Below, piece by piece: positions 1 through 64,000 of a stretch of 64,000 bases of DNA; the first letter of the stretch is position 1; every line of letters starts with the position of its first letter. The notes beneath the pieces were generated by a model. That model had not been told where the DNA came from, did not search any database, and saw only the letters and a list, made by a program, of their open reading frames with translations. The stretch comes from Oscillospiraceae bacterium (GTDB lineage: Bacteria; Bacillota; Clostridia; Oscillospirales; Acutalibacteraceae), in assembly GCA_015066225.1 (NCBI GenBank), contig SVOT01000004.1, positions 62,001 to 126,000 on the forward strand, written 5' to 3'. The position numbers and the translations under genes were made by a program.

Positions 1-1379
1 TCGCTGGGATAATATTTTCTTGAAAGCTCAATAAACTTTCTCGGGAATTTTGTTTTTTGTGAAGAAATAACCGTTGGTTCATCCAACAAAAGTCCTCTGC
101 CAACCTGAAATGCCGTTTCTTCCTTATCGATTTTACCGATACAATATAATTCATCTCTTGTAATGAATTTAAAGTTTTTAATTATACGGTTAAACTCAAG
201 ATAATCGGCCGTTCTGTTAAACGCAAGTGGCAGAATTGCTGCCGAGCAGAACAGCATAAGACCGTTCCCCATAGGCGAAACGGAGCTTACCGCAAAAGCC
301 ACAAGCTGAACTATTGCCGCCAAAACGCCTATAAGTGCACCCGTATTTCTGCCAAAACGCAAGCCCTTAAATGAACGCAAGCCGTCTAGCAACGCCCCTG
401 CATTGGCACAAATTGCAATAAGAACAGAAATTATAGAAACGATAATCACAACGCCCGATGTCTGTGTCAATTCCTTTCCGACAAGCGCCGCAACAAGCAG
501 AACGCCAAAGCAAATATAGCTGATAACGGCGCTGATTGTTGCATTTTTTCTGTTTTTCTTCAGGTAATAATTAACCTTCAAATCGTCATCGGTGCTTCTG
601 TATTCATCGGTACCGAATTTTTGCGATGAATCATCGCTGTTAACGGTAACCTCTTCATTGGAGATAGTAAAGCTCTCTGCTTTCTCTCTCCTCTTTTTTA
701 TAAGCTCCTCTTCAACCTCTTCTTCATCAACAATCTGAACCTCTTCCTCAGTGTTGAAGCCCTCAAATGAAAGCTGCACATCCTCCTCTTCCTCAGGAAG
801 CTCAACGTCGTGAGCATCGCCGTCGGTAACGGCAAGTGAGCGAAGAGCCGAGGTTCTTGTTTTAGTTTTATCTTTTTCGTTGTTCACGCTGACCTCACGT
901 GTTTTATCATCAGCGCCAACAACAATTGTTTTGTCTGAGGCAAGAGCCTCTTCTCTGTATTTTTCGGTTGAAATTATTTTCGGAACAGGCCCGAATTCGC
1001 CTGTTGCGATTTTGTCGCTTTTTCTTCTGACAAAACCGCTTCTTTCGTATTTTTGCTCCTCCTCCGGCACAAATTCGTGCTCGGCGGTTTTTTCAATGTT
1101 TCTGATGGGCTTGTTGAAAAATCTGTCTCTGTATTTATTGCTGACAAACGACCCGTAAATCTGGGGCTCGGCAACGCTTTCTGAACGCTCCACCTTTTCG
1201 GTGATAATACGGTGCTCGATATTTTCATTTCTGATGGGTCTCGGATCTATTGCTTCAGCTTTTTTTACAGGCTCCTCTTCCTGCTGAGGCACATCCTTTT
1301 GAAGCATACCGCTATCCTGTAAAAGCGCATCAATTTCTTCCAAAGACCATTTTCTCGGAGTTTTGCGTTCATCTGCCAT
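1..1379 (-). CDS. Membrane protein with long acidic N-terminal region (3' end outside window)
   Basis: An open frame starts with ATG at 1379 (MADERKTPRKWSLEE) and runs without a stop to base 1, giving about 459 residues so far. Residues 1 to about 265 are hydrophilic and rich in Glu, Lys and Arg, so probably cytoplasmic and disordered. Four hydrophobic stretches follow at roughly 270-290, 300-322, 337-357 and 362-380, then another hydrophilic segment before the window edge. I see no catalytic motif and do not recognise the family. It lies 35 bases downstream of rlmB on the same strand, so it may be co-transcribed with it. The coding call rests on an uninterrupted frame with typical codon use; function is unknown. 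Confidence 0.75.
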   Translation of the reverse strand, partial: MADERKTPRKWSLEEIDALLQDSGMLQKDVPQQEEEPVKKAEAIDPRPIRNENIEHRIITEKVERSESVAEPQIYGSFVSNKYRDRFFNKPIRNIEKTAEHEFVPEEEQKYERSGFVRRKSDKIATGEFGPVPKIISTEKYREEALASDKTIVVGADDKTREVSVNNEKDKTKTRTSALRSLAVTDGDAHDVELPEEEEDVQLSFEGFNTEEEVQIVDEEEVEEELIKKRREKAESFTISNEEVTVNSDDSSQKFGTDEYRSTDDDLKVNYYLKKNRKNATISAVISYICFGVLLVAALVGKELTQTSGVVIIVSIISVLIAICANAGALLDGLRSFKGLRFGRNTGALIGVLAAIVQLVAFAVSSVSPMGNGLMLFCSAAILPLAFNRTADYLEFNRIIKNFKFITRDELYCIGKIDKEETAFQVGRGLLLDEPTVISSQKTKFPRKFIELSRKYYPS

Positions 1380-1414
1380 TTTTCTCTACCCTCATAAAAT
1401 CAACTTTGCTGAGA

Positions 1415-2239
1415 TTACATATCTCTTTGTCTGGATATTTCATACATAAGAATACCTGCGGCAACCGATGCGTTAAGGGAGTTTATCCTGCCCTTCATAG
1501 GCATAGATAAAACCACGTCGCATTTTTCCTTAACAAGCCTGCCCACACCGTTACCCTCGGAGCCGATAACAAGTGCAACGGCACCCTTAAGGTTGGCTGA
1601 ATAAAAGGCTTCGCCATCCATATCCGCACAATAGACCCAGACGCCTTTTTCCTTGAGCTCATCAATAGTCTGGGGAATGTTGGTTACCCTTGCAACGTGC
1701 ATAAACTCAACCGCACCCGCAGAGGTTTTTGCAACGGCAAAGCTCAGCGGTGCACTACGTCTTTTCGGAACAATAACACCGTGAGCACCTGCGGCTTCTG
1801 CAGTTCTTATGATTGCACCAAGGTTGTGGGGGTCTTCAATCTCGTCACATATAATTATGAACGGTGATTCGCCCCTTTCCTCTGCAAGAGCAAATATATC
1901 GTCAACGGTTGAATAAGCTTTAACGGCACCAACTGCAATAATACCCTGATGGTTGCCGTGACCGCACATAAAATCAAGCTTTTTGCGGTCAACCTCTTTA
2001 ACGGGGATATCTGCTTTTTTTGCATCGGCAAGAATTTTGGGTATTGAGCCCGTTCTCTCACCCCTCGCAACAAGAACGCTGTCAAGGGGACGCTCCGCCT
2101 TGATTGCCTCGCTGACGGAGTTTCTGCCGAAGATTATGTCTTTATCAGGCTGATTGTCATTATCTTTTCTGAAATCATCCCTGTTGTCAAAATCTCTTTT
2201 ATTTTTCTTGAAATTGTCTTCTCGTCTATCTTTATACAT
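1415..2239 (-). CDS. rlmB: TrmH/SpoU-family 23S rRNA 2'-O-ribose methyltransferase (RlmB-like)
   Basis: The 274-residue protein carries the three SpoU/SPOUT motifs: NLGAIIRTAEAAGAHG near residue 150, LVIGSEGNGV near 220 and SLNASVAAGIL near the C terminus. This fold methylates a ribose 2'-OH in RNA using S-adenosylmethionine; RlmB acts on G2251 of 23S rRNA. The N-terminal substrate domain begins at IIFGRNSV (about residue 35). It is preceded by a highly charged Lys/Asp/Arg tail, which is common in Firmicutes homologues. The ATG at 2239 has an AAGGA ribosome site. Exact rRNA specificity is inferred from family architecture; a TrmH-like tRNA enzyme remains possible. Confidence 0.9.
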   Translation of the reverse strand: MYKDRREDNFKKNKRDFDNRDDFRKDNDNQPDKDIIFGRNSVSEAIKAERPLDSVLVARGERTGSIPKILADAKKADIPVKEVDRKKLDFMCGHGNHQGIIAVGAVKAYSTVDDIFALAEERGESPFIIICDEIEDPHNLGAIIRTAEAAGAHGVIVPKRRSAPLSFAVAKTSAGAVEFMHVARVTNIPQTIDELKEKGVWVYCADMDGEAFYSANLKGAVALVIGSEGNGVGRLVKEKCDVVLSMPMKGRINSLNASVAAGILMYEISRQRDM

Positions 2240-2315
2240 AAAAAATCCTTGTTAACTCGGACGCATAGCGTCCATTAATTGCGAAAGTCGAATTCCGAAT
2301 TTGGCATCAAAAAGC

Positions 2316-3602
2316 TTATACTGTAGGCACAATTTTTTCCTTTCCGCCCATATAAGGTCTCAATGCCTCGGGAATGTTAACGCTGCCGTCTGCGTTAAGG
2401 TTGTTTTCAAGGAATGCAATAAGCATTCTGGGGGGTGCAACAACTGTGTTGTTGAGTGTATGGGGGAAATATTTTTTATCTTTTCCGCCTGCACGGATTT
2501 TAAGTCTTCTTGCCTGTGCATCTGAAAGGTTTGAGCAGGAGCCGACCTCGAAATATTTCTGCTGACGGGGACTCCAAGCCTCAACGTCAATAGATTTCAC
2601 CTTGAGGTCTGCAAGGTCACCCGAGCAGCACTCAAGAGTTCTTACCGGGATATCGAGAGTTCTGAAAAGGTCAACGGTGTTCTTCCAGAGCTGGTCAAAC
2701 CAATAGGGGCTGTCCTCAGGCTTGCAGACAACAATCATTTCCTGCTTTTCGAACTGGTGGATACGATAAACGCCGCGTTCCTCAATGCCGTGGGCACCCT
2801 TTTCTTTACGGAAACAGGGTGAATAGCTTGTAAGCGTCTGGGGAAGCTTTTCCTCGGGGATGATTGTGTCAATAAATTTACCAATCATTGAGTGCTCGCT
2901 TGTACCGATAAGATAAAGATCCTCACCCTCGATTTTGTACATCATTGCATCCATTTCAGCAAAGCTCATAACACCTGTTACAACGTTGCTTCTGATCATA
3001 AACGGGGGGATGTAATAGGTAAAGCCTCTGTCAATCATAAAATCCCTTGCATAAGAGATAACTGCAGAATGAAGTCTTGCAATATCACCGCAAAGGTAAT
3101 AGAAGCCGTTACCTGCAACACGACCGGCACTGTCAAGGTCAATGCCCTCAAAGCTCTCCATAATTTCTCTGTGATAAGGAATCTCAAAATCGGGAACAAC
3201 AGGCTCGCCGAAGCGCTCAACCTCAACGTTTTCGCTGTCATCCTTACCAATCGGAACAGAGGGGTCAATGATATTGGGGATATTCATCATAATATCATTA
3301 ACTTTCTTTGAAAGCTCTTCTTCGGCTTTTTCAAGCTCTGCAAGGCGGGCAGCATCCTCGGAAACCTTTTTCTTCATTTCCTCTGCCTCGTCTCTTTTGC
3401 CCTGTGCCATAAGAGCGCCTATCATTTTGCTGTTTTTGTTTCTTGAAGCACGGAGATTGTCTGCCTCGCCCTTGACCCTTCTGCTTTCGGCGTCAAGCTC
3501 AATAACCTCATCAACAAGACCAACTTTTTTATCCTGAAATTTGTTTTTAATGTTCTGTTTTACAATTTCGGGGTTTTCTCTCAAAAATTTAATATCAATC
3601 AT
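2316..3602 (-). CDS. serS: Seryl-tRNA synthetase
   Basis: A full-length class II synthetase of 428 residues that charges tRNA-Ser. The N-terminal 110 residues form the tRNA-binding helical arm: Lys/Glu-rich, with heptad-like spacing through about residues 30-100. The catalytic core shows motif 2 (CFRKEKGAHGIEERG) and motif 3-like GSCSNLSDAQARRLKIR, followed by HTLNNT and the C-terminal active-site strand. The start at 3602 has a strong AAGGAG site. parB stops 12 bases upstream, so serS is probably the distal gene of a parA-parB-serS transcript. Confidence 0.97.
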   Translation of the reverse strand: MIDIKFLRENPEIVKQNIKNKFQDKKVGLVDEVIELDAESRRVKGEADNLRASRNKNSKMIGALMAQGKRDEAEEMKKKVSEDAARLAELEKAEEELSKKVNDIMMNIPNIIDPSVPIGKDDSENVEVERFGEPVVPDFEIPYHREIMESFEGIDLDSAGRVAGNGFYYLCGDIARLHSAVISYARDFMIDRGFTYYIPPFMIRSNVVTGVMSFAEMDAMMYKIEGEDLYLIGTSEHSMIGKFIDTIIPEEKLPQTLTSYSPCFRKEKGAHGIEERGVYRIHQFEKQEMIVVCKPEDSPYWFDQLWKNTVDLFRTLDIPVRTLECCSGDLADLKVKSIDVEAWSPRQQKYFEVGSCSNLSDAQARRLKIRAGGKDKKYFPHTLNNTVVAPPRMLIAFLENNLNADGSVNIPEALRPYMGGKEKIVPTV

Positions 3603-3614
3603 TTTAACTTCTCC

Positions 3615-4475
3615 TTATTCGTTATCAAATATCTTCAAAAGCTTTTTAAGGTCCGCATCATCGAAAAATTCAATTTCAAGAGCACCTTTTTTTGAGGATT
3701 TTGTAATTTTAACCTTTCTTCCGAGCACCTCGGAAAGTGCAAGCTCAGCCTCGTCGTAATAGGGATTTCTCTTGCCTGTCTTTTTAGCTGGAGCTTTTTC
3801 ACGCAACATCGACCTGACAAGACTCTCCGTCTGCCTTACGGAAAGGCTTTTTGACACGATAACCTCGGCAACGTTCTTTTGGCCTTCATCATCTGGGAGT
3901 TGAAGAAGTGCTTTTGCGTGGCCTGTGGAAATATCGCCTTTTATAAGCAAATCACATATTTCTTCCGGCAAGGTTAACAAGCGCATCATATTTGCCACAA
4001 CAGGTCTTGTTTTGCCGACTATTTCGGCAACCTCCTCCTGAGTGTAGCCGTATTTTTCTTTAAGCTCCTTATAACCGTTTGCCTCTTCAATGGGGTTAAG
4101 GTTTTCTCGCTGAAGATTTTCAACAAGAGCAATCTCTGCCACCTGCGAATCCGTCAGATTTCGTATGATAACGGGAACCTCTGAAAGCCCCGCTTCCCTT
4201 GAAGCTCGCCAACGTCTTTCGCCCGCAACAAGCTGATAGCCGCCGTCGGGCATGGGCCTTACAAGAAGAGGCTGAATTATGCCGTGTTTGCGGATGCTTT
4301 CTGCAAGCTCTGAAATTGCCTCAGCATCAAAATGCTTCCTCGGTTGGTCACGGTTTGGCTCTATATCTATAAGCTTGACCTTTACGGGACTTATATCGTT
4401 TGCTATCTCCTCAACGGAGTTTTCTGTAAAAATAGCACCTATGCCTTTTCCGAGACCCGTTTTTTTAGTCGCCAT
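3615..4475 (-). CDS. parB: Chromosome partitioning protein ParB/Spo0J
   Basis: The 286-residue protein has the conserved N-terminal GLGKGIGAIF segment that contacts ParA. The ParB/Srx nuclease-like domain includes the box II motif AGERRWRASREAGL, used for CTP binding and hydrolysis. A helix-turn-helix follows around residues 125-180. It binds parS sites and spreads as a CTP-dependent clamp to organise the origin region. It lies 5 bases downstream of parA with an AGAGGTG ribosome site, the usual soj-spo0J pairing. No classical parS palindrome was found in this window by eye. Confidence 0.95.
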   Translation of the reverse strand: MATKKTGLGKGIGAIFTENSVEEIANDISPVKVKLIDIEPNRDQPRKHFDAEAISELAESIRKHGIIQPLLVRPMPDGGYQLVAGERRWRASREAGLSEVPVIIRNLTDSQVAEIALVENLQRENLNPIEEANGYKELKEKYGYTQEEVAEIVGKTRPVVANMMRLLTLPEEICDLLIKGDISTGHAKALLQLPDDEGQKNVAEVIVSKSLSVRQTESLVRSMLREKAPAKKTGKRNPYYDEAELALSEVLGRKVKITKSSKKGALEIEFFDDADLKKLLKIFDNE

Positions 4476-4480
4476 TTATT

Positions 4481-5248
4481 TCACCTCTGTTGTAATTTCA
4501 AAAATTCCTCGGCAAGAGCGTTATAGCTCTCCGCCCCGCGGGATGCCCTGTCGTAATAGAGAACGGGCTCGCCGAAGGATGGTGCCTCTGATAACCTTAC
4601 GTTCCTGGGGATAACGGTTGCGTAAACCTTCTTGGGGAAGAAGTTTTTGACCTCTGCTACAACCTGCTGAGTAAGGTTTAATCTGCCGTCGAACATTGTA
4701 AGGAGCACCCCCTCAAGCTCGATGAAGGGATTATATAAACGCTTGATTGTTCTCACGGTTGCCATAAGCTGTGAAAGACCCTCAAGTGCGTAATATTCAC
4801 ATTGAATGGGAACTATGAAGCTGTCTGACGCCGTAAGAGCGTTGAGAGTTATGAGACCGAGCGATGGCGGGCAATCAAAGAAAATAAAATCGTAATTCTC
4901 CTGCACGGGAGCTAACGCGTTTTTAAGAACGGACTCCCTTTTTTCCATAGCCGCAAGCTCAATCTCCGCACCGGCAAGGTTTATATTTGACGGGATTATA
5001 TCCACACCCTGAAACTTTGTTTTTATTATTGCTGAAAAAGCAGGCATAGTGCCTGTGAGAATTTCATAAGATGTAGCGGTGAGCCCTTTTCTTGAAATGC
5101 CGTAGCCACTTGTGGTGTTGCCCTGTGGGTCAATGTCAACAAGCAATATTCGTTTGCCCATTGCGCCAAGAGCCGCCGCAAGATTTACGGCACTTGTGGT
5201 TTTGCCCACGCCGCCTTTCTGATTAACTACCGAAATTATTTTTGCCAT
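4481..5248 (-). CDS. parA: Chromosome partitioning ATPase ParA/Soj
   Basis: The 255-residue protein opens with the deviant Walker A motif KGGVGKTT (residues about 11-18) that defines ParA/MinD ATPases. Switch residues follow at VDIDPQGN, and Walker B at FIFFDCPPSLG. The ATP-bound dimer binds DNA nonspecifically; ParB stimulates hydrolysis to drive origin segregation. Its place directly upstream of parB supports a chromosomal Soj role and suggests the window lies near the replication origin, although no dnaA, rnpA or rsmG is present here to confirm that. Confidence 0.95.
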   Translation of the reverse strand: MAKIISVVNQKGGVGKTTSAVNLAAALGAMGKRILLVDIDPQGNTTSGYGISRKGLTATSYEILTGTMPAFSAIIKTKFQGVDIIPSNINLAGAEIELAAMEKRESVLKNALAPVQENYDFIFFDCPPSLGLITLNALTASDSFIVPIQCEYYALEGLSQLMATVRTIKRLYNPFIELEGVLLTMFDGRLNLTQQVVAEVKNFFPKKVYATVIPRNVRLSEAPSFGEPVLYYDRASRGAESYNALAEEFLKLQQR

Positions 5249-5371
5249 TGTCTGTTCCTCTCAAAACCATTACATAGTCGCCCTATTTTATAATTATTTA
5301 GAGTATATCATATATAGAAAAAAAATGGAATAGTCGGAAAGGAAAAATATCAATTTTTTTCATAAAAATAA

Positions 5372-5402
5372 AAATGCCCTTGTCTGTAAAACAAAGGCAT
5401 TT
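5372..5402 (-). terminator. Intrinsic terminator, best oriented for the minus strand
   Basis: The arms AAATGCC (5372-5378) and GGCATTT (5396-5402) pair, extended by TTGT/ACAA with one mismatch between. On the minus strand the hairpin is followed by a T-rich run; the plus-strand tail is poor. It is the first good minus-strand terminator downstream of the lyase gene that ends at 6019. Confidence 0.6.
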
Positions 5403-5552
5403 CGTTTATTGCGTCCTTTACTGCACCCAACATATTTCAGTATAGCAGAACAGACACCTTTTGTCAATATTTTAACAAAATATATTGTTATTTTTCACTA
5501 ATTTCTGCTATTTACATAAAGTGTATTGGTTAACTTTGTACAACATTCCGTG

Positions 5553-5581
5553 TTGAAAAAGTATTTTTTTCGTGTTATTAT
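5553..5581 (+). promoter_or_regulatory. SigA-type promoter for the noncoding RNA
   Basis: TTGAAA at 5553-5558 and TATTAT at 5576-5581 are separated by exactly 17 bases. Predicted transcription start is about 5588. No protein gene lies downstream on this strand before the terminator at 5956-6010. Confidence 0.7.
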
Positions 5582-5587
5582 AAAGAC

Positions 5588-6010
5588 GAAGAAAGGGTGA
5601 GTCCAATGTACAGATAACTTCAAATCCAAAAGAAAGGATTGAGTCCGATGTGCAGATAAGCTACTCAATCAAAACCGATTGAGTTCCATTCTTCCCCCGC
5701 TCAAAAACTAAAAATGCTTGACATTGGTAAAGAGCTCTCCTGCTTCAAATATGAAGCTTGACGATAAACCGGAGCAAAGTAAAGTTCAAGAGCACAATTT
5801 AAGCCTTTTGAAGCAAAGCCGAAACAAAAGTGTTTCTCACTTACGGGAGTTTATATAGATACGACAAAATCATCTCGGCAACAATTCAACGGGTTTAAAA
5901 ATTCAAAGAAATGTGAGGTAACCAAAGATGTTAGATACTAAAATTGAATCCAGATAACCCTTGACTGTGGGCATCGAGAGATGGGCAGTCAAGGGTTATT
6001 TTCATTTTAT
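5588..6010 (+). ncRNA. Candidate structured noncoding RNA, about 415 nt, family not identified
   Basis: A promoter at 5553-5581 and a strong terminator at 5956-6010 bracket a stretch with no plausible long reading frame. A motif is repeated near the 5' end: GAAAGG, then GAGTCC, then ATGTRCAGATAA, at 5591-5618 and 5632-5660. A shorter third copy (GAATCC followed by AGATAAC) sits at 5946-5958 and runs into the terminator stem. Visible hairpins are GCTTCA-AATA-TGAAGC (5741-5756) and GAAACA-AAAG-TGTTTC (5821-5836). The ACTCAATC segment (5663-5670) can pair with GATTGAGT copies on either side, so two folds compete. A 9-codon frame with a weak ribosome site begins at 5928. I saw no tmRNA, RNase P, SRP or 6S hallmark; raiA-type RNA should be tested by covariance search. 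Confidence 0.6.
5956..6010 (+). terminator. Strong intrinsic terminator ending the noncoding RNA
   Basis: A perfect 12-bp stem pairs AACCCTTGACTG (5956-5967) with CAGTCAAGGGTT (5986-5997). An inner CATC-GAGA-GATG hairpin closes on a GNRA-type loop. A T-rich tail follows on the plus strand only, which sets the direction. Confidence 0.85.
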
Positions 6011-6018
6011 ATCTTAAT

Positions 6019-7467
6019 TTATTGGTCCTCGCCGAAATCAGCAATATATGCTTCAACAAGCTTTTCGGGCCAATCTGAAACCGCTTCGAGCTTACCTGTG
6101 AAGAAACGAAGGGTTTTGGGCTCATGAACAAATTTCAAACCGCCGATAAGGTGTCTGTGGTCATACAGCCACTTAACTCTATCAATTACATATTCAGTCT
6201 GTGAAAGGGTGAAAACACGTCTCGGGAAAGCAAGACGAACCATTTCAACAGATGCAATATGCTCTGTGCCGTCGGGGTTTCTTTCTTCGGAAAGTGTACC
6301 CCTTTCCATACCGCGAATACCGCCACAAAGGTAGAGTGCGGCAACAAGTGAGCCTGCGGGGTACTGCTCTGCAGGAATGTGGTCAACAACCTGTCTTGCA
6401 TCAATATGTGCACCAAGTCCGCCACCCGGCGTTACCATGGGAACACCTAGCTTATCAAGCTCTGTAACACAGTGATTAATGAACTGTGGTCCCTGTGAAA
6501 TGATATCCATATCCATTGTTTCTTCAAAGCCGATAATAAGTGCCTCCATCTCTTTAACGGACATACCGCCGTATGTAAGGAAGCCCTCAAACATCGTTAT
6601 GTAGTCTTCCATTGCGTGGAACATCTCTTCATCGCGAACCATAATTCCGCCACCACGGCCAAAACCGAATTTGCGGGCTGAGAAATACACAATATCGAAA
6701 AGGTCGGCAATCATTCTTGTGATTTCACGGATGGATTTATCCTGCATCCCGGCTTCTCTTGTTTTTATGAAGTAGAGGTTATCCTGTAAAAGAGAAGCGT
6801 CAAGAACTGTAACAATACCGTGTTGTTTTGCAATATCAGTTGCCTCTTTCATATTTTCGTAAGAAATGGGCTGACCGCCAATAAGGTTTGTACCCGCTTC
6901 AAGGCGCATATATGCAATGTTTTCTGCCCCCTCCTTTTCAATACAAGCCTTAACCTTGTCAAGGTCAATGTTTCCCTTGAAGGGAAGATTACTTTTTACA
7001 ACAAGCCCTTCATCCTTGACAAGCTCTTCAACTCTGCCACCAAGACGTGTAACGTGTGCCTTTGAGGTTGTGAAATGGTAGTTCATAATCACACAACTAC
7101 CGGGCTTTACAAAATGCTGTGCAATAATATGCTCGCAGGCTCTGCCCTGATGAGTGGGGAGAAGATACTTCATACCGAAAATTCCGGTCAGCTTTTCATT
7201 CATTCTGTAAAAGGTTTCGCTGCCTGCATAAGCATCGTCTGCACGAAGCATAGCGGATTGCATATTGTCACTCATAGCGTTAACGCCGGAATCCGTGAGC
7301 ATATCCATAAAGATATCGCCGTTGTGAAGCATAAATGTGTTGAAGCCCGCTTCTCTGAGCTTATTCAAACGCTCTCTTGCGGGCAAAAGAGAGAGCTTCT
7401 GAACTATTTTCACCTTGTGCATTTCAACGGGCACAGGCTCACGATTGTAAAATTTGATTTCTGCCAT
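6019..7467 (-). CDS. Tryptophanase / tyrosine phenol-lyase family PLP beta-eliminating lyase
   Basis: The 482-residue fold-type I PLP enzyme matches tyrosine phenol-lyase and tryptophanase along its length. Shared blocks are LTDSGVNAMSD, DDAYAGSETFY, PTHQGRACEH, GGQPIS, the Schiff-base lysine region FSARKFGFGRGGG and GMERGTLSEERN, whose Arg contacts substrate in the family. The family releases indole or phenol plus pyruvate and ammonia. The Arg after the PLP-contacting Asp (DATR in TPL, DSAR in TnaA) is replaced: here the block reads DASLLQDN. The lysine block is also unlike the usual SGKKD. Substrate is therefore uncertain. It is divergent from a LysR gene with a shared operator region, suggesting inducible control. 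Confidence 0.85.
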   Translation of the reverse strand: MAEIKFYNREPVPVEMHKVKIVQKLSLLPARERLNKLREAGFNTFMLHNGDIFMDMLTDSGVNAMSDNMQSAMLRADDAYAGSETFYRMNEKLTGIFGMKYLLPTHQGRACEHIIAQHFVKPGSCVIMNYHFTTSKAHVTRLGGRVEELVKDEGLVVKSNLPFKGNIDLDKVKACIEKEGAENIAYMRLEAGTNLIGGQPISYENMKEATDIAKQHGIVTVLDASLLQDNLYFIKTREAGMQDKSIREITRMIADLFDIVYFSARKFGFGRGGGIMVRDEEMFHAMEDYITMFEGFLTYGGMSVKEMEALIIGFEETMDMDIISQGPQFINHCVTELDKLGVPMVTPGGGLGAHIDARQVVDHIPAEQYPAGSLVAALYLCGGIRGMERGTLSEERNPDGTEHIASVEMVRLAFPRRVFTLSQTEYVIDRVKWLYDHRHLIGGLKFVHEPKTLRFFTGKLEAVSDWPEKLVEAYIADFGEDQ

Positions 7468-7512
7468 TTTAAAAAACCTCCGTGGGTATTGTTTTTCTAT
7501 GAAAGGTAGTAT

Positions 7513-7540
7513 ATAATAAAACCCACGATAAATAAAACAA
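7513..7540 (-). promoter_or_regulatory. Probable promoter of the beta-eliminating lyase gene
   Basis: Read on the minus strand, TTGTTT (7540-7535) and TATTAT (7518-7513) are separated by 16 bases. The LysR-type dyad at 7541-7560 abuts the -35 box, the usual arrangement for LysR activation. Confidence 0.5.
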
Positions 7541-7560
7541 ATAGTTTTAATTATAACTAT
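7541..7560. promoter_or_regulatory. Dyad operator in the LysR-lyase intergenic region
   Basis: A 20-bp inverted repeat has arms ATAGTT and AACTAT around an AT-rich core, fitting the T-N11-A style of LysR-family boxes. A second smaller palindrome, TCGAAAAATTCGA, follows at 7560-7572, towards the LysR start. This would suit both autoregulation and activation of the divergent lyase gene. Confidence 0.5.
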
Positions 7561-7591
7561 CGAAAAATTCGATTATGTTTTCGGAGGAGTT

Positions 7592-8476
7592 ATGGAGATA
7601 AGAAACCTTATTTCATTCGTTCACGTTGCAGAGCTCAACAGCTTCACAAAAGCTGCTGAGGTGTTGGGTTATTCACAATCCACCATCTCTTTTCAGATAA
7701 AACAGCTGGAAACAGAGCTTGACTGTCTTCTTTTTGAAAGAATAAATCACACAATAACCCTCACCCAACGCGGCGAAGAATTGCTTGAATACGCCCAGAA
7801 TATCAGCAGGCTTACAGAAGAATTCAAGCAAAACACAGCCTCAGATAAAACAATAAAAGGCTCTGTTCACGTAGTTTCGCCCGATTCAATCTGCGAAGAA
7901 ATGCTGATGTCCAACTACGGCAAATTTAGCAAGCTTTACCCGCAAATAAACCTGAGATTCACCGCCGCAGACACCCTTGATATGTTTGAAATGCTCGACA
8001 AAAACGAGGCAGACATAATGCTGACCCTTGACAATCACATCCACCGAAACGACTACGTAATCGCAAAAGAAAAACACATTGATATGCATTTTGTAACTAA
8101 TGCAAATTCCCCCTTACTCAAACGCAAAGAGCTTTCAATATTCGATATAATAAACGAACCCTTTTTGCTCACAGAGCGCGGTATGGGTTACCGCAGAGTT
8201 CTTGATAAAGAGCTGGCAAAAAAGTCCATTGAAATTTCTCCCATACTTGAAGTTGGGCGAACCGATATAATTACAAGCCTTCTTGAGAACGGCGAGGGTA
8301 TATCATACCTCCCCGATTTTGTAACGAAGAAAAAGGTCAACGATGGTAAACTGGCATACCTTAACATAACCGATATACAAACCGATATATGGGAACAGCT
8401 CATATACCACAAAAACAAATGGGTGTCAAATTGCCTGAAAGCATTTATTGAATTTGTAACGGAAGTAGAATTTTAA
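7592..8476 (+). CDS. LysR-family transcriptional regulator
   Basis: The 294-residue protein has the LysR N-terminal winged helix-turn-helix: residues about 3-60, with FTKAAEVLGYSQSTISFQIK and LLFERINHTITLTQRGEELL. A periplasmic-binding-like effector domain follows to the C terminus. The ATG at 7592 has a GGAGG site. It is transcribed away from the lyase gene with the dyad at 7541-7560 between them, so the lyase is its likely target and the lyase substrate or a related aromatic compound the likely inducer (inference). It ends in a TAATG overlap with the next gene, so the two are translationally coupled. Confidence 0.92.
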   Translation: MEIRNLISFVHVAELNSFTKAAEVLGYSQSTISFQIKQLETELDCLLFERINHTITLTQRGEELLEYAQNISRLTEEFKQNTASDKTIKGSVHVVSPDSICEEMLMSNYGKFSKLYPQINLRFTAADTLDMFEMLDKNEADIMLTLDNHIHRNDYVIAKEKHIDMHFVTNANSPLLKRKELSIFDIINEPFLLTERGMGYRRVLDKELAKKSIEISPILEVGRTDIITSLLENGEGISYLPDFVTKKKVNDGKLAYLNITDIQTDIWEQLIYHKNKWVSNCLKAFIEFVTEVEF

Positions 8477-9462
8477 TGAAAAATATTGTGTCTGTCATTA
8501 ACCAATACGGAAAAAACCATAAAAAAAGCCCCTGCAACAAGCGTATTGCTTGCAGAGGGATAATAATAAAAGAAGACAAAATCCTCATTTCACAGCAAAA
8601 AAACACGGGTATGATGCTTTTACCCGGAGGTGGGCTTGAAAACGGCGAAAGCTACGCAAATTGCTGCAAACGAGAAGTGCTTGAAGAAACGGGCTTTGTA
8701 GTAAATCCTAATCACCATTTTCTTACGGTGAATGAATACTACGAGGACTGGCTGTATGAAACCCACTTTTTCTTTTGTGAAATCGTTGAAGCCGCCACCC
8801 CAAAGCTTACAGAGCACGAAATTCTTGCCGGTGCCTGTACACAATGGGTGGAAATTGACGAGGCTGTTCTTGAATTCGGGAAATATGCCGAATATGAAAA
8901 CAGTGACCCCGAGAAAAGCGGTCAGTACCGACGTGAAGAGGCGGCAATCCGCTTTTATCTTGAAAACGTACAAACGCCTTTCACCTTTATTCAGCAATTA
9001 TTCCCACCGAAACAGCCCATAACAAAAAAAAGAATATCCGCAAGAGCAATCATTAATCAGAATAACAAAATTCTTTTTGTAAACGAGCTTTGCGACGGCA
9101 CTCTGATGAGCACCGGCGGTGGGCTTGAAGAGGGAGAAACCCTCGAAGAATGCTGCAAACGAGAGGTGCTTGAGGAAACGGGCTACATTGTGACACCAAA
9201 AAAACATTTCCTTACCGTTAACGAGTATTTTGAGGATACCTTGTATGTGGGAGTTTATTTTATTTGCGAAATAACAGGTAGCGGCGAGCCCGCCCTCACC
9301 TCTACCGAAAAGCATAAAAAAACAGTTTCAAAATGGGTTGATATTGACGAGGCTCTTGATGTTTTCAAAAATTTCACAGGTCTCAGAAAAATTGACGAGG
9401 GCAAAGAATCCCTTTACACAAGAGAATACACGGTATTAAAAAAATACAAGGAGCTTTTGTAA
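8476..9462 (+). CDS. Tandem double-Nudix hydrolase family protein
   Basis: The 328 residues contain two complete Nudix domains in a row. Box 1 begins GGGLENGESYANCC and continues KREVLEETGF near residues 50-76. Box 2 begins GGGLEEGETLEECC and continues KREVLEETGY near residues 212-238. Both keep the GX5EX7REUXEEXGU metal-binding pattern, so both may hydrolyse nucleoside-diphosphate-linked substrates. The halves match at DNA level around the boxes, pointing to an internal duplication. The gene starts inside the LysR stop codon (TAATG), a fixed coupling whose meaning is unclear. Substrate cannot be read from sequence; housecleaning of damaged nucleotides is one option. Confidence 0.88.
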   Translation: MKNIVSVINQYGKNHKKSPCNKRIACRGIIIKEDKILISQQKNTGMMLLPGGGLENGESYANCCKREVLEETGFVVNPNHHFLTVNEYYEDWLYETHFFFCEIVEAATPKLTEHEILAGACTQWVEIDEAVLEFGKYAEYENSDPEKSGQYRREEAAIRFYLENVQTPFTFIQQLFPPKQPITKKRISARAIINQNNKILFVNELCDGTLMSTGGGLEEGETLEECCKREVLEETGYIVTPKKHFLTVNEYFEDTLYVGVYFICEITGSGEPALTSTEKHKKTVSKWVDIDEALDVFKNFTGLRKIDEGKESLYTREYTVLKKYKELL

Positions 9463-9480
9463 AGCTCCTTGTATTCATTT
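9446..9480 (+). terminator. Intrinsic terminator overlapping the end of the double-Nudix gene
   Basis: Perfect 12-bp stem ACAAGGAGCTTT (9446-9457) with AAAGCTCCTTGT (9461-9472) and a T-rich tail. The stop codon lies within the hairpin. Confidence 0.8.
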
Positions 9481-9483
9481 CAT

Positions 9484-10482
9484 TCAATGAAAGCAGACTT
9501 CGTTTTCACTTTCGCCCTTTTCTGCTATGTCGATAATATTTCTTACTGTTGTTTCGGCAATATTCTCCAAAGCTTCCTCTGTCAGGAATGCCTGGTGAGA
9601 GGTAACAATAACGTTTGGCATGGAAATAAGCCTTGCAAGAACGTCGTCCTCAAGAATGTGACCCGAATTATCCTCGAAAAACAAATCGGATTCTTCCTCG
9701 TAGACGTCAAGGCAGGCTGCCCCCACCTTTCGTGATTTTATGCCTGCAAGAAGTGCTTCTGCATCAACCAACGCACCACGGGATGTGTTCAGGATAACAA
9801 CACCTTTTTTGCATTTTTCAAGTGCGTTTTCGTCAATTATATGGTAGGTATCCTCAGTTAAAGGACAGTGAAGAGAAATTATGTCACTTTCAGAAAACAA
9901 TTCTTCAAGTGATGCATATTTCACTTTGTCGCCGTCTTCAACGCCCTGTGCGGGAAATTTATCATACGCCAGCACCTTCATTCCGAAGCCCTTGCAGATA
10001 TCAATAAACACTCTGCCGATTCTGCCGGTGCCGATAACACCCACGGTCTTGCCGTGAAGGTCAAAGCCCGTCAGATTAGAAAGGCTGAAGTTGAAATCTC
10101 TTGACCTGATATAAGCTTTATGAATTCGTCTTATGGAAGTAAGAAGAAGCGCTATTGTATGCTCGGCAACGGCATACGGCGAATACGCAGGGACACGAAC
10201 AACGTGAATTTTACCGCAGGCGTGCTTTGTATCAACATTGTTAAAGCCCGCACACCTGAGCGCAAGAATTTTAATATCCAGCTCAATCAAACGGTCGATA
10301 ACGGTTTTATTCACGGTATCATTTACAAACACGCATACCCCGTCATAACCCTTTGCAAGGTCAACGGTATCTTCGTTAAGCTTGGTTTCATAGTATTTGA
10401 ATTTTATGCCTTTTTCGGCACCGTATTTGTCAAAGGATGCTTTATCGTAGGGTTTAGCATCAAAAAAAGCAATTTTCATCAA
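9484..10482 (-). CDS. D-2-hydroxyacid dehydrogenase (D-lactate dehydrogenase type)
   Basis: The 332-residue enzyme has the NAD-binding motif VIGTGRIGRVF near residue 150. The catalytic triad positions of the family are visible: Arg in LNTSRGALVD (about 235), Glu in CLDVYEEE (about 264) and His in TSHQAFLT (about 296). FNNVDTKHA and YSPYAVAEHTIAL match fermentative D-LDH (LdhA/VanH group) better than phosphoglycerate dehydrogenase. It reversibly reduces a 2-oxoacid such as pyruvate with NADH. There are two adjacent Met codons at the start; either could be used. No clear operon partner. Confidence 0.88.
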   Translation of the reverse strand: MMKIAFFDAKPYDKASFDKYGAEKGIKFKYYETKLNEDTVDLAKGYDGVCVFVNDTVNKTVIDRLIELDIKILALRCAGFNNVDTKHACGKIHVVRVPAYSPYAVAEHTIALLLTSIRRIHKAYIRSRDFNFSLSNLTGFDLHGKTVGVIGTGRIGRVFIDICKGFGMKVLAYDKFPAQGVEDGDKVKYASLEELFSESDIISLHCPLTEDTYHIIDENALEKCKKGVVILNTSRGALVDAEALLAGIKSRKVGAACLDVYEEESDLFFEDNSGHILEDDVLARLISMPNVIVTSHQAFLTEEALENIAETTVRNIIDIAEKGESENEVCFH

Positions 10483-10521
10483 TAAGCCCCCTCATTTTAT
10501 TATTGCGCAATTTCAGTTATT

Positions 10522-12774
10522 TCATTCTATATAAATTGTTTCACTCAGACGGATATCTTCAGATGATGCACCAACAAGAATTTCAAACTCACCTTTTTCA
10601 ACAACCCATTCAAAGCTTTTGTTAAGAAGCTTGAAGGAGTCAAAATCAAGCATAAATTCAACTGTTTTTTCCTGACCCGCTTCAAGACTGATTCTTTCAA
10701 AGCCCTTGAGCTCTTTAAAAGGAGTTATAACAGATGAAACCTTGTCGTTTATATAAAGCTGAACGACCTCGTCACCTGCCACGTCGCCAATATTTTTAAC
10801 GTCTGCGGTAATCTTATAATCATATCTTCCCACTTTTTCAACAGAAAGGTTACTGTACTCGAATTTTGTATAAGAAAGACCGAAGCCAAAGGGATACATC
10901 GCCCTTCTGCTACCCTCGAACATAACCTCTGTATTGTTTGGAAGAACTGTGTAATAACAAGGAATTCTGAATGAATCAGCGGGGAATGAAACCGGAAGTC
11001 TGCCTGCGGGGTTATTAATGCCAACAAGAGTTTCTGCGATAGCTCTTGCACCTGTTTCACCACCGAACCAGGCAAGCATAATTGCAGAGGTTATGCCGCT
11101 TTCAACAGACAAATCAACGCTTCTGCCGTTTTCAAGCACAAGAACAACAGGCTTGCCTGTTGCGGCAACTCTTTCAATGAGCTCTCTTTGTTTGCCTGCA
11201 AGTCTGAGGTCTGCTCTGTCGTGACCCTCACTGCTTGTGAAGGTATTATCACCACAAACAATAATTGCGATATCGCTTTTTTCTGCTATCGCAACAGCCT
11301 CGTCGATACACTCTTTTTCATCCTCATCATAAACCTCCACAAGGTGGGGCTGACCATCCTGACTTTCAACGTGAACGTCACGGGGAATGCCGCAACCATT
11401 GCAATAGGTTATCTCCGACTCATCACCGAGAAGTGCCTGAAGCTCGTCAAGAACACTTCTTAATTCATAGCCGTCGGGCACGGAGGAATATCCGCCCAAT
11501 CTCTGCCTGTTTGCAGAGGGCCCGAGAAGGGCAATCTTTTTATATTTGCCATTTTCAAGGGGCAAAATGCCGTTATTTTTAATAAGGGTAACAGACTTTT
11601 TAGCCGCCTCGTGAGAAGCCTTGAGATGCTTTTCACATCTGATAACGTCTTTGTGTGCATTCTCGTCTGTATAAGGATTTTCAAAAAGTCCAAGGCGGAA
11701 TTTCACCTGCAACACACGTCTTACGGCATCATCAATTCTTTCCATAGGGATTCTGCCGGATTTTACGTTTTTCACAATGGTTTCTTCCCATTGTGTCGAG
11801 GTGTAGTCGCAACAGCCCTGCATATCAAGACCCGCATTTACACAGTCGCAAATTGCATCCTCGTCGGTTTCGGCTGTGAAGTGGCGGTTAACAAGCCTTA
11901 CAACCGAGCCCCAGTCTGCACGAACGTAACCCTTCATTCCCCATTTTTTGCGAAGAATGTCTGTGAGGTAATACTCCGAGCTGAGAACAACCTCGGCATC
12001 TATTGCATTGTAGCAAGCCATAACGTTGTATGCACCCGCTTTTTTTATTGCTGTTTCAAAAACAGGGAGGTAGCTTTGTTCAATTTCTCTTCTGCCTGCT
12101 CTTGCCTGGGCACAGTTTATACCGTTTTCGGGAATGCCGTGAACACAGTAGTGCTTTGGCTCACATACAACGGCGTCACTTCTCTCAATACTGCCGTCCT
12201 GCTGCTCACCGGTCACTATTGCATAAGCCATATTGCAGGATAAATACGTATCCTCGCCGAAGGTTTCTTCAACACGTCCCCAACGGGGCTCCCTTGCAAC
12301 GTCAAGGTTGGGTGCAAGAATTTCGTGCATACCCAGTGCTCTTGTTTCAGCGGCAATAGCCCTGCCGATTGTGTTGACATTTTCTCTGTCGAAGCTTGCG
12401 GCAAGTGCCAACGGAACCGGGAAAACAGTAGCACCCGGCCAAAGAATGCCGTGAAGAGCCTCACCCGTGAACATACAGGGTATGCCGAGTCTTGTTTCTT
12501 CAACCATATATTTCTGGAACTTGTTAAAAAGTGCGGGATGTGAATAGGAATCGTGAATAAAGCCGATTCCTCTGTCGCCAAGAATTTTTCTGAGTTCTTC
12601 TTTTTTTATTTCTGAATCGGGTAACACGGCGCAATGATAAAGGGGGTGCGGTTTTTCTGAAAACTCCACACCACGGATAATATCCATCTGTGCAACCTTT
12701 TCTTCAAGGGTCATCAATGAAAGAAGATCTTCCGCCCTTTCCTCAGGTGTTAACGCAGGGTTTTTATAATCCAT
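10522..12774 (-). CDS. Glycoside hydrolase family 3 beta-glucosidase-type enzyme
   Basis: The 750-residue protein has the three-domain GH3 layout. An N-terminal barrel contains PNLDVAREPRWGRVEETFGED and the KHYCVHG segment; the nucleophile Asp lies in YVRADWG (about residue 290). A second alpha/beta sandwich spans about 375-600, and a fibronectin III-like domain about 655-735. There is no signal peptide, so it probably acts in the cytoplasm on imported oligosaccharides. Beta-glucosidase is the commonest activity; beta-xylosidase cannot be excluded. A LOR-fold protein gene ends 15 bases upstream and may share its transcript. Confidence 0.93.
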   Translation of the reverse strand: MDYKNPALTPEERAEDLLSLMTLEEKVAQMDIIRGVEFSEKPHPLYHCAVLPDSEIKKEELRKILGDRGIGFIHDSYSHPALFNKFQKYMVEETRLGIPCMFTGEALHGILWPGATVFPVPLALAASFDRENVNTIGRAIAAETRALGMHEILAPNLDVAREPRWGRVEETFGEDTYLSCNMAYAIVTGEQQDGSIERSDAVVCEPKHYCVHGIPENGINCAQARAGRREIEQSYLPVFETAIKKAGAYNVMACYNAIDAEVVLSSEYYLTDILRKKWGMKGYVRADWGSVVRLVNRHFTAETDEDAICDCVNAGLDMQGCCDYTSTQWEETIVKNVKSGRIPMERIDDAVRRVLQVKFRLGLFENPYTDENAHKDVIRCEKHLKASHEAAKKSVTLIKNNGILPLENGKYKKIALLGPSANRQRLGGYSSVPDGYELRSVLDELQALLGDESEITYCNGCGIPRDVHVESQDGQPHLVEVYDEDEKECIDEAVAIAEKSDIAIIVCGDNTFTSSEGHDRADLRLAGKQRELIERVAATGKPVVLVLENGRSVDLSVESGITSAIMLAWFGGETGARAIAETLVGINNPAGRLPVSFPADSFRIPCYYTVLPNNTEVMFEGSRRAMYPFGFGLSYTKFEYSNLSVEKVGRYDYKITADVKNIGDVAGDEVVQLYINDKVSSVITPFKELKGFERISLEAGQEKTVEFMLDFDSFKLLNKSFEWVVEKGEFEILVGASSEDIRLSETIYIE

Positions 12775-12789
12775 ATTATGTATCCTCTT

Positions 12790-13281
12790 TTAATTACCGA
12801 TATTTATAGAATTGTTCTGATTTGCAAGGCAAGCGTCAATAACGAGAATAACCGAAAGAACAGCTCTTTCATCGACACCGTCGGCAATAGCGATATGGTA
12901 AGCATCACCAAAAGTAAACCATTCCTTTGAAACGCAGGCAATAACTGCATCACCTGCATGAATTTCGTATTCGTGAGCAAAGAAATCGCCCGTAACAGTC
13001 CAGCCGAAGCCCCTTACCTCATATTTTTGGGATAAAAAAGTGATGTTTTTGACAACCTCAGCAACATCCTGACCGTTGATGCTGATAAAATACCTTGGCA
13101 GAAATGAAAGGACCTTTTGGTGAACAAAAGCCAATTCATTGCCAAAAGTGTCATATAAATGAAGCTTTTTACCGATTGTAAAAACCTCACCCTCAACATA
13201 ATAACGCTGTTCACCGTTTCTGTCGTAAACTGAAAACTTATCCTTCCAGGAAAAAACCTTTTGCTTTATGTAAAGATCCAC
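12790..13281 (-). CDS. LURP-one-related (LOR/YxjI-fold) protein
   Basis: A protein of about 163 residues with repeated beta-strand pairs, beginning LYIKQKVFSWKDKFSVYD. YYVEGEVFTIGKKLHLYD and GWTVTGDFFAHEYEI match the LOR/DUF567 (YxjI, scramblase-like) fold. The open frame extends to a GTG at 13290, but the AAGGGAG ribosome site would then be only one base away. The in-frame GTG at 13279-13281 sits 8 bases downstream and gives MDLYIKQ, the usual family start. Function of bacterial members is unknown. It is divergent from the MFS gene and upstream of the GH3 gene. Confidence 0.8.
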   Translation of the reverse strand: MDLYIKQKVFSWKDKFSVYDRNGEQRYYVEGEVFTIGKKLHLYDTFGNELAFVHQKVLSFLPRYFISINGQDVAEVVKNITFLSQKYEVRGFGWTVTGDFFAHEYEIHAGDAVIACVSKEWFTFGDAYHIAIADGVDERAVLSVILVIDACLANQNNSINIGN

Positions 13282-13347
13282 AAAACACACTCCCTTTTAC
13301 CACATTTTACCTATTTTAGAGTACCATAACTCAGCGTTTATTTCAAC

Positions 13348-13376
13348 TTGTTTTTGATAATACGATATGGTATAAT
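13348..13376 (+). promoter_or_regulatory. SigA-type promoter of the MFS gene
   Basis: TTGTTT (13348-13353) and a perfect TATAAT (13371-13376) with a 17-base spacer; the GTG start follows at 13406. Confidence 0.65.
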
Positions 13377-13405
13377 TATGAAAAATTGAACAAGGGGGTT
13401 TATTT

Positions 13406-14863
13406 GTGTCAAAAAAAGCCTTATCTCCCGAAGACCTGAAAAAGCAAAATGAAAAACGGCTGAAAGAAATTAAAAAATGGGAAAAGGAACAGGCAAAGCC
13501 AAAAAAGAAATTTTACTTTGCATATCTTGTTCTTATAATTTCACTCATCTACGCCACCGACGAAATTGCATCGCAGATTGGTATGCTGATGAAAGCAGAA
13601 ATTGCCAACGACCTTCTTGCGAATTTCGGAAAAAGCTCCGTGGGTGTGCTTGATATAATCTCTGCTTTGGTTGTGCCCTTTCAGGCATTGGGGCTCGTTT
13701 ACCGCCCCCTTGCAGACCGTTGGGGCAGAAAAAAGTTTCTGTTAATCAACACCTTCGGAATGAGCTTTGCGCTGTTGGTAATATATTTATCGAACAACGT
13801 TCCCATGTATTTTGTGGGCGCTATTCTCGTTCAGTTTTTCATCCCTCACGATATGCACGTTGTCTACATTATGGAGTCCTCACCCCACCAGCACCGTGCA
13901 AGAGTTTATTCTTCAATAAAATTCTTTGCCAATATGGGCGTTCTTGTTATCCCCATTCTCAGACGTCTTCTTATGGCAAACGCCTCAGAGTGGCGAAACG
14001 TTTACCTTATCCCCGCAATAATAGGCATTGTAACAAGCCTTGTGGCCTTACTTTCTGCCCGTGAAACAGACGCATTTATTGATTCAAGGCTTGCTCACCT
14101 TCACAAAACTCCCGAGGACCTTCGCCTTGAAAAAGAGCGCAAAGCCGTTGAAAATGCTCAGGGTGGCTTGATTCCTGCATTGAAATTTGCGTTAAAGCAC
14201 AAGCAGCTTCGCTGGCTCTACATAACAACAGCAATGACTAACCTCGGTTTTATCGGCACAATCAACTACCAGGTTATTATGACCTATGGCTACGCACAAA
14301 ACGAAATGGGCAAAGGCTTCTTTGCCGACGTCAGCCCGGAGGTTCTCAACTCTGTAAGTCTCGGTCCGATAACAGCCGCCATTTTTATGTTCCCGATAGG
14401 CAGTGCCGTTGCGCAGGTTATAATGGGCTTCATCTCTGACTCCAAGGGCAGAAAGGCCTCTGCAATTACTATGGCATCAATTTGCCTTGCAGGCTTCATC
14501 GGCTTCACAATCGGTGCAAACCTTAACTGGAACCCATACGTCGTTGGTGCATTGTGCGGTATGTTCATTGGCGGATTCTACTCTACAAACGACGTTCTTA
14601 TAATGATGATTGGTGAATCTGCGCCAACTAACCTTCGCTCATCTTGTATGTCTGCACAGTTTATTGTTACAGGCGTCGGCGTTGTTATTTCCTATATCGT
14701 GGGACTTCCCCTTATGACGATTTTCGGAAATCAGGTAACCGGCATTGTTTCATTCTGCCTTCTGGTGCCGGGCTTCATCGCCGCACTTATAACGCTTTAC
14801 AAAAGAACCCACGACACCCGCGGAATAGATTTAGACACAGTAACAGGTGCCGAATGGGATTAA
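13406..14863 (+). CDS. Major facilitator superfamily transporter
   Basis: The 485-residue polytopic protein has a charged cytoplasmic N terminus of about 35 residues, then about 12 hydrophobic segments. The MFS loop motif RPLADRWGRKK lies between helices 2 and 3, and a repeat-like SDSKGRK lies in the second half. A long cytoplasmic loop (about residues 215-265) separates the halves. Start is GTG at 13406, 8 bases after an AGGGGG site. A sugar or drug substrate cannot be told apart by motif. The neighbouring GH3 gene on the opposite strand makes an oligosaccharide or aglycone plausible but unproven. Confidence 0.88.
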   Translation: MSKKALSPEDLKKQNEKRLKEIKKWEKEQAKPKKKFYFAYLVLIISLIYATDEIASQIGMLMKAEIANDLLANFGKSSVGVLDIISALVVPFQALGLVYRPLADRWGRKKFLLINTFGMSFALLVIYLSNNVPMYFVGAILVQFFIPHDMHVVYIMESSPHQHRARVYSSIKFFANMGVLVIPILRRLLMANASEWRNVYLIPAIIGIVTSLVALLSARETDAFIDSRLAHLHKTPEDLRLEKERKAVENAQGGLIPALKFALKHKQLRWLYITTAMTNLGFIGTINYQVIMTYGYAQNEMGKGFFADVSPEVLNSVSLGPITAAIFMFPIGSAVAQVIMGFISDSKGRKASAITMASICLAGFIGFTIGANLNWNPYVVGALCGMFIGGFYSTNDVLIMMIGESAPTNLRSSCMSAQFIVTGVGVVISYIVGLPLMTIFGNQVTGIVSFCLLVPGFIAALITLYKRTHDTRGIDLDTVTGAEWD

Positions 14864-14880
14864 AAACCGTATAAAAGCTC

Positions 14881-14924
14881 AAAGACTCGCGTTGAACGGA
14901 AATAATCAACGCGAGTCTTTTTTT
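14881..14924 (+). terminator. Strong terminator after the MFS gene
   Basis: Perfect 15-bp stem: AAAGACTCGCGTTGA (14881-14895) and its complement (14906-14920), followed by a T run. It also lies at the 3' end of the convergent nitroreductase gene. Confidence 0.85.
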
Positions 14925-14926
14925 AG

Positions 14927-15445
14927 TTAAAATGTATCGTAAACAACATTTTCTTCAATATTTCTGAACTGTGAGTGAAGCTCCATTGGCTTTGCATCGT
15001 CAGCGGGGTAGCCCATAACAAGCAACGCAACGGGCTCAATATTCTCGGGGATATTAAACTCTTTACGCATAGCCTCGGGGTCAAAATGCATAACCCAGGT
15101 TGAACCCACGCCCATTTCAAATGCACCAAGCATAATATGTGTTGCCACAATACAGGCATCTGCAACGCCACAATTTTTACCGTCGTATTTACGCACCCAT
15201 ACCTCGTCCTTGTTATAGCACACAAGCATAGCTGTGGGCGCATCAAAATGACATTTTGTGCATTTTTTGAGTTTTTCTGTTGATTCGTCAGTATTGATAA
15301 CGAGTATTCTTTGAGGCTGATTGTTACATCCTGTGGGGGCAACGTGGCTTACCTCTAAAATTTTATCTATCACATCTGCGGGAAGATGCTCAGCCTTGAA
15401 TTTGCGCACAGAATACCTTTGTGAAGCAAGAGTTAAAAAATCCAT
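14927..15445 (-). CDS. Nitroreductase-family flavoprotein
   Basis: About 172 residues with the nitroreductase FMN-binding start MDFLTLASQRYSVRKF. HVAPTGCNNQPQRILVI, ADACIVATHIMLGAFEMGVGSTWV and the ending ALLVMGYPAD also match. Members reduce nitro compounds, quinones or flavins with NAD(P)H. The open frame extends to 15502, but the AGAGG site lies 10 bases upstream of the ATG at 15445, which also gives the usual family N terminus. A stand-alone gene convergent with MFS. The physiological substrate is not evident. Confidence 0.9.
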   Translation of the reverse strand: MDFLTLASQRYSVRKFKAEHLPADVIDKILEVSHVAPTGCNNQPQRILVINTDESTEKLKKCTKCHFDAPTAMLVCYNKDEVWVRKYDGKNCGVADACIVATHIMLGAFEMGVGSTWVMHFDPEAMRKEFNIPENIEPVALLVMGYPADDAKPMELHSQFRNIEENVVYDTF

Positions 15446-15575
15446 AAATACATTACCTCTTATTTTTTTATAAATTATATCATTTTTTATCGAGAATATC
15501 AATTTTTCTATTTATTTTTTTGTAAAAGGTGATATAATTATGTGGTATTCCAAGATAATTAAAGGAGTCTTAGCT

Positions 15576-16838
15576 ATGGAAAAAATCAAAATCGGTGTTC
15601 TCGGTGGCTACCGAGGCGAAAGCATGATAAGATACGCTCACACTGCAGATAATGCAGAGCTTGTTGCAGTTTGCGACAAATCTGAAGACGTTATCAGAAA
15701 CGTTAAGAAAAAATGCGGCGAAGACGGTATCACATATTACGACAATTTTGAAGATTTTATCAAGCACGACATGGATGCCGTTGTTCTTGCAAACTACGCA
15801 AATGAGCACGCACCCTTTGCAATTCGTTGCCTTAAAGCGGGTCTTCACGTTTTCAGTGAGGTTCTTCCCGTTCAGACAATGAAAGAGGCTGTTGAGCTTA
15901 TTGAAACGATTGAAGAAACAGGTAAAATATATGCCTACGGCGAAAACTATTGCTATATGCCCGGCCCCTATGAAATGAGAAGGCTTTATAAAGAGGGCAA
16001 AATCGGCGAATTTGAATACGGTGAGGGTGAATACGTTCACAACTGCGAGCCTATCTGGCCCGATATTACATACGGCGAAAAAGACCATTGGAGAAACCAT
16101 ATGTATGCAAACTTCTATTGCACACACTCAATCGGTCCTCTTATCCACATCACAGGTCTTCGCCCCGTTAAGGTTACAGGCTTTGAAAGCAAAATGAATA
16201 TGAGAAAGGCACGTTGCGGTTCATACAGCGGGCTTTTCGGCATGGAAATGATTGAGCTTGAAAACGGTGGCATCATCAAGAGCATTCACGGCGACCTTTA
16301 CCGTGACTCTATTTGGTACAGCGTTTACGGCGGACTTGGCAGAATGGAAACTGCACGTGAGGATGCTGACAAAAAAGGTGTTGGCAGACTTTATGTTAAC
16401 ATCGACTCCTACAGCGGCGAATACGGCGACGGTGAGCACCTTGATTACCACCCCGAAAGAGAGCACGACAAGGTTGCAGAAAGCTACGGTCACGGCAGCT
16501 CCGACTTCTACACAATGTACAACTTCGTAAGAAAAATTCAGGGCTACGAGGATGCAGACACTATTGATGTTTATGAAGCACTGGATATGTTCCTCCCCGG
16601 CCACTTTGCATACCGTTCAGTTCTTCAGGGCGGTATCCCCCTTGAAATCCCTAACCTCCGCAACAAAGAGGAGCGCGATTTCTGGAGAAATGACACTGCC
16701 TGCACAGACCCCAAGGTTGCAGGTGATATGCTTCTTCCCGTATTCTCAAAAGGCAACCCCGACATCCCCGACGAGGTTTATGAGGAAGTTCGCCTTAAAT
16801 GGGAAAAGAAAAAAATAGAAAAATTCGGTGAAAAATAA
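15576..16838 (+). CDS. Gfo/Idh/MocA-family NAD(P)-dependent oxidoreductase
   Basis: About 420 residues, beginning MEKIKIGVLGGYRGESMI, a Rossmann dinucleotide-binding start of this superfamily. VLANYANEHAPFAIRCLKAGLHVFSEVLP corresponds to the family EKP region, but the Lys is replaced (SEVLP), which may alter catalysis. The C-terminal half forms the substrate-binding domain. An upstream in-frame ATG at 15540 exists, but the AAAGGAG site (15561-15567) points to 15576. The gene ends in TAATG overlap with an acyltransferase gene, so the pair acts together, perhaps on a modified sugar (inference). Confidence is high for the fold, low for the substrate. Confidence 0.88.
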   Translation: MEKIKIGVLGGYRGESMIRYAHTADNAELVAVCDKSEDVIRNVKKKCGEDGITYYDNFEDFIKHDMDAVVLANYANEHAPFAIRCLKAGLHVFSEVLPVQTMKEAVELIETIEETGKIYAYGENYCYMPGPYEMRRLYKEGKIGEFEYGEGEYVHNCEPIWPDITYGEKDHWRNHMYANFYCTHSIGPLIHITGLRPVKVTGFESKMNMRKARCGSYSGLFGMEMIELENGGIIKSIHGDLYRDSIWYSVYGGLGRMETAREDADKKGVGRLYVNIDSYSGEYGDGEHLDYHPEREHDKVAESYGHGSSDFYTMYNFVRKIQGYEDADTIDVYEALDMFLPGHFAYRSVLQGGIPLEIPNLRNKEERDFWRNDTACTDPKVAGDMLLPVFSKGNPDIPDEVYEEVRLKWEKKKIEKFGEK

Positions 16839-17512
16839 TGGATAAGTTTTTTACAAACGCTTTCAACCAGATGGATGACGAAAGCAGAGAAAGCTTTTAT
16901 AAAACGGTTTTTATGAATGACGACTCCGAATACGCTTCACAGCTCAGACTTGAATATTACAAAACAAAATTCAGAGCCATGGGCGAAAACGTGAAAATCG
17001 GCAAGGGTGTTAAAATTGTCAACCCCGAGTTCATTTCGGTGGGTGACAATGTCACAATATCCGACCACGTCACTCTGATTGCAAGAGGTGAAAAGGGAAT
17101 CACTCTCAGCGACGGCGTAAGACTTCAAGACAGAGTTTATCTTGACACAGAGCGCGTTGAAGAGGGCTACATCACAGTCGGCAAGGGCGTTTACATCGGC
17201 ACAGGCACAACACTTTTCGGCCACAGAGGTCTTGAAATCGGTGATGATTGTCTTCTTGCACAAGGAATCAACCTTACTCCTTATTCACACATTTTCGACG
17301 ACCCCTCAAGAATCATTTACAGCCAGGGAGGTCATTGTGAAAAGGTTACAATCGGCAACGACGTCTATATTGGTATGGGTTGCAAGATTATGTATTCGGG
17401 CAACATCGGTGAGGGCTCGGTTATCGGTTGCGGTTCAACCGTTGTAAAGCCCATCCCCCCCTATTCTGTGGCGGTAGGCACACCTGCAAGGGTTATAAAA
17501 GAAAGAAAATAA
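16838..17512 (+). CDS. Left-handed beta-helix (hexapeptide repeat) acyltransferase
   Basis: The 224-residue protein has hexapeptide repeats through about residues 55-215 (for example VKIGKGVKIVNPEFISVG and VYIGMGCKIMYSG). It ends with IPPYSVAVGTPARVIKE, typical of the maltose/galactoside/serine acetyltransferase class. A His in TPYSHIFDDPS is the likely catalytic base. It transfers an acetyl or other acyl group from a CoA donor. It overlaps the upstream oxidoreductase stop by one base (TAATG). Together they resemble sugar-modification pairs, but no nucleotide-sugar enzymes flank them. Confidence 0.9.
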   Translation: MDKFFTNAFNQMDDESRESFYKTVFMNDDSEYASQLRLEYYKTKFRAMGENVKIGKGVKIVNPEFISVGDNVTISDHVTLIARGEKGITLSDGVRLQDRVYLDTERVEEGYITVGKGVYIGTGTTLFGHRGLEIGDDCLLAQGINLTPYSHIFDDPSRIIYSQGGHCEKVTIGNDVYIGMGCKIMYSGNIGEGSVIGCGSTVVKPIPPYSVAVGTPARVIKERK

Positions 17513-17523
17513 AACAATAAAAA

Positions 17524-17557
17524 AAATCGGTAGTTCCATTGAACTACCGACTTTTTT
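17524..17557. terminator. Bidirectional terminator between convergent genes
   Basis: Stem TCGGTAGTTC (17527-17536) and GAACTACCGA (17541-17550), with A-run before and T-run after, so it serves both the acyltransferase (+) and the exported protein gene (-). Confidence 0.85.
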
Positions 17558-18971
17558 ATTTTTCAATCTTGCTGAATGCTTCTCTTATTTCGGTTGTGTC
17601 ACCTGTTGCCAGATAATACTCATATTCATAAGGCTCAAAGCTTTTGAAGGTTCTTGTTTTAGTCACAGCAATATATGATGTGGGGCCGTCTCTTGAGGGA
17701 TCTTCGTTTGTTGTTTCGCCTCGCATATAGACACCCGTGAGAAACTCTTCTTCACCGGGGACGTAGAGCCCGATACCGAAGCTATCGTCGAATTCACCTG
17801 TGAAAGCCGCCCAGTTTTCTTTTGAATAAAAATGGGGGTAACCTGCATCGGGCCAGAAAATCAAATTCTTTTCGTAGGTCAGTTCGCCACCCGTCCAGGG
17901 CTTGTCGCCTTTATAGTAAACGAAATTGTTAAGGGGCTCTATGCAATAAAACGCCGGGATTTCCTGTGAGCTCTCTGCCTCGGGGTAGCCAGAAAAATCC
18001 ACGAATCGACAGCTTGCGTGAACTAAACCGTCCTCAATGGAATATGTAGCCTCCATATAGGATGGGGTTATATATTCCTTTTCTTTTGCCCAGTCAAGGG
18101 GTCTGCATTTAATATATATAGAGTTTTCACTCACTCTCAGATCAACAATTTTACTGGGGTCATTGTACTGGTTGCCGCCCTGCACGGGGTTATAGCGCCA
18201 GTCATTCTCCATATAAACGCCAAAATCATAATCAAGGGTACCGTAGTATGATTGCTGAACAAGTCTGCCTGTATCATTACGGTTTATAAGATTGACGTTG
18301 CTGTTAACAACCTCAGCATTATAACGTTTGCCTGCATTTGAATCAACCTTTATTTTTCCGTCAACAGACACAGCCTCAACAGAAGAGTTTGTGTCTTCAA
18401 CATAGCTGAGCGCACCGCCCCAGCCAAGGTCAATACCCACCTTGAGATTATCTTTTTCAACGAAAATTTCGTTCTCGGGTATTTCACGGTTAAAAAGTGC
18501 AATACCCTTAACAGTTATTCCGCTCTTTTTATTGTTTACGGGCTCAAGGGTTATATAGTTAATTCTATTTGCCTTTGTACCTTCAAGGCAATTATCTATA
18601 AACGAAAAGAATTCACCCTTTTCGGCAGGCTCAAGGAAAAAGTTTTCTGATTTTTCTTTTAATCCTGCATTGTAGCAGACGGTACCTTTGACATAATCCT
18701 TGCTTTTGTAGCTCACGCCGTAGTAATTGAACCATTCAACAGATTTTTTCTCGGGGACAATTTTTGTCACCCCGTTTTCATCCGTCGAAACACTTGCTTT
18801 TTTATAATTCTCACCGTCAAAAATCATATTTTCACCAAAACTCAAATCCATATTAAAATCAATATCATTTTGTGATGAAAGAAAGCTTATACCGTAAGGA
18901 GCAGTTATCACCGCACCAAAGACAACAACTATCGCCAAAACAACAGCAATTATTTTCAACACCTTTTTCAT
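17556..18971 (-). CDS. Exported/membrane-anchored protein of unknown function, linked to GH127
   Basis: About 471 residues. The chosen ATG at 18971 follows a GGAG site by 8 bases and gives MKKVLKIIAVVLAIVVVFGAVI, an uncleaved or cleaved signal-anchor helix. A longer frame to 19004 would overlap the upstream gene. The rest is beta-strand rich with many aromatic residues, for example DLGWGGALSYVED, WRYNPVQGGNQY and LIFWPDAGYPHFYS. I do not recognise a catalytic motif; a carbohydrate-binding or hydrolase beta-sandwich is plausible because it is co-directional with a GH127 gene 14 bases upstream. Function not assigned. Confidence 0.75.
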   Translation of the reverse strand: MKKVLKIIAVVLAIVVVFGAVITAPYGISFLSSQNDIDFNMDLSFGENMIFDGENYKKASVSTDENGVTKIVPEKKSVEWFNYYGVSYKSKDYVKGTVCYNAGLKEKSENFFLEPAEKGEFFSFIDNCLEGTKANRINYITLEPVNNKKSGITVKGIALFNREIPENEIFVEKDNLKVGIDLGWGGALSYVEDTNSSVEAVSVDGKIKVDSNAGKRYNAEVVNSNVNLINRNDTGRLVQQSYYGTLDYDFGVYMENDWRYNPVQGGNQYNDPSKIVDLRVSENSIYIKCRPLDWAKEKEYITPSYMEATYSIEDGLVHASCRFVDFSGYPEAESSQEIPAFYCIEPLNNFVYYKGDKPWTGGELTYEKNLIFWPDAGYPHFYSKENWAAFTGEFDDSFGIGLYVPGEEEFLTGVYMRGETTNEDPSRDGPTSYIAVTKTRTFKSFEPYEYEYYLATGDTTEIREAFSKIEK

Positions 18972-18985
18972 AAACAAATCTCCAT

Positions 18986-20800
18986 TTATTTTTTTAGAAG
19001 CCACACAAGCATATCCGTTTCGCCCCTGTTAGCAAAGGCAAAATAGGGTATGAATTTAAGACGTCTTTCAATGTATTCGTCTGAGGCATCAAAATAAAGC
19101 CCGTCACATTCTTTTTCATCATAGCCAACCGTTTCAAGGGATGGCACAAGAAATACTCTGTCACCTATAACGAATTCGTTTTTTATGTCTAACCTCACGG
19201 TCTGTATGCTGTCACCATTGTCAACACCCTCAATGCAGTAAAGCACAGGGCCCCTCATAACAGCCACTCTGCCTGCATTTTCGTGCACCTTTTTATTGGA
19301 TGCAACAACTCTTACGGGCATATCAAAAGAAAGCTCAATTTCTGCATCATCCCCGTTTATTTCAACATAAGCGTAGCCGTTCTTTAACGAATAGGGCTTG
19401 TTTATTTCGAAGCTTTTGCACCACGCAGGTATTCTGAAGGCGACAAAAGCTTTGTTGAGTGCAGATGCCTTAAACAACACTTTTCCGCAACAGGGGTAAT
19501 CGGTGGTTTGGCTGATGACCGCACCGTCGCAAAGTGTTTCACTTTGAATATACTGATGAACATACACTGTATTTTCATCAACAGAATACATATAATCACC
19601 GATATCGGCAATAAATCTGATTACATTAGGCGGGCAACATGAGCAATCGAAAACCTCTTTACGCTCTGTTATGGGAAAACGCTTGCCCCCTTGAGTTGAA
19701 GGATGAACCTCGTTGAAGGTTGTGTCTATCTCAAGTGGGTTTTCATAGAAAAAGCCCTTACCATCCATTGAAATGCCCGAAAGAATGCCGTTGTACATAA
19801 CTCTTTCCACTGTATCGGCATATTTTGAATTTTTATTGAGATTAAACATTCTTTGGGCAAAAAACGCCAATGCTATTGAGGCGCAGGTTTCGGCGTAGGC
19901 GTCACGGTTGGGTAAATCATAATTTATTGTAAACGCTTCGCCGTGGCAGGTGCTTCCCGTTGCTCCTGTTATATACATTCTTTCGTTGACAATGTTGTCA
20001 AAGCAACGCTCTGCCATTTCGAAAAGCTCTTTATCGCCATATTTTTCGGCAATATCCGCCGCACCGCTCAAAAGATACAACGCTCTGACGCAATGGCCGT
20101 CTGCTGTTGTGCGCTCTTTAAGCGGAATTTCATCCTGGTTATATTTTTTATGACAACCCGGATAAAGCTCTTCATCAATATCATTGGAGCCGTGGTTCTC
20201 AACAAAAAACTTTGAAAGCTCAAGATACCTTTTTTCACCCGTTGTTTCATAGAGCTTTACAAGCGCAAGCTCTATTTCCGGGTGACCGGGAGTTACAAAT
20301 GAGGCTGATTTTTCTTTTACAAAAACCTTTTCGATATAATCAGCATATTTACACATCGCATCAAGCAGCGCTCTTTTGCCTGTTGCTTCGTAATAGGCAA
20401 CAGCTGCCTCCATAAGATGACCCGCGCAATAAAGCTCGTGCTCATCTCTTCTTGTAAACCTTTCACCGGTAACAAGAAAATGGGAATTATAATAGCCGTT
20501 TTCATCCCTGTTTTTAATTATTTTCTCTATTGCTTCATCAGCAATTTTTTCGAGTGCAGCATTTCTTTTAAATGCAAGAGAATAAGCAAGACCTTCAATC
20601 CACTTTGCAATATCAGAATCCCAGAAAACGTGGGGGCAATCGGGGTCGCCCTCCTTCCAGCTGCAGTCAAGTGCATCAAAACGGTGTGTTTCCTTGAAAC
20701 GATTATAAACCGATTCAAGGGTGACGTCGCTTATCATTCTGAGCTTTTCGCCCCAAAACCCGTCTTTTATTTTAATATTCTTATAGCCTATTTTTTGCAT
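18986..20800 (-). CDS. GH127-family beta-L-arabinofuranosidase-like enzyme (DUF1680)
   Basis: The 604-residue protein carries the GH127 zinc-thiolate catalytic set: Glu and Cys in YAETCASIA, and the CSCCPPNVIRF block whose paired cysteines bind zinc in HypBA1. An alpha/alpha-barrel occupies the N-terminal two thirds and a beta-rich domain the C terminus. Family members release beta-L-arabinofuranose from plant glycans or hydroxyproline-linked arabinans. No signal peptide, so it is cytoplasmic. The promoter overlaps the pflA end and carries an inverted repeat at 20816-20846. It heads a two-gene operon with the exported protein. Confidence 0.9.
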   Translation of the reverse strand: MQKIGYKNIKIKDGFWGEKLRMISDVTLESVYNRFKETHRFDALDCSWKEGDPDCPHVFWDSDIAKWIEGLAYSLAFKRNAALEKIADEAIEKIIKNRDENGYYNSHFLVTGERFTRRDEHELYCAGHLMEAAVAYYEATGKRALLDAMCKYADYIEKVFVKEKSASFVTPGHPEIELALVKLYETTGEKRYLELSKFFVENHGSNDIDEELYPGCHKKYNQDEIPLKERTTADGHCVRALYLLSGAADIAEKYGDKELFEMAERCFDNIVNERMYITGATGSTCHGEAFTINYDLPNRDAYAETCASIALAFFAQRMFNLNKNSKYADTVERVMYNGILSGISMDGKGFFYENPLEIDTTFNEVHPSTQGGKRFPITERKEVFDCSCCPPNVIRFIADIGDYMYSVDENTVYVHQYIQSETLCDGAVISQTTDYPCCGKVLFKASALNKAFVAFRIPAWCKSFEINKPYSLKNGYAYVEINGDDAEIELSFDMPVRVVASNKKVHENAGRVAVMRGPVLYCIEGVDNGDSIQTVRLDIKNEFVIGDRVFLVPSLETVGYDEKECDGLYFDASDEYIERRLKFIPYFAFANRGETDMLVWLLKK

Positions 20801-20815
20801 AAAAATAACCCTCTC

Positions 20816-20846
20816 GATATACCGATTGTTACACTATCAGTATATC
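20816..20846. promoter_or_regulatory. Inverted-repeat operator overlapping the GH127 promoter
   Basis: GATATAC (20816-20822) and GTATATC (20840-20846) form a dyad covering the -10 box and predicted start site of the GH127 promoter. This suits a repressor responding to an arabinose-containing inducer (inference). No second copy was seen upstream of the other glycosidase genes here. Confidence 0.5.
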
Positions 20847-20867
20847 AAAGAGAGTTAAGTTTTTCAA
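20839..20867 (-). promoter_or_regulatory. SigA-type promoter of the GH127 gene
   Basis: Minus-strand TTGAAA (20867-20862) and TATACT (20844-20839) with a 17-base spacer. The -35 box overlaps the last codons of pflA. Confidence 0.6.
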
Positions 20868-21607
20868 TATCTCACTTCTTTTATTCCCTCAAGAATAAAA
20901 TTTTTGGCAACTAAAGCCTTTTCGTTACTTAGTGGTGACAAGCCCTTTAACCTGTATGGTATGCCAAGCTCTGCATATTTTGACTCACCGAGATTATGAT
21001 ATGGCAAAACGTCAAGGGCTTTGAGGTTTTTTAACTCACCGATAAATCTGCCGAGATTTTTTAAATCCTCGGGGTCGTCGGTGTAGCCTTCAACCACAAC
21101 GTGCCTTACCCAAAGTGGAATATTCTTTTTTTCGAGATATTTTGAAAACTCAAGAATATTCTTATTTTCTTTGCCTGTCAGTTCAAGGTGGCGGCTTGTG
21201 TCAATGTGCTTTATGTCCAGCATAACAAGGTCGGTATATTGCATTAATTCATCCATTTTTTCAACTATTGAAACGTTGTCGGCATCGTATGTAACGCCTG
21301 ATGTATCAATGCAAGTATGAATACCTTGTTTTTTTGCCTTCGAAAAAAGCTCTATAAGAAAATCGGGCTGCAAAAGCGGCTCGCCGCCTGTAACGGTGAT
21401 GCCGCCATTGGAATAAAAGGCTTTGTTTTTATTGTATTCTTCCAAAACTTCATCTGCCGTGACTACGTGACCCGCGCCCGTTTTCCAGGTATCGGGGTTG
21501 TGGCAATATAAACAGCGCATGGGACAGCCCTGCAAAAAAAGAACGTATCTTATGCCGGGACCGTCAACCGTGCCGAAGGTTTCTTTTGAATGGATATAGC
21601 CAATCAT
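20864..21607 (-). CDS. pflA: Pyruvate formate-lyase activating enzyme (radical SAM)
   Basis: The 247-residue protein has the radical SAM cluster motif CX3CX2C in GCPMRCLYCHNPDTW (residues about 29-43). The SAM-binding GGEP follows in TVTGGEPLLQ, and VTFGTVDGPG-like ETFGTVDGPGIRYV lies at the N terminus. It abstracts a hydrogen from the active-site glycine of pyruvate formate-lyase to install the glycyl radical. Its start overlaps the stop of the small glycyl-radical subunit gene (TAATG), so activator and radical-bearing partner are translationally coupled. Confidence 0.96.
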   Translation of the reverse strand: MIGYIHSKETFGTVDGPGIRYVLFLQGCPMRCLYCHNPDTWKTGAGHVVTADEVLEEYNKNKAFYSNGGITVTGGEPLLQPDFLIELFSKAKKQGIHTCIDTSGVTYDADNVSIVEKMDELMQYTDLVMLDIKHIDTSRHLELTGKENKNILEFSKYLEKKNIPLWVRHVVVEGYTDDPEDLKNLGRFIGELKNLKALDVLPYHNLGESKYAELGIPYRLKGLSPLSNEKALVAKNFILEGIKEVRY

Positions 21608-21849
21608 TATATCTGGTCGTGGAAGGTTCTTGAAATAACCTCATCCTGCTGTTCTTTCGTAAGCTTTATAAAGTTAACTGCATAACCGCTTACGCGAACT
21701 GTAAGCTGAGGATATTTCTCCGGGTGAGCCTGGGCATCCAGCAACGTTTCCTTTGTAAAAACGTTAACGTTGAGATGGTGACCGCCCTTTTTTACATAAC
21801 CGTCAAGAAGAGAAACAAGGTTATCTATCTGATTTTCTGTTGCTGCCAT
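21607..21849 (-). CDS. Separate glycyl-radical domain of pyruvate formate-lyase (split PFL small subunit)
   Basis: The 80-residue protein equals the C-terminal end of pyruvate formate-lyase: [20 protein letters not shown], then [15 protein letters not shown] containing the radical glycine, and an end like [12 protein letters not shown]. coli GrcA/YfiD is a comparable stand-alone domain, but there it is a repair factor and full-length PFL still has its own glycine. Here the upstream PFL core lacks the region, so this gene should be essential for activity. It has its own GGAGG ribosome site 7 bases before the ATG and is 12 bases after the core gene, so it is not a frameshift artefact. Confidence 0.92.
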
Positions 21850-21861
21850 AGCAAATCCTCC

Positions 21862-23964
21862 TTAGTTTTCTGTATCAAGCCCTTCAAAAAGGGTTGGTGT
21901 TCCACAAGCGCCGTTAACACAATCGAAGTTAACCTCTATGTCGCCTGCGAAGATTTTATCATCCTTACCGAGTGCACCGGGGATAATAGAGAATGTGTTG
22001 GAGATACCATCCTGTGCATCACGGAATGGAAGCTTTGCAACCGATGAAAGTGATGCAACCGCACCGTTTGTGTCGCGTCTGTGCATGGGGTTTGCACCGG
22101 GGGCAAAAGCCTCGCCCTTTTTTCTGCCATCGGGTGTAGCACCTGTGTTTTTGCCGTAAACAACGTTTGAGGTGATTGTAAGGATTGATGTTGTGGGAAT
22201 ACCGTCACGATAAGTGTGGTTCTTTTTAATGTGAGCCATAAACCTGTGAACAATATCGTAAGCGATGTTATCCACTCTGTCGTCATCGTTACCGTATTTG
22301 GGGAAGTCGCCCTCAACCTCGTAGTCAACAACAAGGCCGTTTTCATCACGGATTGTTCTGACCCTTGCGTATTTTATTGCAGAAAGTGAATCTGCAACAA
22401 CGGAAAGGCCTGCTATACCTGTTGCAAACCAACGGGTAACCTTTTTATCGTGAAGAGCCATCTGAAGCTTTTCATAGCAATATTTGTCGTGCATATAGTG
22501 GATGATGTTAAGTGTGTTAACATAGACACCTGCAAGCCATTCCATCATAGCATCGTATTTTTTCATAACCTCGTCATAGTCAAGATATTCGCTTGTTATG
22601 GGGCGGTATTCGGGAGCAACCTGCTTGCCGGATATTTCATCCACACCGCCGTTGATAGCATAAAGAAGGCATTTTGCAAGGTTTGCTCTTGCGCCGAAGA
22701 ACTGCATTTCTTTACCGACAACCATCGAAGAAACACAGCAGGCAATCGCATAATCGTCACCGTGGTGGAAACGCATAAGGTCATCATTTTCATACTGAAC
22801 AGATGATGTTTCAATAGAAATTCTTGCACAATAACGCTTGAAATTTTCGGGAAGTCTCGTTGACCAGAGCACCGTAAGGTTGGGTTCGGGGGCTGCACCG
22901 AGATTTTCAAGAGTATGGAGATAACGGTATGACATTTTTGTTACCATATGTCTGCCGTCGATTGCAACGCCGCCGATTGACTCCGTAACCCATTGGGGGT
23001 CACCTGAGAAAAGGGCGTTGTATTCAGGTGTTCTTGCAAATTTGATAAGACGAAGCTTCATTATGAAGTGATCTATCATTTCCTGAATTTCTTCTTCTGT
23101 ATAAACACCGTTTGCAAGGTCTCTTTCTGAATATATATCGAGGAAGGTTGAGGTTCTGCCCAAAGACATTGCCGCACCGTTCTGCTCTTTAACAGCGGCA
23201 AGATAGCCGAAATACATCCATTGGATAGCTTCCTTTGTATCCTTTGCGGGCTTTGAAATATCAAAGCCGTAGCTTGCAGCCATTGCTTTAAGGTCTTCAA
23301 GAGCTCTGATTTGCTCAGATATTTCTTCACGCTCCTGAATAATGTGTGAATACATTGCAGAGCGCGATGTTTCTTTTTGCTCTTTTTTGTCCTCAATAAG
23401 CATATCAACACCGTAAAGGGCAACACGGCGGTAGTCACCTATGATTCTGCCCCTTCCGTAAGCATCGGGGAGACCTGTGATAATGTGGCTTGAACGGCAA
23501 GCTCGCATTTCGGGAGTATATGCGTCAAAAACACCTGCGTTATGGGTTTTTCTGTGTATTGTGAAAAACTCCTTAACAGCGGGGTCAAGCTCGTAGCCGT
23601 TGTCCTTACAAGCTTTTTCAGCCATACGGATACCGCCGTAGGGCATAAGTGCACGTTTAAAGGGCTTGTCTGTCTGAAAGCCGACTATTTTTTCTTTTTC
23701 TTTGTCAAGGTAACCGGGGCCGTGGGACGTAATTGTGGAAATAACCTTAGTATCCATATCAAGAACGCCGCCCGCTTCTCTTTCCTGTTTTGAAAGCTCA
23801 AGCACCTGTTCCCACAAATCCATTGTATTTTTTGTCGGGCCTACAAGAAAGCTTTCGTCTCCATCGTAGGATTTGAAGTTGTGTTTAATGAAGCTTCTGA
23901 CGTTAATCTCTTTGTACCAGGTTCCCGCTTCGAACCCTTTCCAACCCTCAAAATCACATTTCAT
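21862..23964 (-). CDS. pflB: Pyruvate formate-lyase core subunit lacking the glycyl-radical domain
   Basis: The 700-residue protein matches PFL from [20 protein letters not shown] through the catalytic cysteine pair in [14 protein letters not shown] to [16 protein letters not shown]. There the family would continue into the glycyl-radical domain. Instead it has an unrelated tail of about 30 residues ([20 protein letters not shown]) and stops. The missing end is encoded by the next gene, and the two together approximate normal PFL length. PFL converts pyruvate and CoA to acetyl-CoA and formate in anaerobic fermentation. Promoter at 24000-24029. Confidence 0.95.
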
Positions 23965-23999
23965 TTTAAAAAAAGTCTCCTTTTTTTCATATTGATTGT

Positions 24000-24029
24000 A
24001 TTATACACCACAATATCCCGAAAGGTCAA
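24000..24029 (-). promoter_or_regulatory. Promoter of the pfl operon
   Basis: Minus-strand TTGACC (24029-24024) and TATAAT (24005-24000), spacer 18 bases. The ribosome site AAAGGAG and ATG at 23964 follow. Confidence 0.6.
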
Positions 24030-24194
24030 TGTACTGTATCTAAAAATAAATGCTGATATTCAATATTTTTTTGGTAACTCCGTAAAAAAATACCTTTATC
24101 GGTATAGAAATCGATATTTTTATATGTTATTATTGTCTTACATTAATATGCATTTTAAACATTGAATTCATCAAAAAAATCGGAGTTGAAAACA

Positions 24195-24857
24195 TTGAAA
24201 AAACAAGCTTTTAGTCTCCCTTCTGATTTCACATACACAGCCCACACCGGTTGCGTTAAAACAAAAGACAATTCTCCGGAATCCATTGAAACCGGGGCAG
24301 GCTTCGGGGCAGATATTATAGAAATTGATTTGCATTTTCTCCCCGACGGAACACCTGTTTTGTCACACGATAAGCCTAACGGGAATGAAACTCCTCTTGA
24401 AGAAGCATTTAAAACCATTTGTGAATTCGAAAAACTAAAGGTTAATGTGGACGTCAAAAGCGTTGATAATCTGCAGGCGATTTATCCCCTTGCCAAAAAA
24501 TACGGCTTGGAAAACAGAATTTTTTACACGGGTGTGCACTCAGGTTTTCTGGAAGCAGTTAAAAAAGACAGTCCTGAAATAACATATTATCTCAATGTAA
24601 ACGTAAAAAAACCTCGATATCAAACAAAAGAATATCTGCAAAGTCTTGTTGATGAGGTTAAAAAGAGCGGTGCTGTAGGAATAAACTTCAACCAAAAAGG
24701 TGCAACAAAAAAGCTTGTGGATATTTTTCACCAAAACGGCTTGCCGGTTTCAATCTGGACGGTTAACAGAAAAAGGGATATGCTGAAAATTCTTTCTCTT
24801 TCACCTGATAACATAACCACAAGGCGCCCCGATAAAATGCAAAAAATATTAAAGTAA
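24195..24857 (+). CDS. Glycerophosphodiester phosphodiesterase-like protein
   Basis: About 220 residues with the GDPD barrel start: the AHTGC in place of AHRG, ENSPES-like KDNSPES, the metal-binding Glu-Asp pair in IIEIDLHFLPDGTPVLSHD, and the C-terminal VSIWTVNRKRDM. These enzymes cleave glycerophosphodiesters to glycerol-3-phosphate and an alcohol. An ATG at 24162 is in frame, but the GGAG site (24182-24185) favours the TTG at 24195. The usual HRG histidine-arginine is HTG here, so activity may be altered. A second, more canonical GDPD lies at 52628-53392. Confidence 0.82.
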   Translation: MKKQAFSLPSDFTYTAHTGCVKTKDNSPESIETGAGFGADIIEIDLHFLPDGTPVLSHDKPNGNETPLEEAFKTICEFEKLKVNVDVKSVDNLQAIYPLAKKYGLENRIFYTGVHSGFLEAVKKDSPEITYYLNVNVKKPRYQTKEYLQSLVDEVKKSGAVGINFNQKGATKKLVDIFHQNGLPVSIWTVNRKRDMLKILSLSPDNITTRRPDKMQKILK

Positions 24858-24893
24858 AAAAGGTCTTTCGCTCGCTGAGCGAAAGACCTTTTT
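24856..24893. terminator. Bidirectional terminator
   Basis: Long stem AGGTCTTTCGCTC (24861-24873) with GAGCGAAAGACCT (24877-24889), flanked by A and T runs; serves the GDPD gene (+) and the convergent symporter gene (-). Confidence 0.85.
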
Positions 24894-24900
24894 GATTTAT

Positions 24901-26454
24901 TTATTCAACTTCACCTTTTTTTACAGCCTCAAAATCATCGAGAATTTCTTTTGAGGGGGCCGGAGTAACAAGTGAAACAACAATAATAAGAACAAGCGAA
25001 ATAACAAATGCGGGAAGAAGCTCGTAAATTGCGAATGCACCGCCAAAGCCACTAATTACAAACTTCCAGACAAATACCATAACAGCACCGCTCACCATGC
25101 CGGCAAGAGCACCCCATTTGTTTGTGCGTTTAAAGAACAATGCGCAAAGAACAAGAGGTCCGAATGTTGCGCCAAAGCCCGCCCACGCAAATGAAACAAT
25201 TTCAAAAACCTTGCTATCGGGGTCTTTTGCAATAAACATCGCAATAATCGCAATAATGATAACAGAAATTCTTGCAACAAGCATTTTCTTTTTATCAGAA
25301 ATTTTAACCTTTGCAGCTTTGAAAATATCCTCTGAAATGCTTGATGAAGCTGCAAGAAGCTGCGAGTCAGCAGTTGACATAATAGAAGCAAGAATACCCG
25401 AAAGTATTACACCTGCAACGATTGCAAAAACCCAGCCTTCACCGCTGATGACCTTTGCAATTTCGATGATTATTCTTTCGCTGTCTTCAAGACCTGTAAC
25501 AACACCGCTTTTAACAACGCCATAACCAACAACGCCGATAACAATAGCAACTGCCATTGAAATAACAACCCAGATTGAAGCAACTCTTCTTGCGAGCTTT
25601 ATTTTTTCAACCTTTTCAATAGCCATAAATCTGAGAAGAATATGGGGCATACCAAAATAGCCGAGACCCCAAGCCAAGGTTGAAGCAATTGTAAGGGCAC
25701 CGTAAGGCTTTGTGCCCGCTGTACCTGCAAGAGCCTCGCCAACACTGCCTGCACCATGGGTTACTGTGAAGTTAAGATAACCTGCAAGATTCTCAGCATT
25801 GGTGCAAACCTGCTCCCAGCCGCCTGCGTAGCTGATACCAAAGCCAAGAACAACAACAAGCGCTATTGTCATAACAATTGACTGTATAAAGTCTGTTGTT
25901 GAAGCGGCAAGGAAGCCACCCAAAGCGGTATATAAAACAATAACAATGCCGCTGACAATCATAGCAGTCATATAAGGAATGCCGAAAATAGATTCAAAAA
26001 GCTTACCGCAAGCAGAGAAGCCTGAGGCTGTATAGGGAATGAAGAAAATTATAATAACTGCCGCAGCAATAATTTTAAGCATACCTAAGTTATCGCCAAA
26101 TCTTTTTGAGAAAAATTCGGGTAAGGTAACCGCATTAATTTTGCTTGAATACAGACGTATTCTTTTTGCAACAATAAGCCAGTTGATATATGTACCGACA
26201 GCAAGACCGATAGCTGTCCAGGAGGCTTCCGCAAGACCGGCAATAAGTGCAACACCGGGAAGACCCATAAGAAGCCAGCTGCTCATATCTGAGGCTTCCG
26301 CACTCATAGCCGTAACAAACGGACCCAACTTTCTGCCACCGAGATAAAAGTCAGACGTATCTTTGTTTTCTTTGGAGAACTTTGCTCCGATAGCAATCAT
26401 CATTCCGAGATAACAAACAATGGTCACTAAAATTAAAATTGTACTTGTACTCAT
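24901..26454 (-). CDS. putP: Sodium:solute symporter, PutP-like
   Basis: The 517-residue membrane protein has about 13 hydrophobic segments and SSS-family blocks. These are DFYLGGRKLGPFVTAMSAEASDMSSWLLMG near the N terminus, GYFGMPHILLRFMAIE and SGILASIMSTADSQLLAASS, whose Ser/Thr residues coordinate sodium in the family. Length and motifs match sodium/proline symporter PutP. A single-gene unit; the start at 26454 follows AAGGAG. Substrate proline is inferred from family resemblance. Confidence 0.9.
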   Translation of the reverse strand: MSTSTILILVTIVCYLGMMIAIGAKFSKENKDTSDFYLGGRKLGPFVTAMSAEASDMSSWLLMGLPGVALIAGLAEASWTAIGLAVGTYINWLIVAKRIRLYSSKINAVTLPEFFSKRFGDNLGMLKIIAAAVIIIFFIPYTASGFSACGKLFESIFGIPYMTAMIVSGIVIVLYTALGGFLAASTTDFIQSIVMTIALVVVLGFGISYAGGWEQVCTNAENLAGYLNFTVTHGAGSVGEALAGTAGTKPYGALTIASTLAWGLGYFGMPHILLRFMAIEKVEKIKLARRVASIWVVISMAVAIVIGVVGYGVVKSGVVTGLEDSERIIIEIAKVISGEGWVFAIVAGVILSGILASIMSTADSQLLAASSSISEDIFKAAKVKISDKKKMLVARISVIIIAIIAMFIAKDPDSKVFEIVSFAWAGFGATFGPLVLCALFFKRTNKWGALAGMVSGAVMVFVWKFVISGFGGAFAIYELLPAFVISLVLIIVVSLVTPAPSKEILDDFEAVKKGEVE

Positions 26455-26529
26455 ATTTTACTCCTTCAGACCAATATAATAGAGAAATGATATCACAAAC
26501 TGCATAGATATGCAAGAAAAATTTGTATT

Positions 26530-27195
26530 TTATACATTATTTCTGTCATTTAATCTTTTTTCCACACAGCTTTTCCACCTTTGTGCAATAAGCTGATGCC
26601 CGCCTGTTGTAGGGTGAACCCCATCCCACAGCAAATTGAACACATCTGTCTTTTTTGAATATTCATCGAATAAATCCTGCAACGGCACGAAAACAGCGTT
26701 ATAATCCTCGGCAATTTTGCGAGTTATTTCAGAATATTCGGCTATATGCTCTCTGCAAAAAGCGTCAAACTCTTCATTTTCGGATTTACCGAAAAACGGC
26801 TCCATAATAACAAAAAGAATATCGGGGTTTTGTTCTTTCGCTTCATCAAGCAAGCATCTGTATATTTTATCGAACCCATAAGACTCAGAACTGCTGTTAT
26901 TTTCAAACCGAAACCACAAATCGTTTATGCCTACAAGTATGCTCAATATGGTAGGTTTAAGGTTGAGACAGTCTTCTTTCCAACGATCATACAAATCCAC
27001 TACCCTATTACCGCTTACCCCACGGTTATAGACAGTAATATCCCCCCATAGATTATCTACATACATCTCGGAAGCAAGAATATACTGATAGCCGTGACCG
27101 TGAATATGATTGGGGTCTTCGCTTCTGCCTCTGTTACCGTCGGTTATTGAATCGCCCTGAAAAAGAATTACATCATTGTTTTTGAGATTAATCAT
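26530..27195 (-). CDS. SGNH/GDSL-family hydrolase (esterase)
   Basis: About 221 residues with all SGNH blocks: block I FQGDSITDGN with the catalytic Ser, block II Gly in NRGVSGNRV, block III GINDLW and block V WDGVHPTTGGH with the catalytic Asp and His. Clostridial members often deacetylate plant polysaccharides or cell-wall sugars. No signal peptide, so probably intracellular. Start is either ATG 27195 or an in-frame GTG at 27204; the GTGGGG stretch makes the ribosome site ambiguous. Confidence 0.88.
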   Translation of the reverse strand: MINLKNNDVILFQGDSITDGNRGRSEDPNHIHGHGYQYILASEMYVDNLWGDITVYNRGVSGNRVVDLYDRWKEDCLNLKPTILSILVGINDLWFRFENNSSSESYGFDKIYRCLLDEAKEQNPDILFVIMEPFFGKSENEEFDAFCREHIAEYSEITRKIAEDYNAVFVPLQDLFDEYSKKTDVFNLLWDGVHPTTGGHQLIAQRWKSCVEKRLNDRNNV

Positions 27196-27326
27196 TTTCC
27201 CCACTCACTTTCTCTTGAATTATAGCAACACACCCGTATCAAATCAAGTTTTATTGCATATTTGCACTTGTAATTTTTTTATTATTATGTAATAATAGAA
27301 AAATCTGATTTGAAGGAGTTTTATTA

Positions 27327-28682
27327 ATGGCTGAAAAAAGAAGTAGCTTTTCGGGAAAGCTCGGCTTTGTTCTTGCATCCGCAGGCTCTGCGGTTGGTCT
27401 GGGCAACATCTGGCGTTTTCCTTATCTCGCCGCACAGTACGGTGGCGGTATCTTCCTGCTGATTTACCTCTTGCTTGCAGTAACATTCGGTTTTGCACTT
27501 ATGTGTGCAGAAATTGCAATAGGCAGAAAAACAGGCACAAGTGCTCTTGGTGCATACAAAAAATTGGACAAGCGTTTCGGGTTTGTCGGTATAATAGCCT
27601 CCCTTGTCCCCATAATCATTTTGCCGTATTATTCCGTAATCGGTGGTTGGATCGCAAAATATTTTTACACATTTATAGGCGGCGGAATGTCTGCCGCTGC
27701 CAATGACGGATTTTTCAACGAATTTATCTCCTCACCCGTTGAACCCATCGGTTGGTTTTTGCTTTACCTCGGACTTACGGCGTTGGTTGTTCTTTTCGGT
27801 GTTGAAAAGGGCATTGAAAAGGTCAGCAAGTTTATGATGCCCGTGCTTGTGGTAATGGTAATATTTATTGCCGTTTACTCGATGTTTATGCCCGGTGCCA
27901 TGGAGGGTGTAAAGTATTATCTGACGCCCGATTTCAGCAAATTCTCAATAACAACCGTCCTTGCGGCTATGGGTCAGTTATTTTATTCAATGAGTCTTGC
28001 AATGGGTATTATGATAACCTACGGCTCATATATGAGAAAAGACGTAAGCCTTGAGGGTTCGGTCAAACAAATCGAGCTTTTTGACACAGGTATTGCTTTC
28101 TTTGCAGGCCTTATGATTATCCCCGCTGTTTTCGCCTTCTCCGGCGGTGATGAAAGTGCTCTCGGTAAGGGCCCCAGCCTTATGTTTGTTACACTCCCAA
28201 AGGTTTTTGAAAGTATGCCCGCCGGCTCCGTTATCGGTGCCATATTCTTTGTTATGGTTCTTCTGGCCGCACTCACCTCATCCATTTCGCTTATGGAAAC
28301 AATCGTTTCTATTTTTATGGACAAGTTCAAAATTGGCAGAAAAAGAGCTTGTGTTGCAGTTATTCTTCTCTCTGTAATCCTCGGCCTTCTCTCAACCTTC
28401 GGCTACAGTATCTGGAAAGACGTAAAAATCATCGGCTTCCAGTTCCTTGATTTCTTTGACTTTATTAGCAACAGCGTGATTATGCCCGTTGTAGCATTTC
28501 TCACTTGTATTCTTATCGGCTACGTTATCAAGCCCAAGGCTCTTATTGAAGAAATTGAGCAGGGCGGCAAATTCAAAAGAAAAACTCTTTTCACCGTTGT
28601 TATCAAATATATCGCCCCCATTTGTATTGTAGCAATTCTCATTTTCTCTGTCCTTGAAGGCTTGGGAATAATCAAAGTTTAA
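27327..28682 (+). CDS. Neurotransmitter:sodium symporter (NSS/SNF family) amino acid transporter
   Basis: The 451-residue membrane protein shows the NSS signature ASAGSAVGLGNIWRFPYLAAQ in helix 1, which holds the sodium and substrate sites of LeuT. GGGIFLLIYLLL and a glycine-rich helix 6 region follow, with about 11-12 hydrophobic segments in all. It imports an amino acid with sodium; bacterial members include tryptophan, tyrosine and leucine transporters. The window also holds an aromatic-amino-acid-lyase homologue, but 20 kb away, so a link is speculative. Start ATG 27327 follows GAAGGAG. Confidence 0.92.
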   Translation: MAEKRSSFSGKLGFVLASAGSAVGLGNIWRFPYLAAQYGGGIFLLIYLLLAVTFGFALMCAEIAIGRKTGTSALGAYKKLDKRFGFVGIIASLVPIIILPYYSVIGGWIAKYFYTFIGGGMSAAANDGFFNEFISSPVEPIGWFLLYLGLTALVVLFGVEKGIEKVSKFMMPVLVVMVIFIAVYSMFMPGAMEGVKYYLTPDFSKFSITTVLAAMGQLFYSMSLAMGIMITYGSYMRKDVSLEGSVKQIELFDTGIAFFAGLMIIPAVFAFSGGDESALGKGPSLMFVTLPKVFESMPAGSVIGAIFFVMVLLAALTSSISLMETIVSIFMDKFKIGRKRACVAVILLSVILGLLSTFGYSIWKDVKIIGFQFLDFFDFISNSVIMPVVAFLTCILIGYVIKPKALIEEIEQGGKFKRKTLFTVVIKYIAPICIVAILIFSVLEGLGIIKV

Positions 28683-28700
28683 CGAAATAATAAAAAATTA

Positions 28701-28731
28701 CCGCCTCAGCAAAACGCTGAGGCGGTCTTTC
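28701..28731. terminator. Bidirectional terminator
   Basis: Stem CCGCCTCAGC (28701-28710) and GCTGAGGCGG (28716-28725) with flanking A and T runs, between the convergent NSS and GH36 genes. Confidence 0.85.
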
Positions 28732-28735
28732 TTAA

Positions 28736-30442
28736 TTATAAAACTTCTTTAACGTTACTGTCACCTGTTGTAAGGTTAAATGTAAGATTCTTTTTCTCGC
28801 CGTTTTCTGTAAAATCAAGGCTGATAACATCTTCATCAATGAACTCTGCCATATTTACCTTGTAGTCTTTATCCTTGAAAAACTCTTTGAGGTAGTAAAT
28901 TCTTTCATCGTCAAAATCGCCTGCGTTATCTGAAACAAAAAGAACGTTACCGCAGATTGTGTTGATTTTGCCGTGAAGAAGCTTTTGCTCCCATGTATAA
29001 CCAAGGTTAAAGTCACGAAGGAAGAAAACGTCGGGGTCGTTACAGAAGGCTCTGCCGTCAAGGTGATTACGGAAAACGGTGTTGATAATTGCATTCTGTG
29101 ACGAGGGGCTCTCCTGATTAACTCTTACAAGACCGAGAAGGGCGGTCTGGCTCAAGCCGTTTGAAAGCTTGAAGCTCCAGTCCTTATTAGCATCACAGCT
29201 GATACGGCAAGCATCAAATATACCCATGCAAGCACCAATCGGCACACCGCAGCCGAGTATCCATTTGTCACCGCAAGCCTCACGAAGAAGGTCAACACCG
29301 TCGCACATAATTTCACCACGGGTTTTGCCGTTTCTGGGCTCAATGCACTGGCTGTAAAGGAAGTCGAGCTTAACCATATCAAAGCCCCACACATTAAGAA
29401 CCTCATTGAACACCTTTTTAATGTATTCTCTTGCATCGGGGTTGTAAATATCTATTGTGTATGCTCCGCCCCAGCCCTGGCAACCAAGCATTTTTTTACC
29501 GTTTCTGTTATGTCTCAAAAGCCAATCGGGGTGCTCCTTTGCAAGCTGTGATGAAACCTGTGCGCTGAAGGGTGCAAGCCAGATACCTGCCTTGTAGCCC
29601 TTGTCGTGGATTTTATCGGCGATGTATTTCATTCCGTTGGGGAATTTCTTTTCATCAATAAGAAGCCAATCGCCTACCGCTTGCTGATAACCGTCGTCAA
29701 CCTGGAAAATATTAACCTCTTCGCTTGCTCTGTCAAGACCGTCAAGGTCTCGAAGAATAATTTCCTCGCTGATATTTTGGAAATAGTTGTACCATGATGT
29801 GTAGCCCGAAAGGTGGTCAATGGCGGGCTTTTTACAGCCCACGAAATCAAAGAAATATTTATCCATAACGTCGTCCATATCGCCTTTGATAATTGCGATA
29901 TCGAAAACCTCGTATTCCTCACCTGCCGAAAGAGCCAGACCGTCAATGTCTTTTCTGATAATAAATTTATCATCCTTCATATCAACAGCAAAAATTGTGA
30001 AGCCCTTACGCTCACTCTTTGAGCCGTAGAGCTTTATTTCTTTTTCGCCTTTTTCTCTGAAATAGCAGTATGTATAGCCGTGGAACTTACCCTCTTCGCC
30101 GTAGCTCTCGAAGTGGTAGTCGCCCGAAAGACCTGCAAAATGCTTCAAAAACTTGTTGATGTTTGCCGCTTTTATCAAGCCCTTGAAGGTGTCGTTTTTG
30201 GAAAATTCACGGGACGTTGTCCAAGCCTGGTAGCCGTTAGCAAAGAACAAATCATCGTCTTCAAAATCCTTTTCAGCAATAATTTCAAAGGACTTCATTG
30301 TAATGTTAACCTTTGCCTTGAGAACACCCTTTATTGATTTATCTGTTTCCTTCAGTTCAAAGGTAAAGCCTCTGCCGTCAAAAGCATTCTGCTGAACGTC
30401 AACCTTGCCAATCTGAAATTGTGATTTGATTTTCTCAAACAT
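28736..30442 (-). CDS. GH36-family alpha-galactosidase-like enzyme
   Basis: The 568-residue protein has GH-D clan motifs. These are FQVDDGYQQAVGDW, a barrel strand GIWLAPF, the nucleophile Asp in MVKLDFLY (about residue 330) and the acid/base Asp in CRISCDANKDW (about 395). It is shorter than classic GH36 enzymes (about 700 residues) but has an N-terminal beta domain. Raffinose-family or galactomannan alpha-galactosides are likely substrates. It lies 18 bases downstream of galT, which channels the released galactose. No signal peptide. Confidence 0.88.
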   Translation of the reverse strand: MFEKIKSQFQIGKVDVQQNAFDGRGFTFELKETDKSIKGVLKAKVNITMKSFEIIAEKDFEDDDLFFANGYQAWTTSREFSKNDTFKGLIKAANINKFLKHFAGLSGDYHFESYGEEGKFHGYTYCYFREKGEKEIKLYGSKSERKGFTIFAVDMKDDKFIIRKDIDGLALSAGEEYEVFDIAIIKGDMDDVMDKYFFDFVGCKKPAIDHLSGYTSWYNYFQNISEEIILRDLDGLDRASEEVNIFQVDDGYQQAVGDWLLIDEKKFPNGMKYIADKIHDKGYKAGIWLAPFSAQVSSQLAKEHPDWLLRHNRNGKKMLGCQGWGGAYTIDIYNPDAREYIKKVFNEVLNVWGFDMVKLDFLYSQCIEPRNGKTRGEIMCDGVDLLREACGDKWILGCGVPIGACMGIFDACRISCDANKDWSFKLSNGLSQTALLGLVRVNQESPSSQNAIINTVFRNHLDGRAFCNDPDVFFLRDFNLGYTWEQKLLHGKINTICGNVLFVSDNAGDFDDERIYYLKEFFKDKDYKVNMAEFIDEDVISLDFTENGEKKNLTFNLTTGDSNVKEVL

Positions 30443-30460
30443 AACTCTTTCCTCCGTATA

Positions 30461-31957
30461 TTATTCGTTAACTGCTTGGGTAAATTTAATAAACTGTGAT
30501 TTACCCTCATCATTGCGTGCAAACACACCGCATTGACCGAGGATATCTGCAAACACCTTGCCGATTTCATCCTGCAAAACCTTTTCGCAGTTTTCGGGAG
30601 TTATTGTGTTGTTTTTCTTGATTTCTTCAACCCACTCAAAGTGCTTTGCTATCGTTTCATCGGCAAGAATATCCTTGCCGTTTACAATAGCATCCCTAAG
30701 AGTTGCCATTTCTGCTTTAAGTCGTGATGGAAGAACTGCAAGACCCATAACCTCAATAAGACCGATGTTTTCTTTTTTGATGTGGTGATGCTGAGGATGG
30801 GGGTGATAAACACCGTCAGGAAATTCCTCTGTAGTGATGTTATTTCTCAGAACAAGATCGATTTCGAACCTGCCGTTTCTGAAACGTGCAATGGGGGTTA
30901 TTGTGTTGTGAGGTGTGCCGTCTGTTTCAGCGAAAACAAAAGCCTCTTCGTCGGTATATCCTCGCCATTTTGCAAGAATTTTTCCGCTGAGCTCACACAT
31001 TCTGTCTGTGTCGTCACCGATAAGTCGAAGAACTGACATAGGCCATTTAACAATGCCCGCCTTAATATCTTCATAGCCCTTGAAGGTTACCTCTGTTTCA
31101 ACGGGTGCCTTTGCCATTGCAAATTCATAGTTACCGCCTTGAAAATGGTCGTGGGTAAGAACTGAACCACCGACAATAGGCAGGTCTGCATTTGAGCCAA
31201 CAAAATAATGGGGAAATTTTTTAACGAAAGCAAAAAGCCTTCTGAAGCCCTGCTCGCTTATTTTCATAGGAACGTGGCTTGCGCTGAAAACGATGCAATG
31301 CTCGTTATAATAAACGTACGGAGAATACTGCAGGCACCAATTCTCGTTTTCAAGCTCCAGCGGGATAACTCTGTGATTCTGCCTTGCGGGGTGGTTAACC
31401 CTTCCTGCATAGCCCTCGTTTTCAGGGCAAAGCATACAAAGGGGGTATGAGCTCTGCTTCATTTTAAGTGCCGCCGCAATGGCTTTGGGGTCTTTTTCAG
31501 GCTTTGAAAGGTTAATTGTTATGTCAATATCGCCGTATTCGGTGGGTGTAACCCACTTCATATCATTTTTTATTCTGTATTCACGGATATAATCCGATTT
31601 TTTTGAAACGTGATAGTAATATCTCGTTGCTGCCTCTGGGCTTTCCTCATAAAGCTCGTTGAAATTTCTGATAACACACGAGGGGGCAGGAGTAAGAGCA
31701 CCCATAATTTTCGTATCAAACAAATCACGAAAAACAACAGAATTCTCACAAAGTCCGTTTTCGCAAGCATAATCTAGAAGAACTTTCAGCATATCCTCAA
31801 GCTCTGCGTTCTCAAAAACCGCTGCATCGGAATCAATTGAATCCATCTGCATAACCTCAAGAACCCTGTTTATTGCCCAAATTCTGTCCAACTCGTCAAT
31901 AAGTCCGTTATCAATAGCGTAATCAACAAGTGATTTAATTGCACTGCTTACTGTCAT
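30461..31957 (-). CDS. galT: UTP-hexose-1-phosphate / UDP-glucose-hexose-1-phosphate uridylyltransferase, type 2 GalT
   Basis: About 498 residues of the Firmicutes GalT2 type, distinct in length from the HIT-type E. coli enzyme (about 350). Visible blocks are PSYPLCMLCPENEGYAGR, GGSVLTHDHFQGGN and HPHPQHHHIKKENIGLIEVMGLA. It converts galactose-1-phosphate and UDP-glucose to UDP-galactose and glucose-1-phosphate in the Leloir pathway. The open frame begins at 31963, but the AGGAGGT site would abut that ATG; the ATG at 31957 is 7 bases away and is preferred. Operon with the GH36 gene; a GH35 gene nearby adds beta-galactoside supply. Confidence 0.93.
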   Translation of the reverse strand: MTVSSAIKSLVDYAIDNGLIDELDRIWAINRVLEVMQMDSIDSDAAVFENAELEDMLKVLLDYACENGLCENSVVFRDLFDTKIMGALTPAPSCVIRNFNELYEESPEAATRYYYHVSKKSDYIREYRIKNDMKWVTPTEYGDIDITINLSKPEKDPKAIAAALKMKQSSYPLCMLCPENEGYAGRVNHPARQNHRVIPLELENENWCLQYSPYVYYNEHCIVFSASHVPMKISEQGFRRLFAFVKKFPHYFVGSNADLPIVGGSVLTHDHFQGGNYEFAMAKAPVETEVTFKGYEDIKAGIVKWPMSVLRLIGDDTDRMCELSGKILAKWRGYTDEEAFVFAETDGTPHNTITPIARFRNGRFEIDLVLRNNITTEEFPDGVYHPHPQHHHIKKENIGLIEVMGLAVLPSRLKAEMATLRDAIVNGKDILADETIAKHFEWVEEIKKNNTITPENCEKVLQDEIGKVFADILGQCGVFARNDEGKSQFIKFTQAVNE

Positions 31958-32099
31958 TTTCATACCTCCTGAAAGCCATATACAATAATTATATAAATTT
32001 TCCGTATGTGTTTCAAGTTATTTGAGAAAAAATATTGCAAAAAGAACACAAAAAGACTAAAATACAAACAAATAACAACTACCCGAAAGGATGACAAAA

Positions 32100-32837
32100 T
32101 TGTCTTTTGATGCAATAAAAGTAAAAAACGATATAGTTCAGTGGATTCGTGATTGGTTTGAAATAAACGGCAAGGGCTGCAAGGGCGTTTTGGGCATTTC
32201 CGGCGGTAAGGACAGCTCTGTTGTTGCGGCGCTACTTGTTGAAGCACTCGGTAAAGAAAACGTTGTCGGCGTTCTGATGCCTAAGGGTGAGCAGTTTGAT
32301 ATTGACGTTTCAAAAGCACTTGTTGAGCACCTCGGCATTCAGAGCTACACCGTCAATATAAACGATGCATACAACGGTCTTATGAATGAGCTGCAAAAAA
32401 GCGGTGTACCCATTAACACACAAGCAACGACAAACCTGCCACCTCGCCTCAGAATGGCAACGGTATATGCAGTTTCACAAAGTGTAAACGGCAGAGTTGC
32501 AAACACCTGCAACCTCTCCGAGGATTGGGTTGGCTACTCCACCCGCTACGGCGACAGCGTGGGGGATTTTTCACCCCTTTCAAAGCTCACCGTTCAGGAG
32601 GTTAAGGCTATCGGTAGAGCACTTAATCTACCTGAAATGTTTGTTGAAAAGGTGCCCATTGACGGTCTTTGCGGCAAAACCGATGAAGATAATCTTGGCT
32701 TCACTTATGCAACTCTCGACAGATACATCCGTGAAGGAATTTGTGAAGATGAAGAAATAAAGCAAAAAATTGACCGTATGCACAGAATAAATCAATTCAA
32801 ATTAGAATTGATGCCTGTGTTCCCCTATGAACCGTAA
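32100..32837 (+). CDS. nadE: Ammonia-dependent NAD+ synthetase
   Basis: About 245 residues with the N-type ATP pyrophosphatase P-loop ISGGKDSSVVAALL near residue 35, the deamido-NAD site ATYAVSQ and the NLSEDWVGYSTRYGD segment. No glutaminase domain is present, so it uses free ammonia to convert deamido-NAD to NAD. An ATG at 32091 touches the GAAAGG site. The in-frame TTG at 32100 is 9 bases away and gives MSFDAIKVKND, so it is the likelier start. Single gene. Confidence 0.92.
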   Translation: MSFDAIKVKNDIVQWIRDWFEINGKGCKGVLGISGGKDSSVVAALLVEALGKENVVGVLMPKGEQFDIDVSKALVEHLGIQSYTVNINDAYNGLMNELQKSGVPINTQATTNLPPRLRMATVYAVSQSVNGRVANTCNLSEDWVGYSTRYGDSVGDFSPLSKLTVQEVKAIGRALNLPEMFVEKVPIDGLCGKTDEDNLGFTYATLDRYIREGICEDEEIKQKIDRMHRINQFKLELMPVFPYEP

Positions 32838-32867
32838 GCACCAATAGTTTTTCGTTCAGATGAAATT

Positions 32868-32905
32868 AAAAACACACCGCAAGGCTGACGCCTACGGTGT
32901 GTTTT
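32868..32905. terminator. Bidirectional terminator
   Basis: Arms AAAACACACCG (32869-32879) and CGGTGTGTTTT (32895-32905) between the convergent nadE and GH35 genes. Confidence 0.75.
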
Positions 32906-32910
32906 ATTCT

Positions 32911-34665
32911 TTATTTCAAAATTGCCCTATCAATAAGCTTGATTTCGTTTTTCTTGCAGCCTTCCAATTCAAGAACAACAATCTCATTTTCATCCTTGAG
33001 AATGGGTGCAGGGAGATAAAGCGTGTATTGTGGTCCACGCTTCAAAAATCTGCCAAGGTTAAAGCCGTTAACATAAACCACAGCATTGGAGAAGCCTCGC
33101 ATATCAACAAATGTGTCAACCTTTTCCTCTGCCTTGAAGGTGCCCTTCATAAAGCAGGGGAAATCCTTGTGAGATTTTTTGTATTTTATTTCGGGAGCTT
33201 TGTCAAGCTCCATACAATAAACGTCCCAATCCACAATTGCCTGACCGCCGAGATATATTTCACCAAGACCCTTTCTGTCATAAATACGTCTTGCGTAGTT
33301 AATTCTGCCAAGAGCCTGAACAAGAATATCCACCTTGATTTCACCGTTGAAGCCCTTCACGGGAACAGAAAAGCTCTCTTCATAAAGTGCTTTACCCTTG
33401 AGCTTTGTTCTGTCATAAACGTGCTTTAGCTCACCGTTTATGTAAACGTATGCAATATCGTGAACACCAAATGCATTAAGCTCCACATCGTCGTAAAAGC
33501 CCTTGATGGTTGTGCTGTAAAGAATAAGTCCGCTGTTTTGTCCGTAATATTCCATATACTCCGGTGAGCAGGATTTTTTATGAACCGAGAACTTCTTGTA
33601 AACATCCCTCAAATCGGCAAATTCAGTCAACTTGACTTTGCCGTAATTCTTTGTTTTTGCATCCTCGGGCAGCTCGGGAAGCTCTTTTCCCAACTGTTTT
33701 TTCATTCTTTCACGAAGAACAAAATATTTCTCTGTATATGCGCCGTTTTCAGAAAGCGGTGCACCGTAGTCGTAGCTTGTAGTGGTGGGGCAATAGCAAT
33801 CGTAATAGTTTGCACCCGATGAGAATCCGAAATTCGTGCCGCCATGGAACATATAAAGGTTAAAGTTTGCATCCTCCTTAAAGAAGCCGTCAAGGCTCTT
33901 GCCCAGAGTTTCCTCGGCATTGTCGGTGTGGTGCTTTGCGCCCCAACGGTCAAACCAACCACACCAATGCTCACCGCACATAAGAGGCTTGTCCGGTTGG
34001 AGAAGCTTCAAGTCGTTAAAACGGTTTTCGTGATATCCACCGAAGTTTGCAACCATCCATTCCTCGGGGATTCCGCCACCTGAGAAGAAGTATTTATCCT
34101 CACCGTCCGAGGTGAAAAGCTGAACATCAATACCAAGCTCTTTAACTAAATCACGAAGCCAATAAAGATATTTCTTATCTCTGCCGAACGAGCCATATTC
34201 ATTCTCCACCTGCATAGCAATAAGCTTGCCGCCCTTTGTAATCTGATACGGCACAAGCTTTGGTATAAGCACCCTGTAAAAATCCTCAACAGCCTTTATA
34301 TATGCCTTATCCCAGCAACGCAGCTTTATGTTTTTATCCTTGAGAAGCCACGCGGGAAGACCGCCGAAATCCCATTCGGCGCAAATATAGGGACCGGGGC
34401 GCACAATAACGTAAAGCCCCATATCCTGAGCCGTTTTCACGAACCTTTCAATATTCAGCATACCCTCAAAATTGAACTGATTTTTCTTTGGCTCGTGGTA
34501 GTTCCACGGAACGTAGGTTTCAACGGTATTGAGCCCCGCCGCCTTGAGCTTCATAAGGCGGTCAGCCCAATATTCTTCGGGAATTCTGAAGTAGTGCATG
34601 GCACCTGAATAGATATGAAACTCTTCGCCGTCAAGATAAAATTTTCTGTTTTTCATTTCTAACAT
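32911..34665 (-). CDS. GH35-family beta-galactosidase
   Basis: The 584-residue protein opens with FYLDGEEFHIYSGAMHYFRIP, the GH35 start. The acid/base Glu lies in AMQVENEYGSFGRD (about residue 160) and the nucleophile Glu in MCGEHWCGWFDRWG (about 240). The barrel is followed by two beta-domains (HDIAYVYINGEL and NAVVYVNGFNLGRF). It removes terminal beta-galactose from oligosaccharides. No signal peptide. It lies near galT and GH36 but on its own transcript, with nadE between. Start at 34665 follows AAAGGGG. Confidence 0.93.
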   Translation of the reverse strand: MLEMKNRKFYLDGEEFHIYSGAMHYFRIPEEYWADRLMKLKAAGLNTVETYVPWNYHEPKKNQFNFEGMLNIERFVKTAQDMGLYVIVRPGPYICAEWDFGGLPAWLLKDKNIKLRCWDKAYIKAVEDFYRVLIPKLVPYQITKGGKLIAMQVENEYGSFGRDKKYLYWLRDLVKELGIDVQLFTSDGEDKYFFSGGGIPEEWMVANFGGYHENRFNDLKLLQPDKPLMCGEHWCGWFDRWGAKHHTDNAEETLGKSLDGFFKEDANFNLYMFHGGTNFGFSSGANYYDCYCPTTTSYDYGAPLSENGAYTEKYFVLRERMKKQLGKELPELPEDAKTKNYGKVKLTEFADLRDVYKKFSVHKKSCSPEYMEYYGQNSGLILYSTTIKGFYDDVELNAFGVHDIAYVYINGELKHVYDRTKLKGKALYEESFSVPVKGFNGEIKVDILVQALGRINYARRIYDRKGLGEIYLGGQAIVDWDVYCMELDKAPEIKYKKSHKDFPCFMKGTFKAEEKVDTFVDMRGFSNAVVYVNGFNLGRFLKRGPQYTLYLPAPILKDENEIVVLELEGCKKNEIKLIDRAILK

Positions 34666-34740
34666 TGATAAAACCCCTTTAAATAGGAAAATACACGTTT
34701 ATTATACTAATTTTCAGCACTAAACTCAATGAAAAAAACA

Positions 34741-34777
34741 AAAACGGCAACTGTTACAATTTTACAGTTGCCGTTTT
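34741..34777 (-). terminator. Terminator of the large surface-protein gene
   Basis: Perfect stem AAAACGGCAACTGT (34741-34754) and its complement (34764-34777); on the minus strand it is followed by a long T run. Confidence 0.85.
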
Positions 34778-34831
34778 GTCTGTTATGCCAAAACTTACGC
34801 ACTAATATTTTTTAAAATCTCAGCTCACCTA

Positions 34832-37612
34832 TCAGAACCACGGAAACATCGGTTTCGGGGGCTGAGGCTTTGGTGCCTCGGGAGCCTCGGGGTTTGTATA
34901 AGACTCAATCTTATATTCGTACGTTACGCCTTTTTTCGCACTCCTGTCTGTGTAAGCTGTGCCTTTGACGTCAGCTATCTTCTTCCAGCTACCGTCTGCA
35001 TTGCGGCGATAAACCTTGTAACCGTCTGCACCGTCAACCTTATCCCATTTAACCTCGGCACCCTTTTTAGTTGCCTTGACACTGATAACGTTTTCTTTAT
35101 TTGTTTCGGGTTCGGGCTGTGCAACCTCGATAACATAGCTCAAACCGACTGTGTCGTAATATGATGCTGTGCCGCCGTTTGTTGCACGCACGGTATATGT
35201 GTATTTAACACCTTCTTTAACAGATTTATCTGTGTAAGAGTCGCCTTTAACCTTGCCCAATGACTTCCAGCTACCGCCGTCAGTTTTGCGATAAACTGTG
35301 TACTCCTTGGCACCGTCAACCTTGTTCCATTTGATTGTAATGGCTTTCTTTGTGCCTGTAATCTCTTTAAGAACAGGTGTTGCAAGGTATTTTATGCTTA
35401 CTTTAGAGGATTCAGCCTTGCTGTTTTCATTATAAGCTTCAACCTTGTATTCATAGGTTGTTCCGCTCTTTGCATCTTTATCGGTAAATGTGTTTTCGGC
35501 TGTTTTTGTGAGCAATTCCCACTTGCCGCCTTTAGCTATACGGTAAACGGCATAGCCGTCGGCGCCGTTGACCTTGCTCCAGCCTATATCCACACCTTTT
35601 GCACCGTTAGAAAGCTTAGTTACCTTCGGGGCTGCAAGATATGAAACACAAACGTCTTCACAGAACGCTGATTTGTAGCTTCCGCTGTATGCCTTAACGG
35701 TGTAATATGATTTTCCGCTGAGAGGATTAACGTCAACAAAGGAAGTTTTGTTATTCTTGTTGAGCTTAGCAAGTCTTACCCATTCGCCACCGTCAGCCAT
35801 ACGGTAAACAATGTAGCCCTGCGCACCCTTAATCTTATTCCACTTCAATTCAAAGCCGAATTTTTTCGCCTTTGTGCACTCCAACTTGGGAGCTTCAAGG
35901 AATTTCACGGAAACTGAATAATATTTCTGCGAAGTAACCTTGCCGTTATACGCTTTAACTGTGTAGTAATATGTTGTTCCGCTCTTTGCGGCTTTGTCGG
36001 TGTAAGAGATTTCGCTGAGCTTAGCGATTCTTTCCCACTTGCCACCCTTTACCTTGCGGTAAACGATGTAACCGTTTGCATTTTCAACCTCGTTCCAGTT
36101 AATCTGAACGCCGTCAACTGCGTTTGTAACCTTTATACCTTTAACAGAGTCAAGCTTTTCAACCTTAACAGCTGTTGTTTCTTTTTCAAGAACAGCGCCG
36201 CATACTGTGCAAACCTTTTGTTTTTCATTTGAGCTTACAGTCATCCACTCAGAAGCGACGTGACCTGTTGCGGGAAGAACTACGGTTTCGGTAACCTCAC
36301 CGCACACTGTGCACTCTTTGTGCTTTGAGCCGTCTGATGTGCAGGTTGCAGAAGAATCTGTAACCCAACCGGAAACGCTGTGGCCTGTTGCTGAAATAGT
36401 CTGTGCCTCAGACTTTGCGCCACAAACGAGGCATTCTTTATGCTTAGAGCCGACACTTGTGCAGGTTGCAGCAGAAGAGATTACCCATTCACCTGAATAA
36501 TCGTGTGCTTCTGCATCCACGGGTATAGCCGTTTCATCTGCTTTAGTGCCGCATCTTTTACATTCGTGATATTTGTAACCTGTTGCTGTGCAGGTTGCTT
36601 CTTTTTCAACTATCCATTCAGCCGTCATATCATGACCGAGAGCAGGGAGCACCTCTGTATAATCATGACCGCAGGGACAAGTGTAGTAAATTTCACCCTC
36701 ATTAAGGCAATCGGGTTCAACGGTGACAACGCCTTCACCGTAGTGTGTTTCAACCTGGTCTGCAGGAACGCCGTAATGTGTCTGAGCTTCTGTAAGAGGA
36801 GTGTTGTAGGAGCCAACAGAGATTGAAGCCCATGCATCGGAGCTACCCGAATAATACACACGCTCGATGTTATCGCAAGCATTGAAAGCCTTGTTGGAAA
36901 TTTTGCTTACGCTGTCGGGTATGGTGATTATTCTGAGCTCGGAACAGCTATTGAAAACACTTGTCTTGATGCTTGTGATTCCCTCCGGGAGATACATCTC
37001 GATGATAGCAGAATAGCTGAATGCTTCATCGCTGATGTTCTTAACCGTAGCAGGGAGTTCAATTTCAGAAAGACTTGTGCAATATCTGAAAGCACAGTTG
37101 CTTATTGTTCTTATTTTGTTGTTCAACTCAACACTCTCAAGGTCATAGCAGCCTGCGAAAGTCCATTGCGGAATTGTTGTAACGTTTTCGGGCAAAACAG
37201 CTTCTTTGAGGCTTATGCAATCTTTAAAAACCCAATAACCCAAAGACGTTATACTGTCGGGGAGATTAACGTTTTCAAGCTTTTCACAGCCCGCAAAAGC
37301 AGAGTTGCCAATCTGAACGATACCGTCGGGTAATGTTACGCAAACAAGCCCGGCACAATTGTAGAAGGCCTTTTCGCCAACCATTGTTACAGGTAAACCC
37401 TGATATTCGGCAGGTACGGTTAAATCACCTGTCACACCTTCGTTACAATCGCTTACTGAGTAAGATACGCCGTCAGAATTCAACGTGAAAGTCAAATCCT
37501 CAACGCTTGCGGCATTAGCAACAATGTCGAATCGGGACTCAATAAGCGGCATAACAGCAAATATGCCAAAAGTCAACGCCAGAGCCAACATCAGACTCAA
37601 TGCCTTTTTCAT
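34832..37612 (-). CDS. Secreted surface protein: BspA-type LRRs, CxxC repeats and five Fn3 domains
   Basis: The 926-residue protein has a signal peptide (MKKALSLMLALALTFGIFA). About eight BspA/LRR_5 repeats span residues 60-275 (pattern ...AFxxCxxLxxVxLPxxVTxI). Next come five short Cys repeats of about 43 residues each (290-480) with paired motifs such as CTVCG, CLVCG, CKRCG and a TATGY/TSVGSKH turn. Five fibronectin type III domains (about 490-915) precede a Pro-rich tail ending MFPWF. No LPXTG or SLH anchor is seen. Such proteins mediate host or substrate adhesion. The Cys repeats probably bind metal or form disulphides. The small exported protein at 56346-56903 has a related CxxC pair. 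Confidence 0.88.
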   Translation of the reverse strand: MKKALSLMLALALTFGIFAVMPLIESRFDIVANAASVEDLTFTLNSDGVSYSVSDCNEGVTGDLTVPAEYQGLPVTMVGEKAFYNCAGLVCVTLPDGIVQIGNSAFAGCEKLENVNLPDSITSLGYWVFKDCISLKEAVLPENVTTIPQWTFAGCYDLESVELNNKIRTISNCAFRYCTSLSEIELPATVKNISDEAFSYSAIIEMYLPEGITSIKTSVFNSCSELRIITIPDSVSKISNKAFNACDNIERVYYSGSSDAWASISVGSYNTPLTEAQTHYGVPADQVETHYGEGVVTVEPDCLNEGEIYYTCPCGHDYTEVLPALGHDMTAEWIVEKEATCTATGYKYHECKRCGTKADETAIPVDAEAHDYSGEWVISSAATCTSVGSKHKECLVCGAKSEAQTISATGHSVSGWVTDSSATCTSDGSKHKECTVCGEVTETVVLPATGHVASEWMTVSSNEKQKVCTVCGAVLEKETTAVKVEKLDSVKGIKVTNAVDGVQINWNEVENANGYIVYRKVKGGKWERIAKLSEISYTDKAAKSGTTYYYTVKAYNGKVTSQKYYSVSVKFLEAPKLECTKAKKFGFELKWNKIKGAQGYIVYRMADGGEWVRLAKLNKNNKTSFVDVNPLSGKSYYTVKAYSGSYKSAFCEDVCVSYLAAPKVTKLSNGAKGVDIGWSKVNGADGYAVYRIAKGGKWELLTKTAENTFTDKDAKSGTTYEYKVEAYNENSKAESSKVSIKYLATPVLKEITGTKKAITIKWNKVDGAKEYTVYRKTDGGSWKSLGKVKGDSYTDKSVKEGVKYTYTVRATNGGTASYYDTVGLSYVIEVAQPEPETNKENVISVKATKKGAEVKWDKVDGADGYKVYRRNADGSWKKIADVKGTAYTDRSAKKGVTYEYKIESYTNPEAPEAPKPQPPKPMFPWF

Positions 37613-37641
37613 AACAACACCTCCTGTATTTTTTCATTATT

Positions 37642-37669
37642 ATTATACCACTTTTTGGAAAAGAGTCAA
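37642..37669 (-). promoter_or_regulatory. Promoter of the surface-protein gene
   Basis: Minus-strand TTGACT (37669-37664) and TATAAT (37647-37642), 16-base spacer; AGGAGGTG ribosome site follows before the ATG at 37612. Confidence 0.65.
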
Positions 37670-37679
37670 CAAAATAAGC

Positions 37680-38150
37680 CCCCCTTAAACCGTATGCAAA
37701 AATGCGCAAAAAAATGTATATTTTATCTTGTACACGACGTTCATAACCTCGTAACCCCCTGTATTTTCAATGGTTTTTGCACATTGTTTAATTATTCACA
37801 AATTGTATTTTTTGGAGTTTTATTCATAAAAAAACGCAAAAAAACGGCATTTCACACAAAGCAAAGCATTATGCTTTGGTTATGTTAACAACAAATTTTT
37901 CCGTCTTTTTTTCGTCGCATTCCCGCTTTTTTCTCGTTGTTACATTTTTACATAAAAATTTGGGGTTTGAACGAATTTTTATACTCTTTTCACAAACATT
38001 TTTTTTGCACATAAACACTTCCCGAAGTATTCATCTTTCGTTTTGTCTTTTTAAAAAATCGGTTGTACCGCCGCAGCGTTTTATGCTTGTGAGCATAAAT
38101 TCTTTAAACTCACCCATTATATTGATAATCGGTAAAATTATGCAAAACAA
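37680..38150. other. Gene-free AT-rich stretch
   Basis: About 470 bases without a convincing reading frame on either strand. Small perfect hairpins occur at 37862-37878 (CAAAGCA/TGCTTTG) and near 38080-38099 (TTTATGCT/AGCATAAA). I see no promoter-terminator pair that would define an RNA. Confidence 0.5.
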
Positions 38151-38188
38151 AAAAGCCTGTTGAAACCCAAAGATTTCAACAGGCTTTT
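38151..38188 (-). terminator. Terminator of the acyltransferase gene
   Basis: Stem AAAAGCCTGTTGAAA (38151-38165) with its complement (38174-38188), just after the minus-strand stop at 38194. Confidence 0.75.
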
Positions 38189-38193
38189 ATAAA

Positions 38194-39330
38194 TTATTTT
38201 TTGATAGGCTTAAAAATTTGTTGCAATTTTGTAGTGCACAAGTCAAAAATCCTGCCCAAGCAATACACTGCAACAAACACAATCGGTAGCAAAACAAAGT
38301 ACCAAAGAGTGTCATTTTCATAAACTCGGCTTAATAATCTCAAAGCAAATTCAGAAAAATCATAAACAACAAAGCTATGAGTCAGATATATCGGAAAGCT
38401 GTATTTTCCGAAATTCATAACCGTTTTAACAATTATGTTAGATTTATTTTCTGTAGCTTTTGAACATTTCTTGTTGTTAACGAAAAACGCTATCAATGAA
38501 ATCCACGCAACCGAAACCGTTGTAGGAACAAAAACAAACGAGTATTTAAAATCCTTGAAAAACAACAGTAAAGATAACGCCATCATTACCGCAAACAAAG
38601 GCAAAGACCATTTTGCTTTACTTTTTCGAACAACAAGCAAATCATATAATGAAAAGCCAAGTACAAATGCCGGGAGCTGATTCACAAAAGAAAAATACAT
38701 AAATGTATTATTACCGCAGCCTAAATAGGGATGAATAAACCACGCAAGAATCATCACCACCGAGCAACCTGATGCCACTATCAGCGGGAAAAGCCACACC
38801 CTGTGTTTTTCCCAGTTTTCTTTTTTAATATTATAAATCCTGTGCAACAACGGAAATAATGCATACAATATAACAATCGTGCCAACGAACCACCCACCAC
38901 GCACAATCGCATTGTTTATGTTGCCAAATGGCACAACTCCGTTTAAAAACACAGCATTTACAGCTATACCCGGCAAATCAACTGCCGCAAGCGGATTTTC
39001 GGAATTAACCAGGGCGATTACCAAACGATAAACAGCAAAAACAAGAATCGCTGCCCACCAACTTATAGAGAGCTTTGAAAGTCGATGTAATACGAAGTTC
39101 TTCCATTTACATGGGTTGCGAGAAAATGATACATTCAAACCAAACGCTGAAATCAAGAAAAAAATCTGGCAACCCATTTGCCCAAAGTTTTGAACACATT
39201 TGGCATAGAAGGGAAGATCAAAATATCTCACAGAATGCACCAAAACAACAAGTATAATCGCAACGCCTTTAAAAAACGATGTGATTTCTTTACTTAGTGC
39301 ATTAGGCTTCAACGTTGTCTTTTCATCCAT
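38194..39330 (-). CDS. Membrane acyltransferase, family 3 (OafA/YrhL type)
   Basis: About 378 residues with ten or so hydrophobic segments. Family 3 landmarks are the early His in VLVHSVRYFDLP, FFLISAFGLNVSFSR and the late YLTHSFVVYDFS. These enzymes move acyl groups onto cell-surface glycans or secondary metabolites. The frame extends to a GTG at 39339, but the AGG site sits at good distance from the ATG at 39330. It starts 18 bases after the ileS stop, so it may be read from the ileS transcript; no terminator is seen between them. Confidence 0.85.
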   Translation of the reverse strand: MDEKTTLKPNALSKEITSFFKGVAIILVVLVHSVRYFDLPFYAKCVQNFGQMGCQIFFLISAFGLNVSFSRNPCKWKNFVLHRLSKLSISWWAAILVFAVYRLVIALVNSENPLAAVDLPGIAVNAVFLNGVVPFGNINNAIVRGGWFVGTIVILYALFPLLHRIYNIKKENWEKHRVWLFPLIVASGCSVVMILAWFIHPYLGCGNNTFMYFSFVNQLPAFVLGFSLYDLLVVRKSKAKWSLPLFAVMMALSLLLFFKDFKYSFVFVPTTVSVAWISLIAFFVNNKKCSKATENKSNIIVKTVMNFGKYSFPIYLTHSFVVYDFSEFALRLLSRVYENDTLWYFVLLPIVFVAVYCLGRIFDLCTTKLQQIFKPIKK

Positions 39331-39348
39331 TTTTATCACCTAAGCCAT

Positions 39349-42300
39349 TCACACTCTTTCAACTGCGATAACAACCTTTTCGCCGTTGATATCCCATTCC
39401 TTGCCGTTTGCACCGTCGCCGCCGCAAATGGAGTCGGAAAGAACAACGCCTGAAATTGTTGCTTCGTTGCTTTTTGCAATTGTGAGAAGCTTTTCGTTAC
39501 CGCTGAGAGTAACGTTGATTCTGTCCATAACGTTGAAGTCAGAATCCTTTCTCATTGTCTGAATTTTGCTGATAAGCTCTTTTACGAAGCCCTCTTCAAT
39601 GAGCTCTGGTGTGAGCTCTGTGTCGAGCGCAACCGTAACACCTCTGTCAGAAACGGTGAACACACCCTCCTTCTGCTTTGTTTCAAGAAGAATATCTTCA
39701 GGTGTGAGCTCAACGTCGCCGCTTGCAAGGTTAAGAATGAGCTTGCCGTCGGTGTCAAGAGTTGATTTTGCAGAAGAGTCAAGGTTTGAAAGAGCCTCCC
39801 TGATTTCGCCAAGCTGTTTGCCGTATTTCGGGCCGAGAGTTTTGAGCTGGGGCTTGAAGATGTAGGTAACAAAGCCCGATGCATCCTCAACGAAATCAAC
39901 GTTTTTAACGTTAAGCTCCTCACGGATGATGTCTGTGAAATAGCCCTCAACCTTCTTTTCACTCTGAACGTACATTGTGTTAAGTGGCTGACGGTTTTTG
40001 ATGTTTGAACCGTTTCTTGCGGCTCTGCCGAGAACAACAATTGAAACAACCTCATCCATATTCTTTTCGAGCTCTGTATCAATAAGGTCTTCACGAACCT
40101 CGGGGTAGAAGCAAAGGTGCACGCTTTCGGGAGCAGTCTTGTCAACGTTGCAAACAAGGTTTCTGTAAATTGATTCAGCCATAAAGGGAATCATGGGAGC
40201 TGCCGTCTTTGCAGTAGTTACAAGAGCTGTGTAAAGGGTCATATATGCAGCGGTTTTGTCGTCTGTGATGCCCTGTACCCAATAACGCTCTCTGCCACGG
40301 CGAACGTACCAGTTGCTCATTTCATCGGTAAATTCCTGAAGAGCCTTTGCAGCCTCGGGAATTCTGTAGTTGGCAAGATTTTCGTCAACCGTTTTAACCA
40401 TCGAATTGAGCTTCGAAAGAAGCCACTTATCCATAACGGTGAGCTTGCAATCATCAAGGTTATATTTTGAGGGGTCAAACTTGTCGATGTTAGCATAAAG
40501 CACATAGAACGCATAGGTGTTCCAGAGAGTGCCCATAAATTTGCGCTGACCTTCAACAACGGCTTTGCCGTGGAAACGGTTGGGAAGCCAGGGTGCAGAG
40601 TTGGTGTAGAAATACCAACGGATAGCATCGGCGCCATAGCTCTGGAGCGCATCGAAGGGGTCAACTGCGTTGCCCTTGGATTTACTCATTTTCTGACCGT
40701 TTTCATCCTGAACGTGGCCAAGAACAATAACGTTTTTGTAGGGTGCCTTGTTAAAGATGAGTGTTGAAATAGCAAGAAGAGAATAGAACCAGCCACGGGT
40801 CTGGTCAACAGCCTCCGAAATGAAGTCTGCGGGGAACTGTGACTCGAAAAGCTCTTTATTTTCAAAGGGATAGTGATGCTGTGCAAAGGGCATTGCGCCG
40901 GAGTCAAACCAACAGTCAATAACCTCGGGAACACGGTGCATCTCTTTGCCGCAATCGGGGCATTTGAGAGTAACTGCATCAATGAAGGGTCTGTGAAGCT
41001 CGATATCGTCGGGGCAGTTGTCGCTCATTGATTTGAGCTCTTCAATGGAGCCAATTGAATGGCGGCAGCCACATTCACATTCCCAGATGTTGAGAGGAGT
41101 TCCCCAATAACGGTTACGGGAAATGCCCCAGTCCTGAACGTTCTGAAGCCAGTCGCCGAAACGACCCTTACCGATGCTTTCGGGAATCCAGTTAATTGTG
41201 TTGTTGTTTCTGATAAGGTCATCTCTGACGTCGGTCATTTTGATGAACCATGACTCTCTCGCATAGTAGATAAGAGGGGTGCTACATCTCCAGCAATGGG
41301 GATATTCGTGCTCGAATTTGGGGGCATCAAAAAGAAGACCCGCTTTTTCAAGGTCAATAAGAACGAACTTGTCAGCATCCTTGACAAATGTGCCGGCATA
41401 AGGTGTGGGCTCTGTCATTTCGCCCTTGCCGTCAACAAGCTGAACAAAAGGAAGGTCATATCTTCTGCCGACCTTTGCGTCATCCTCACCGAATGCGGGA
41501 GCAATGTGAACGATACCTGTACCGTCTGTCATTGTAACGTATGTGTCAGCTGTGATGAAGAAGCCTTTTTTATTCTGTTTTTCGCAGATGGGCTTAACGT
41601 AATCGAAAAGGGGCTCGTATTCTTTACCCTCAAGGTCGATACCCTTGTAGCTTTCAAGAACCTCGTATGCTGAAACATCCTCTGTGCCCAATTTGCCGAG
41701 AACCTTGTCGAGAAGTGCCTCAGCCATATAATAGGTGTAGCCGTCTGCCGCTTTAACCTTGCAATAAACGTCGTTGGGGTTTACGCAAAGTGCAACGTTT
41801 GAGGGAAGTGTCCAGGGAGTTGTTGTCCACGCAAGGAAGAATGCATCCTCGCCGACAACCCTGAAGCGTACTACTGCAGAGCGCTCTTTAACGAGCTTGT
41901 AGCCCTGTGCAACCTCGTGAGATGAAAGAGGTGTGCCGCAACGGGGGCAATAGGGAACGATTTTAAAGCCCTTGTAAAGAAGATTTTTGTCGTAAATCTG
42001 CTTTAATGCCCACCACTCTGACTCGATAAAGTCGTTGTGATATGTAACATAGGGCTTCTCCATATCTGCCCAGAAGCCAACGGTGAATGAGAAATCCTCC
42101 CACATACCCTTGTATTTCCAGACACTTTCTTTACAATGGTCGATAAAGGGCTCAAGACCGTATTGCTCAATCTGCTCCTTACCGTCAAGACCGAGGAGCT
42201 TTTCAACCTCAAGCTCAACGGGGAGACCGTGTGTATCCCAGCCTGCTTTTCGGGGAACCATGCAGCCCTTCATTGTGCGGTAACGGGGAATCATATCCTT

Positions 42301-42492
42301 GATAACACGTGTGAGCACGTGACCGATATGCGGCTTGCCGTTAGCCGTGGGGGGGCCGTCATAGAAAACGTAAGGTGTGCCGTTTTTTCTTTCTTCAATG
42401 CTTTTTTCGAAAATCTTTTCGTCTCGCCAGAATTTTTCAATTTTCTTTTCCTGTTCAACGAAATTTACGTTAGGTGAAATAGGATCGTACAT
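39349..42492 (-). CDS. ileS: Isoleucyl-tRNA synthetase, long (type 2) form
   Basis: The 1047-residue class I synthetase has the HIGH motif in PPTANGKPHIGHVL (about residues 47-60) and KMSKSKGNAVDP (about 600). A full CP1 editing domain lies between, and the anticodon-binding domain and a C-terminal extension follow. GWDTHGLPVELEVEK and the length above 1000 place it with the eukaryote/archaea-like IleRS2 group, which is generally less sensitive to mupirocin than the short bacterial IleRS1. Expression is controlled by the T-box leader at 42517-42756. Confidence 0.95.
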   Translation of the reverse strand: MYDPISPNVNFVEQEKKIEKFWRDEKIFEKSIEERKNGTPYVFYDGPPTANGKPHIGHVLTRVIKDMIPRYRTMKGCMVPRKAGWDTHGLPVELEVEKLLGLDGKEQIEQYGLEPFIDHCKESVWKYKGMWEDFSFTVGFWADMEKPYVTYHNDFIESEWWALKQIYDKNLLYKGFKIVPYCPRCGTPLSSHEVAQGYKLVKERSAVVRFRVVGEDAFFLAWTTTPWTLPSNVALCVNPNDVYCKVKAADGYTYYMAEALLDKVLGKLGTEDVSAYEVLESYKGIDLEGKEYEPLFDYVKPICEKQNKKGFFITADTYVTMTDGTGIVHIAPAFGEDDAKVGRRYDLPFVQLVDGKGEMTEPTPYAGTFVKDADKFVLIDLEKAGLLFDAPKFEHEYPHCWRCSTPLIYYARESWFIKMTDVRDDLIRNNNTINWIPESIGKGRFGDWLQNVQDWGISRNRYWGTPLNIWECECGCRHSIGSIEELKSMSDNCPDDIELHRPFIDAVTLKCPDCGKEMHRVPEVIDCWFDSGAMPFAQHHYPFENKELFESQFPADFISEAVDQTRGWFYSLLAISTLIFNKAPYKNVIVLGHVQDENGQKMSKSKGNAVDPFDALQSYGADAIRWYFYTNSAPWLPNRFHGKAVVEGQRKFMGTLWNTYAFYVLYANIDKFDPSKYNLDDCKLTVMDKWLLSKLNSMVKTVDENLANYRIPEAAKALQEFTDEMSNWYVRRGRERYWVQGITDDKTAAYMTLYTALVTTAKTAAPMIPFMAESIYRNLVCNVDKTAPESVHLCFYPEVREDLIDTELEKNMDEVVSIVVLGRAARNGSNIKNRQPLNTMYVQSEKKVEGYFTDIIREELNVKNVDFVEDASGFVTYIFKPQLKTLGPKYGKQLGEIREALSNLDSSAKSTLDTDGKLILNLASGDVELTPEDILLETKQKEGVFTVSDRGVTVALDTELTPELIEEGFVKELISKIQTMRKDSDFNVMDRINVTLSGNEKLLTIAKSNEATISGVVLSDSICGGDGANGKEWDINGEKVVIAVERV

Positions 42493-42516
42493 TGAATTTA
42501 CCTCCTAAAAATAATC

Positions 42517-42756
42517 ATAAAAATAAAAAGCTTTGCCCTGTAATACAGGACAAAGCCATGCTTTGCAACCACCCATAATTACTACGTACCGTCATACGCG
42601 ATTCTTTTAACGGTGAACAACCGGAGAGGCTTACTTTTTTCAGCCTTCAGCTCGGGAGTGATTTTCGACATCCTCGCTTCATACCGGGCTCGCACCACCC
42701 CCGATTCGCTTTTTTCAGCAAAAGAGCTACTGTCTCCGTCAATGCCTTTTCATACG
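42517..42756 (-). promoter_or_regulatory. T-box riboswitch of ileS
   Basis: Between a promoter and ileS, the minus-strand leader shows T-box landmarks. There is an early GACAGTAG (AGTA) element. A Stem I region has GGTGCGAGCCCGG. A candidate specifier ATC (Ile) lies in GAAAATCACTCCCGAG. The T-box GGGTGGT is at 42568-42574, whose TGGT (42568-42571) pairs with the ACCA end expected for tRNA-Ile. A terminator hairpin follows (42530-42556). Uncharged tRNA-Ile should stabilise the antiterminator and allow ileS transcription. Confidence 0.85.
42530..42556 (-). terminator. T-box terminator hairpin
   Basis: Minus-strand GCTTTGTCCTG (42556-42546) pairs with CAGGGCAAAGC (42540-42530), followed by TTTTTATTTTT. 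Confidence 0.85.
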
Positions 42757-42762
42757 GAACAT

Positions 42763-42791
42763 ATATTATCACGAAAAAACAAATATTGCAA
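42763..42791 (-). promoter_or_regulatory. Promoter of the ileS T-box leader
   Basis: Minus-strand TTGCAA (42791-42786) and TAATAT (42768-42763), 17-base spacer, predicted start near 42756. Confidence 0.65.
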
Positions 42792-42850
42792 GTGTTTTAT
42801 TTCTAATTGTATTTATTACGTTATTATTTTTTAAAAATATAAACAAAATC

Positions 42851-42879
42851 TTTACATATTATATGTTTTGGGATATAAT
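42851..42879 (+). promoter_or_regulatory. Promoter of prfB
   Basis: TTTACA (42851-42856), 17 bases, perfect TATAAT (42874-42879). It gives a leader of about 90 bases before the prfB ATG at 42976. Confidence 0.7.
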
Positions 42880-42903
42880 GAGTATTTGTAAAAATATGTA
42901 ATC

Positions 42904-42923
42904 AGGTGGTTAATATGCGTTAA
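42904..42923 (+). other. Two-codon minigene (ATG CGT TAA) in the prfB leader
   Basis: An AGGTGG ribosome site (42904-42909) stands 5 bases before ATG CGT TAA (42915-42923), just inside the prfB transcript. It could be translated to fMet-Arg. Function unknown; chance is possible. Confidence 0.3.
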
Positions 42924-42975
42924 TACCCAAAACAAACATATTAAAAACGAAACCACAATCGAAAGGAAAATATAT

Positions 42976-44085
42976 ATGCTTCAGTTTGAAGAATTAAGAC
43001 TTGAGCTTCTTTCTTATGAAGATAAGCTCACCGACCTTGCAGAGGCACTTGGTCTTCAGAAAATGAAGGATGAGGTCAAGGAGCTTGAAGAAGAAAGTGC
43101 AAGGGATGGCTTCTGGGACGATATTCAGCGTTCACAGAAAATCACCCAGCATATGGCAGGGTTAAAAAACAAAATCCAGGCTTATGACGATTTAAAGGGT
43201 ATTTATGAAGACACTCTCACCCTTATCGAGCTCGCAAACGAGGAAGAGGATGAAAGCCTTTTCGACGAGTGCAGGGGCAGTGTTGACGAATTCATTGCAA
43301 CGCTTGACACAATGACTCTTTCAACACTTCTCACCGGCGAATACGACAAAAACAACGCCATTCTCACCTTCCACGCAGGTGCAGGCGGAACTGAGGCTCA
43401 GGACTGGGCTCAGATGCTTTTCCGTATGTATAACCGTTGGGGCGAGCGCCACGGCTTCAAGGTTTCAACGCTTGACTACCTTGACGGTGACGAGGCGGGT
43501 CTTAAATCCGCTGTTATACTTATTGAGGGCGAAAATGCCTATGGCTATATGAAGAGCGAAAGCGGCATTCACAGACTTGTTCGTGTTTCACCCTTTGACG
43601 CCTCCGGCAGAAGGCACACATCCTTTGCTTCTCTTGAGGTTATGCCCGAAATTGACGACAGCATAGAGGTTGAAATTGCCCCCGAAGACATTAAAATGGA
43701 CGTTTACCGTTCATCGGGTGCGGGCGGTCAGAAGGTTAACAAAACCTCATCCGCCGTTCGTCTTACACATATCCCCACGGGTATCGTCTGCTCTTGCCAG
43801 GTTGAAAGAAGCCAGCATCAGAACCGTGAGGTTGCTATGCGTATGCTCAAATCAAAGCTTATTGAAATCAAAGAGCGTGAGCACCTTGACAAAATCAGCG
43901 ATATCAAGGGTGTTCAGAAGGAAATTGCTTGGGGCAGCCAGATTCGTTCATACGTCTTTATGCCCTACACCCTGGCAAAGGACCACAGAACAAGCTTTGA
44001 AAACGGCAACATCAACGCCGTTATGGATGGCGACATTGACGGATTTATTAACGCATACCTTAAAATGCAGGCAAACAAAGAATAA
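42976..44085 (+). CDS. prfB: Peptide chain release factor 2
   Basis: The 369-residue factor recognises UAA and UGA stop codons. SPFDASGRRHTSF holds the SPF anticodon-mimic tripeptide (about residue 200), and SGAGGQKVNKTSS holds the catalytic GGQ (about 250). The N-terminal region reads through in a single frame, with no in-frame UGA frameshift site around codon 26, so the autoregulatory +1 frameshift common in bacterial prfB is absent. ATG 42976 follows GAAAGGA. The malic enzyme gene begins 2 bases after its stop. Confidence 0.96.
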   Translation: MLQFEELRLELLSYEDKLTDLAEALGLQKMKDEVKELEEESARDGFWDDIQRSQKITQHMAGLKNKIQAYDDLKGIYEDTLTLIELANEEEDESLFDECRGSVDEFIATLDTMTLSTLLTGEYDKNNAILTFHAGAGGTEAQDWAQMLFRMYNRWGERHGFKVSTLDYLDGDEAGLKSAVILIEGENAYGYMKSESGIHRLVRVSPFDASGRRHTSFASLEVMPEIDDSIEVEIAPEDIKMDVYRSSGAGGQKVNKTSSAVRLTHIPTGIVCSCQVERSQHQNREVAMRMLKSKLIEIKEREHLDKISDIKGVQKEIAWGSQIRSYVFMPYTLAKDHRTSFENGNINAVMDGDIDGFINAYLKMQANKE

Positions 44086-44087
44086 TT

Positions 44088-45257
44088 ATGGATATAAGAG
44101 AAGAATCCTTAAAAAAGCATTATGAATGGAACGGCAAAATAGAGGTTGTTGCCCGTTGCCCCGTTGAAACAAGGGCGGATATGTCTTTGGCATACACCCC
44201 CGGTGTTGCCGAGGCTTGCCTTGTTATTAAAGACGACGTCAACAAATCCTTTGAGCTGACACGGCGAAGCAATCTTGTAGCCGTTGTTACCGACGGCACG
44301 GCTGTTCTCGGCCTTGGCGACATCGGCCCCGAGGCGGGTATGCCCGTTATGGAGGGTAAATGTGCACTTTTCAAAAAATTTGCCGACGTTGACGCCTTTC
44401 CTCTTTGCATAAAATCAAAGGACGTTGACGAAATTGTCAGAACAATCTACCTTCTTTCGGGCAGCTTCGGCGGAATCAACCTTGAGGATATCGCCGCACC
44501 AAGGTGCTTTGAAATTGAAAAGAAATTAAAAGAGCTTTGCGATATACCCATTTTTCACGATGACCAGCACGGCACGGCTGTTGTTGTGCTTGCGGGTGTC
44601 ATAAACGCCCTGAGGGTTGTCGGCAAAAAAATCGAGGACGTTAAAATTGTTGTCAACGGTCTTGGTGCCGCAGGCACGGCGATTTCAAAAATGCTTATTG
44701 CCGCAGGCGCAAAAAACATGGTGCTTGTTGACAGGCGCGGCATTGTTGACGAAAACGACTCTCTTCTCGGTGAAGAAAGGCAAGCCCTTGCAAAAATCAC
44801 CAACCCCGAAGGTCTCACCGGCGGTCTTGACGTTGCAATTAAAAATGCCGACGTTTTCGTCGGGGTTTCTGCCCCCGGAATCGTGACGGAGGAAATGGTA
44901 AAATCAATGAACAGCGACGCTGTTGTTTTTGCAATGGCAAACCCCACCCCCGAAATTATGCCGGACAAGGCAAAAAATGCGGGCGCAAGGGTTGTTGGCA
45001 CGGGTCGCTCGGATTTCCCCAACCAGATAAACAACGTGCTTGTTTTCCCCGGAATATTCAGAGGTGCACTTGATTGCGGCGCAACCGCCATCACCGAAGA
45101 AATGAAGCTTGCCGCCGCCTTCGCTTTGGCAAACCACATCAATGAAAACGAGCTTAACGAAGAAAACATCATCCCCTCTGCACTTGACAGAAGCGTTGCT
45201 TCTGAAATTGCAGAAGCCGTTAAAAGCGCCGCTGTTAAAGGCGGAAGCATAAGATAA
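44088..45257 (+). CDS. NAD(P)-dependent malic enzyme, short bacterial form
   Basis: The 389-residue protein decarboxylates malate to pyruvate with NAD(P) reduction. Conserved blocks are the N-terminal [49 protein letters not shown] with metal-binding Asp residues, the Rossmann motif [14 protein letters not shown] and [12 protein letters not shown]. The length is that of the minimal MaeA-like enzyme without the phosphotransacetylase domain. It is 2 bases downstream of prfB, an operon that couples translation termination and carbon metabolism only by position. Confidence 0.95.
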
Positions 45258-45264
45258 AAAAGAA

Positions 45265-45300
45265 CTCCTTGCAGTCAGAAAATGACTGCAAGGAGCTTTT
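45265..45300. terminator. Terminator after the malic enzyme gene
   Basis: Stem CTCCTTGCAGTCA (45265-45277) and TGACTGCAAGGAG (45283-45295), T tail on the plus strand, A-run before it allows use from the opposite strand too. Confidence 0.8.
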
Positions 45301-45306
45301 ATTTAA

Positions 45307-45705
45307 TCAGCAGCAAGAAATGTGAGTTCTTGAAACCAGCTGTGTTGTTAAATAGTCACATCTTGTGCAAACTGTTTTATTAAAGATTACTCTGTCACAA
45401 CGTGGGTCTGATGCACGCTCCTTGTGGCTGATAGCGGTAACCTTTGTTGTTTCTGTATTGTGGCCAAACAAATCACAGGTCAAGCCGTATGCTGCGGTGC
45501 CGTCATCCTCATAGGCCTCGGGGTTTAAAATGGAGTCAATAATTCTCTCAGCAACCTCGGGTGAAACTTCATCGTGAATGATAATTTCAATTTCATTTTC
45601 GTGGTGGTGGCACTCACCATCGTCAGCGGCTGTTGCGGGCACAACAAGAACGCAGAAAAGCATTGAAACAGCCATTATTATTGACAAAAGTCTTTTTGTT
45701 TTCAT
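45307..45705 (-). CDS. Small exported Cys-rich protein at the end of a sigma/anti-sigma operon
   Basis: The 132-residue protein has a clear signal peptide (MKTKRLLSIIMAVSMLFCVL, cleaved near VPATA). The mature part of about 106 residues begins with CHHHENEIEIIIHDE, a His/Glu-rich patch. The C-terminal third has six cysteines in LTCDLFG, DPRCDR, TVCTRCDY and a terminal CC. Disulphide or metal binding is likely. Its ATG overlaps the anti-sigma stop by 4 bases (ATGA), so it is translationally coupled. It may be the signal, target or effector of that system; function is unknown. Confidence 0.75.
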   Translation of the reverse strand: MKTKRLLSIIMAVSMLFCVLVVPATAADDGECHHHENEIEIIIHDEVSPEVAERIIDSILNPEAYEDDGTAAYGLTCDLFGHNTETTKVTAISHKERASDPRCDRVIFNKTVCTRCDYLTTQLVSRTHISCC

Positions 45706-46502
45706 TTATATTCCTCCAGATTTTCTATTATATCAAATAAAACTTGCTCATCGTGGTAACCGAAGTAATAGTAATTTCCGCCGTGGTTAATCAAGACCTG
45801 AACCTCGTCAAGCTCCTCTAACCTGCTCACGTAACAGACAAGGCCGTTAATTTCAACCCTTTCGCTTCTTTCCATTTCTTTTTGTGAAACAGATTGACCT
45901 ATTTCCACGTGGCAAGACAACGTCTGCAAGCTGAATATATAATCCACCGTAGTAACGTCAACCACTTCAGCTACGTCAACCTTTTCAACATATATATCGT
46001 CGGGGAGATTTTTCGGAACAAGAAGGTTGAGGTTTTCTTTTTCGCACGCCTTTTCTGCTGTTTCGTATATGCGCACGTTGTCAGAAATAATAACCTCGTA
46101 GCCGTTAATTGAAAACGGCTCATTTTTGGGCATAGACTCACCCTCCTTGAACTTTTCATCAAAATCGCCGAGGAAGGTCATGCCGATATCACCCATTGTT
46201 CCAACGTGCAAGCCAATGGCGAAAAGTGAAATCAATGCGGCAATGAGCAAAATCTTTTTGGGTTTTACAACTTTCTTTTTCTTGATTTGAGAATTGCGGA
46301 GCTTTTCAAGAATTATATTTTTTTGCTCCTCTAAATGTTCAGGCGAAAAGCAATTTGTTTTACCTTGCAATTCAAGAAGCATTCTGACACAGGTGTCAAC
46401 AAGCTTGCCATCCATTTCGCCCAAGGGCTTGTCCACCTCGGCCTCACAAGCAAGCTCCAACGCACCTATTAATCTGAGTTTTTCTTGATCTGTAAGATTC
46501 AT
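45702..46502 (-). CDS. Probable membrane-bound anti-sigma factor
   Basis: The 266-residue protein has an N-terminal cytoplasmic helical domain of about 80 residues, a Lys-rich stop (KKKKVVKPKK) and a single membrane helix (ILLIAALISLFAIGL, about 84-98). An extracytoplasmic domain of about 165 residues ends with a DUF4367-like beta fold (YYYFGYHDEQVLFDIIENL). The layout and the sigma gene 89 bases upstream are those of ECF anti-sigma factors. I see no zinc HxxxCxxC motif, so it is not a ZAS-type anti-sigma. Inferred role only. Confidence 0.7.
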   Translation of the reverse strand: MNLTDQEKLRLIGALELACEAEVDKPLGEMDGKLVDTCVRMLLELQGKTNCFSPEHLEEQKNIILEKLRNSQIKKKKVVKPKKILLIAALISLFAIGLHVGTMGDIGMTFLGDFDEKFKEGESMPKNEPFSINGYEVIISDNVRIYETAEKACEKENLNLLVPKNLPDDIYVEKVDVAEVVDVTTVDYIFSLQTLSCHVEIGQSVSQKEMERSERVEINGLVCYVSRLEELDEVQVLINHGGNYYYFGYHDEQVLFDIIENLEEYK

Positions 46503-46523
46503 TTTTTACCTCTCCTTCCTGAA

Positions 46524-46562
46524 AGAAAAAACCTCCTTTCACCTATATATGCAAAAAGGAGG
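46524..46562 (-). terminator. Intercistronic terminator/attenuator between sigma and anti-sigma genes
   Basis: Minus-strand CCTCCTTT (46562-46555) pairs with AAAGGAGG (46539-46532), followed by TTTTTT. It should reduce read-through into the anti-sigma gene. The anti-sigma ribosome site GGAAGGAGAGG lies downstream of it. Confidence 0.6.
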
Positions 46563-46591
46563 CAAATTACTACACTTTTTTCAAAAAAATT

Positions 46592-47173
46592 TTAAAATTT
46601 TTTAATTTTTTTTAAAAAAGTGCTTTTATTATGAAATTTCCGAAAGAAGAAAACATAAAAAGACCCATCAGTCTTACTCTTTTTTTTGATTCTGCTGACG
46701 TTGACTGCGACGTTTTTCTCGGTCATACCAAGCTCCTCGGCAGCCTCCTGATAGGTTTTCTCTTCTTCAAAAACTTTTTTGTAAACCGCAAACTGGGTCG
46801 GGGTAAGACTTTTAACAATCTTTTCCTTTATAGCCTCAATTTCTTCGGGTGTTTCAAAAAAGTAGTTGTCCATTGTCATAAGAACAGCGTCGAGATTGTT
46901 TTCAACCTCGTCAAGTGGCACGGTGAGATATTGCCGTTTCTTTTCGCGGAACATTTCCTTGCGTTTATTTTTTACCGTTGAACAAAGCCAATGGAACATT
47001 TTTTCATCACCGTGGTCTTGAAGCAAACCAAGCTTTTCAATAAAAACACAAAAAGCTTCCTGAACAAGCTCATCTGTTTCATCAGGGGTGCAGCCGCATT
47101 TTGAAACACAAAAGTCGCACAGCCTTGCGTGTGTATTGTCAATTATTTCCGCTGCTCTTTCTTTTGTTATCAT
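46592..47173 (-). CDS. RNA polymerase ECF-type sigma-70 family factor
   Basis: About 193 residues with region 2 (DELVQEAFCVFIEKL, then MFHWLCSTVKNKRKEMFREKKR) and region 4 helix-turn-helix (LTPTQFAVYKKV, then TYQEAAEELGMTEKNVAVNVSRIKKK). It directs polymerase to a small regulon, usually its own operon. The frame extends to 47203, but a GAGGGTGGGG site fits the ATG at 47173. The C-terminal tail after region 4 is unusually Phe/Lys-rich. It heads the sigma / anti-sigma / Cys-rich peptide operon. Confidence 0.88.
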   Translation of the reverse strand: MITKERAAEIIDNTHARLCDFCVSKCGCTPDETDELVQEAFCVFIEKLGLLQDHGDEKMFHWLCSTVKNKRKEMFREKKRQYLTVPLDEVENNLDAVLMTMDNYFFETPEEIEAIKEKIVKSLTPTQFAVYKKVFEEEKTYQEAAEELGMTEKNVAVNVSRIKKKSKTDGSFYVFFFRKFHNKSTFLKKIKKF

Positions 47174-47292
47174 AGCCCCACCCTCTTTCGCAAGTAATGT
47201 CACAAAAACAAATATTTTGTTATATTTTAGTTTATCACAAAGAAAATTAAAGTCAATAGCCCCAAGAAAAACTGAGCGTTAAAAACATAAAC

Positions 47293-47314
47293 GCCTGCCA
47301 CTCTTGTGGCAGGC
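47293..47314 (-). terminator. Terminator of the poly-asparagine miniprotein gene
   Basis: Perfect stem GCCTGCCAC (47293-47301) and GTGGCAGGC (47306-47314); the minus-strand tail is T-rich. Confidence 0.65.
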
Positions 47315-47368
47315 TCAATCTTTTCTAAACGACACAAAAGCATTCAAAAATCAAACATCGAAACTTGA

Positions 47369-47518
47369 TTATTTATTCTGATTGTTTTTGTTGTTCTGAT
47401 TATTTTTGTTGTTATTATTGTTATTATTGCTATTATTGTTATTGTTGTTATTATTGTTCTGGCTATTTCTGTTATTCTGATTGTTCTGGTTGTTTTTGTT
47501 GTTATAATTGTTGTTCAT
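47369..47518 (-). CDS. Poly-asparagine miniprotein (49 residues)
   Basis: The ATG at 47518 follows a perfect AGGAGGTG site by 6 bases. The product has 49 residues, of which by my count 35 are Asn, 5 Gln, 4 Lys, 2 Ser, 1 Arg, 1 Tyr and Met. It begins MNNNYNN and has a run of nine Asn. A terminator lies 55 bases downstream, so it is a complete small transcription unit. No signal peptide or membrane helix. Such composition is prion-like or structural (spore or coat-associated small proteins are one thought), but I cannot assign a role. An in-frame start at 47578 lacks a ribosome site. Confidence 0.65.
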   Translation of the reverse strand: MNNNYNNKNNQNNQNNRNSQNNNNNNNNNSNNNNNNNKNNQNNKNNQNK

Positions 47519-47607
47519 ATTTTCACCTCCTAAATACTTTGCAAGGATAGTTTTCCTCATTTGCGACAAACTATACACATAAGGAAAAAGGCTAAAAGGA
47601 GAAAAAT

Positions 47608-48741
47608 ATGCTTTTAATTAAAAACGGTCTTTTACACACAATGGAAAATGACGAGCCGTTACGGGCTGATATTCTGATAGATAAAGGTAAAATTACAGAA
47701 ATAAAAAAACAAATTTCCCCGCCGAAGCAAGCAGAAATTTTTGATGCCGAAAATCTGAACGTTTATCCGGGATTTATCGATGCACACAGTCATATCGGGA
47801 TTGCAGAAGACAAAATTTCAACACAGAACGATACCAGCAACGAAAACACAAACCCCATAACACCCGCCATAAGAGGAATCGACAGCATAAACCCTATGGA
47901 CAGCGCCTTTCACAATGCTGTTGCCGCGGGAATCACCGGTGTTATGGCGGGACCCGGAAGTGCCAACGCCGTTGGGGGGCAATTCGCATTTATAAAAACC
48001 CACGGCAGATGCATTGATGATATGGTAGTTCTTGCCCCTGCCGCAATTAAAATTGCTTTTGGCGAAAACCCAATGAATTGTTACGGCCTAAACGGCAATA
48101 TGCCGTCCAGCAGGATGGGAATTGCTTCGCTTATACGCCAAGAGCTTTTTCGTGCAAAGCAATATTTTTCACAAAACCAATCGGACAACATAGATTTTAC
48201 TCTGGATTGCTACAAGGAGCTTTTTCAAAAGAAAATCCCGCTCAAGGCTCACGCTCACCGAGCTGATGACATTCTCACCGCAATAAGAACAGCCAAGGAA
48301 TTTGACCTTGAGCTGACAATTGACCACTGCACAGAGGGTCACCTTATTGCACAGGAAATTGCAAAAAGCGGTTACCCCGCTATTGTTGGGCCTTCACTTG
48401 CATCACGCAACAAAAACGAGGTTAGTCTGTCGGACTTTAAAACCGCAGGTGTTCTGCACAAAGCGGGAGTTACAGTTGCAATAACCACCGACCACCCTGT
48501 TTCAAGAATACAGTATTTGCCCTTATGTGCAGGCATTGCGGCAAAAGAAGGCTTGGGCGAAAATGCCGCAATGCGGGCAATTACCATTGATGCGGCAAAA
48601 ATATGCAGGGTTGACCACAGACTCGGCAGCCTTAAAGTGGGAAAGGATGCTGATATTATTATTGTTGACGGCAATCCTTTAGAAATCAACTCCACAGTTA
48701 AAGCCACAATCATAAACGGCGAAATTGTGTGGAGAAACTGA
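47608..48741 (+). CDS. Amidohydrolase-superfamily protein
   Basis: The 377-residue metallo-hydrolase has the HxH metal motif in GFIDAHSHIG (about residues 53-62), a second ligand in LKAHAHRADD (about 215) and a barrel-end Asp in AITTDHPVS (about 292). A C-terminal DADIIIVDGNPLEI follows, typical of imidazolonepropionase/dihydroorotase-like enzymes. It hydrolyses a C-N bond in an unknown cyclic or acyl substrate. No signal peptide, so cytoplasmic. ATG 47608 follows AAGGAG. Stand-alone gene. Confidence 0.88.
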   Translation: MLLIKNGLLHTMENDEPLRADILIDKGKITEIKKQISPPKQAEIFDAENLNVYPGFIDAHSHIGIAEDKISTQNDTSNENTNPITPAIRGIDSINPMDSAFHNAVAAGITGVMAGPGSANAVGGQFAFIKTHGRCIDDMVVLAPAAIKIAFGENPMNCYGLNGNMPSSRMGIASLIRQELFRAKQYFSQNQSDNIDFTLDCYKELFQKKIPLKAHAHRADDILTAIRTAKEFDLELTIDHCTEGHLIAQEIAKSGYPAIVGPSLASRNKNEVSLSDFKTAGVLHKAGVTVAITTDHPVSRIQYLPLCAGIAAKEGLGENAAMRAITIDAAKICRVDHRLGSLKVGKDADIIIVDGNPLEINSTVKATIINGEIVWRN

Positions 48742-48756
48742 AAAGGATTGAGTAAA

Positions 48757-48849
48757 TTTGTGTTCGCAAGCGAAACAATGTTAACCTAACGGTCAAATGA
48801 AGTTTGCAACTAAAGTTGCAAAACGATGTTGTGCCCTTGCGGACACAAA
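48757..48849. repeat. Long imperfect hairpin of about 93 nt
   Basis: TTTGTGTTCGCAAG (48757-48770) pairs with CTTGCGGACACAAA (48836-48849), one G-T wobble. An inner hairpin GTTTGCAAC/GTTGCAAAAC lies near 48802-48824, and a middle ACAA/TTGT pairing is possible. It sits between the amidohydrolase stop and the terminator and tRNA. No reading frame fits. Confidence 0.55.
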
Positions 48850-48858
48850 CACAAAAAC

Positions 48859-48888
48859 AAAGGACTTCTTACGAAGTCCTTTGTTTTT
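48859..48888. terminator. Terminator shared by tRNA-Ala (-) and upstream plus-strand transcripts
   Basis: Perfect stem AAAGGACTTC (48859-48868) and GAAGTCCTTT (48873-48882) with T-rich tails on both strands. Confidence 0.8.
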
Positions 48889-48964
<76 letters not shown>

Positions 48965-49128
48965 ATATTAAGTAAGAAGTAATAGTGAAGAGTGATGAGG
49001 TGGTAGAAAAAGCTTAAAAGCGAACTTTGGGCTCCTCACATATTGCTTAGTGAGTATATCATTTATGGGGCTGTTAGTCAAGACAAGTACAATAAATAAT
49101 TTACTTTATACTATTTTTTCCATTTATA

Positions 49129-49157
49129 TTTACAAAAATGTTTTAAAATGCTATACT
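49129..49157 (+). promoter_or_regulatory. Promoter of the secreted hydrolase gene
   Basis: TTTACA (49129-49134), 17 bases, TATACT (49152-49157), then GAAAGGAAAA before the ATG at 49195. Confidence 0.6.
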
Positions 49158-49194
49158 TATTCTGTTTAAAAATACCATTGAAAGGAAAATTTTA

Positions 49195-51015
49195 ATGAAA
49201 ACCTCAAGAAAAATCATTTCTCTTCTTCTTGCCGTTATTCTCACGGTTTCCTGTTTCTCGGTTTCCGGCTTTGCGGCTGCTGAAGAGGAATACATCCCCT
49301 CAATCGTTATCCCCGGTATTTTCCAGAGCGAAACAAAATACTATGAAAACGGCAAGGTTGCTGTTAAAATGGACGGCACTCCCTATGAAGCGCCCTTCTT
49401 TATTGACTCAACTATCGAAATAGTCGGTGCCGCTCTCAAGGATGCTATTTCGCCAATCGCCAAGCTTCTTGTTTCACAGGAGGATAAAGACGAGCAGGCT
49501 GCTCTTGCAGTCGGTAACCTTCTCGGCGAGGTTCTTATGGAAAAGAGCCGTTGCGACGAGAACGGTAACTTTGTTCACGATATCAGAGCAACCAAATACA
49601 ATGCAAGCTTTGCTGAGCTTTCTGCATACAACCAGGAATATATCCTTGACCAGATTCCCTTGCAGAACTACATAGACAAAGCGGGCGAAGAAAACCTCTA
49701 TTTCTTCTCATACGCTTCATTGGGCAATATGAAAGCAACTGCTCAGGAGCTTTATGATTTCATTCAGTTTGTCAAGAAGGACTCCGGCTCCGACAAGGTT
49801 AACATCGTTCCTATCAGCCAGGGCGGCTCCGTTGCAAACGCACTTCTTCAGATTTATGCCGACAATGGCAGAAGCGTTGCAGAAGATATCAACAGAATCA
49901 TCTTTGTTGTACCCGCACTTGACGGTTCAATCCTCATCGGTGAAATCTACGAAAAAGGTCTTCTTGACGACAGCTATGAGCTTTACAACACAATGCTCCC
50001 CTCTCTTATGGGTGAGGATGACCTTGTAAGCTACCTTGTTAACATTATTCTCCGCATTATGCCCAATGCTGATGTCAACAACATTCTTGACAAGGCTGTT
50101 GAAATTCTCATTAAAGATTATACGAGATATTCAACTCTTCTTTGGGGTCTTTGCCCCTCCGGCAACTACCCTGCCTGCCGTGATAAATACCTGATGGATG
50201 AAGGTCTTGAAATCATCCGTGAGCAGACAGACTGGTTCTATAATGCTCAGCTCAATTCAGACCAAAACATTCTTAACGCTATCGATGCAGGTGTTGAGGT
50301 TTTCGACATCGTTGACTACAACATTCCCCTTTATCAGCTTGTTGACTCCTATGATGACGTTAACGCTGACGGTATTATTCAGCTTGATTCAACATCAATG
50401 GGTGCATACAGCGAAGGCGTTGACAAAAAGCTCCCCGCTGACTACGTTCCTGCTTGCAACAACTGTTCTGACCCCCAGAATCACGACCACGCTGACCCCA
50501 ACGGCATCGTTGACGCTTGCACAGGTCTTCTCCCCGAAACAACCTTCTACTTCTACAATCAGGACCACGAAAAAACAGGCTCAAATGATGTTATTATGAA
50601 GCTTGTTACAGAGCTCCTTACCGACAGCAGCTTCACAAGTGTTTTCTCATACCCCGACAGATTCCCCCAGTTTAACGTTGGCAGAAACTCAAAGGGTCTT
50701 ATGAAAGACGTTGCCGAAATGAAGGCATACGACAAAACCAACCTTACACCCGAGCAGGTTGAGGCACTCGATGCCGCTATTGCTCAGGCTGAGGATGCTT
50801 TAGACAACACAAACGTTGACCTTAACGAATTTGAAGCTGCAAAGGCTCATTTCTACGAGGTTCGCGACGAAATTCTCAACGGCGACGAAGAGCCCGAGGT
50901 TGACACAGACAATGACGCATATATGGATTTTGGTAACCTTCTCTTCACACTTATTGAAGTCCTCAGTGACATTCTCTACGTCTTCTTCGGCGGTAAAGGC
51001 TTCGTTGAAATGTAA
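49195..51015 (+). CDS. Secreted alpha/beta-hydrolase-like protein
   Basis: The 606-residue protein has a signal peptide (MKTSRKIISLLLAVILTVSC, cleaved near GFAAA). PSIVIPGIFQSE resembles the oxyanion strand of lipases, and IVPISQGGSVANALL carries a nucleophile-elbow-like Ser in SQGG. This is preceded by a helix LYDFIQFVKKDSGS typical of PGAP1/lipase-like folds. A Cys/His patch (CNNCSDPQNHDHADP) lies near 420, and a helical linker LTPEQVEALDAAIAQAED near 520. The C terminus is hydrophobic (LLFTLIEVLSDILYVFFGG) and may anchor it. Lipase/esterase activity is inferred. A similar hydrophobic end occurs in the 56346-56903 protein. Confidence 0.75.
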   Translation: MKTSRKIISLLLAVILTVSCFSVSGFAAAEEEYIPSIVIPGIFQSETKYYENGKVAVKMDGTPYEAPFFIDSTIEIVGAALKDAISPIAKLLVSQEDKDEQAALAVGNLLGEVLMEKSRCDENGNFVHDIRATKYNASFAELSAYNQEYILDQIPLQNYIDKAGEENLYFFSYASLGNMKATAQELYDFIQFVKKDSGSDKVNIVPISQGGSVANALLQIYADNGRSVAEDINRIIFVVPALDGSILIGEIYEKGLLDDSYELYNTMLPSLMGEDDLVSYLVNIILRIMPNADVNNILDKAVEILIKDYTRYSTLLWGLCPSGNYPACRDKYLMDEGLEIIREQTDWFYNAQLNSDQNILNAIDAGVEVFDIVDYNIPLYQLVDSYDDVNADGIIQLDSTSMGAYSEGVDKKLPADYVPACNNCSDPQNHDHADPNGIVDACTGLLPETTFYFYNQDHEKTGSNDVIMKLVTELLTDSSFTSVFSYPDRFPQFNVGRNSKGLMKDVAEMKAYDKTNLTPEQVEALDAAIAQAEDALDNTNVDLNEFEAAKAHFYEVRDEILNGDEEPEVDTDNDAYMDFGNLLFTLIEVLSDILYVFFGGKGFVEM

Positions 51016-51032
51016 TTCATACCACAATAACA

Positions 51033-51311
51033 AAAGGGGCTGTAAAAAAACGAACGTTTTTTTACAGCTCCTTTTCAGGGGATAGGAAAAAAAGATGCAG
51101 AACGGACAAACCGAGCAAAAACAAGGCTTCAGACTTGTTTTTGTTTGCCCGAAGGCGTACAAAGGTACGTCGAGTGGCGAGGTTTGTTCGTAGCATAAAA
51201 CGGTATTTTTTTGTTTTTATGAAAATCGGGACTTTTATAGGCTTTCCGGCCTGTAAAAGTCCCTTTATTTATATAGTTTTGTGCGGTCTGCGCTTTTTTT
51301 ACAGCCCCTTT
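51033..51311. mobile_element. Dispersed structured element with terminal inverted repeats, copy 1
   Basis: Perfect 18-bp ends AAAGGGGCTGTAAAAAAA (51033-51050) and its complement (51294-51311) enclose 279 bp. Inside is a second complement of the left end (to 51074), making a terminator-like hairpin. Next come CAAAAACAAG/CTTGTTTTTG (about 51117-51144), ACAAACC/GGTTTGT (51106-51112 with 51181-51187), GTAC-AAAG-GTAC, and a 14-bp stem GGGACTTTTATAGG (51228-51241)/51250-51263 followed by T-rich sequence. A near-identical copy lies at 61271-61541. No transposase is encoded; a MITE-like or repeated structured RNA is possible. Confidence 0.75.
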
Positions 51312-51317
51312 ATTTTT

Positions 51318-52493
51318 TTATTTATATGGCAAATAGCAAAAAGCACTTTCAACCTTGCCGTTTTTCAGATACACTCTTGTTACACGGCTGTTTATGTTGC
51401 AAATAAGCTCGTAACCGATAGTGCCGATTTTTCTTGCGATATCATCAACAGAAATTGTCAAGTCGCCGTCTGTGCCGAAAATGGTAGCGGTGTCGCCACA
51501 TTGAACGTCTTCAATATCGGTAACGTCCACCATAAACTGGTCCATACAAACTCTGCCGATTATGGGGGCAAGCTTGCCTTTTATTATAACCTCGGCGTTG
51601 TTGGAGAGTGCTCTGGGCACGCCGTCGGCATAGCCTGCACAAAGGGTTGCAACCCTTGTGGGCTTTGTTGTTTTATAGGTACAACCGTAGCTGACACAAA
51701 CGTCTGCCGGCAAGGTTTTGACCTGAACAACGTGGGTTTTCATTGACATAACCGGTGTGGGAGTTTTGATATTTTTAAACTCCACCTCGTCTGACGGGTT
51801 AAGACCGTAAAGAATAATACCCTGTCTTACCATATTGTGCCTACTGTCAAGGTCGGCTATCGCGGCGCTGTTGTAAAGGTGGGTAATTTCAGGTTTAACG
51901 CCGTTTTCTTTTAACCTGTCAACAAAATCATCAAATGCCTTCAGCTGCATTTGCGTATATGTTTTATCAAGCATATCTGCGGCGGCAAAGTGGCTGAATA
52001 CACCTTCAATTTCAACATTCGGCAGAAGGCTGATTCCTTTTATCGTTTCAACAGAGCTGTCGCTTGTGTCGAAGCCGATACGTGACATACCTGTATCAAC
52101 CGCTATATGCATTTTTGCCTTGACGTTTTTTCTGCCTGCGGCTTCTGACAAAAGCTTTGCCTCTGTCATATCCGATATTGTTGTTGTTATGTTGTATTGA
52201 ATTATTTTATCATAATCGCCATAGGGGATATGACCCAGAATAAGAATTGGACAGTTGACTCCGCTTTTTCTGATTTCGAGAGCCTCGTCTGTTGCGGCAA
52301 CTGCCAGATAATCTACCTTATCCTGCAAAAAAGAGGCAACCTTAACAGCACCGTGGCCATAAGCGTTTGCTTTAACCACAGCAAGAATTTTAACTGTTTC
52401 GGGCAAAAACTGCCTTACATTTTCGAGGTTATTGCGCAAAGCGTCCAAGTCAACCTCGACCCATGTACGCAAGGAATCACGAATTTTTGACAT
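51318..52493 (-). CDS. alr: Alanine racemase
   Basis: The 391-residue PLP enzyme makes D-alanine for peptidoglycan. The Schiff-base lysine lies in AVVKANAYGHG (about residue 40), the second catalytic Tyr in ADVCVSYGCTYKT (about 275), and the usual VRQGIILYGLNP follows the barrel. Length and domain order (TIM barrel then beta domain) are normal. Its stop lies 6 bases from the right end of the dispersed element, and a GDPD gene with a terminator precedes it, so it has its own promoter. Confidence 0.96.
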   Translation of the reverse strand: MSKIRDSLRTWVEVDLDALRNNLENVRQFLPETVKILAVVKANAYGHGAVKVASFLQDKVDYLAVAATDEALEIRKSGVNCPILILGHIPYGDYDKIIQYNITTTISDMTEAKLLSEAAGRKNVKAKMHIAVDTGMSRIGFDTSDSSVETIKGISLLPNVEIEGVFSHFAAADMLDKTYTQMQLKAFDDFVDRLKENGVKPEITHLYNSAAIADLDSRHNMVRQGIILYGLNPSDEVEFKNIKTPTPVMSMKTHVVQVKTLPADVCVSYGCTYKTTKPTRVATLCAGYADGVPRALSNNAEVIIKGKLAPIIGRVCMDQFMVDVTDIEDVQCGDTATIFGTDGDLTISVDDIARKIGTIGYELICNINSRVTRVYLKNGKVESAFCYLPYK

Positions 52494-52585
52494 AAAAAGC
52501 CTTCTTATTCTTAGATTGTTTTCATATACCTTTTTATAATACCACTTTTTTTATTTATATACAAGAGCTTTTACATATATATAAA

Positions 52586-52619
52586 AAGGAGCTGTAAAAA
52601 AGTTTTTTTACAGCTCCTT
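52586..52619 (-). terminator. Terminator of the GDPD gene, sharing the end sequence of the dispersed element
   Basis: AAGGAGCTGTAAAAAA (52586-52601) pairs with its complement (52603-52619). The GCTGTAAAAAA core equals the ends of the elements at 51033-51311 and 61271-61541. On the minus strand a T-rich tail follows. Confidence 0.75.
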
Positions 52620-52627
52620 AATTATAA

Positions 52628-53392
52628 CTATTTGCCTAAAAGACTGTTCACCATACCCGGGTCGTCGGTAATGATGCCGTCAACACCAAGGTTTATAAGG
52701 TGTTTTGCGTTTGTGTCTTTGTTAACTGTCCAGGGGTTAACCTGAAGCCCCGCTCTGTGGGCACGCTCAACATAAAGGCGTGTAACAAGCATATAGTAGG
52801 GGTGCAAAGCGTCTGCACCGATTTCTTTTGCAAAGCTCACCGGACGGGGGGCAATTTTCAAAGAAATGAGCTGATTGGGGCTGTAAAGAATGCCCGTTTT
52901 GCAGTTTTTATCAATCTTTTTGCAAACAACAAGCAAAGCGGGGTCAAAGCTCGAAATGAGCAGCTTGTCAAAAAGGCCGTGGTTTTTAACAGCATCAATG
53001 GTTTTTTGGGCAAGCTCAGTGCCCGCCTGACCAAAATGCTCGCTCTTAAGCTCAATGTCAAGAACCTTCATTTTGCTTCCCATTGAAGCACTGACCTCAA
53101 GAAATTCATCAAGAGTGGGTATTTTAACACCCTTGAATTCTTCACCCTTATAGCTGCCGAAATCGTATTGACGCAGTTCTTCAAGAGTCATATCTTTAAT
53201 TGCACCAACACCGTTTGATGTTTCGTCAATAGTGAAGTTGTGGCAAACAACGGGAATACCGTCTTTTGTGAGATGGATATCGGTTTCAAAGCCGTCGCAA
53301 CCGATTTCTATGGATTTTTTGAATGCTTCTATTGTATTTTGGGGGGCAACCTGATTGGCACCTCTATGGGAAATAACGTTACATTCGCTCAT
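52628..53392 (-). CDS. Glycerophosphodiester phosphodiesterase
   Basis: The 254-residue protein has the full GDPD signature: SHRGANQVAPQNTIEAF at the N terminus with catalytic His, then GFETDIHLTKDGIPVVCHN with metal-binding Glu-Asp and the second His, and a C-terminal VNPWTVNK. It cleaves glycerophosphodiesters to glycerol-3-phosphate plus alcohol. No signal peptide, so it works in the cytoplasm on imported or recycled lipid head groups. Terminator at 52586-52619. Confidence 0.93.
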   Translation of the reverse strand: MSECNVISHRGANQVAPQNTIEAFKKSIEIGCDGFETDIHLTKDGIPVVCHNFTIDETSNGVGAIKDMTLEELRQYDFGSYKGEEFKGVKIPTLDEFLEVSASMGSKMKVLDIELKSEHFGQAGTELAQKTIDAVKNHGLFDKLLISSFDPALLVVCKKIDKNCKTGILYSPNQLISLKIAPRPVSFAKEIGADALHPYYMLVTRLYVERAHRAGLQVNPWTVNKDTNAKHLINLGVDGIITDDPGMVNSLLGK

Positions 53393-53454
53393 AGGAAAAG
53401 CCCTCGCTTTCTTTTTTTATAATTATACAGTATTTTACAATATCCGTCAACTTT

Positions 53455-54576
53455 TTACTTCTTTTTGAATAATTTTGCACCGAGCGCAGCTGTTGCCGCA
53501 ACGCCTGCAACACCGCCTGCAATAAGTGCAACCTTTTGCTTTATCATTCCGTCTGCATCCCAGATGAATGCAAGCTCGTTTGCAAGGCTGTTACCCATGA
53601 GCTCCTTGTAATCATAAAATTTCGTTTCATAATTACCGTTTTCGTCGATTTCAAACATTCTTACACCACGTGTTCTTGTGCCGTAGCATCTGAAAGAAGC
53701 GCAAGCAGTCTGAATAAACTCTATTCCCTCATATTCTGCGGTGAAGCAGTTTGTATGGTCGTGACCGAAAACAACAGCTTTAACGTCGCCACATTCCTTT
53801 ATAGCCTCAAGCTGACCGTTTTTGTCGCTGACTGTGCAGGGATACTCACCGATTTCGCCCTTAACCTCGGGCTTGAGCTTGTAATACTTGCCCTCGGGGC
53901 CGGGAACCGAGCCCGCTTCACCCTTTTCACATTCCATAAGAAGCTCTGTTGTTTCAATCATCGGAATATGCTGGAACATCAGCGAGGGAACAACCTCGCC
54001 GCCGTTTTGTTCTTTGAGCTGAGCACTTCTTTTCTTGTACCATTCAATAGCTTCGGGCTTCACCATTTCATAGCTTTTATCCTCAGCGCTGTCAAGCCAA
54101 GCAGAATCCAACATCCAGATATTGAACTGCACCTTTTCGCCGTTTTCTGAATAAATCGGGATATTATACGTAGCAACATCGGGACTTTCACTGTCATCAA
54201 GACCGATATTGCAGGAATATTTTCTGTAAATATCCGCTTGTTCTTCTTTTGAGATGTGGTTTTTATCGTCGTGGTTGCCGTATATCATCGCAAAGGGTAT
54301 TTTTCTTTGCTCAATGGGGGCAATAAGCTTATCTATGGCTGTTTCCATAGCCGCTTTTTCACCCTCAATATCATGGATAACAAGCTTTGTTCCGATTCTT
54401 GCATCGCAAAGGTGATTGCCGAGAATATTGTCGCCCGTGAGCACGATAAGGTCGGGTGACAAAGTGTCATAAGCCTTGTTGAGCATTCTTATCATAGTAG
54501 GTCTGACAAACTGCAAATCCTGAGCGTCACTGACCTGCATTATTCTGAATTTTTTGTTTTTAAACTTTAACTTCAT
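53455..54576 (-). CDS. Calcineurin-like metallophosphoesterase with C-terminal membrane segment
   Basis: The 373-residue protein has the dinuclear metal motifs in order: VSDAQDL (about residue 16, where the family has DxH, so His is replaced by Gln), LTGDNIL, YGNHDDK, FQHIPM and FGHDHTN. The DxQ variant resembles the Dcr2/PhoD-like branch of the superfamily. A hydrophobic segment (LIAGGVAGVAATAALGA) and a Lys-rich tail end the protein, placing it on the inner membrane surface. Substrate not known. It lies 18 bases downstream of mgtE and may be co-transcribed. Confidence 0.87.
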   Translation of the reverse strand: MKLKFKNKKFRIMQVSDAQDLQFVRPTMIRMLNKAYDTLSPDLIVLTGDNILGNHLCDARIGTKLVIHDIEGEKAAMETAIDKLIAPIEQRKIPFAMIYGNHDDKNHISKEEQADIYRKYSCNIGLDDSESPDVATYNIPIYSENGEKVQFNIWMLDSAWLDSAEDKSYEMVKPEAIEWYKKRSAQLKEQNGGEVVPSLMFQHIPMIETTELLMECEKGEAGSVPGPEGKYYKLKPEVKGEIGEYPCTVSDKNGQLEAIKECGDVKAVVFGHDHTNCFTAEYEGIEFIQTACASFRCYGTRTRGVRMFEIDENGNYETKFYDYKELMGNSLANELAFIWDADGMIKQKVALIAGGVAGVAATAALGAKLFKKK

Positions 54577-54594
54577 AAAAACCTCGAATTTTAA

Positions 54595-55950
54595 TTATAA
54601 TTGCGGTATAAGAATTTTTGCTATGCCGAAATAGACAAACAAAGAAACTGCGTCAACAATAGTTGTGATAAAGGGACTCGCCATAACTGCAGGGTCAAGC
54701 TTCAGCCTTTTTGCGGCAATGGGAAGAATACAACCGATAAACTTTGCACAAATAACGGTAACGCAAAGCGTCAACGAAACAACAAGCGCAACGTTATCCG
54801 ATACACCGGGTGTGCCTAACAAAAGCTTATCCACAACAATTATCTTTACAAAGCAAGCCAGGGCAAGAGAAATACCGCAAAGTATTGAAACGCGGAATTC
54901 CTTCCACATAACTCTGAAAACGTCTTTAACATCAACCTCACCGAGAGAAAGGCCACGAATAACCGTAACAGATGCCTGGCTGCCGGAGTTACCGCCCGTA
55001 CCCATTATCATAGGTATAAATGCTGTCAACACCACAAGCTTCGAAAGTGCATCTTCAAAGGATGATATAATCATACCTGTAAACGTGGCACTGAGCATAA
55101 GAAGAATAAGCCAGGGAATTCTGCCCTTCCAGAGCTCCCACACGGATATTCTGAGATAGGGCTTGTCGGTGGGGGCAATAGCCGCCATTTTCTGGAAGTC
55201 TTCTTCTGCCTCCTCCTGGATAACGTCGATAGCGTCGTCGAAGGTGACGATACCTACCATACAATTTTCTTTATCCACAACAGGGATTGAAACCATATCG
55301 TATTTATTAAAAAGCTGGGCAACCTCTTCTTTATCTGCGAGAGTTGTAACACTTACGGAGTTTTCATCCATAACATCTGAAATCAACTCGTCATCATCGC
55401 AGGTTAAAAGGTCCATAGCGGTAACGAAGCCGAGAAGCTTGTGCTTTTCAACAACATAACAAATGTTGACTGTTTCTGAATGTATGCCTGTGGATTTGAT
55501 TTTTTTCAAAGCATCGCCAATAGTCATCGACGGCGAAAAGCTGACGTACTCCAGAGTCATAATGCTACCCGCACTGTCCTCGGGGTAGTTAAGAATGGAG
55601 TTTATTGCTTCTCTTTTATCACCCGCCGCGGAAAGCATTCTTTCAACGACGTTTGCAGGCATTTCCTCAATTATGTCAACGGTATCATCAATGAACATAT
55701 CGTCCATAATAAGCTTCAGCTCTGTGTCGGTAAACGCCTCAAGAAGAACCTGCTGTTGTTCGGGCTCAAGATAGGTAAACACCGCAGCAGCATTTTCTTT
55801 AGTGATAAGTCTGAAAAGTAAAACCGTCTGCTTATCTTCAAATTCCGGTAACAACGCCGCTGTGTCAACCGGGTTCATTGTATCAAAAATTGTCTTTATG
55901 GCTTTATATTGTCTTTGCGCCAAAAGCTTTTCAAAAACTTCAATTGTCAA
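54595..55950 (-). CDS. mgtE: MgtE-family magnesium channel
   Basis: The 451-residue protein has the MgtE layout. An N-terminal superhelical domain spans about residues 1-130 and two CBS domains about 130-255 (IHSETVNICYVVEKHKLLGFV and VSIPVVDKENCMVGIVTFDD). Five membrane helices follow, with the pore helix region MGTGGNSGSQASVTVIRG and DPAVMASPFITT. The cytosolic domains close the pore at high internal Mg2+. Start is TTG at 55950, 8 bases after AAAGGAGG. A promoter, a leader reading frame and a premature terminator precede it. Confidence 0.93.
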   Translation of the reverse strand: MTIEVFEKLLAQRQYKAIKTIFDTMNPVDTAALLPEFEDKQTVLLFRLITKENAAAVFTYLEPEQQQVLLEAFTDTELKLIMDDMFIDDTVDIIEEMPANVVERMLSAAGDKREAINSILNYPEDSAGSIMTLEYVSFSPSMTIGDALKKIKSTGIHSETVNICYVVEKHKLLGFVTAMDLLTCDDDELISDVMDENSVSVTTLADKEEVAQLFNKYDMVSIPVVDKENCMVGIVTFDDAIDVIQEEAEEDFQKMAAIAPTDKPYLRISVWELWKGRIPWLILLMLSATFTGMIISSFEDALSKLVVLTAFIPMIMGTGGNSGSQASVTVIRGLSLGEVDVKDVFRVMWKEFRVSILCGISLALACFVKIIVVDKLLLGTPGVSDNVALVVSLTLCVTVICAKFIGCILPIAAKRLKLDPAVMASPFITTIVDAVSLFVYFGIAKILIPQL

Positions 55951-56020
55951 ATTCCGTTCCTCCTTTGTTAGCGGTGTTTATGAACACCGTTTTCGCAATA
56001 TGGGTAACGGGTAAGTAAAC

Positions 56021-56047
56021 AAAAAACACTGAGTCAGAGACTCAGCG
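56021..56047 (-). terminator. Premature terminator in the mgtE leader
   Basis: Minus-strand CTGAGTC (56045-56039) and GACTCAG (56035-56029) with a 3-base loop, followed by TTTTTTGTTT. It lies about 70 bases upstream of the mgtE start. Confidence 0.7.
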
Positions 56048-56109
56048 ACACCAAACAAAACCAAAAACACCTGTTCTTGGTCGGATTCAATTTGCAAAAG
56101 CAAAAAGTG

Positions 56110-56196
56110 TCAACAACCTGCAATTTCTTCAGGCTGTTTTGTCGCTGTGTTTATATAGATGCTACTTCGCCCATGTCCGCTACTGCCTGAATCCAT
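56110..56196 (-). CDS. Candidate 28-residue leader peptide of mgtE
   Basis: ATG at 56196 to TGA at 56110. The peptide begins MDSGSSGHGR and ends PEEIAGC; no homologue is recognised. The ribosome site AAAGGAG (56209-56215) is spaced 7 bases from an earlier ATG (56201-56199) that is followed at once by TAA. That TAA overlaps the leader ATG (TAATG), so reinitiation could start it. Translation would cover one arm of the competing helices. Coding status is plausible but unproven. Confidence 0.4.
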   Translation of the reverse strand: MDSGSSGHGRSSIYINTATKQPEEIAGC

Positions 56197-56240
56197 TACA
56201 TTGTCACACTCCTTTAAATATAATATGTAACCTACTCTTT

Positions 56241-56269
56241 AATATAAACCAACACAAAATAATTGTCAA
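56241..56269 (-). promoter_or_regulatory. Promoter of the mgtE leader
   Basis: Minus-strand consensus TTGACA (56269-56264), 17-base spacer, TATATT (56246-56241). Confidence 0.75.
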
Positions 56270-56299
56270 GAAAAACAGCTACAAAAAACAATAAAAATA

Positions 56300-56326
56300 G
56301 CTCCGCAAGCATAACACTTGCGGAGC
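56300..56326 (-). terminator. Terminator of the small exported CxxC protein gene
   Basis: Stem GCTCCGCAAG (56300-56309) and CTTGCGGAGC (56317-56326); minus-strand tail is TATTTTTATTG. Confidence 0.8.
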
Positions 56327-56345
56327 GCTAAAGACTCAATAAGAA

Positions 56346-56903
56346 TTAGCCGATGAATGACATAATGAGGTTAAGAAGCCATTCCCAGAAAGCAACAATA
56401 CCTGTGTACTGAGATGTTCTTACCTGACCGCAAACCTGGCAAACCTTGTTTGCAGAAGTTGCATCACCTTTGAGAGTTGTGTGACCGCCTTTTTCTGCCT
56501 GACCGCCGCAATCTGCGCAGTCACGCCAATGGTACATACCGTCGTATGCATAGCCACCCTGGGGGTTGTGTTTAACAACGAGCTGGCATACGTTGCCGGA
56601 ATATACATATTCGCCGATTTCGTTAGCAGCAAAATATCTTACGAGCTTGCCGTTATCGTCTTCTGTGAGGGGCTGACCGTCGTAAGGAATCCAAACACCG
56701 TCAACAGTCTGAATTTCCCAACCTTCGGCATATGTTTCACCAAGAACTTCGGGAGCCTCGAGGTTAAGAACTGAATCGGGACAAACTCTCTGAGTTGCGG
56801 GAAGATCGCCGACAGAAATATTGGGAGCTGCGATTGCTACACAAGCAAACACGCTAAAAAGAAGACACAAAGTCATTAAAGCAACTAAGACTCTTTTTTT
56901 CAT
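56346..56903 (-). CDS. Small exported protein with CxxC motifs
   Basis: The 185-residue protein has a signal peptide (MKKRVLVALMTLCLLFSVFA). A beta-rich segment with Trp and Tyr spans residues 30-110, then paired motifs HWRDCADCGG and ANKVCQVCGQ (about 125-160). The hydrophobic C terminus (IVAFWEWLLNLIMSFIG) could be a membrane anchor or amphipathic helix. The CxxC units resemble those in the 926-residue surface protein at 34832-37612. It is a single-gene unit with its own terminator. A cell-surface role is inferred; no enzyme motif. Confidence 0.75.
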   Translation of the reverse strand: MKKRVLVALMTLCLLFSVFACVAIAAPNISVGDLPATQRVCPDSVLNLEAPEVLGETYAEGWEIQTVDGVWIPYDGQPLTEDDNGKLVRYFAANEIGEYVYSGNVCQLVVKHNPQGGYAYDGMYHWRDCADCGGQAEKGGHTTLKGDATSANKVCQVCGQVRTSQYTGIVAFWEWLLNLIMSFIG

Positions 56904-57101
56904 ATTGATACTTTCCTTTCAAAGACAGTTTTTTATATATTACCATTTATATCAAAAAAATTCAAGTCTTTTGATAAAAAACTGTTTGATTTTTGTTTGC
57001 TGAAGCTATTTTTGTAGCTTTAGATAATACCAAACACTAAAAACTATGAATTTTCAATAATCAAAGGACCTCATTTTTTCTTATATGTCAAAAACCGCCT
57101 G

Positions 57102-58154
57102 TTATTCAAAGAAAACTGTCTGATTTTTCTCGGCAGATTCGCAAATAGCCTCCATAAGCTTCATAAGGCGACGTTGCTGATCGTGGGTTATAAGCTGCTC
57201 TGCACCATTTCTCAAAACATCATAAATGTTATTATAATAATCTACCCACTCAACGTATATTTTCTCAAACGGGAATTTCTGAATAGTTTCCTTTGTGCGC
57301 GGTGCCATTGTTTTTGTTATACCCGCGCCCGCCTGAATTGGAACGGCATCGATTGTTTCCCAATCCTTGATTTTAACAATTTCACCGTTCATATCCCAAT
57401 CGCGTATAATTGCCGTGCCGTTTTCGCCGCAAACATACCAACGGGGAGCTTCAATAAAGTTGTTTGTCAGCACTTCAACAAGGCATTCGGGACCGTTTTC
57501 AAATTTTAAAATTGCTCTGAAGCCATCGTCAACCTCATCGTTTGTGATGTTTGTCATTGTGGCGTAAACGCTGAGAAGCTTTTTGCCCTCGTTGAGCATA
57601 AGAATCTGATCAAGCAGGTGAACACCCCAGTCAAGAAGCATTCCTCCACCGTGCTGTTTTTCTCTTCGCCAATCGCCGGGGATACCTCTTGAACCGTAAA
57701 CCCTTGAATCAATAGCGAAAACTCTGCCCAATTCGTTTTCATCAATTACACGCTTTACCATGCGGTAATCATTATCCCAACGTCTGTTTTGATGAACCGT
57801 GAAAAGTCTGCCTGTTTTATTTGACGCGGCAATCATTTCTTCAAGGTCAGAAGAGCACATTGTAACAGGCTTTTCGCTGATAACAGCCTTGCCCGCTTTC
57901 ATCGCACGGATTGCAATCTCCTTGTGGCAGTCGTTGTATGTAGCACAAACTATAAGTTCAACCTTTTCATCCTCGAGAACCGCCTCAAAGCTGTCGTAAA
58001 CGTGAATACCGTTTTCTGCCGCCAGGTCACATCGCTCTTTTTTTATATCGAATATACCCGCAAGATTGAACTTTTCCATCCCTGAAATCTTGTCGGCATG
58101 GTATTTACCCATTCCGCCATAGCCTACAACTACAACATTAATTTTTTCAACCAT
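57102..58154 (-). CDS. Gfo/Idh/MocA-family oxidoreductase
   Basis: The 350-residue enzyme starts with the Rossmann motif VVVVGYGGMGKYHADKI. It has the catalytic Lys in AVISEKPVTMCSSDLEEM (about residue 95) and the C-terminal substrate-binding sheet with GGGMLLDWGVHLLDQ, whose Asp/His are active-site residues in the family. It oxidises a sugar or polyol hydroxyl with NAD(P). It is the last gene of a four-gene operon with two xylose-isomerase-like barrel proteins and another Gfo/Idh/MocA enzyme, the usual kit for inositol-type or modified-sugar catabolism. Confidence 0.9.
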   Translation of the reverse strand: MVEKINVVVVGYGGMGKYHADKISGMEKFNLAGIFDIKKERCDLAAENGIHVYDSFEAVLEDEKVELIVCATYNDCHKEIAIRAMKAGKAVISEKPVTMCSSDLEEMIAASNKTGRLFTVHQNRRWDNDYRMVKRVIDENELGRVFAIDSRVYGSRGIPGDWRREKQHGGGMLLDWGVHLLDQILMLNEGKKLLSVYATMTNITNDEVDDGFRAILKFENGPECLVEVLTNNFIEAPRWYVCGENGTAIIRDWDMNGEIVKIKDWETIDAVPIQAGAGITKTMAPRTKETIQKFPFEKIYVEWVDYYNNIYDVLRNGAEQLITHDQQRRLMKLMEAICESAEKNQTVFFE

Positions 58155-58214
58155 TGTCTATACCTTCTAACTTGTGCTGTGTATAATAATTTTAGATTTT
58201 TAAAATACTTTTTA

Positions 58215-58314
58215 TTCGTTAGTGTGCTTGGATTTTGTGATTCAGACACCCCGTAGCGTGCAACGGCACGTGAGTTCGGGTGGCTAAATCGCAAAAGGCG
58301 AGTGCAATAACGAA
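58215..58314. repeat. Imperfect hairpin of about 100 nt inside the sugar operon
   Basis: TTCGTTA (58215-58221) pairs with TAACGAA (58308-58314). The pairing continues inward for nearly 40 positions with several G-U pairs and few mismatches, through GATTTTGTGATTC against AAATCGCAAAA and CACCCCG against CGGGTG. The apex is GTGC-AACG-GCAC. It sits between the isomerase stop (58315) and the next gene (58154). RNA-type wobble pairing suggests function in the transcript. Confidence 0.6.
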
Positions 58315-59286
58315 TTAAATCCACCAAGCAGCTGCAAGACCTTCTTTTATTATGCAATTTTTAAGAAGTGAAACAGCCTTTTCAAGGCCTTCATTCTGGC
58401 TCATAAGAGAATCCTCGTGTTCGATGGAGATTGCATAATCATAGCCAACCATACGAAGGTTGCTGATAACGTCACGCCAATAGCTTTCGCCGTTACCAAA
58501 ACCAACAGAACGGAAAATCCATGAACGGTTAATTTCATCCGCATAGGATTTTGTATCAAGAACACCGTTAACGGCGGTGTTGATTGCATCAATTTTTGTA
58601 TCCTTTGCGTGGAAGTGGAAAATTGCATCCTCTTTACCCAATGCACGAATAACGGCTATTGGGTCCATTCCCTGCCAGATAAGGTGGGAAAGGTCAAGGT
58701 TTGCACCAATTTCTTTGCCAACAGCGTTACGAAGCTTCAGAAGGCTTTCTGTATTATAAACGCAGAAGCCGGGGTGAAGCTCAAGAGCGATTTTGTCAAC
58801 ACCGTGTGCTGTACTGAATTCCACAAATTCTTTCCAATAAGGGATAAGAACCTCGTTCCACTGGTATTCAAGAATTTCGCCGAAATCATTGGGCCAGGGA
58901 CAGGTTACCCAGTTGGGGTACTTTGCAGTTTCACAGTCACCGGGGCAACCGGAGAAGGTGTTAATCTGATGAACACCGAGCTTTTCTGCAAGAAGAACAG
59001 CTTTTCTCATATCATCGTCAAAGGATTTTGCGATTTCCTTGTTGGGATGAACGGGGTTACCGTGACAGCTCAGAGCGCTGATTTCAACATCGTATTTTTT
59101 GAGAAGTGCTTTGAAATCCTCCAAAGCCTTTTCATCATTAAGAAGAATATCGGGGTCGGCATGGTCTTTGCCGGGATAGCCACCACAACCGATTTCAACC
59201 ATTTCAAGGCCTAGAGATTTAAAATACTTCAACGCTTCCTCAAGAGAAACGGAGCCCAATAAATTGGTAAGAACACCTAATTTCAT
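58315..59286 (-). CDS. Sugar phosphate isomerase/epimerase (xylose isomerase-like barrel)
   Basis: The 323-residue AP endonuclease 2-like TIM barrel begins MKLGVLTNLLGSVSLEEALKY. Metal ligands are suggested by ISALSCHGNPVHPN, IALELHPGFCVYN (Glu), ANLDLSHLIWQG (Asp-His), HFHAKD and ISIEHEDSLM (Glu). These proteins isomerise or epimerise keto-sugars or dehydrate inosose. It shares an operon with a second isomerase 14 bases upstream. Its stop codon abuts the outer stem of the hairpin at 58215-58314. Confidence 0.9.
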   Translation of the reverse strand: MKLGVLTNLLGSVSLEEALKYFKSLGLEMVEIGCGGYPGKDHADPDILLNDEKALEDFKALLKKYDVEISALSCHGNPVHPNKEIAKSFDDDMRKAVLLAEKLGVHQINTFSGCPGDCETAKYPNWVTCPWPNDFGEILEYQWNEVLIPYWKEFVEFSTAHGVDKIALELHPGFCVYNTESLLKLRNAVGKEIGANLDLSHLIWQGMDPIAVIRALGKEDAIFHFHAKDTKIDAINTAVNGVLDTKSYADEINRSWIFRSVGFGNGESYWRDVISNLRMVGYDYAISIEHEDSLMSQNEGLEKAVSLLKNCIIKEGLAAAWWI

Positions 59287-59300
59287 TTTTACTACCTCTT

Positions 59301-60026
59301 TTAAAAGTTTTCTTTAAGCCATTTGTAGCTTCTTGTTATATCCTCAAGACCTGTGGGAACGGGATCGTCATTTTCAAGAATAACCCACTCAAGCCCGATT
59401 GCTTTAACACCATCATAAACCTTGCTCAAATCATTTTCGCCTTCACCAAGAGCCATAGGCTTGCGGTCGACACCGTCTTTAATGTGAATAAGAACAATTT
59501 TATCTTTATTTTCGGGAAGATATTTGCTGTTGTCGATGCCTGCACAGAAGCTCCAGTATGTGTCAACCTCAAGCTTACAACCGTCTTCGGAAATAATGTC
59601 CATTGCATTTTTGCCGTCTTTAAGGTCTTCAAACTCTTCTGTGTGGTTGTGGTAATAGGTATCCATACCCATTTCTCTTGCTTTTACGCCTGCGGCGCTG
59701 AGAACGTCGCCTGTGTTTTTCGCCTCTTCATAGGTGGAGTGCGGAGCACCGCCCACACCGAGATATTTTGCACCAAGTGCCTTGCCGAACGCAAGTGTCT
59801 TTTCGAGATTTTCAGGCTTGAAATCGTCAAGCCCCAAATGGCTGCCAACAACCTCAAGACCCAACTCATCGCATCTTGCACGGAGAGCTTCTGCGGTGAG
59901 GTCAAAATAACCTGCAAACTCAACACCGTCAAAGCCGATTTCTTTAACCTTGCCCAGAATATCTAACATATCGTTTCCGTTTTCGATGTGGTCACGAACG
60001 GAATAAAGCTGTACTGCAAATTTCAT
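59301..60026 (-). CDS. Sugar phosphate isomerase/epimerase (xylose isomerase-like barrel)
   Basis: The 241-residue TIM barrel begins MKFAVQLYSVRDHIEN. EIGFDGVEFAGYFDL, VVGSHLGLDDF, YYHNHTEEFEDL, CKLEVDTYWS and VLIHIKDG provide the typical metal and substrate residues; a late Glu lies in EWVILENDDP. It belongs to the IolE/hydroxypyruvate-isomerase-like group. It lies 15 bases downstream of the first Gfo/Idh/MocA gene. A dehydrogenase plus two isomerases suggests sequential oxidation and isomerisation of one sugar. Confidence 0.9.
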   Translation of the reverse strand: MKFAVQLYSVRDHIENGNDMLDILGKVKEIGFDGVEFAGYFDLTAEALRARCDELGLEVVGSHLGLDDFKPENLEKTLAFGKALGAKYLGVGGAPHSTYEEAKNTGDVLSAAGVKAREMGMDTYYHNHTEEFEDLKDGKNAMDIISEDGCKLEVDTYWSFCAGIDNSKYLPENKDKIVLIHIKDGVDRKPMALGEGENDLSKVYDGVKAIGLEWVILENDDPVPTGLEDITRSYKWLKENF

Positions 60027-60041
60027 TTTTATTTCTCCTTA

Positions 60042-61133
60042 TCAGTCGTTAAAATATACGGGGGCTCCTGTTTTTGCAGATTCATATATCGCTTCAAGGA
60101 TACGTGTTACACAAAGTGCCTGACGAGGCAAAACAACCGGGTCAGTGTTTGTTCTTATAGCGTTAATCCATGATGAAGCTTCCATCTCTGCGGGTGAGCC
60201 GTCCTTCTGACCCTCAAAGAATGCCGCACCACCTGCATCAAGGTTGGGAATCTCGATACACTGACGCTGATTTTTTATGTAGTTTATGCGAGCCTGGTCA
60301 TTAAGTGTGTCTGCGCCGCCTTTTTCACCGCAAACCATATAGCAAGCCTCATTAGGCTCTGCAATATTAAGCGCCCAGCTTGACTCAAGGTTGATTATTG
60401 CACCGTTTTTCATTCTGATGAAACCGAATGCAGAATCCTCAACGGTGTATTCCTTCGGGTCCCATTTGCCCCATGCGTTACCCTGCTCCTCCTGGTCAGC
60501 AAGCTTGCGGAAGGTCTGGCCAACAACCATTTCGGGCTCGTAGTTATTCATAACCCAAAGAGTCATATCAAGAGCGTGTGTGCCGATATCGATGAGGGGA
60601 CCGCCACCCTGCTCATATTCATTAAGGAAAACGCCCCATGTGGGAACGGCACGGCGACGGATTGCGAGAGCTTTACCGTAGTAAATCTCACCAAATTCGC
60701 CGTTTTCGGCACATTTTTTAACATAGAGGTTTTCTGCTGTCTGGCGATTCTGATAGCCGATTGAAAGCTTTTTGCCTGTTCTTTCAGCAGCCTCGCACAT
60801 AGCTTTTGCCTCTTCGTAGGTTTTAGCCATGGGCTTTTCACACATAACGTGCTTACCTGCTTCAAGAGAATCTATTGTAATGAAGCTGTGAGAACGGTTT
60901 GGTGTGCAAACGTGAATAACATCAATGCTTTCATCCTTTAAAAGCTCTTTGTAATCTTCATAAACCTTTGCATCGGGGGTACCGAATTTTTTCGCCGCTT
61001 TTTCTGCTCTTTCTTTTATGATGTCGCAGAAAGCAACCATTTCAACACCATCAACCTTCTGGAGAGCGGGCATATGTTTTCCGTTAGCGATACCGCCACA
61101 GCCGATGATACCTATTTTGAGAATTTTTTCCAC
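60042..61133 (-). CDS. Gfo/Idh/MocA-family oxidoreductase, first gene of the sugar operon
   Basis: About 363 residues with Rossmann motif IGIIGCGGIANGKHM, catalytic Lys in HVMCEKPMAKTYEEA and the GGGPLIDIGTHALDMTLW active-site block. The frame extends to an ATG at 61151, but the AAAGGTGG site lies inside that extension. The GTG at 61133 is 7 bases after it and gives MEKILKIGIIG, the normal family start. Promoter at 61182-61209. NAD(P)-linked oxidation of a sugar or polyol is expected. Confidence 0.9.
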   Translation of the reverse strand: MEKILKIGIIGCGGIANGKHMPALQKVDGVEMVAFCDIIKERAEKAAKKFGTPDAKVYEDYKELLKDESIDVIHVCTPNRSHSFITIDSLEAGKHVMCEKPMAKTYEEAKAMCEAAERTGKKLSIGYQNRQTAENLYVKKCAENGEFGEIYYGKALAIRRRAVPTWGVFLNEYEQGGGPLIDIGTHALDMTLWVMNNYEPEMVVGQTFRKLADQEEQGNAWGKWDPKEYTVEDSAFGFIRMKNGAIINLESSWALNIAEPNEACYMVCGEKGGADTLNDQARINYIKNQRQCIEIPNLDAGGAAFFEGQKDGSPAEMEASSWINAIRTNTDPVVLPRQALCVTRILEAIYESAKTGAPVYFND

Positions 61134-61181
61134 AATAAATCCACCTTTCATGCTTTAAAAACAAAGCAATATATACTTTAT

Positions 61182-61209
61182 ATTATATTGCTTTTGCCTT
61201 ATATTTCAA
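61182..61209 (-). promoter_or_regulatory. Promoter of the sugar catabolic operon
   Basis: Minus-strand TTGAAA (61209-61204), 16-base spacer, TATAAT (61187-61182). The dispersed element begins 60 bases upstream. Confidence 0.65.
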
Positions 61210-61270
61210 CAAGTTTTTCGTTTTTAACCTAACAAAAAACGCACCTTTATTTTGGGGATAATATACATAA

Positions 61271-61541
61271 AAAGGGAGCTGTAAAAAACTTTTATTTTTA
61301 CAGCTCCCTTTTAGGGGTTAGAAAAAAGATGCAGAACGGACAAACCGAACAAAAACAAGGCTTTTGACTTGTTTTTGCTTGCCCGAAGGCGTACAAAGGT
61401 ACGTCGAGTGGTGAGGTTTGTTCGTAGCATAAAACGGTATTTTTTTGTTTCTACGAAAATCGGGACTTTTATAGGCTTTCCGGCCTGTAAAAGTCCCTTG
61501 ATTTATATAGTTTTATGCGGTATGCGCTTTTTTACAGCCTC
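61271..61541. mobile_element. Dispersed structured element, copy 2
   Basis: About 271 bp in the same orientation as copy 1. By eye the internal 210 bases differ at roughly a dozen positions. Left end AGGGAGCTGTAAAAAA and right end TTTTTTACAGCC share the GCTGTAAAAAA core. All internal hairpins of copy 1 are kept, including the 14-bp stem near 61463-61498. Its right end supplies the last codons and stop of the phosphodiesterase-like gene at 61503-62339. Confidence 0.75.
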
Positions 61542-62339
61542 TGATATTCCGTAAAAATGGATTATATTCATATCCTCTTGCATATCAAGCCCGTGAGACC
61601 CGCATTCGCCGTCGATTTCGTGACACCCGTGGTCGGGCATAAAGCCATAGAATACATTATGGCTTTTCCACTTCTCATCTATTGCATCAACAAGAGTTTT
61701 GTAGAAAGCAATATTATTGCGGAGCGCCTCAAACGCCTCTTCTGACTCGGGCCCGAATTTATGCATTTTCCCATCGTAATTGCCGTTATAAATAACAATG
61801 AGGTCGTATTTGTCCTCGTCAATAAGCTCCAGTGCTTTTGAATTTACCTCCTCGGGTGTTTTATAGATAAAATAATCCATATCCCTTTCAAGGAAAATCA
61901 TTGATATACTGTCACCCGCAGTTGAAACGATAGCGACCTTTTTGCCCGCCTCTATAAAGCAATCAAAAAGCGTGTTGGTTTTAAGAACAGGCTTCTCGTA
62001 TTTTGTGATGCCGTGAACTGAGGGAAGAACACCTGTGTACATTGAGCCAAAGCAGACAGGCGTAACGCTTGGCATAACCGAAAGCATCGGCAAGGCTAAA
62101 TCCGAGCAAAGAGCCGCATCATTAAACATTTCGGTATATTTCTGGTATAGCCACAAAGCCACCGCATCGGGATTATAGAGAACGAATCTGTCGCACTTTT
62201 TATCGCCCAGCTTTTTCTTTAACAGCGCTTCAACAAGAGTGTTTGCGTTCTCGGAATCGTTTCTTATAGCAACCCCCGCAAGTGAAAGCACTGTGTTTTT
62301 CACGGAGGTTATACAAATTGAATTATAGTTCTCTGCCAT
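61503..62339 (-). CDS. Alkaline-phosphatase-superfamily phosphodiesterase/nucleotide pyrophosphatase-like protein
   Basis: About 278 residues. MLSVMPSVTPVCFGSMYTGVLPSVHGI is the substrate-side segment of nucleotide pyrophosphatase/type I phosphodiesterases, while the late FMPDHGCHEIDGECGSHG supplies Asp-His metal ligands. The usual N-terminal metal-binding DG(M/L)R is not obvious (FVLYNPDAVAL instead). The family length is normally greater, so this may be a divergent or trimmed member. The ATG at 62339 follows GGTGG; the frame extends to 62384. The C terminus from about AVKKR onward is encoded by the end of the dispersed element. It lies 48 bases after ddh. Confidence 0.75.
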   Translation of the reverse strand: MAENYNSICITSVKNTVLSLAGVAIRNDSENANTLVEALLKKKLGDKKCDRFVLYNPDAVALWLYQKYTEMFNDAALCSDLALPMLSVMPSVTPVCFGSMYTGVLPSVHGITKYEKPVLKTNTLFDCFIEAGKKVAIVSTAGDSISMIFLERDMDYFIYKTPEEVNSKALELIDEDKYDLIVIYNGNYDGKMHKFGPESEEAFEALRNNIAFYKTLVDAIDEKWKSHNVFYGFMPDHGCHEIDGECGSHGLDMQEDMNIIHFYGISEAVKKRIPHKTI

Positions 62340-62356
62340 ATTACCACCATTCAGAA

Positions 62357-62381
62357 AACCGCAAAGATAAACTTTGCGGTT
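62357..62381 (-). terminator. Hairpin between ddh and the phosphodiesterase-like gene
   Basis: Stem AACCGCAAAG (62357-62366) and CTTTGCGGTT (62372-62381); short T tail on the minus strand. A weak terminator or processing signal. Confidence 0.5.
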
Positions 62382-62387
62382 CACGTA

Positions 62388-63368
62388 TCAGAGCATCTCT
62401 TTTCTTAACTCTTCTGCACTTTTTTGTGAAAGGTATGCCGGTGCAATGTCAAACACGGTTTTGCAACCACTCATTCCCTCTTTATTCATTCGGTATGCCG
62501 CTCTTGCATAAGCCACAATAACGCTTGATGTGAACTCGGGGTTCGAGTCAAGCTTCAGGCTGTATTCAATAACGTGGTTATTCTCACAGCTCTGACCTGT
62601 TTTACCTGTTCTTATAACAAAGCCGCCGTGGGGAATACCCTTGTGGTCACGGTCAAGCTCCTCCTGTGAAATGAAGTGAACGGTTGTGTCGTATTCGTCG
62701 AAGTAGTTTTTCATTGTAACTATTTCTTTTTCGATTCTCTCAAGGTCTGCACCGTCCTCGGCAACAACAAAGCATTCTCTTGTATGCTTCTGTCTTGTTG
62801 TGAGCTCGGGCTGAGAACCGCTTCTTACCGCATCAAGAGCTTCATCAACCGGTATTGTATATTGTCTTGCATCAATGACACCGTCAACTCTTCTGATAGC
62901 ATCGGAATGGCCCTGGCTGACGCCCTTGCCCCAGAAGGTATAATCCTTGCCATCGGGCAGAATACAACTTCCGTAAAGCCTGTTGAGAGAGAACATTCCC
63001 GGGTCCCAACCGACTGAAATGACAGCAATTTTACCGGATTTTTTAGCAGCACTATCAACGTTTTCAAAATGAACGGGAATATTTTTGTGGGTATCAAAGC
63101 TGTCAACAACGTTGAAATGCTCTGCCATTGCGGGGGTCTGAACAGGCAAATCGGTTGCACTGCCGCCACACATAATCAAAACGTCGATATCGTCTTTGTG
63201 AGAAAGAATGCTGTCTGTTTTATATACGGGTGCACCGGAAATGGTTGAAAGCCCCGACGGGTCACGTCTTGTAAACACGCAGGATATTGTCATATCACTG
63301 TTTTGTTTAACGGCGCATTCAACTCCCCTTGCGATGTTGCCGTAGCCGTAAAGTCCAATTTTTATCAT
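62388..63368 (-). CDS. ddh: meso-Diaminopimelate D-dehydrogenase
   Basis: The 326-residue NADPH enzyme makes meso-diaminopimelate from tetrahydrodipicolinate in one step. Landmarks are the Rossmann start IGLYGYGNIARGVE, VFTRRDPSG, CGGSATDLPVQTP, DSFDTH, SVGWDPGMFS and FWGKGVSQGHSDAIR, all typical of Ddh. It supplies lysine and peptidoglycan precursors, alternative to the succinylase and acetylase routes. Start 63368 follows GGAG. A hairpin separates it from the next gene. Confidence 0.95.
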   Translation of the reverse strand: MIKIGLYGYGNIARGVECAVKQNSDMTISCVFTRRDPSGLSTISGAPVYKTDSILSHKDDIDVLIMCGGSATDLPVQTPAMAEHFNVVDSFDTHKNIPVHFENVDSAAKKSGKIAVISVGWDPGMFSLNRLYGSCILPDGKDYTFWGKGVSQGHSDAIRRVDGVIDARQYTIPVDEALDAVRSGSQPELTTRQKHTRECFVVAEDGADLERIEKEIVTMKNYFDEYDTTVHFISQEELDRDHKGIPHGGFVIRTGKTGQSCENNHVIEYSLKLDSNPEFTSSVIVAYARAAYRMNKEGMSGCKTVFDIAPAYLSQKSAEELRKEML

Positions 63369-63440
63369 TGTGTATCACTCCATTTGTGTGAAAAATACTC
63401 CACTATTGTATTACCATTTATTTTTACAGTCAACTGTTTT

Positions 63441-64000
63441 TTATTCATTAACTGGATTTTTTTTGCTCTTTACTTTCCCATCGGCATTATGCTTTAAAAG
63501 CCTTTCGCTTTTTTGTTTGTAAAGATATTTATCTGCGGCACCAATAAACTCGGATATACTTTTAATTTCAGGAGTGTATTTGAAATAACCCACGCTCATA
63601 TGCAGGTTATATGCCTTGTTATGCTTTTTGGTTTCTTCCTCCAGACACAAATTAATAAGCTCACGAAATTCTTTCGGGTCAAAATCTTTTTTTGTTTCGC
63701 CGATAATAACAAACTCGTCACCGCCGTAACGGCTGACGAAAAAGTTTGTTTTTCTTACAGCATTTTTGAGAGCATCTGCCGCCATTATTATGGCAAGGTC
63801 ACCCTCAACGTGGCCGAGCTTGTCATTTATGCGTTTAAATGAATCAATATCGGTTATGAACAAATACAAATCCTTATTGGGATTTACATTTTTCATTTTA
63901 TTATCAAGGTACTTGACCATTTCGGTTCTGTTGTTGAGCTTTGTTAACGGGTCAACCGAAATCAACTGCTCACGTGTGCTAATATAAACCTGAAGCGCGG
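63441..64000 (-). CDS. GGDEF-domain protein (5' end outside window)
   Basis: The frame continues open to the window edge, with ALQVYISTREQLISVDPLTKLNNR reading as normal GGDEF-linker sequence, so a TTG at 63963-63965 is not the real start. SRYGGDEFVIIGE is the intact diguanylate cyclase active site. The final residues YKQKSERLLKHN are the usual domain end, then a Lys-rich tail. No RxxD inhibitory site was clearly seen upstream of GGDEF. It probably makes cyclic di-GMP, with an unseen N-terminal sensor or membrane part. Confidence 0.9.
   Translation of the reverse strand, partial: ALQVYISTREQLISVDPLTKLNNRTEMVKYLDNKMKNVNPNKDLYLFITDIDSFKRINDKLGHVEGDLAIIMAADALKNAVRKTNFFVSRYGGDEFVIIGETKKDFDPKEFRELINLCLEEETKKHNKAYNLHMSVGYFKYTPEIKSISEFIGAADKYLYKQKSERLLKHNADGKVKSKKNPVNE

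Follow-up and report, generated by a model that had tools for sequence, protein, structure and literature searches.

The locus at positions 5371 to 6008 of the window, i.e., the whole 64,000-nt stretch of DNA that was analysed, belongs to a family of structured RNAs of Clostridia, free-standing and carrying short open reading frames (ORFs). The members are 205–596 nt long (70 copies), and their comparison establishes, at the level of sequence, a structured RNA that stands alone and bears selected reading frames. The first-pass annotation had likewise seen an RNA of about 415 nt that is free-standing, structured and made of several domains, a view supported by the homologues, the recurrent promoter and terminator and the covariation described below. 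However, the label "noncoding" attached to it was wrong, as the family comparison shows that the short ORFs are evolutionarily constrained. The copy in the window has the following features.

5371..5432, minus strand: predicted divergent micro-transcript of about 60 nt, starting ..ATATGTTGGG, with its terminator at 5403-5371
5439..5467, minus strand: divergent promoter, TTGACA-17-TATACT
5468..5552, no strand assigned: inter-promoter region, conserved in the promoter alignment, with 85 bp between the divergent −35 boxes in this copy
5553..5581, plus strand: promoter of the long RNA, TTGAAA-17-TATTAT (motif, plus aligned promoter regions of 70 copies)
about 5585-5588, plus strand: predicted transcription start of the long RNA, from the promoter position
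5590..5604, plus strand: extended Shine–Dalgarno of minigene 1, AGAAAGGGTGAGTCC (duplex with the 16S tail)
5606..5617, plus strand: minigene 1, ATG TAC AGA TAA (M-Y-R-stop)
5631..5646, plus strand: extended Shine–Dalgarno of minigene 2 (duplex with the 16S tail, −15.3 kcal/mol)
5648..5659, plus strand: minigene 2, ATG TGC AGA TAA (M-C-R-stop)
5660..5798, plus strand: middle region, variable in sequence
5799..5905, plus strand: irregular folded arm, stems P1-P3 around hairpin P4 (R2/R3 matches at 5799-5918, covariation)
5834..5849, plus strand: P4 hairpin, TTCTC-ACTTAC-GGGAG, with an RCUUAA-type loop
5907..5919, plus strand: Shine–Dalgarno region of the 3′ micro-ORF, AGAAATGTGAGGT
5928..5957, plus strand: 3′ micro-ORF MLDTKIESR, with counterparts in relatives
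5952..6008, plus strand: intrinsic terminator, stem 5952-5968/5985-6001 plus a T-rich tail

The transcript of 418 nt in the window folds with a z-score of −4.31, and none of 100 shuffles was equally good. The promoter TTGAAA-17-TATTAT, proposed from this sequence alone, is borne out at 5553-5581. A terminator had also been proposed and is present, but its stem comprises 17 pairs, including two G–U pairs, rather than 12. The statement that no protein gene lies here stands in that the + strand holds no ORF of at least 60 aa between 5588 and 6003 (a 66-aa ORF on the minus strand overlaps the end of the region), but it overlooks the two three-codon minigenes and the nine-codon ORF. The motif GAGTCC...AGATAA had been counted three times. 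Two of these copies, at 5598-5617 and 5640-5659, are units composed of an extended Shine–Dalgarno and a three-codon gene, whereas the third, GAATCCAGATAA (5946-5957), is not such a unit; it represents codons 7-10 of the nine-codon ORF and is found in 2/70 full-length copies. The complementarity of ACTCAATC to two copies of GATTGAGT was read correctly. However, ACTCAATC occurs in 1/70 copies, showing that the mutually exclusive two-fold switch proposed from it is not conserved.

A search with Rfam 15 at gathering thresholds returned one tRNA elsewhere in the window and nothing in the RNA, as well as eight matches (tRNA, TPP, Gut-1) in 18 further loci, none overlapping the RNA, so that raiA, 6S, OLE and ROOL, the candidates named earlier, fall away at that threshold. 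With relaxed cut-offs, other families appeared below threshold, the best at 40.1 bits vs. the 56 needed. No catalogued family matching the RNA was found in Rfam or in searches of mainly open-access literature, and the family is apparently uncatalogued.

A DNA search of 99 genomes gave matches in 15 (own genome counted), often in pieces, i.e., the 5′ end, a central island and the 3′ end, while the flanks were not shared. A covariance model of the 3′ module, R1, matched 17/22 genomes of the genus, 23/250 of the family, 71/394 of the order and 23/391 of the class, each count including the own genome and some weak matches; in the phylum sample it matched 2/398, the own genome and one weak match. 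Three of the five genus genomes in which R1 gave no match are at least 95% complete. A sequence pattern for the 3′ module matched at least 116 stretches in a collection of genome contigs. Among the matches listed, all but three belong to Oscillospiraceae, Ruminococcaceae, other Clostridia/Bacillota or unnamed bacteria, and many of the carriers come from animal guts; L075, L087 and L148, from other bacteria, were taken as chance matches. The pattern fixed the letters ATGTTAGATA, which are thus conserved in L045-L160 by construction. Copy numbers are underestimates, because a model of the folded arm (R3, described below) found an extra copy at L049:5054-5245 with a diverged micro-ORF, MTDFKTEQR, that the pattern misses. 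The pattern gave 0 matches in a viral contigs collection, and window 5880-6010 gave no blastn match in plasmid and phage collections, where diverged copies could be missed; a phage- or plasmid-borne element was rejected as no such carriage was found.

The first set comprises 103 instances of the 3′ module, a few of which are the same copy fetched twice. After exclusion of identical sequences and of long or N-containing hairpins, 86 were eligible for alignment and 83 of these were aligned. Held-out loci from a later scan supplied 36 new instances, the chance match included, and a 5′ module was found in 29 held-out instances, three of them weak (E>0.001). The window's own genome holds two copies that differ in sub-type by eye. 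The second paralogue (G000:C12:373199-373642; L044:6201-6690, minus) carries a CCCACTTGAGGG hairpin and a micro-ORF that stops with TAG. At least G006, G007, G008, G013, G017 and G020 also carry both sub-types, one copy each on the same contig. A sequence in another genus (L043:6900-7130) has the tandem minigenes ATG TAC ATC TGA and ATG TTC TAG and, as read by eye, seems to finish in a plain terminator without a 3′ micro-ORF.

In single-sequence folds, many copies form nested stems that enclose a short hairpin, its loop of the RCUUAA type, immediately upstream of the 3′ Shine–Dalgarno. An alignment of 13 mixed copies with MAFFT and RNAalifold recovered only hairpin P4 (four pairs, no double changes), because the stems were misregistered. 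The arm was defined on five close copies (A5), with a structure hand-written from the folds and P1 one column off in three of them. These five copies gave model R2, and the R2 matches gave model R3. R2 found 24 matches in 787 kb, with double changes in 26/28 pairs and in 137 cells, compared with 44.6 in shuffled alignments and 12-36 in slid versions. R3 found 60 matches in the same loci, of which 58 adjoin one of 102 pattern-defined copies; the other two were judged by eye to be parts of real copies. Because the R2 and R3 alignments are themselves fitted to this structure, the counts are given alongside shuffled and slid controls and for matches from outside the training set. R3 gave 39 matches in loci not used for the model, which have no 25-mer in common with the training rows and show 278 double-change cells vs. 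97 in shuffled and 52-82 in slid versions. All 28 pairs contain a double change in these matches (shuffles average 24.8, and 3/500 reach 28), and the cell counts and covariation score were reached by 0/500 shuffles. Covariation in homologues, which had been set beforehand as a test, was thus found in the folded arm, as it was in the terminator stem. The R3 matches lie just before the 3′ ORF in 58/60 cases in the first loci and in 22/22 among the matches listed of the 39, a position that is partly built in because R3 models part of the Shine–Dalgarno. The arm is recognisable in more than half of the copies, with a match (E<0.5) adjoining only 58/102 pattern-defined ones, and the region between it and the minigenes is variable in sequence across copies.

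At the 3′ end, the copies share a second Shine–Dalgarno, whose duplex with the 16S tail averages −14.1 kcal/mol; after it come ATGTTAGATA.. and, in the same frame, a stop codon at the terminator base. With one exception, the ORFs of the 103 instances contain 7-9 sense codons, and the stop (TAA, TAG or TGA) lies within the 5′ arm of the terminator in 99/103, as does the TAA at 5955-5957 in the window; three of the remaining stops lie within 2 nt before the arm and one ORF reads into the loop. The terminator stem covaries, the stop-codon columns included, with double changes in 17/18 pairs. In 37/38 held-out instances, the ORF, stop and terminator are arranged in the same way; the remaining one is a chance match from another phylum class. 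Among 40 R1 matches in other genomes (20 low-scoring and 20 mostly from other families, about half of the 40 being high-scoring), 38 have an ORF of 8-11 sense codons that ends at the terminator. In those loci, leucine is encoded by TTA, CTC, CTT, CTG, CTA or TTG and aspartate by GAT or GAC around a peptide core M-(x)-[LI]-[DE]-x-K, and whole-codon insertions (M-K-LDF.., M-T-LDI..) and TTG starts also occur there. These observations indicate that the frame and, in part, the peptide are under selection, so that the 3′ ORF is an evolutionarily constrained short ORF, with the reservation that the synonymous-codon argument uses loci found by R1, which was itself trained on such copies.

At the 5′ end, the motif seen in copies aligned side by side is a Shine–Dalgarno, AGAAAGGGTGAGTCC, that is nearly complementary to the 16S tail; directly after it stands a gene made of ATG, two more codons and a stop. 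Copies typically open with 1-4 such minigenes, sometimes in tandem, behind very strong Shine–Dalgarnos, close to a 5′ end that is predicted from the promoter. The Shine–Dalgarnos of the minigenes form duplexes of −15.9 kcal/mol on average (70 copies) vs. −8.9 for 10 window genes, and the 20 bases before the ATG of minigene 1 give −16.0 kcal/mol. The 16S tail was taken from the ends of two 16S genes in one genome of the order; it has an exact match in 1/40 relatives and none in the window's own assembly, so it is assumed for the own species. A 5′ profile seeded with 72 sequences from the same loci matched 94/103 instances; 80 distinct matches passed E<1e-5, and 69 with a recognised site entered the minigene count. 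Promoter conservation in this first set is partly circular, because the seeds were chosen by a promoter-plus-Shine–Dalgarno pattern. The first ORF has at most three sense codons in 65/69 copies, its commonest second codon being TAC and its commonest third AGG. In 40 loci fetched by the 3′ module alone, 32 Shine–Dalgarno–start sites were found in 27 loci, and 29/32 end at codon 2 or 3. On the opposite strand, used as a control, there are only two sites, neither of which ends there, and the RNAs themselves are counted in the "all loci" tally. Among held-out loci with a Shine–Dalgarno–start site, the first minigene has at most three sense codons in 15/18. The minigene pattern is absent in 10/80 copies and in 13/40 of the loci fetched by the 3′ module.

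A second promoter faces away from the long RNA. Among 72 copies with enough upstream sequence, 70 have a minus-strand TTGACA-16/18-TATAAT-like promoter 30–60 bases upstream of the start of the 5′ module, compared with about 5/72 mononucleotide-shuffled upstream regions scoring at least 10 anywhere. The spacing of the two −35 boxes falls into clusters of 64-65, 74-76 and 85-87 bp, i.e., one helical turn apart, and these clusters hold 62/65 usable first-set copies and 15/19 held-out ones; the divergent promoter was found at a phased offset in 22/29 held-out instances, two others lacking the needed sequence. A terminator-like hairpin with a T-rich tail starts at most 21 nt from the −10 box in 54/70 copies (0.4 in shuffles) and ends at a median of 30 nt after it, with TGTTG or a variant immediately before it in 60/70. 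This placement predicts a divergent product of about 30–40 nt in most copies and of ~60 nt in the window. The region between the promoters, e.g., window 5508-5552, contains recurrent TTTCTG-Y-GTTTTG-ATAAA and TTTGTACAAAATT elements, which look like an operator for some regulator. The divergent promoter is probably there so that the locus can be regulated jointly. In the window, the minus strand at 5371-5467 carries the divergent promoter and terminator and then, at 5248, the start of a ParA-like ORF, so this unit could also be a terminator-bearing parA leader.

The reading that we favour, at somewhat less than even confidence, is that the RNA is structured, acts in trans and has its stability or activity governed by ribosomes sitting on minimal ORFs at its 5′ and 3′ ends. 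The RNA would act in trans via the folded arm and the variable middle, which are candidate regions for base-pairing with target mRNAs, and the minimal ORFs would let ribosomes occupy both of its ends without entering the structured part. The 5′ minigenes would serve as a ribosome cap against decay from the 5′ end, and the 3′ ORF would place a terminating ribosome at the foot of the terminator, such that the level or activity of the RNA would report ribosome availability or translation stress. This reading is preferred because both ends have very strong ribosome sites and ORFs too short to reach the folded part, and because a ribosome at a mini-ORF has been reported to protect mRNA from RNase E, as PMC8708949 relates for the six-codon mini-ORF with a strong Shine–Dalgarno in EHEC LEE4 espADB (Lodato 2012). 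Stabilisation alone, however, accounts neither for the fusion of stop and terminator nor for the divergent promoter, and the partly conserved Leu, Asp and Lys codons count against ribosome bracketing by hinting that the 3′ peptide may itself matter. In our order of preference, ribosome bracketing is followed by a micropeptide, a drop-off or toxin-like function and attenuation in cis.

It is unlikely, though more probable than the other alternatives, that the RNA is the mRNA of a functional micropeptide (commonest forms such as MLDIKSEQK) with the remainder as an elaborate leader. Such a role would agree with the occurrence, around the Leu-Asp/Glu-x-Lys core, of synonymous substitutions and of insertions that keep the frame, and with a length of 7-11 sense codons in 102/103 instances and in all 38 ORFs from the 40 R1 loci. 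However, the C-terminal half is variable and shares sequence with the terminator stem, even the core is not constant (MIEPK.., MLEPA.., MKLQI..), and the minigenes, folded arm and phased promoters would be left unexplained.

We consider it quite improbable that the RNA is a translation brake, in which ORFs of 1-3 codons sequester tRNA as peptidyl-tRNA or tie up ribosomes when heavily translated; it would act as a toxin-like element or stress sensor and be controlled by the divergent unit. According to PMC8708949, minigene toxicity is favoured by a very short ORF, a strong Shine–Dalgarno, a UAA stop and a rare last codon. The minigenes here are very short and have strong Shine–Dalgarnos, the first ones stop with TAA in 58, TGA in 4 and TAG in 3 of 65 copies, and AGG is the last codon in 31/59 three-codon minigenes, compared with 4.8 AGG per 1000 codons in 36 window genes. 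These 59 minigenes, however, are related sequences, and the last codon is highly variable across the 40 loci fetched by the 3′ module. An antisense antitoxin was not seen either, since the long RNA of the same locus is not a better pairing partner for the divergent RNA than the long RNAs of other loci (mean rank fraction 0.49 over 70 pairs, own-pair vs. cross-pair duplex energies with intramolecular structure left aside); this result does not support an antisense role of the divergent transcript.

Attenuation in cis is still less probable. In this case, ribosomes on the minigenes or the 3′ ORF would decide whether transcription runs past the terminator into a downstream gene, as in antibiotic-responsive leaders. 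A stop codon inside the terminator stem is a geometry that would couple translation to termination, and uORF precedents such as rli53/lmo0919 have been described (PMC11550727). However, a conserved co-directional downstream gene was not found: the downstream gene is co-directional in 37/90 cases and belongs to no single family, and the upstream gene is divergent in 52/87 (counts that leave out the window, L030 and four loci repeating others). The largest recurring cluster of neighbour proteins comprises 10/182, mostly from one genus, the rest being smaller and mostly from close relatives. In the window, the next gene is convergent (6019-7467 minus), an ORF that we take by eye to be tryptophanase-like; the left neighbour (4481-5248 minus) is the ORF called ParA-like above, likewise by eye. 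Neither the orientation nor the identity of the neighbours supports cis-attenuation. Farther along the window, 8476-9462 holds an ORF that by eye resembles two fused NUDIX-like domains, after a presumed LysR-like ORF. In a roe-deer MAG, one copy is followed at a distance of ~0.4 kb by a Gut-1 RNA (RF01706; L057:2186-2262 minus), and a tRNA gene separates the two; the entry for Gut-1 RNA in a 2010 listing reads "Human gut only" (PMC2864571). A chance or purely mechanical pattern, i.e., a strong terminator and promoter around intergenic DNA, would fit the variable middle region, but the homology, covariation and reading-frame results, including those from loci not used to define the features, leave it almost no probability.

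Several known systems share single features with this family. The STAB-SD of cry mRNAs is a strong Shine–Dalgarno that recruits ribosomes and stabilises the mRNA. Similar to this element and to the mini-ORF stabilisers, the RNA has a very short ORF or strong Shine–Dalgarno that would recruit ribosomes. However, those elements lie in the leaders of protein-coding mRNAs, whereas the RNA here stands alone, its minigenes can be in tandem, and its second ORF ends in the terminator; two-codon minigenes have been noted in LEE1 and axe-txe (PMC8708949). With antibiotic-responsive uORF attenuators (rli53/lmo0919, whiB7/wblC), the family shares a short ORF, a structured leader and an intrinsic terminator (PMC11550727), but it lacks their conserved co-directional downstream gene. 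In the dual-function sRNA VcdRP, a regulatory RNA also bears a short ORF, the 29-aa VcdP. SgrS/SgrT is a further dual-function sRNA, and we know of none with minigenes or with an ORF fused to the terminator. IstR/TisB is a type I toxin–antitoxin locus in which a small RNA is divergent from a translated RNA, as it is here; the divergent RNA of this family, in contrast, shows no preferential pairing with its own partner. No hydrophobic toxin ORF was seen among the recurrent ORFs, which have 1-3 or mostly 8-11 codons and are polar or charged, and a type I toxin–antitoxin system was rejected on both grounds.

No known class that we tested or are aware of combines these features, and the RNA was for this reason judged to be categorically new. 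It may, somewhat more tentatively than the ribosome-bracketing mechanism itself, represent a new class of regulatory RNA, a "ribosome-bracketed RNA", i.e., a structured trans-acting RNA that would report the state of the translation machinery from a locus with two phase-locked divergent promoters, one of which would yield little beyond a terminator hairpin. On a stricter reading, it could alternatively be filed as an unusual dual-function RNA.

Two- and three-codon minigenes are otherwise familiar as artificial constructs, phage oddities or elements of mRNA leaders. Here, a dispersed family of stand-alone RNAs of Clostridia recurrently opens with them, sometimes in tandem, and they are coupled to a micro-ORF whose stop is embedded in the terminator. 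The family adds an RNA not yet covered by Rfam here, in bacteria of which many come from animal guts, and it offers a natural comparative system for testing the purpose of translating almost nothing. If the ribosome-bracketing reading is true, this RNA may tie its own fate directly to the ribosomes of the cell.
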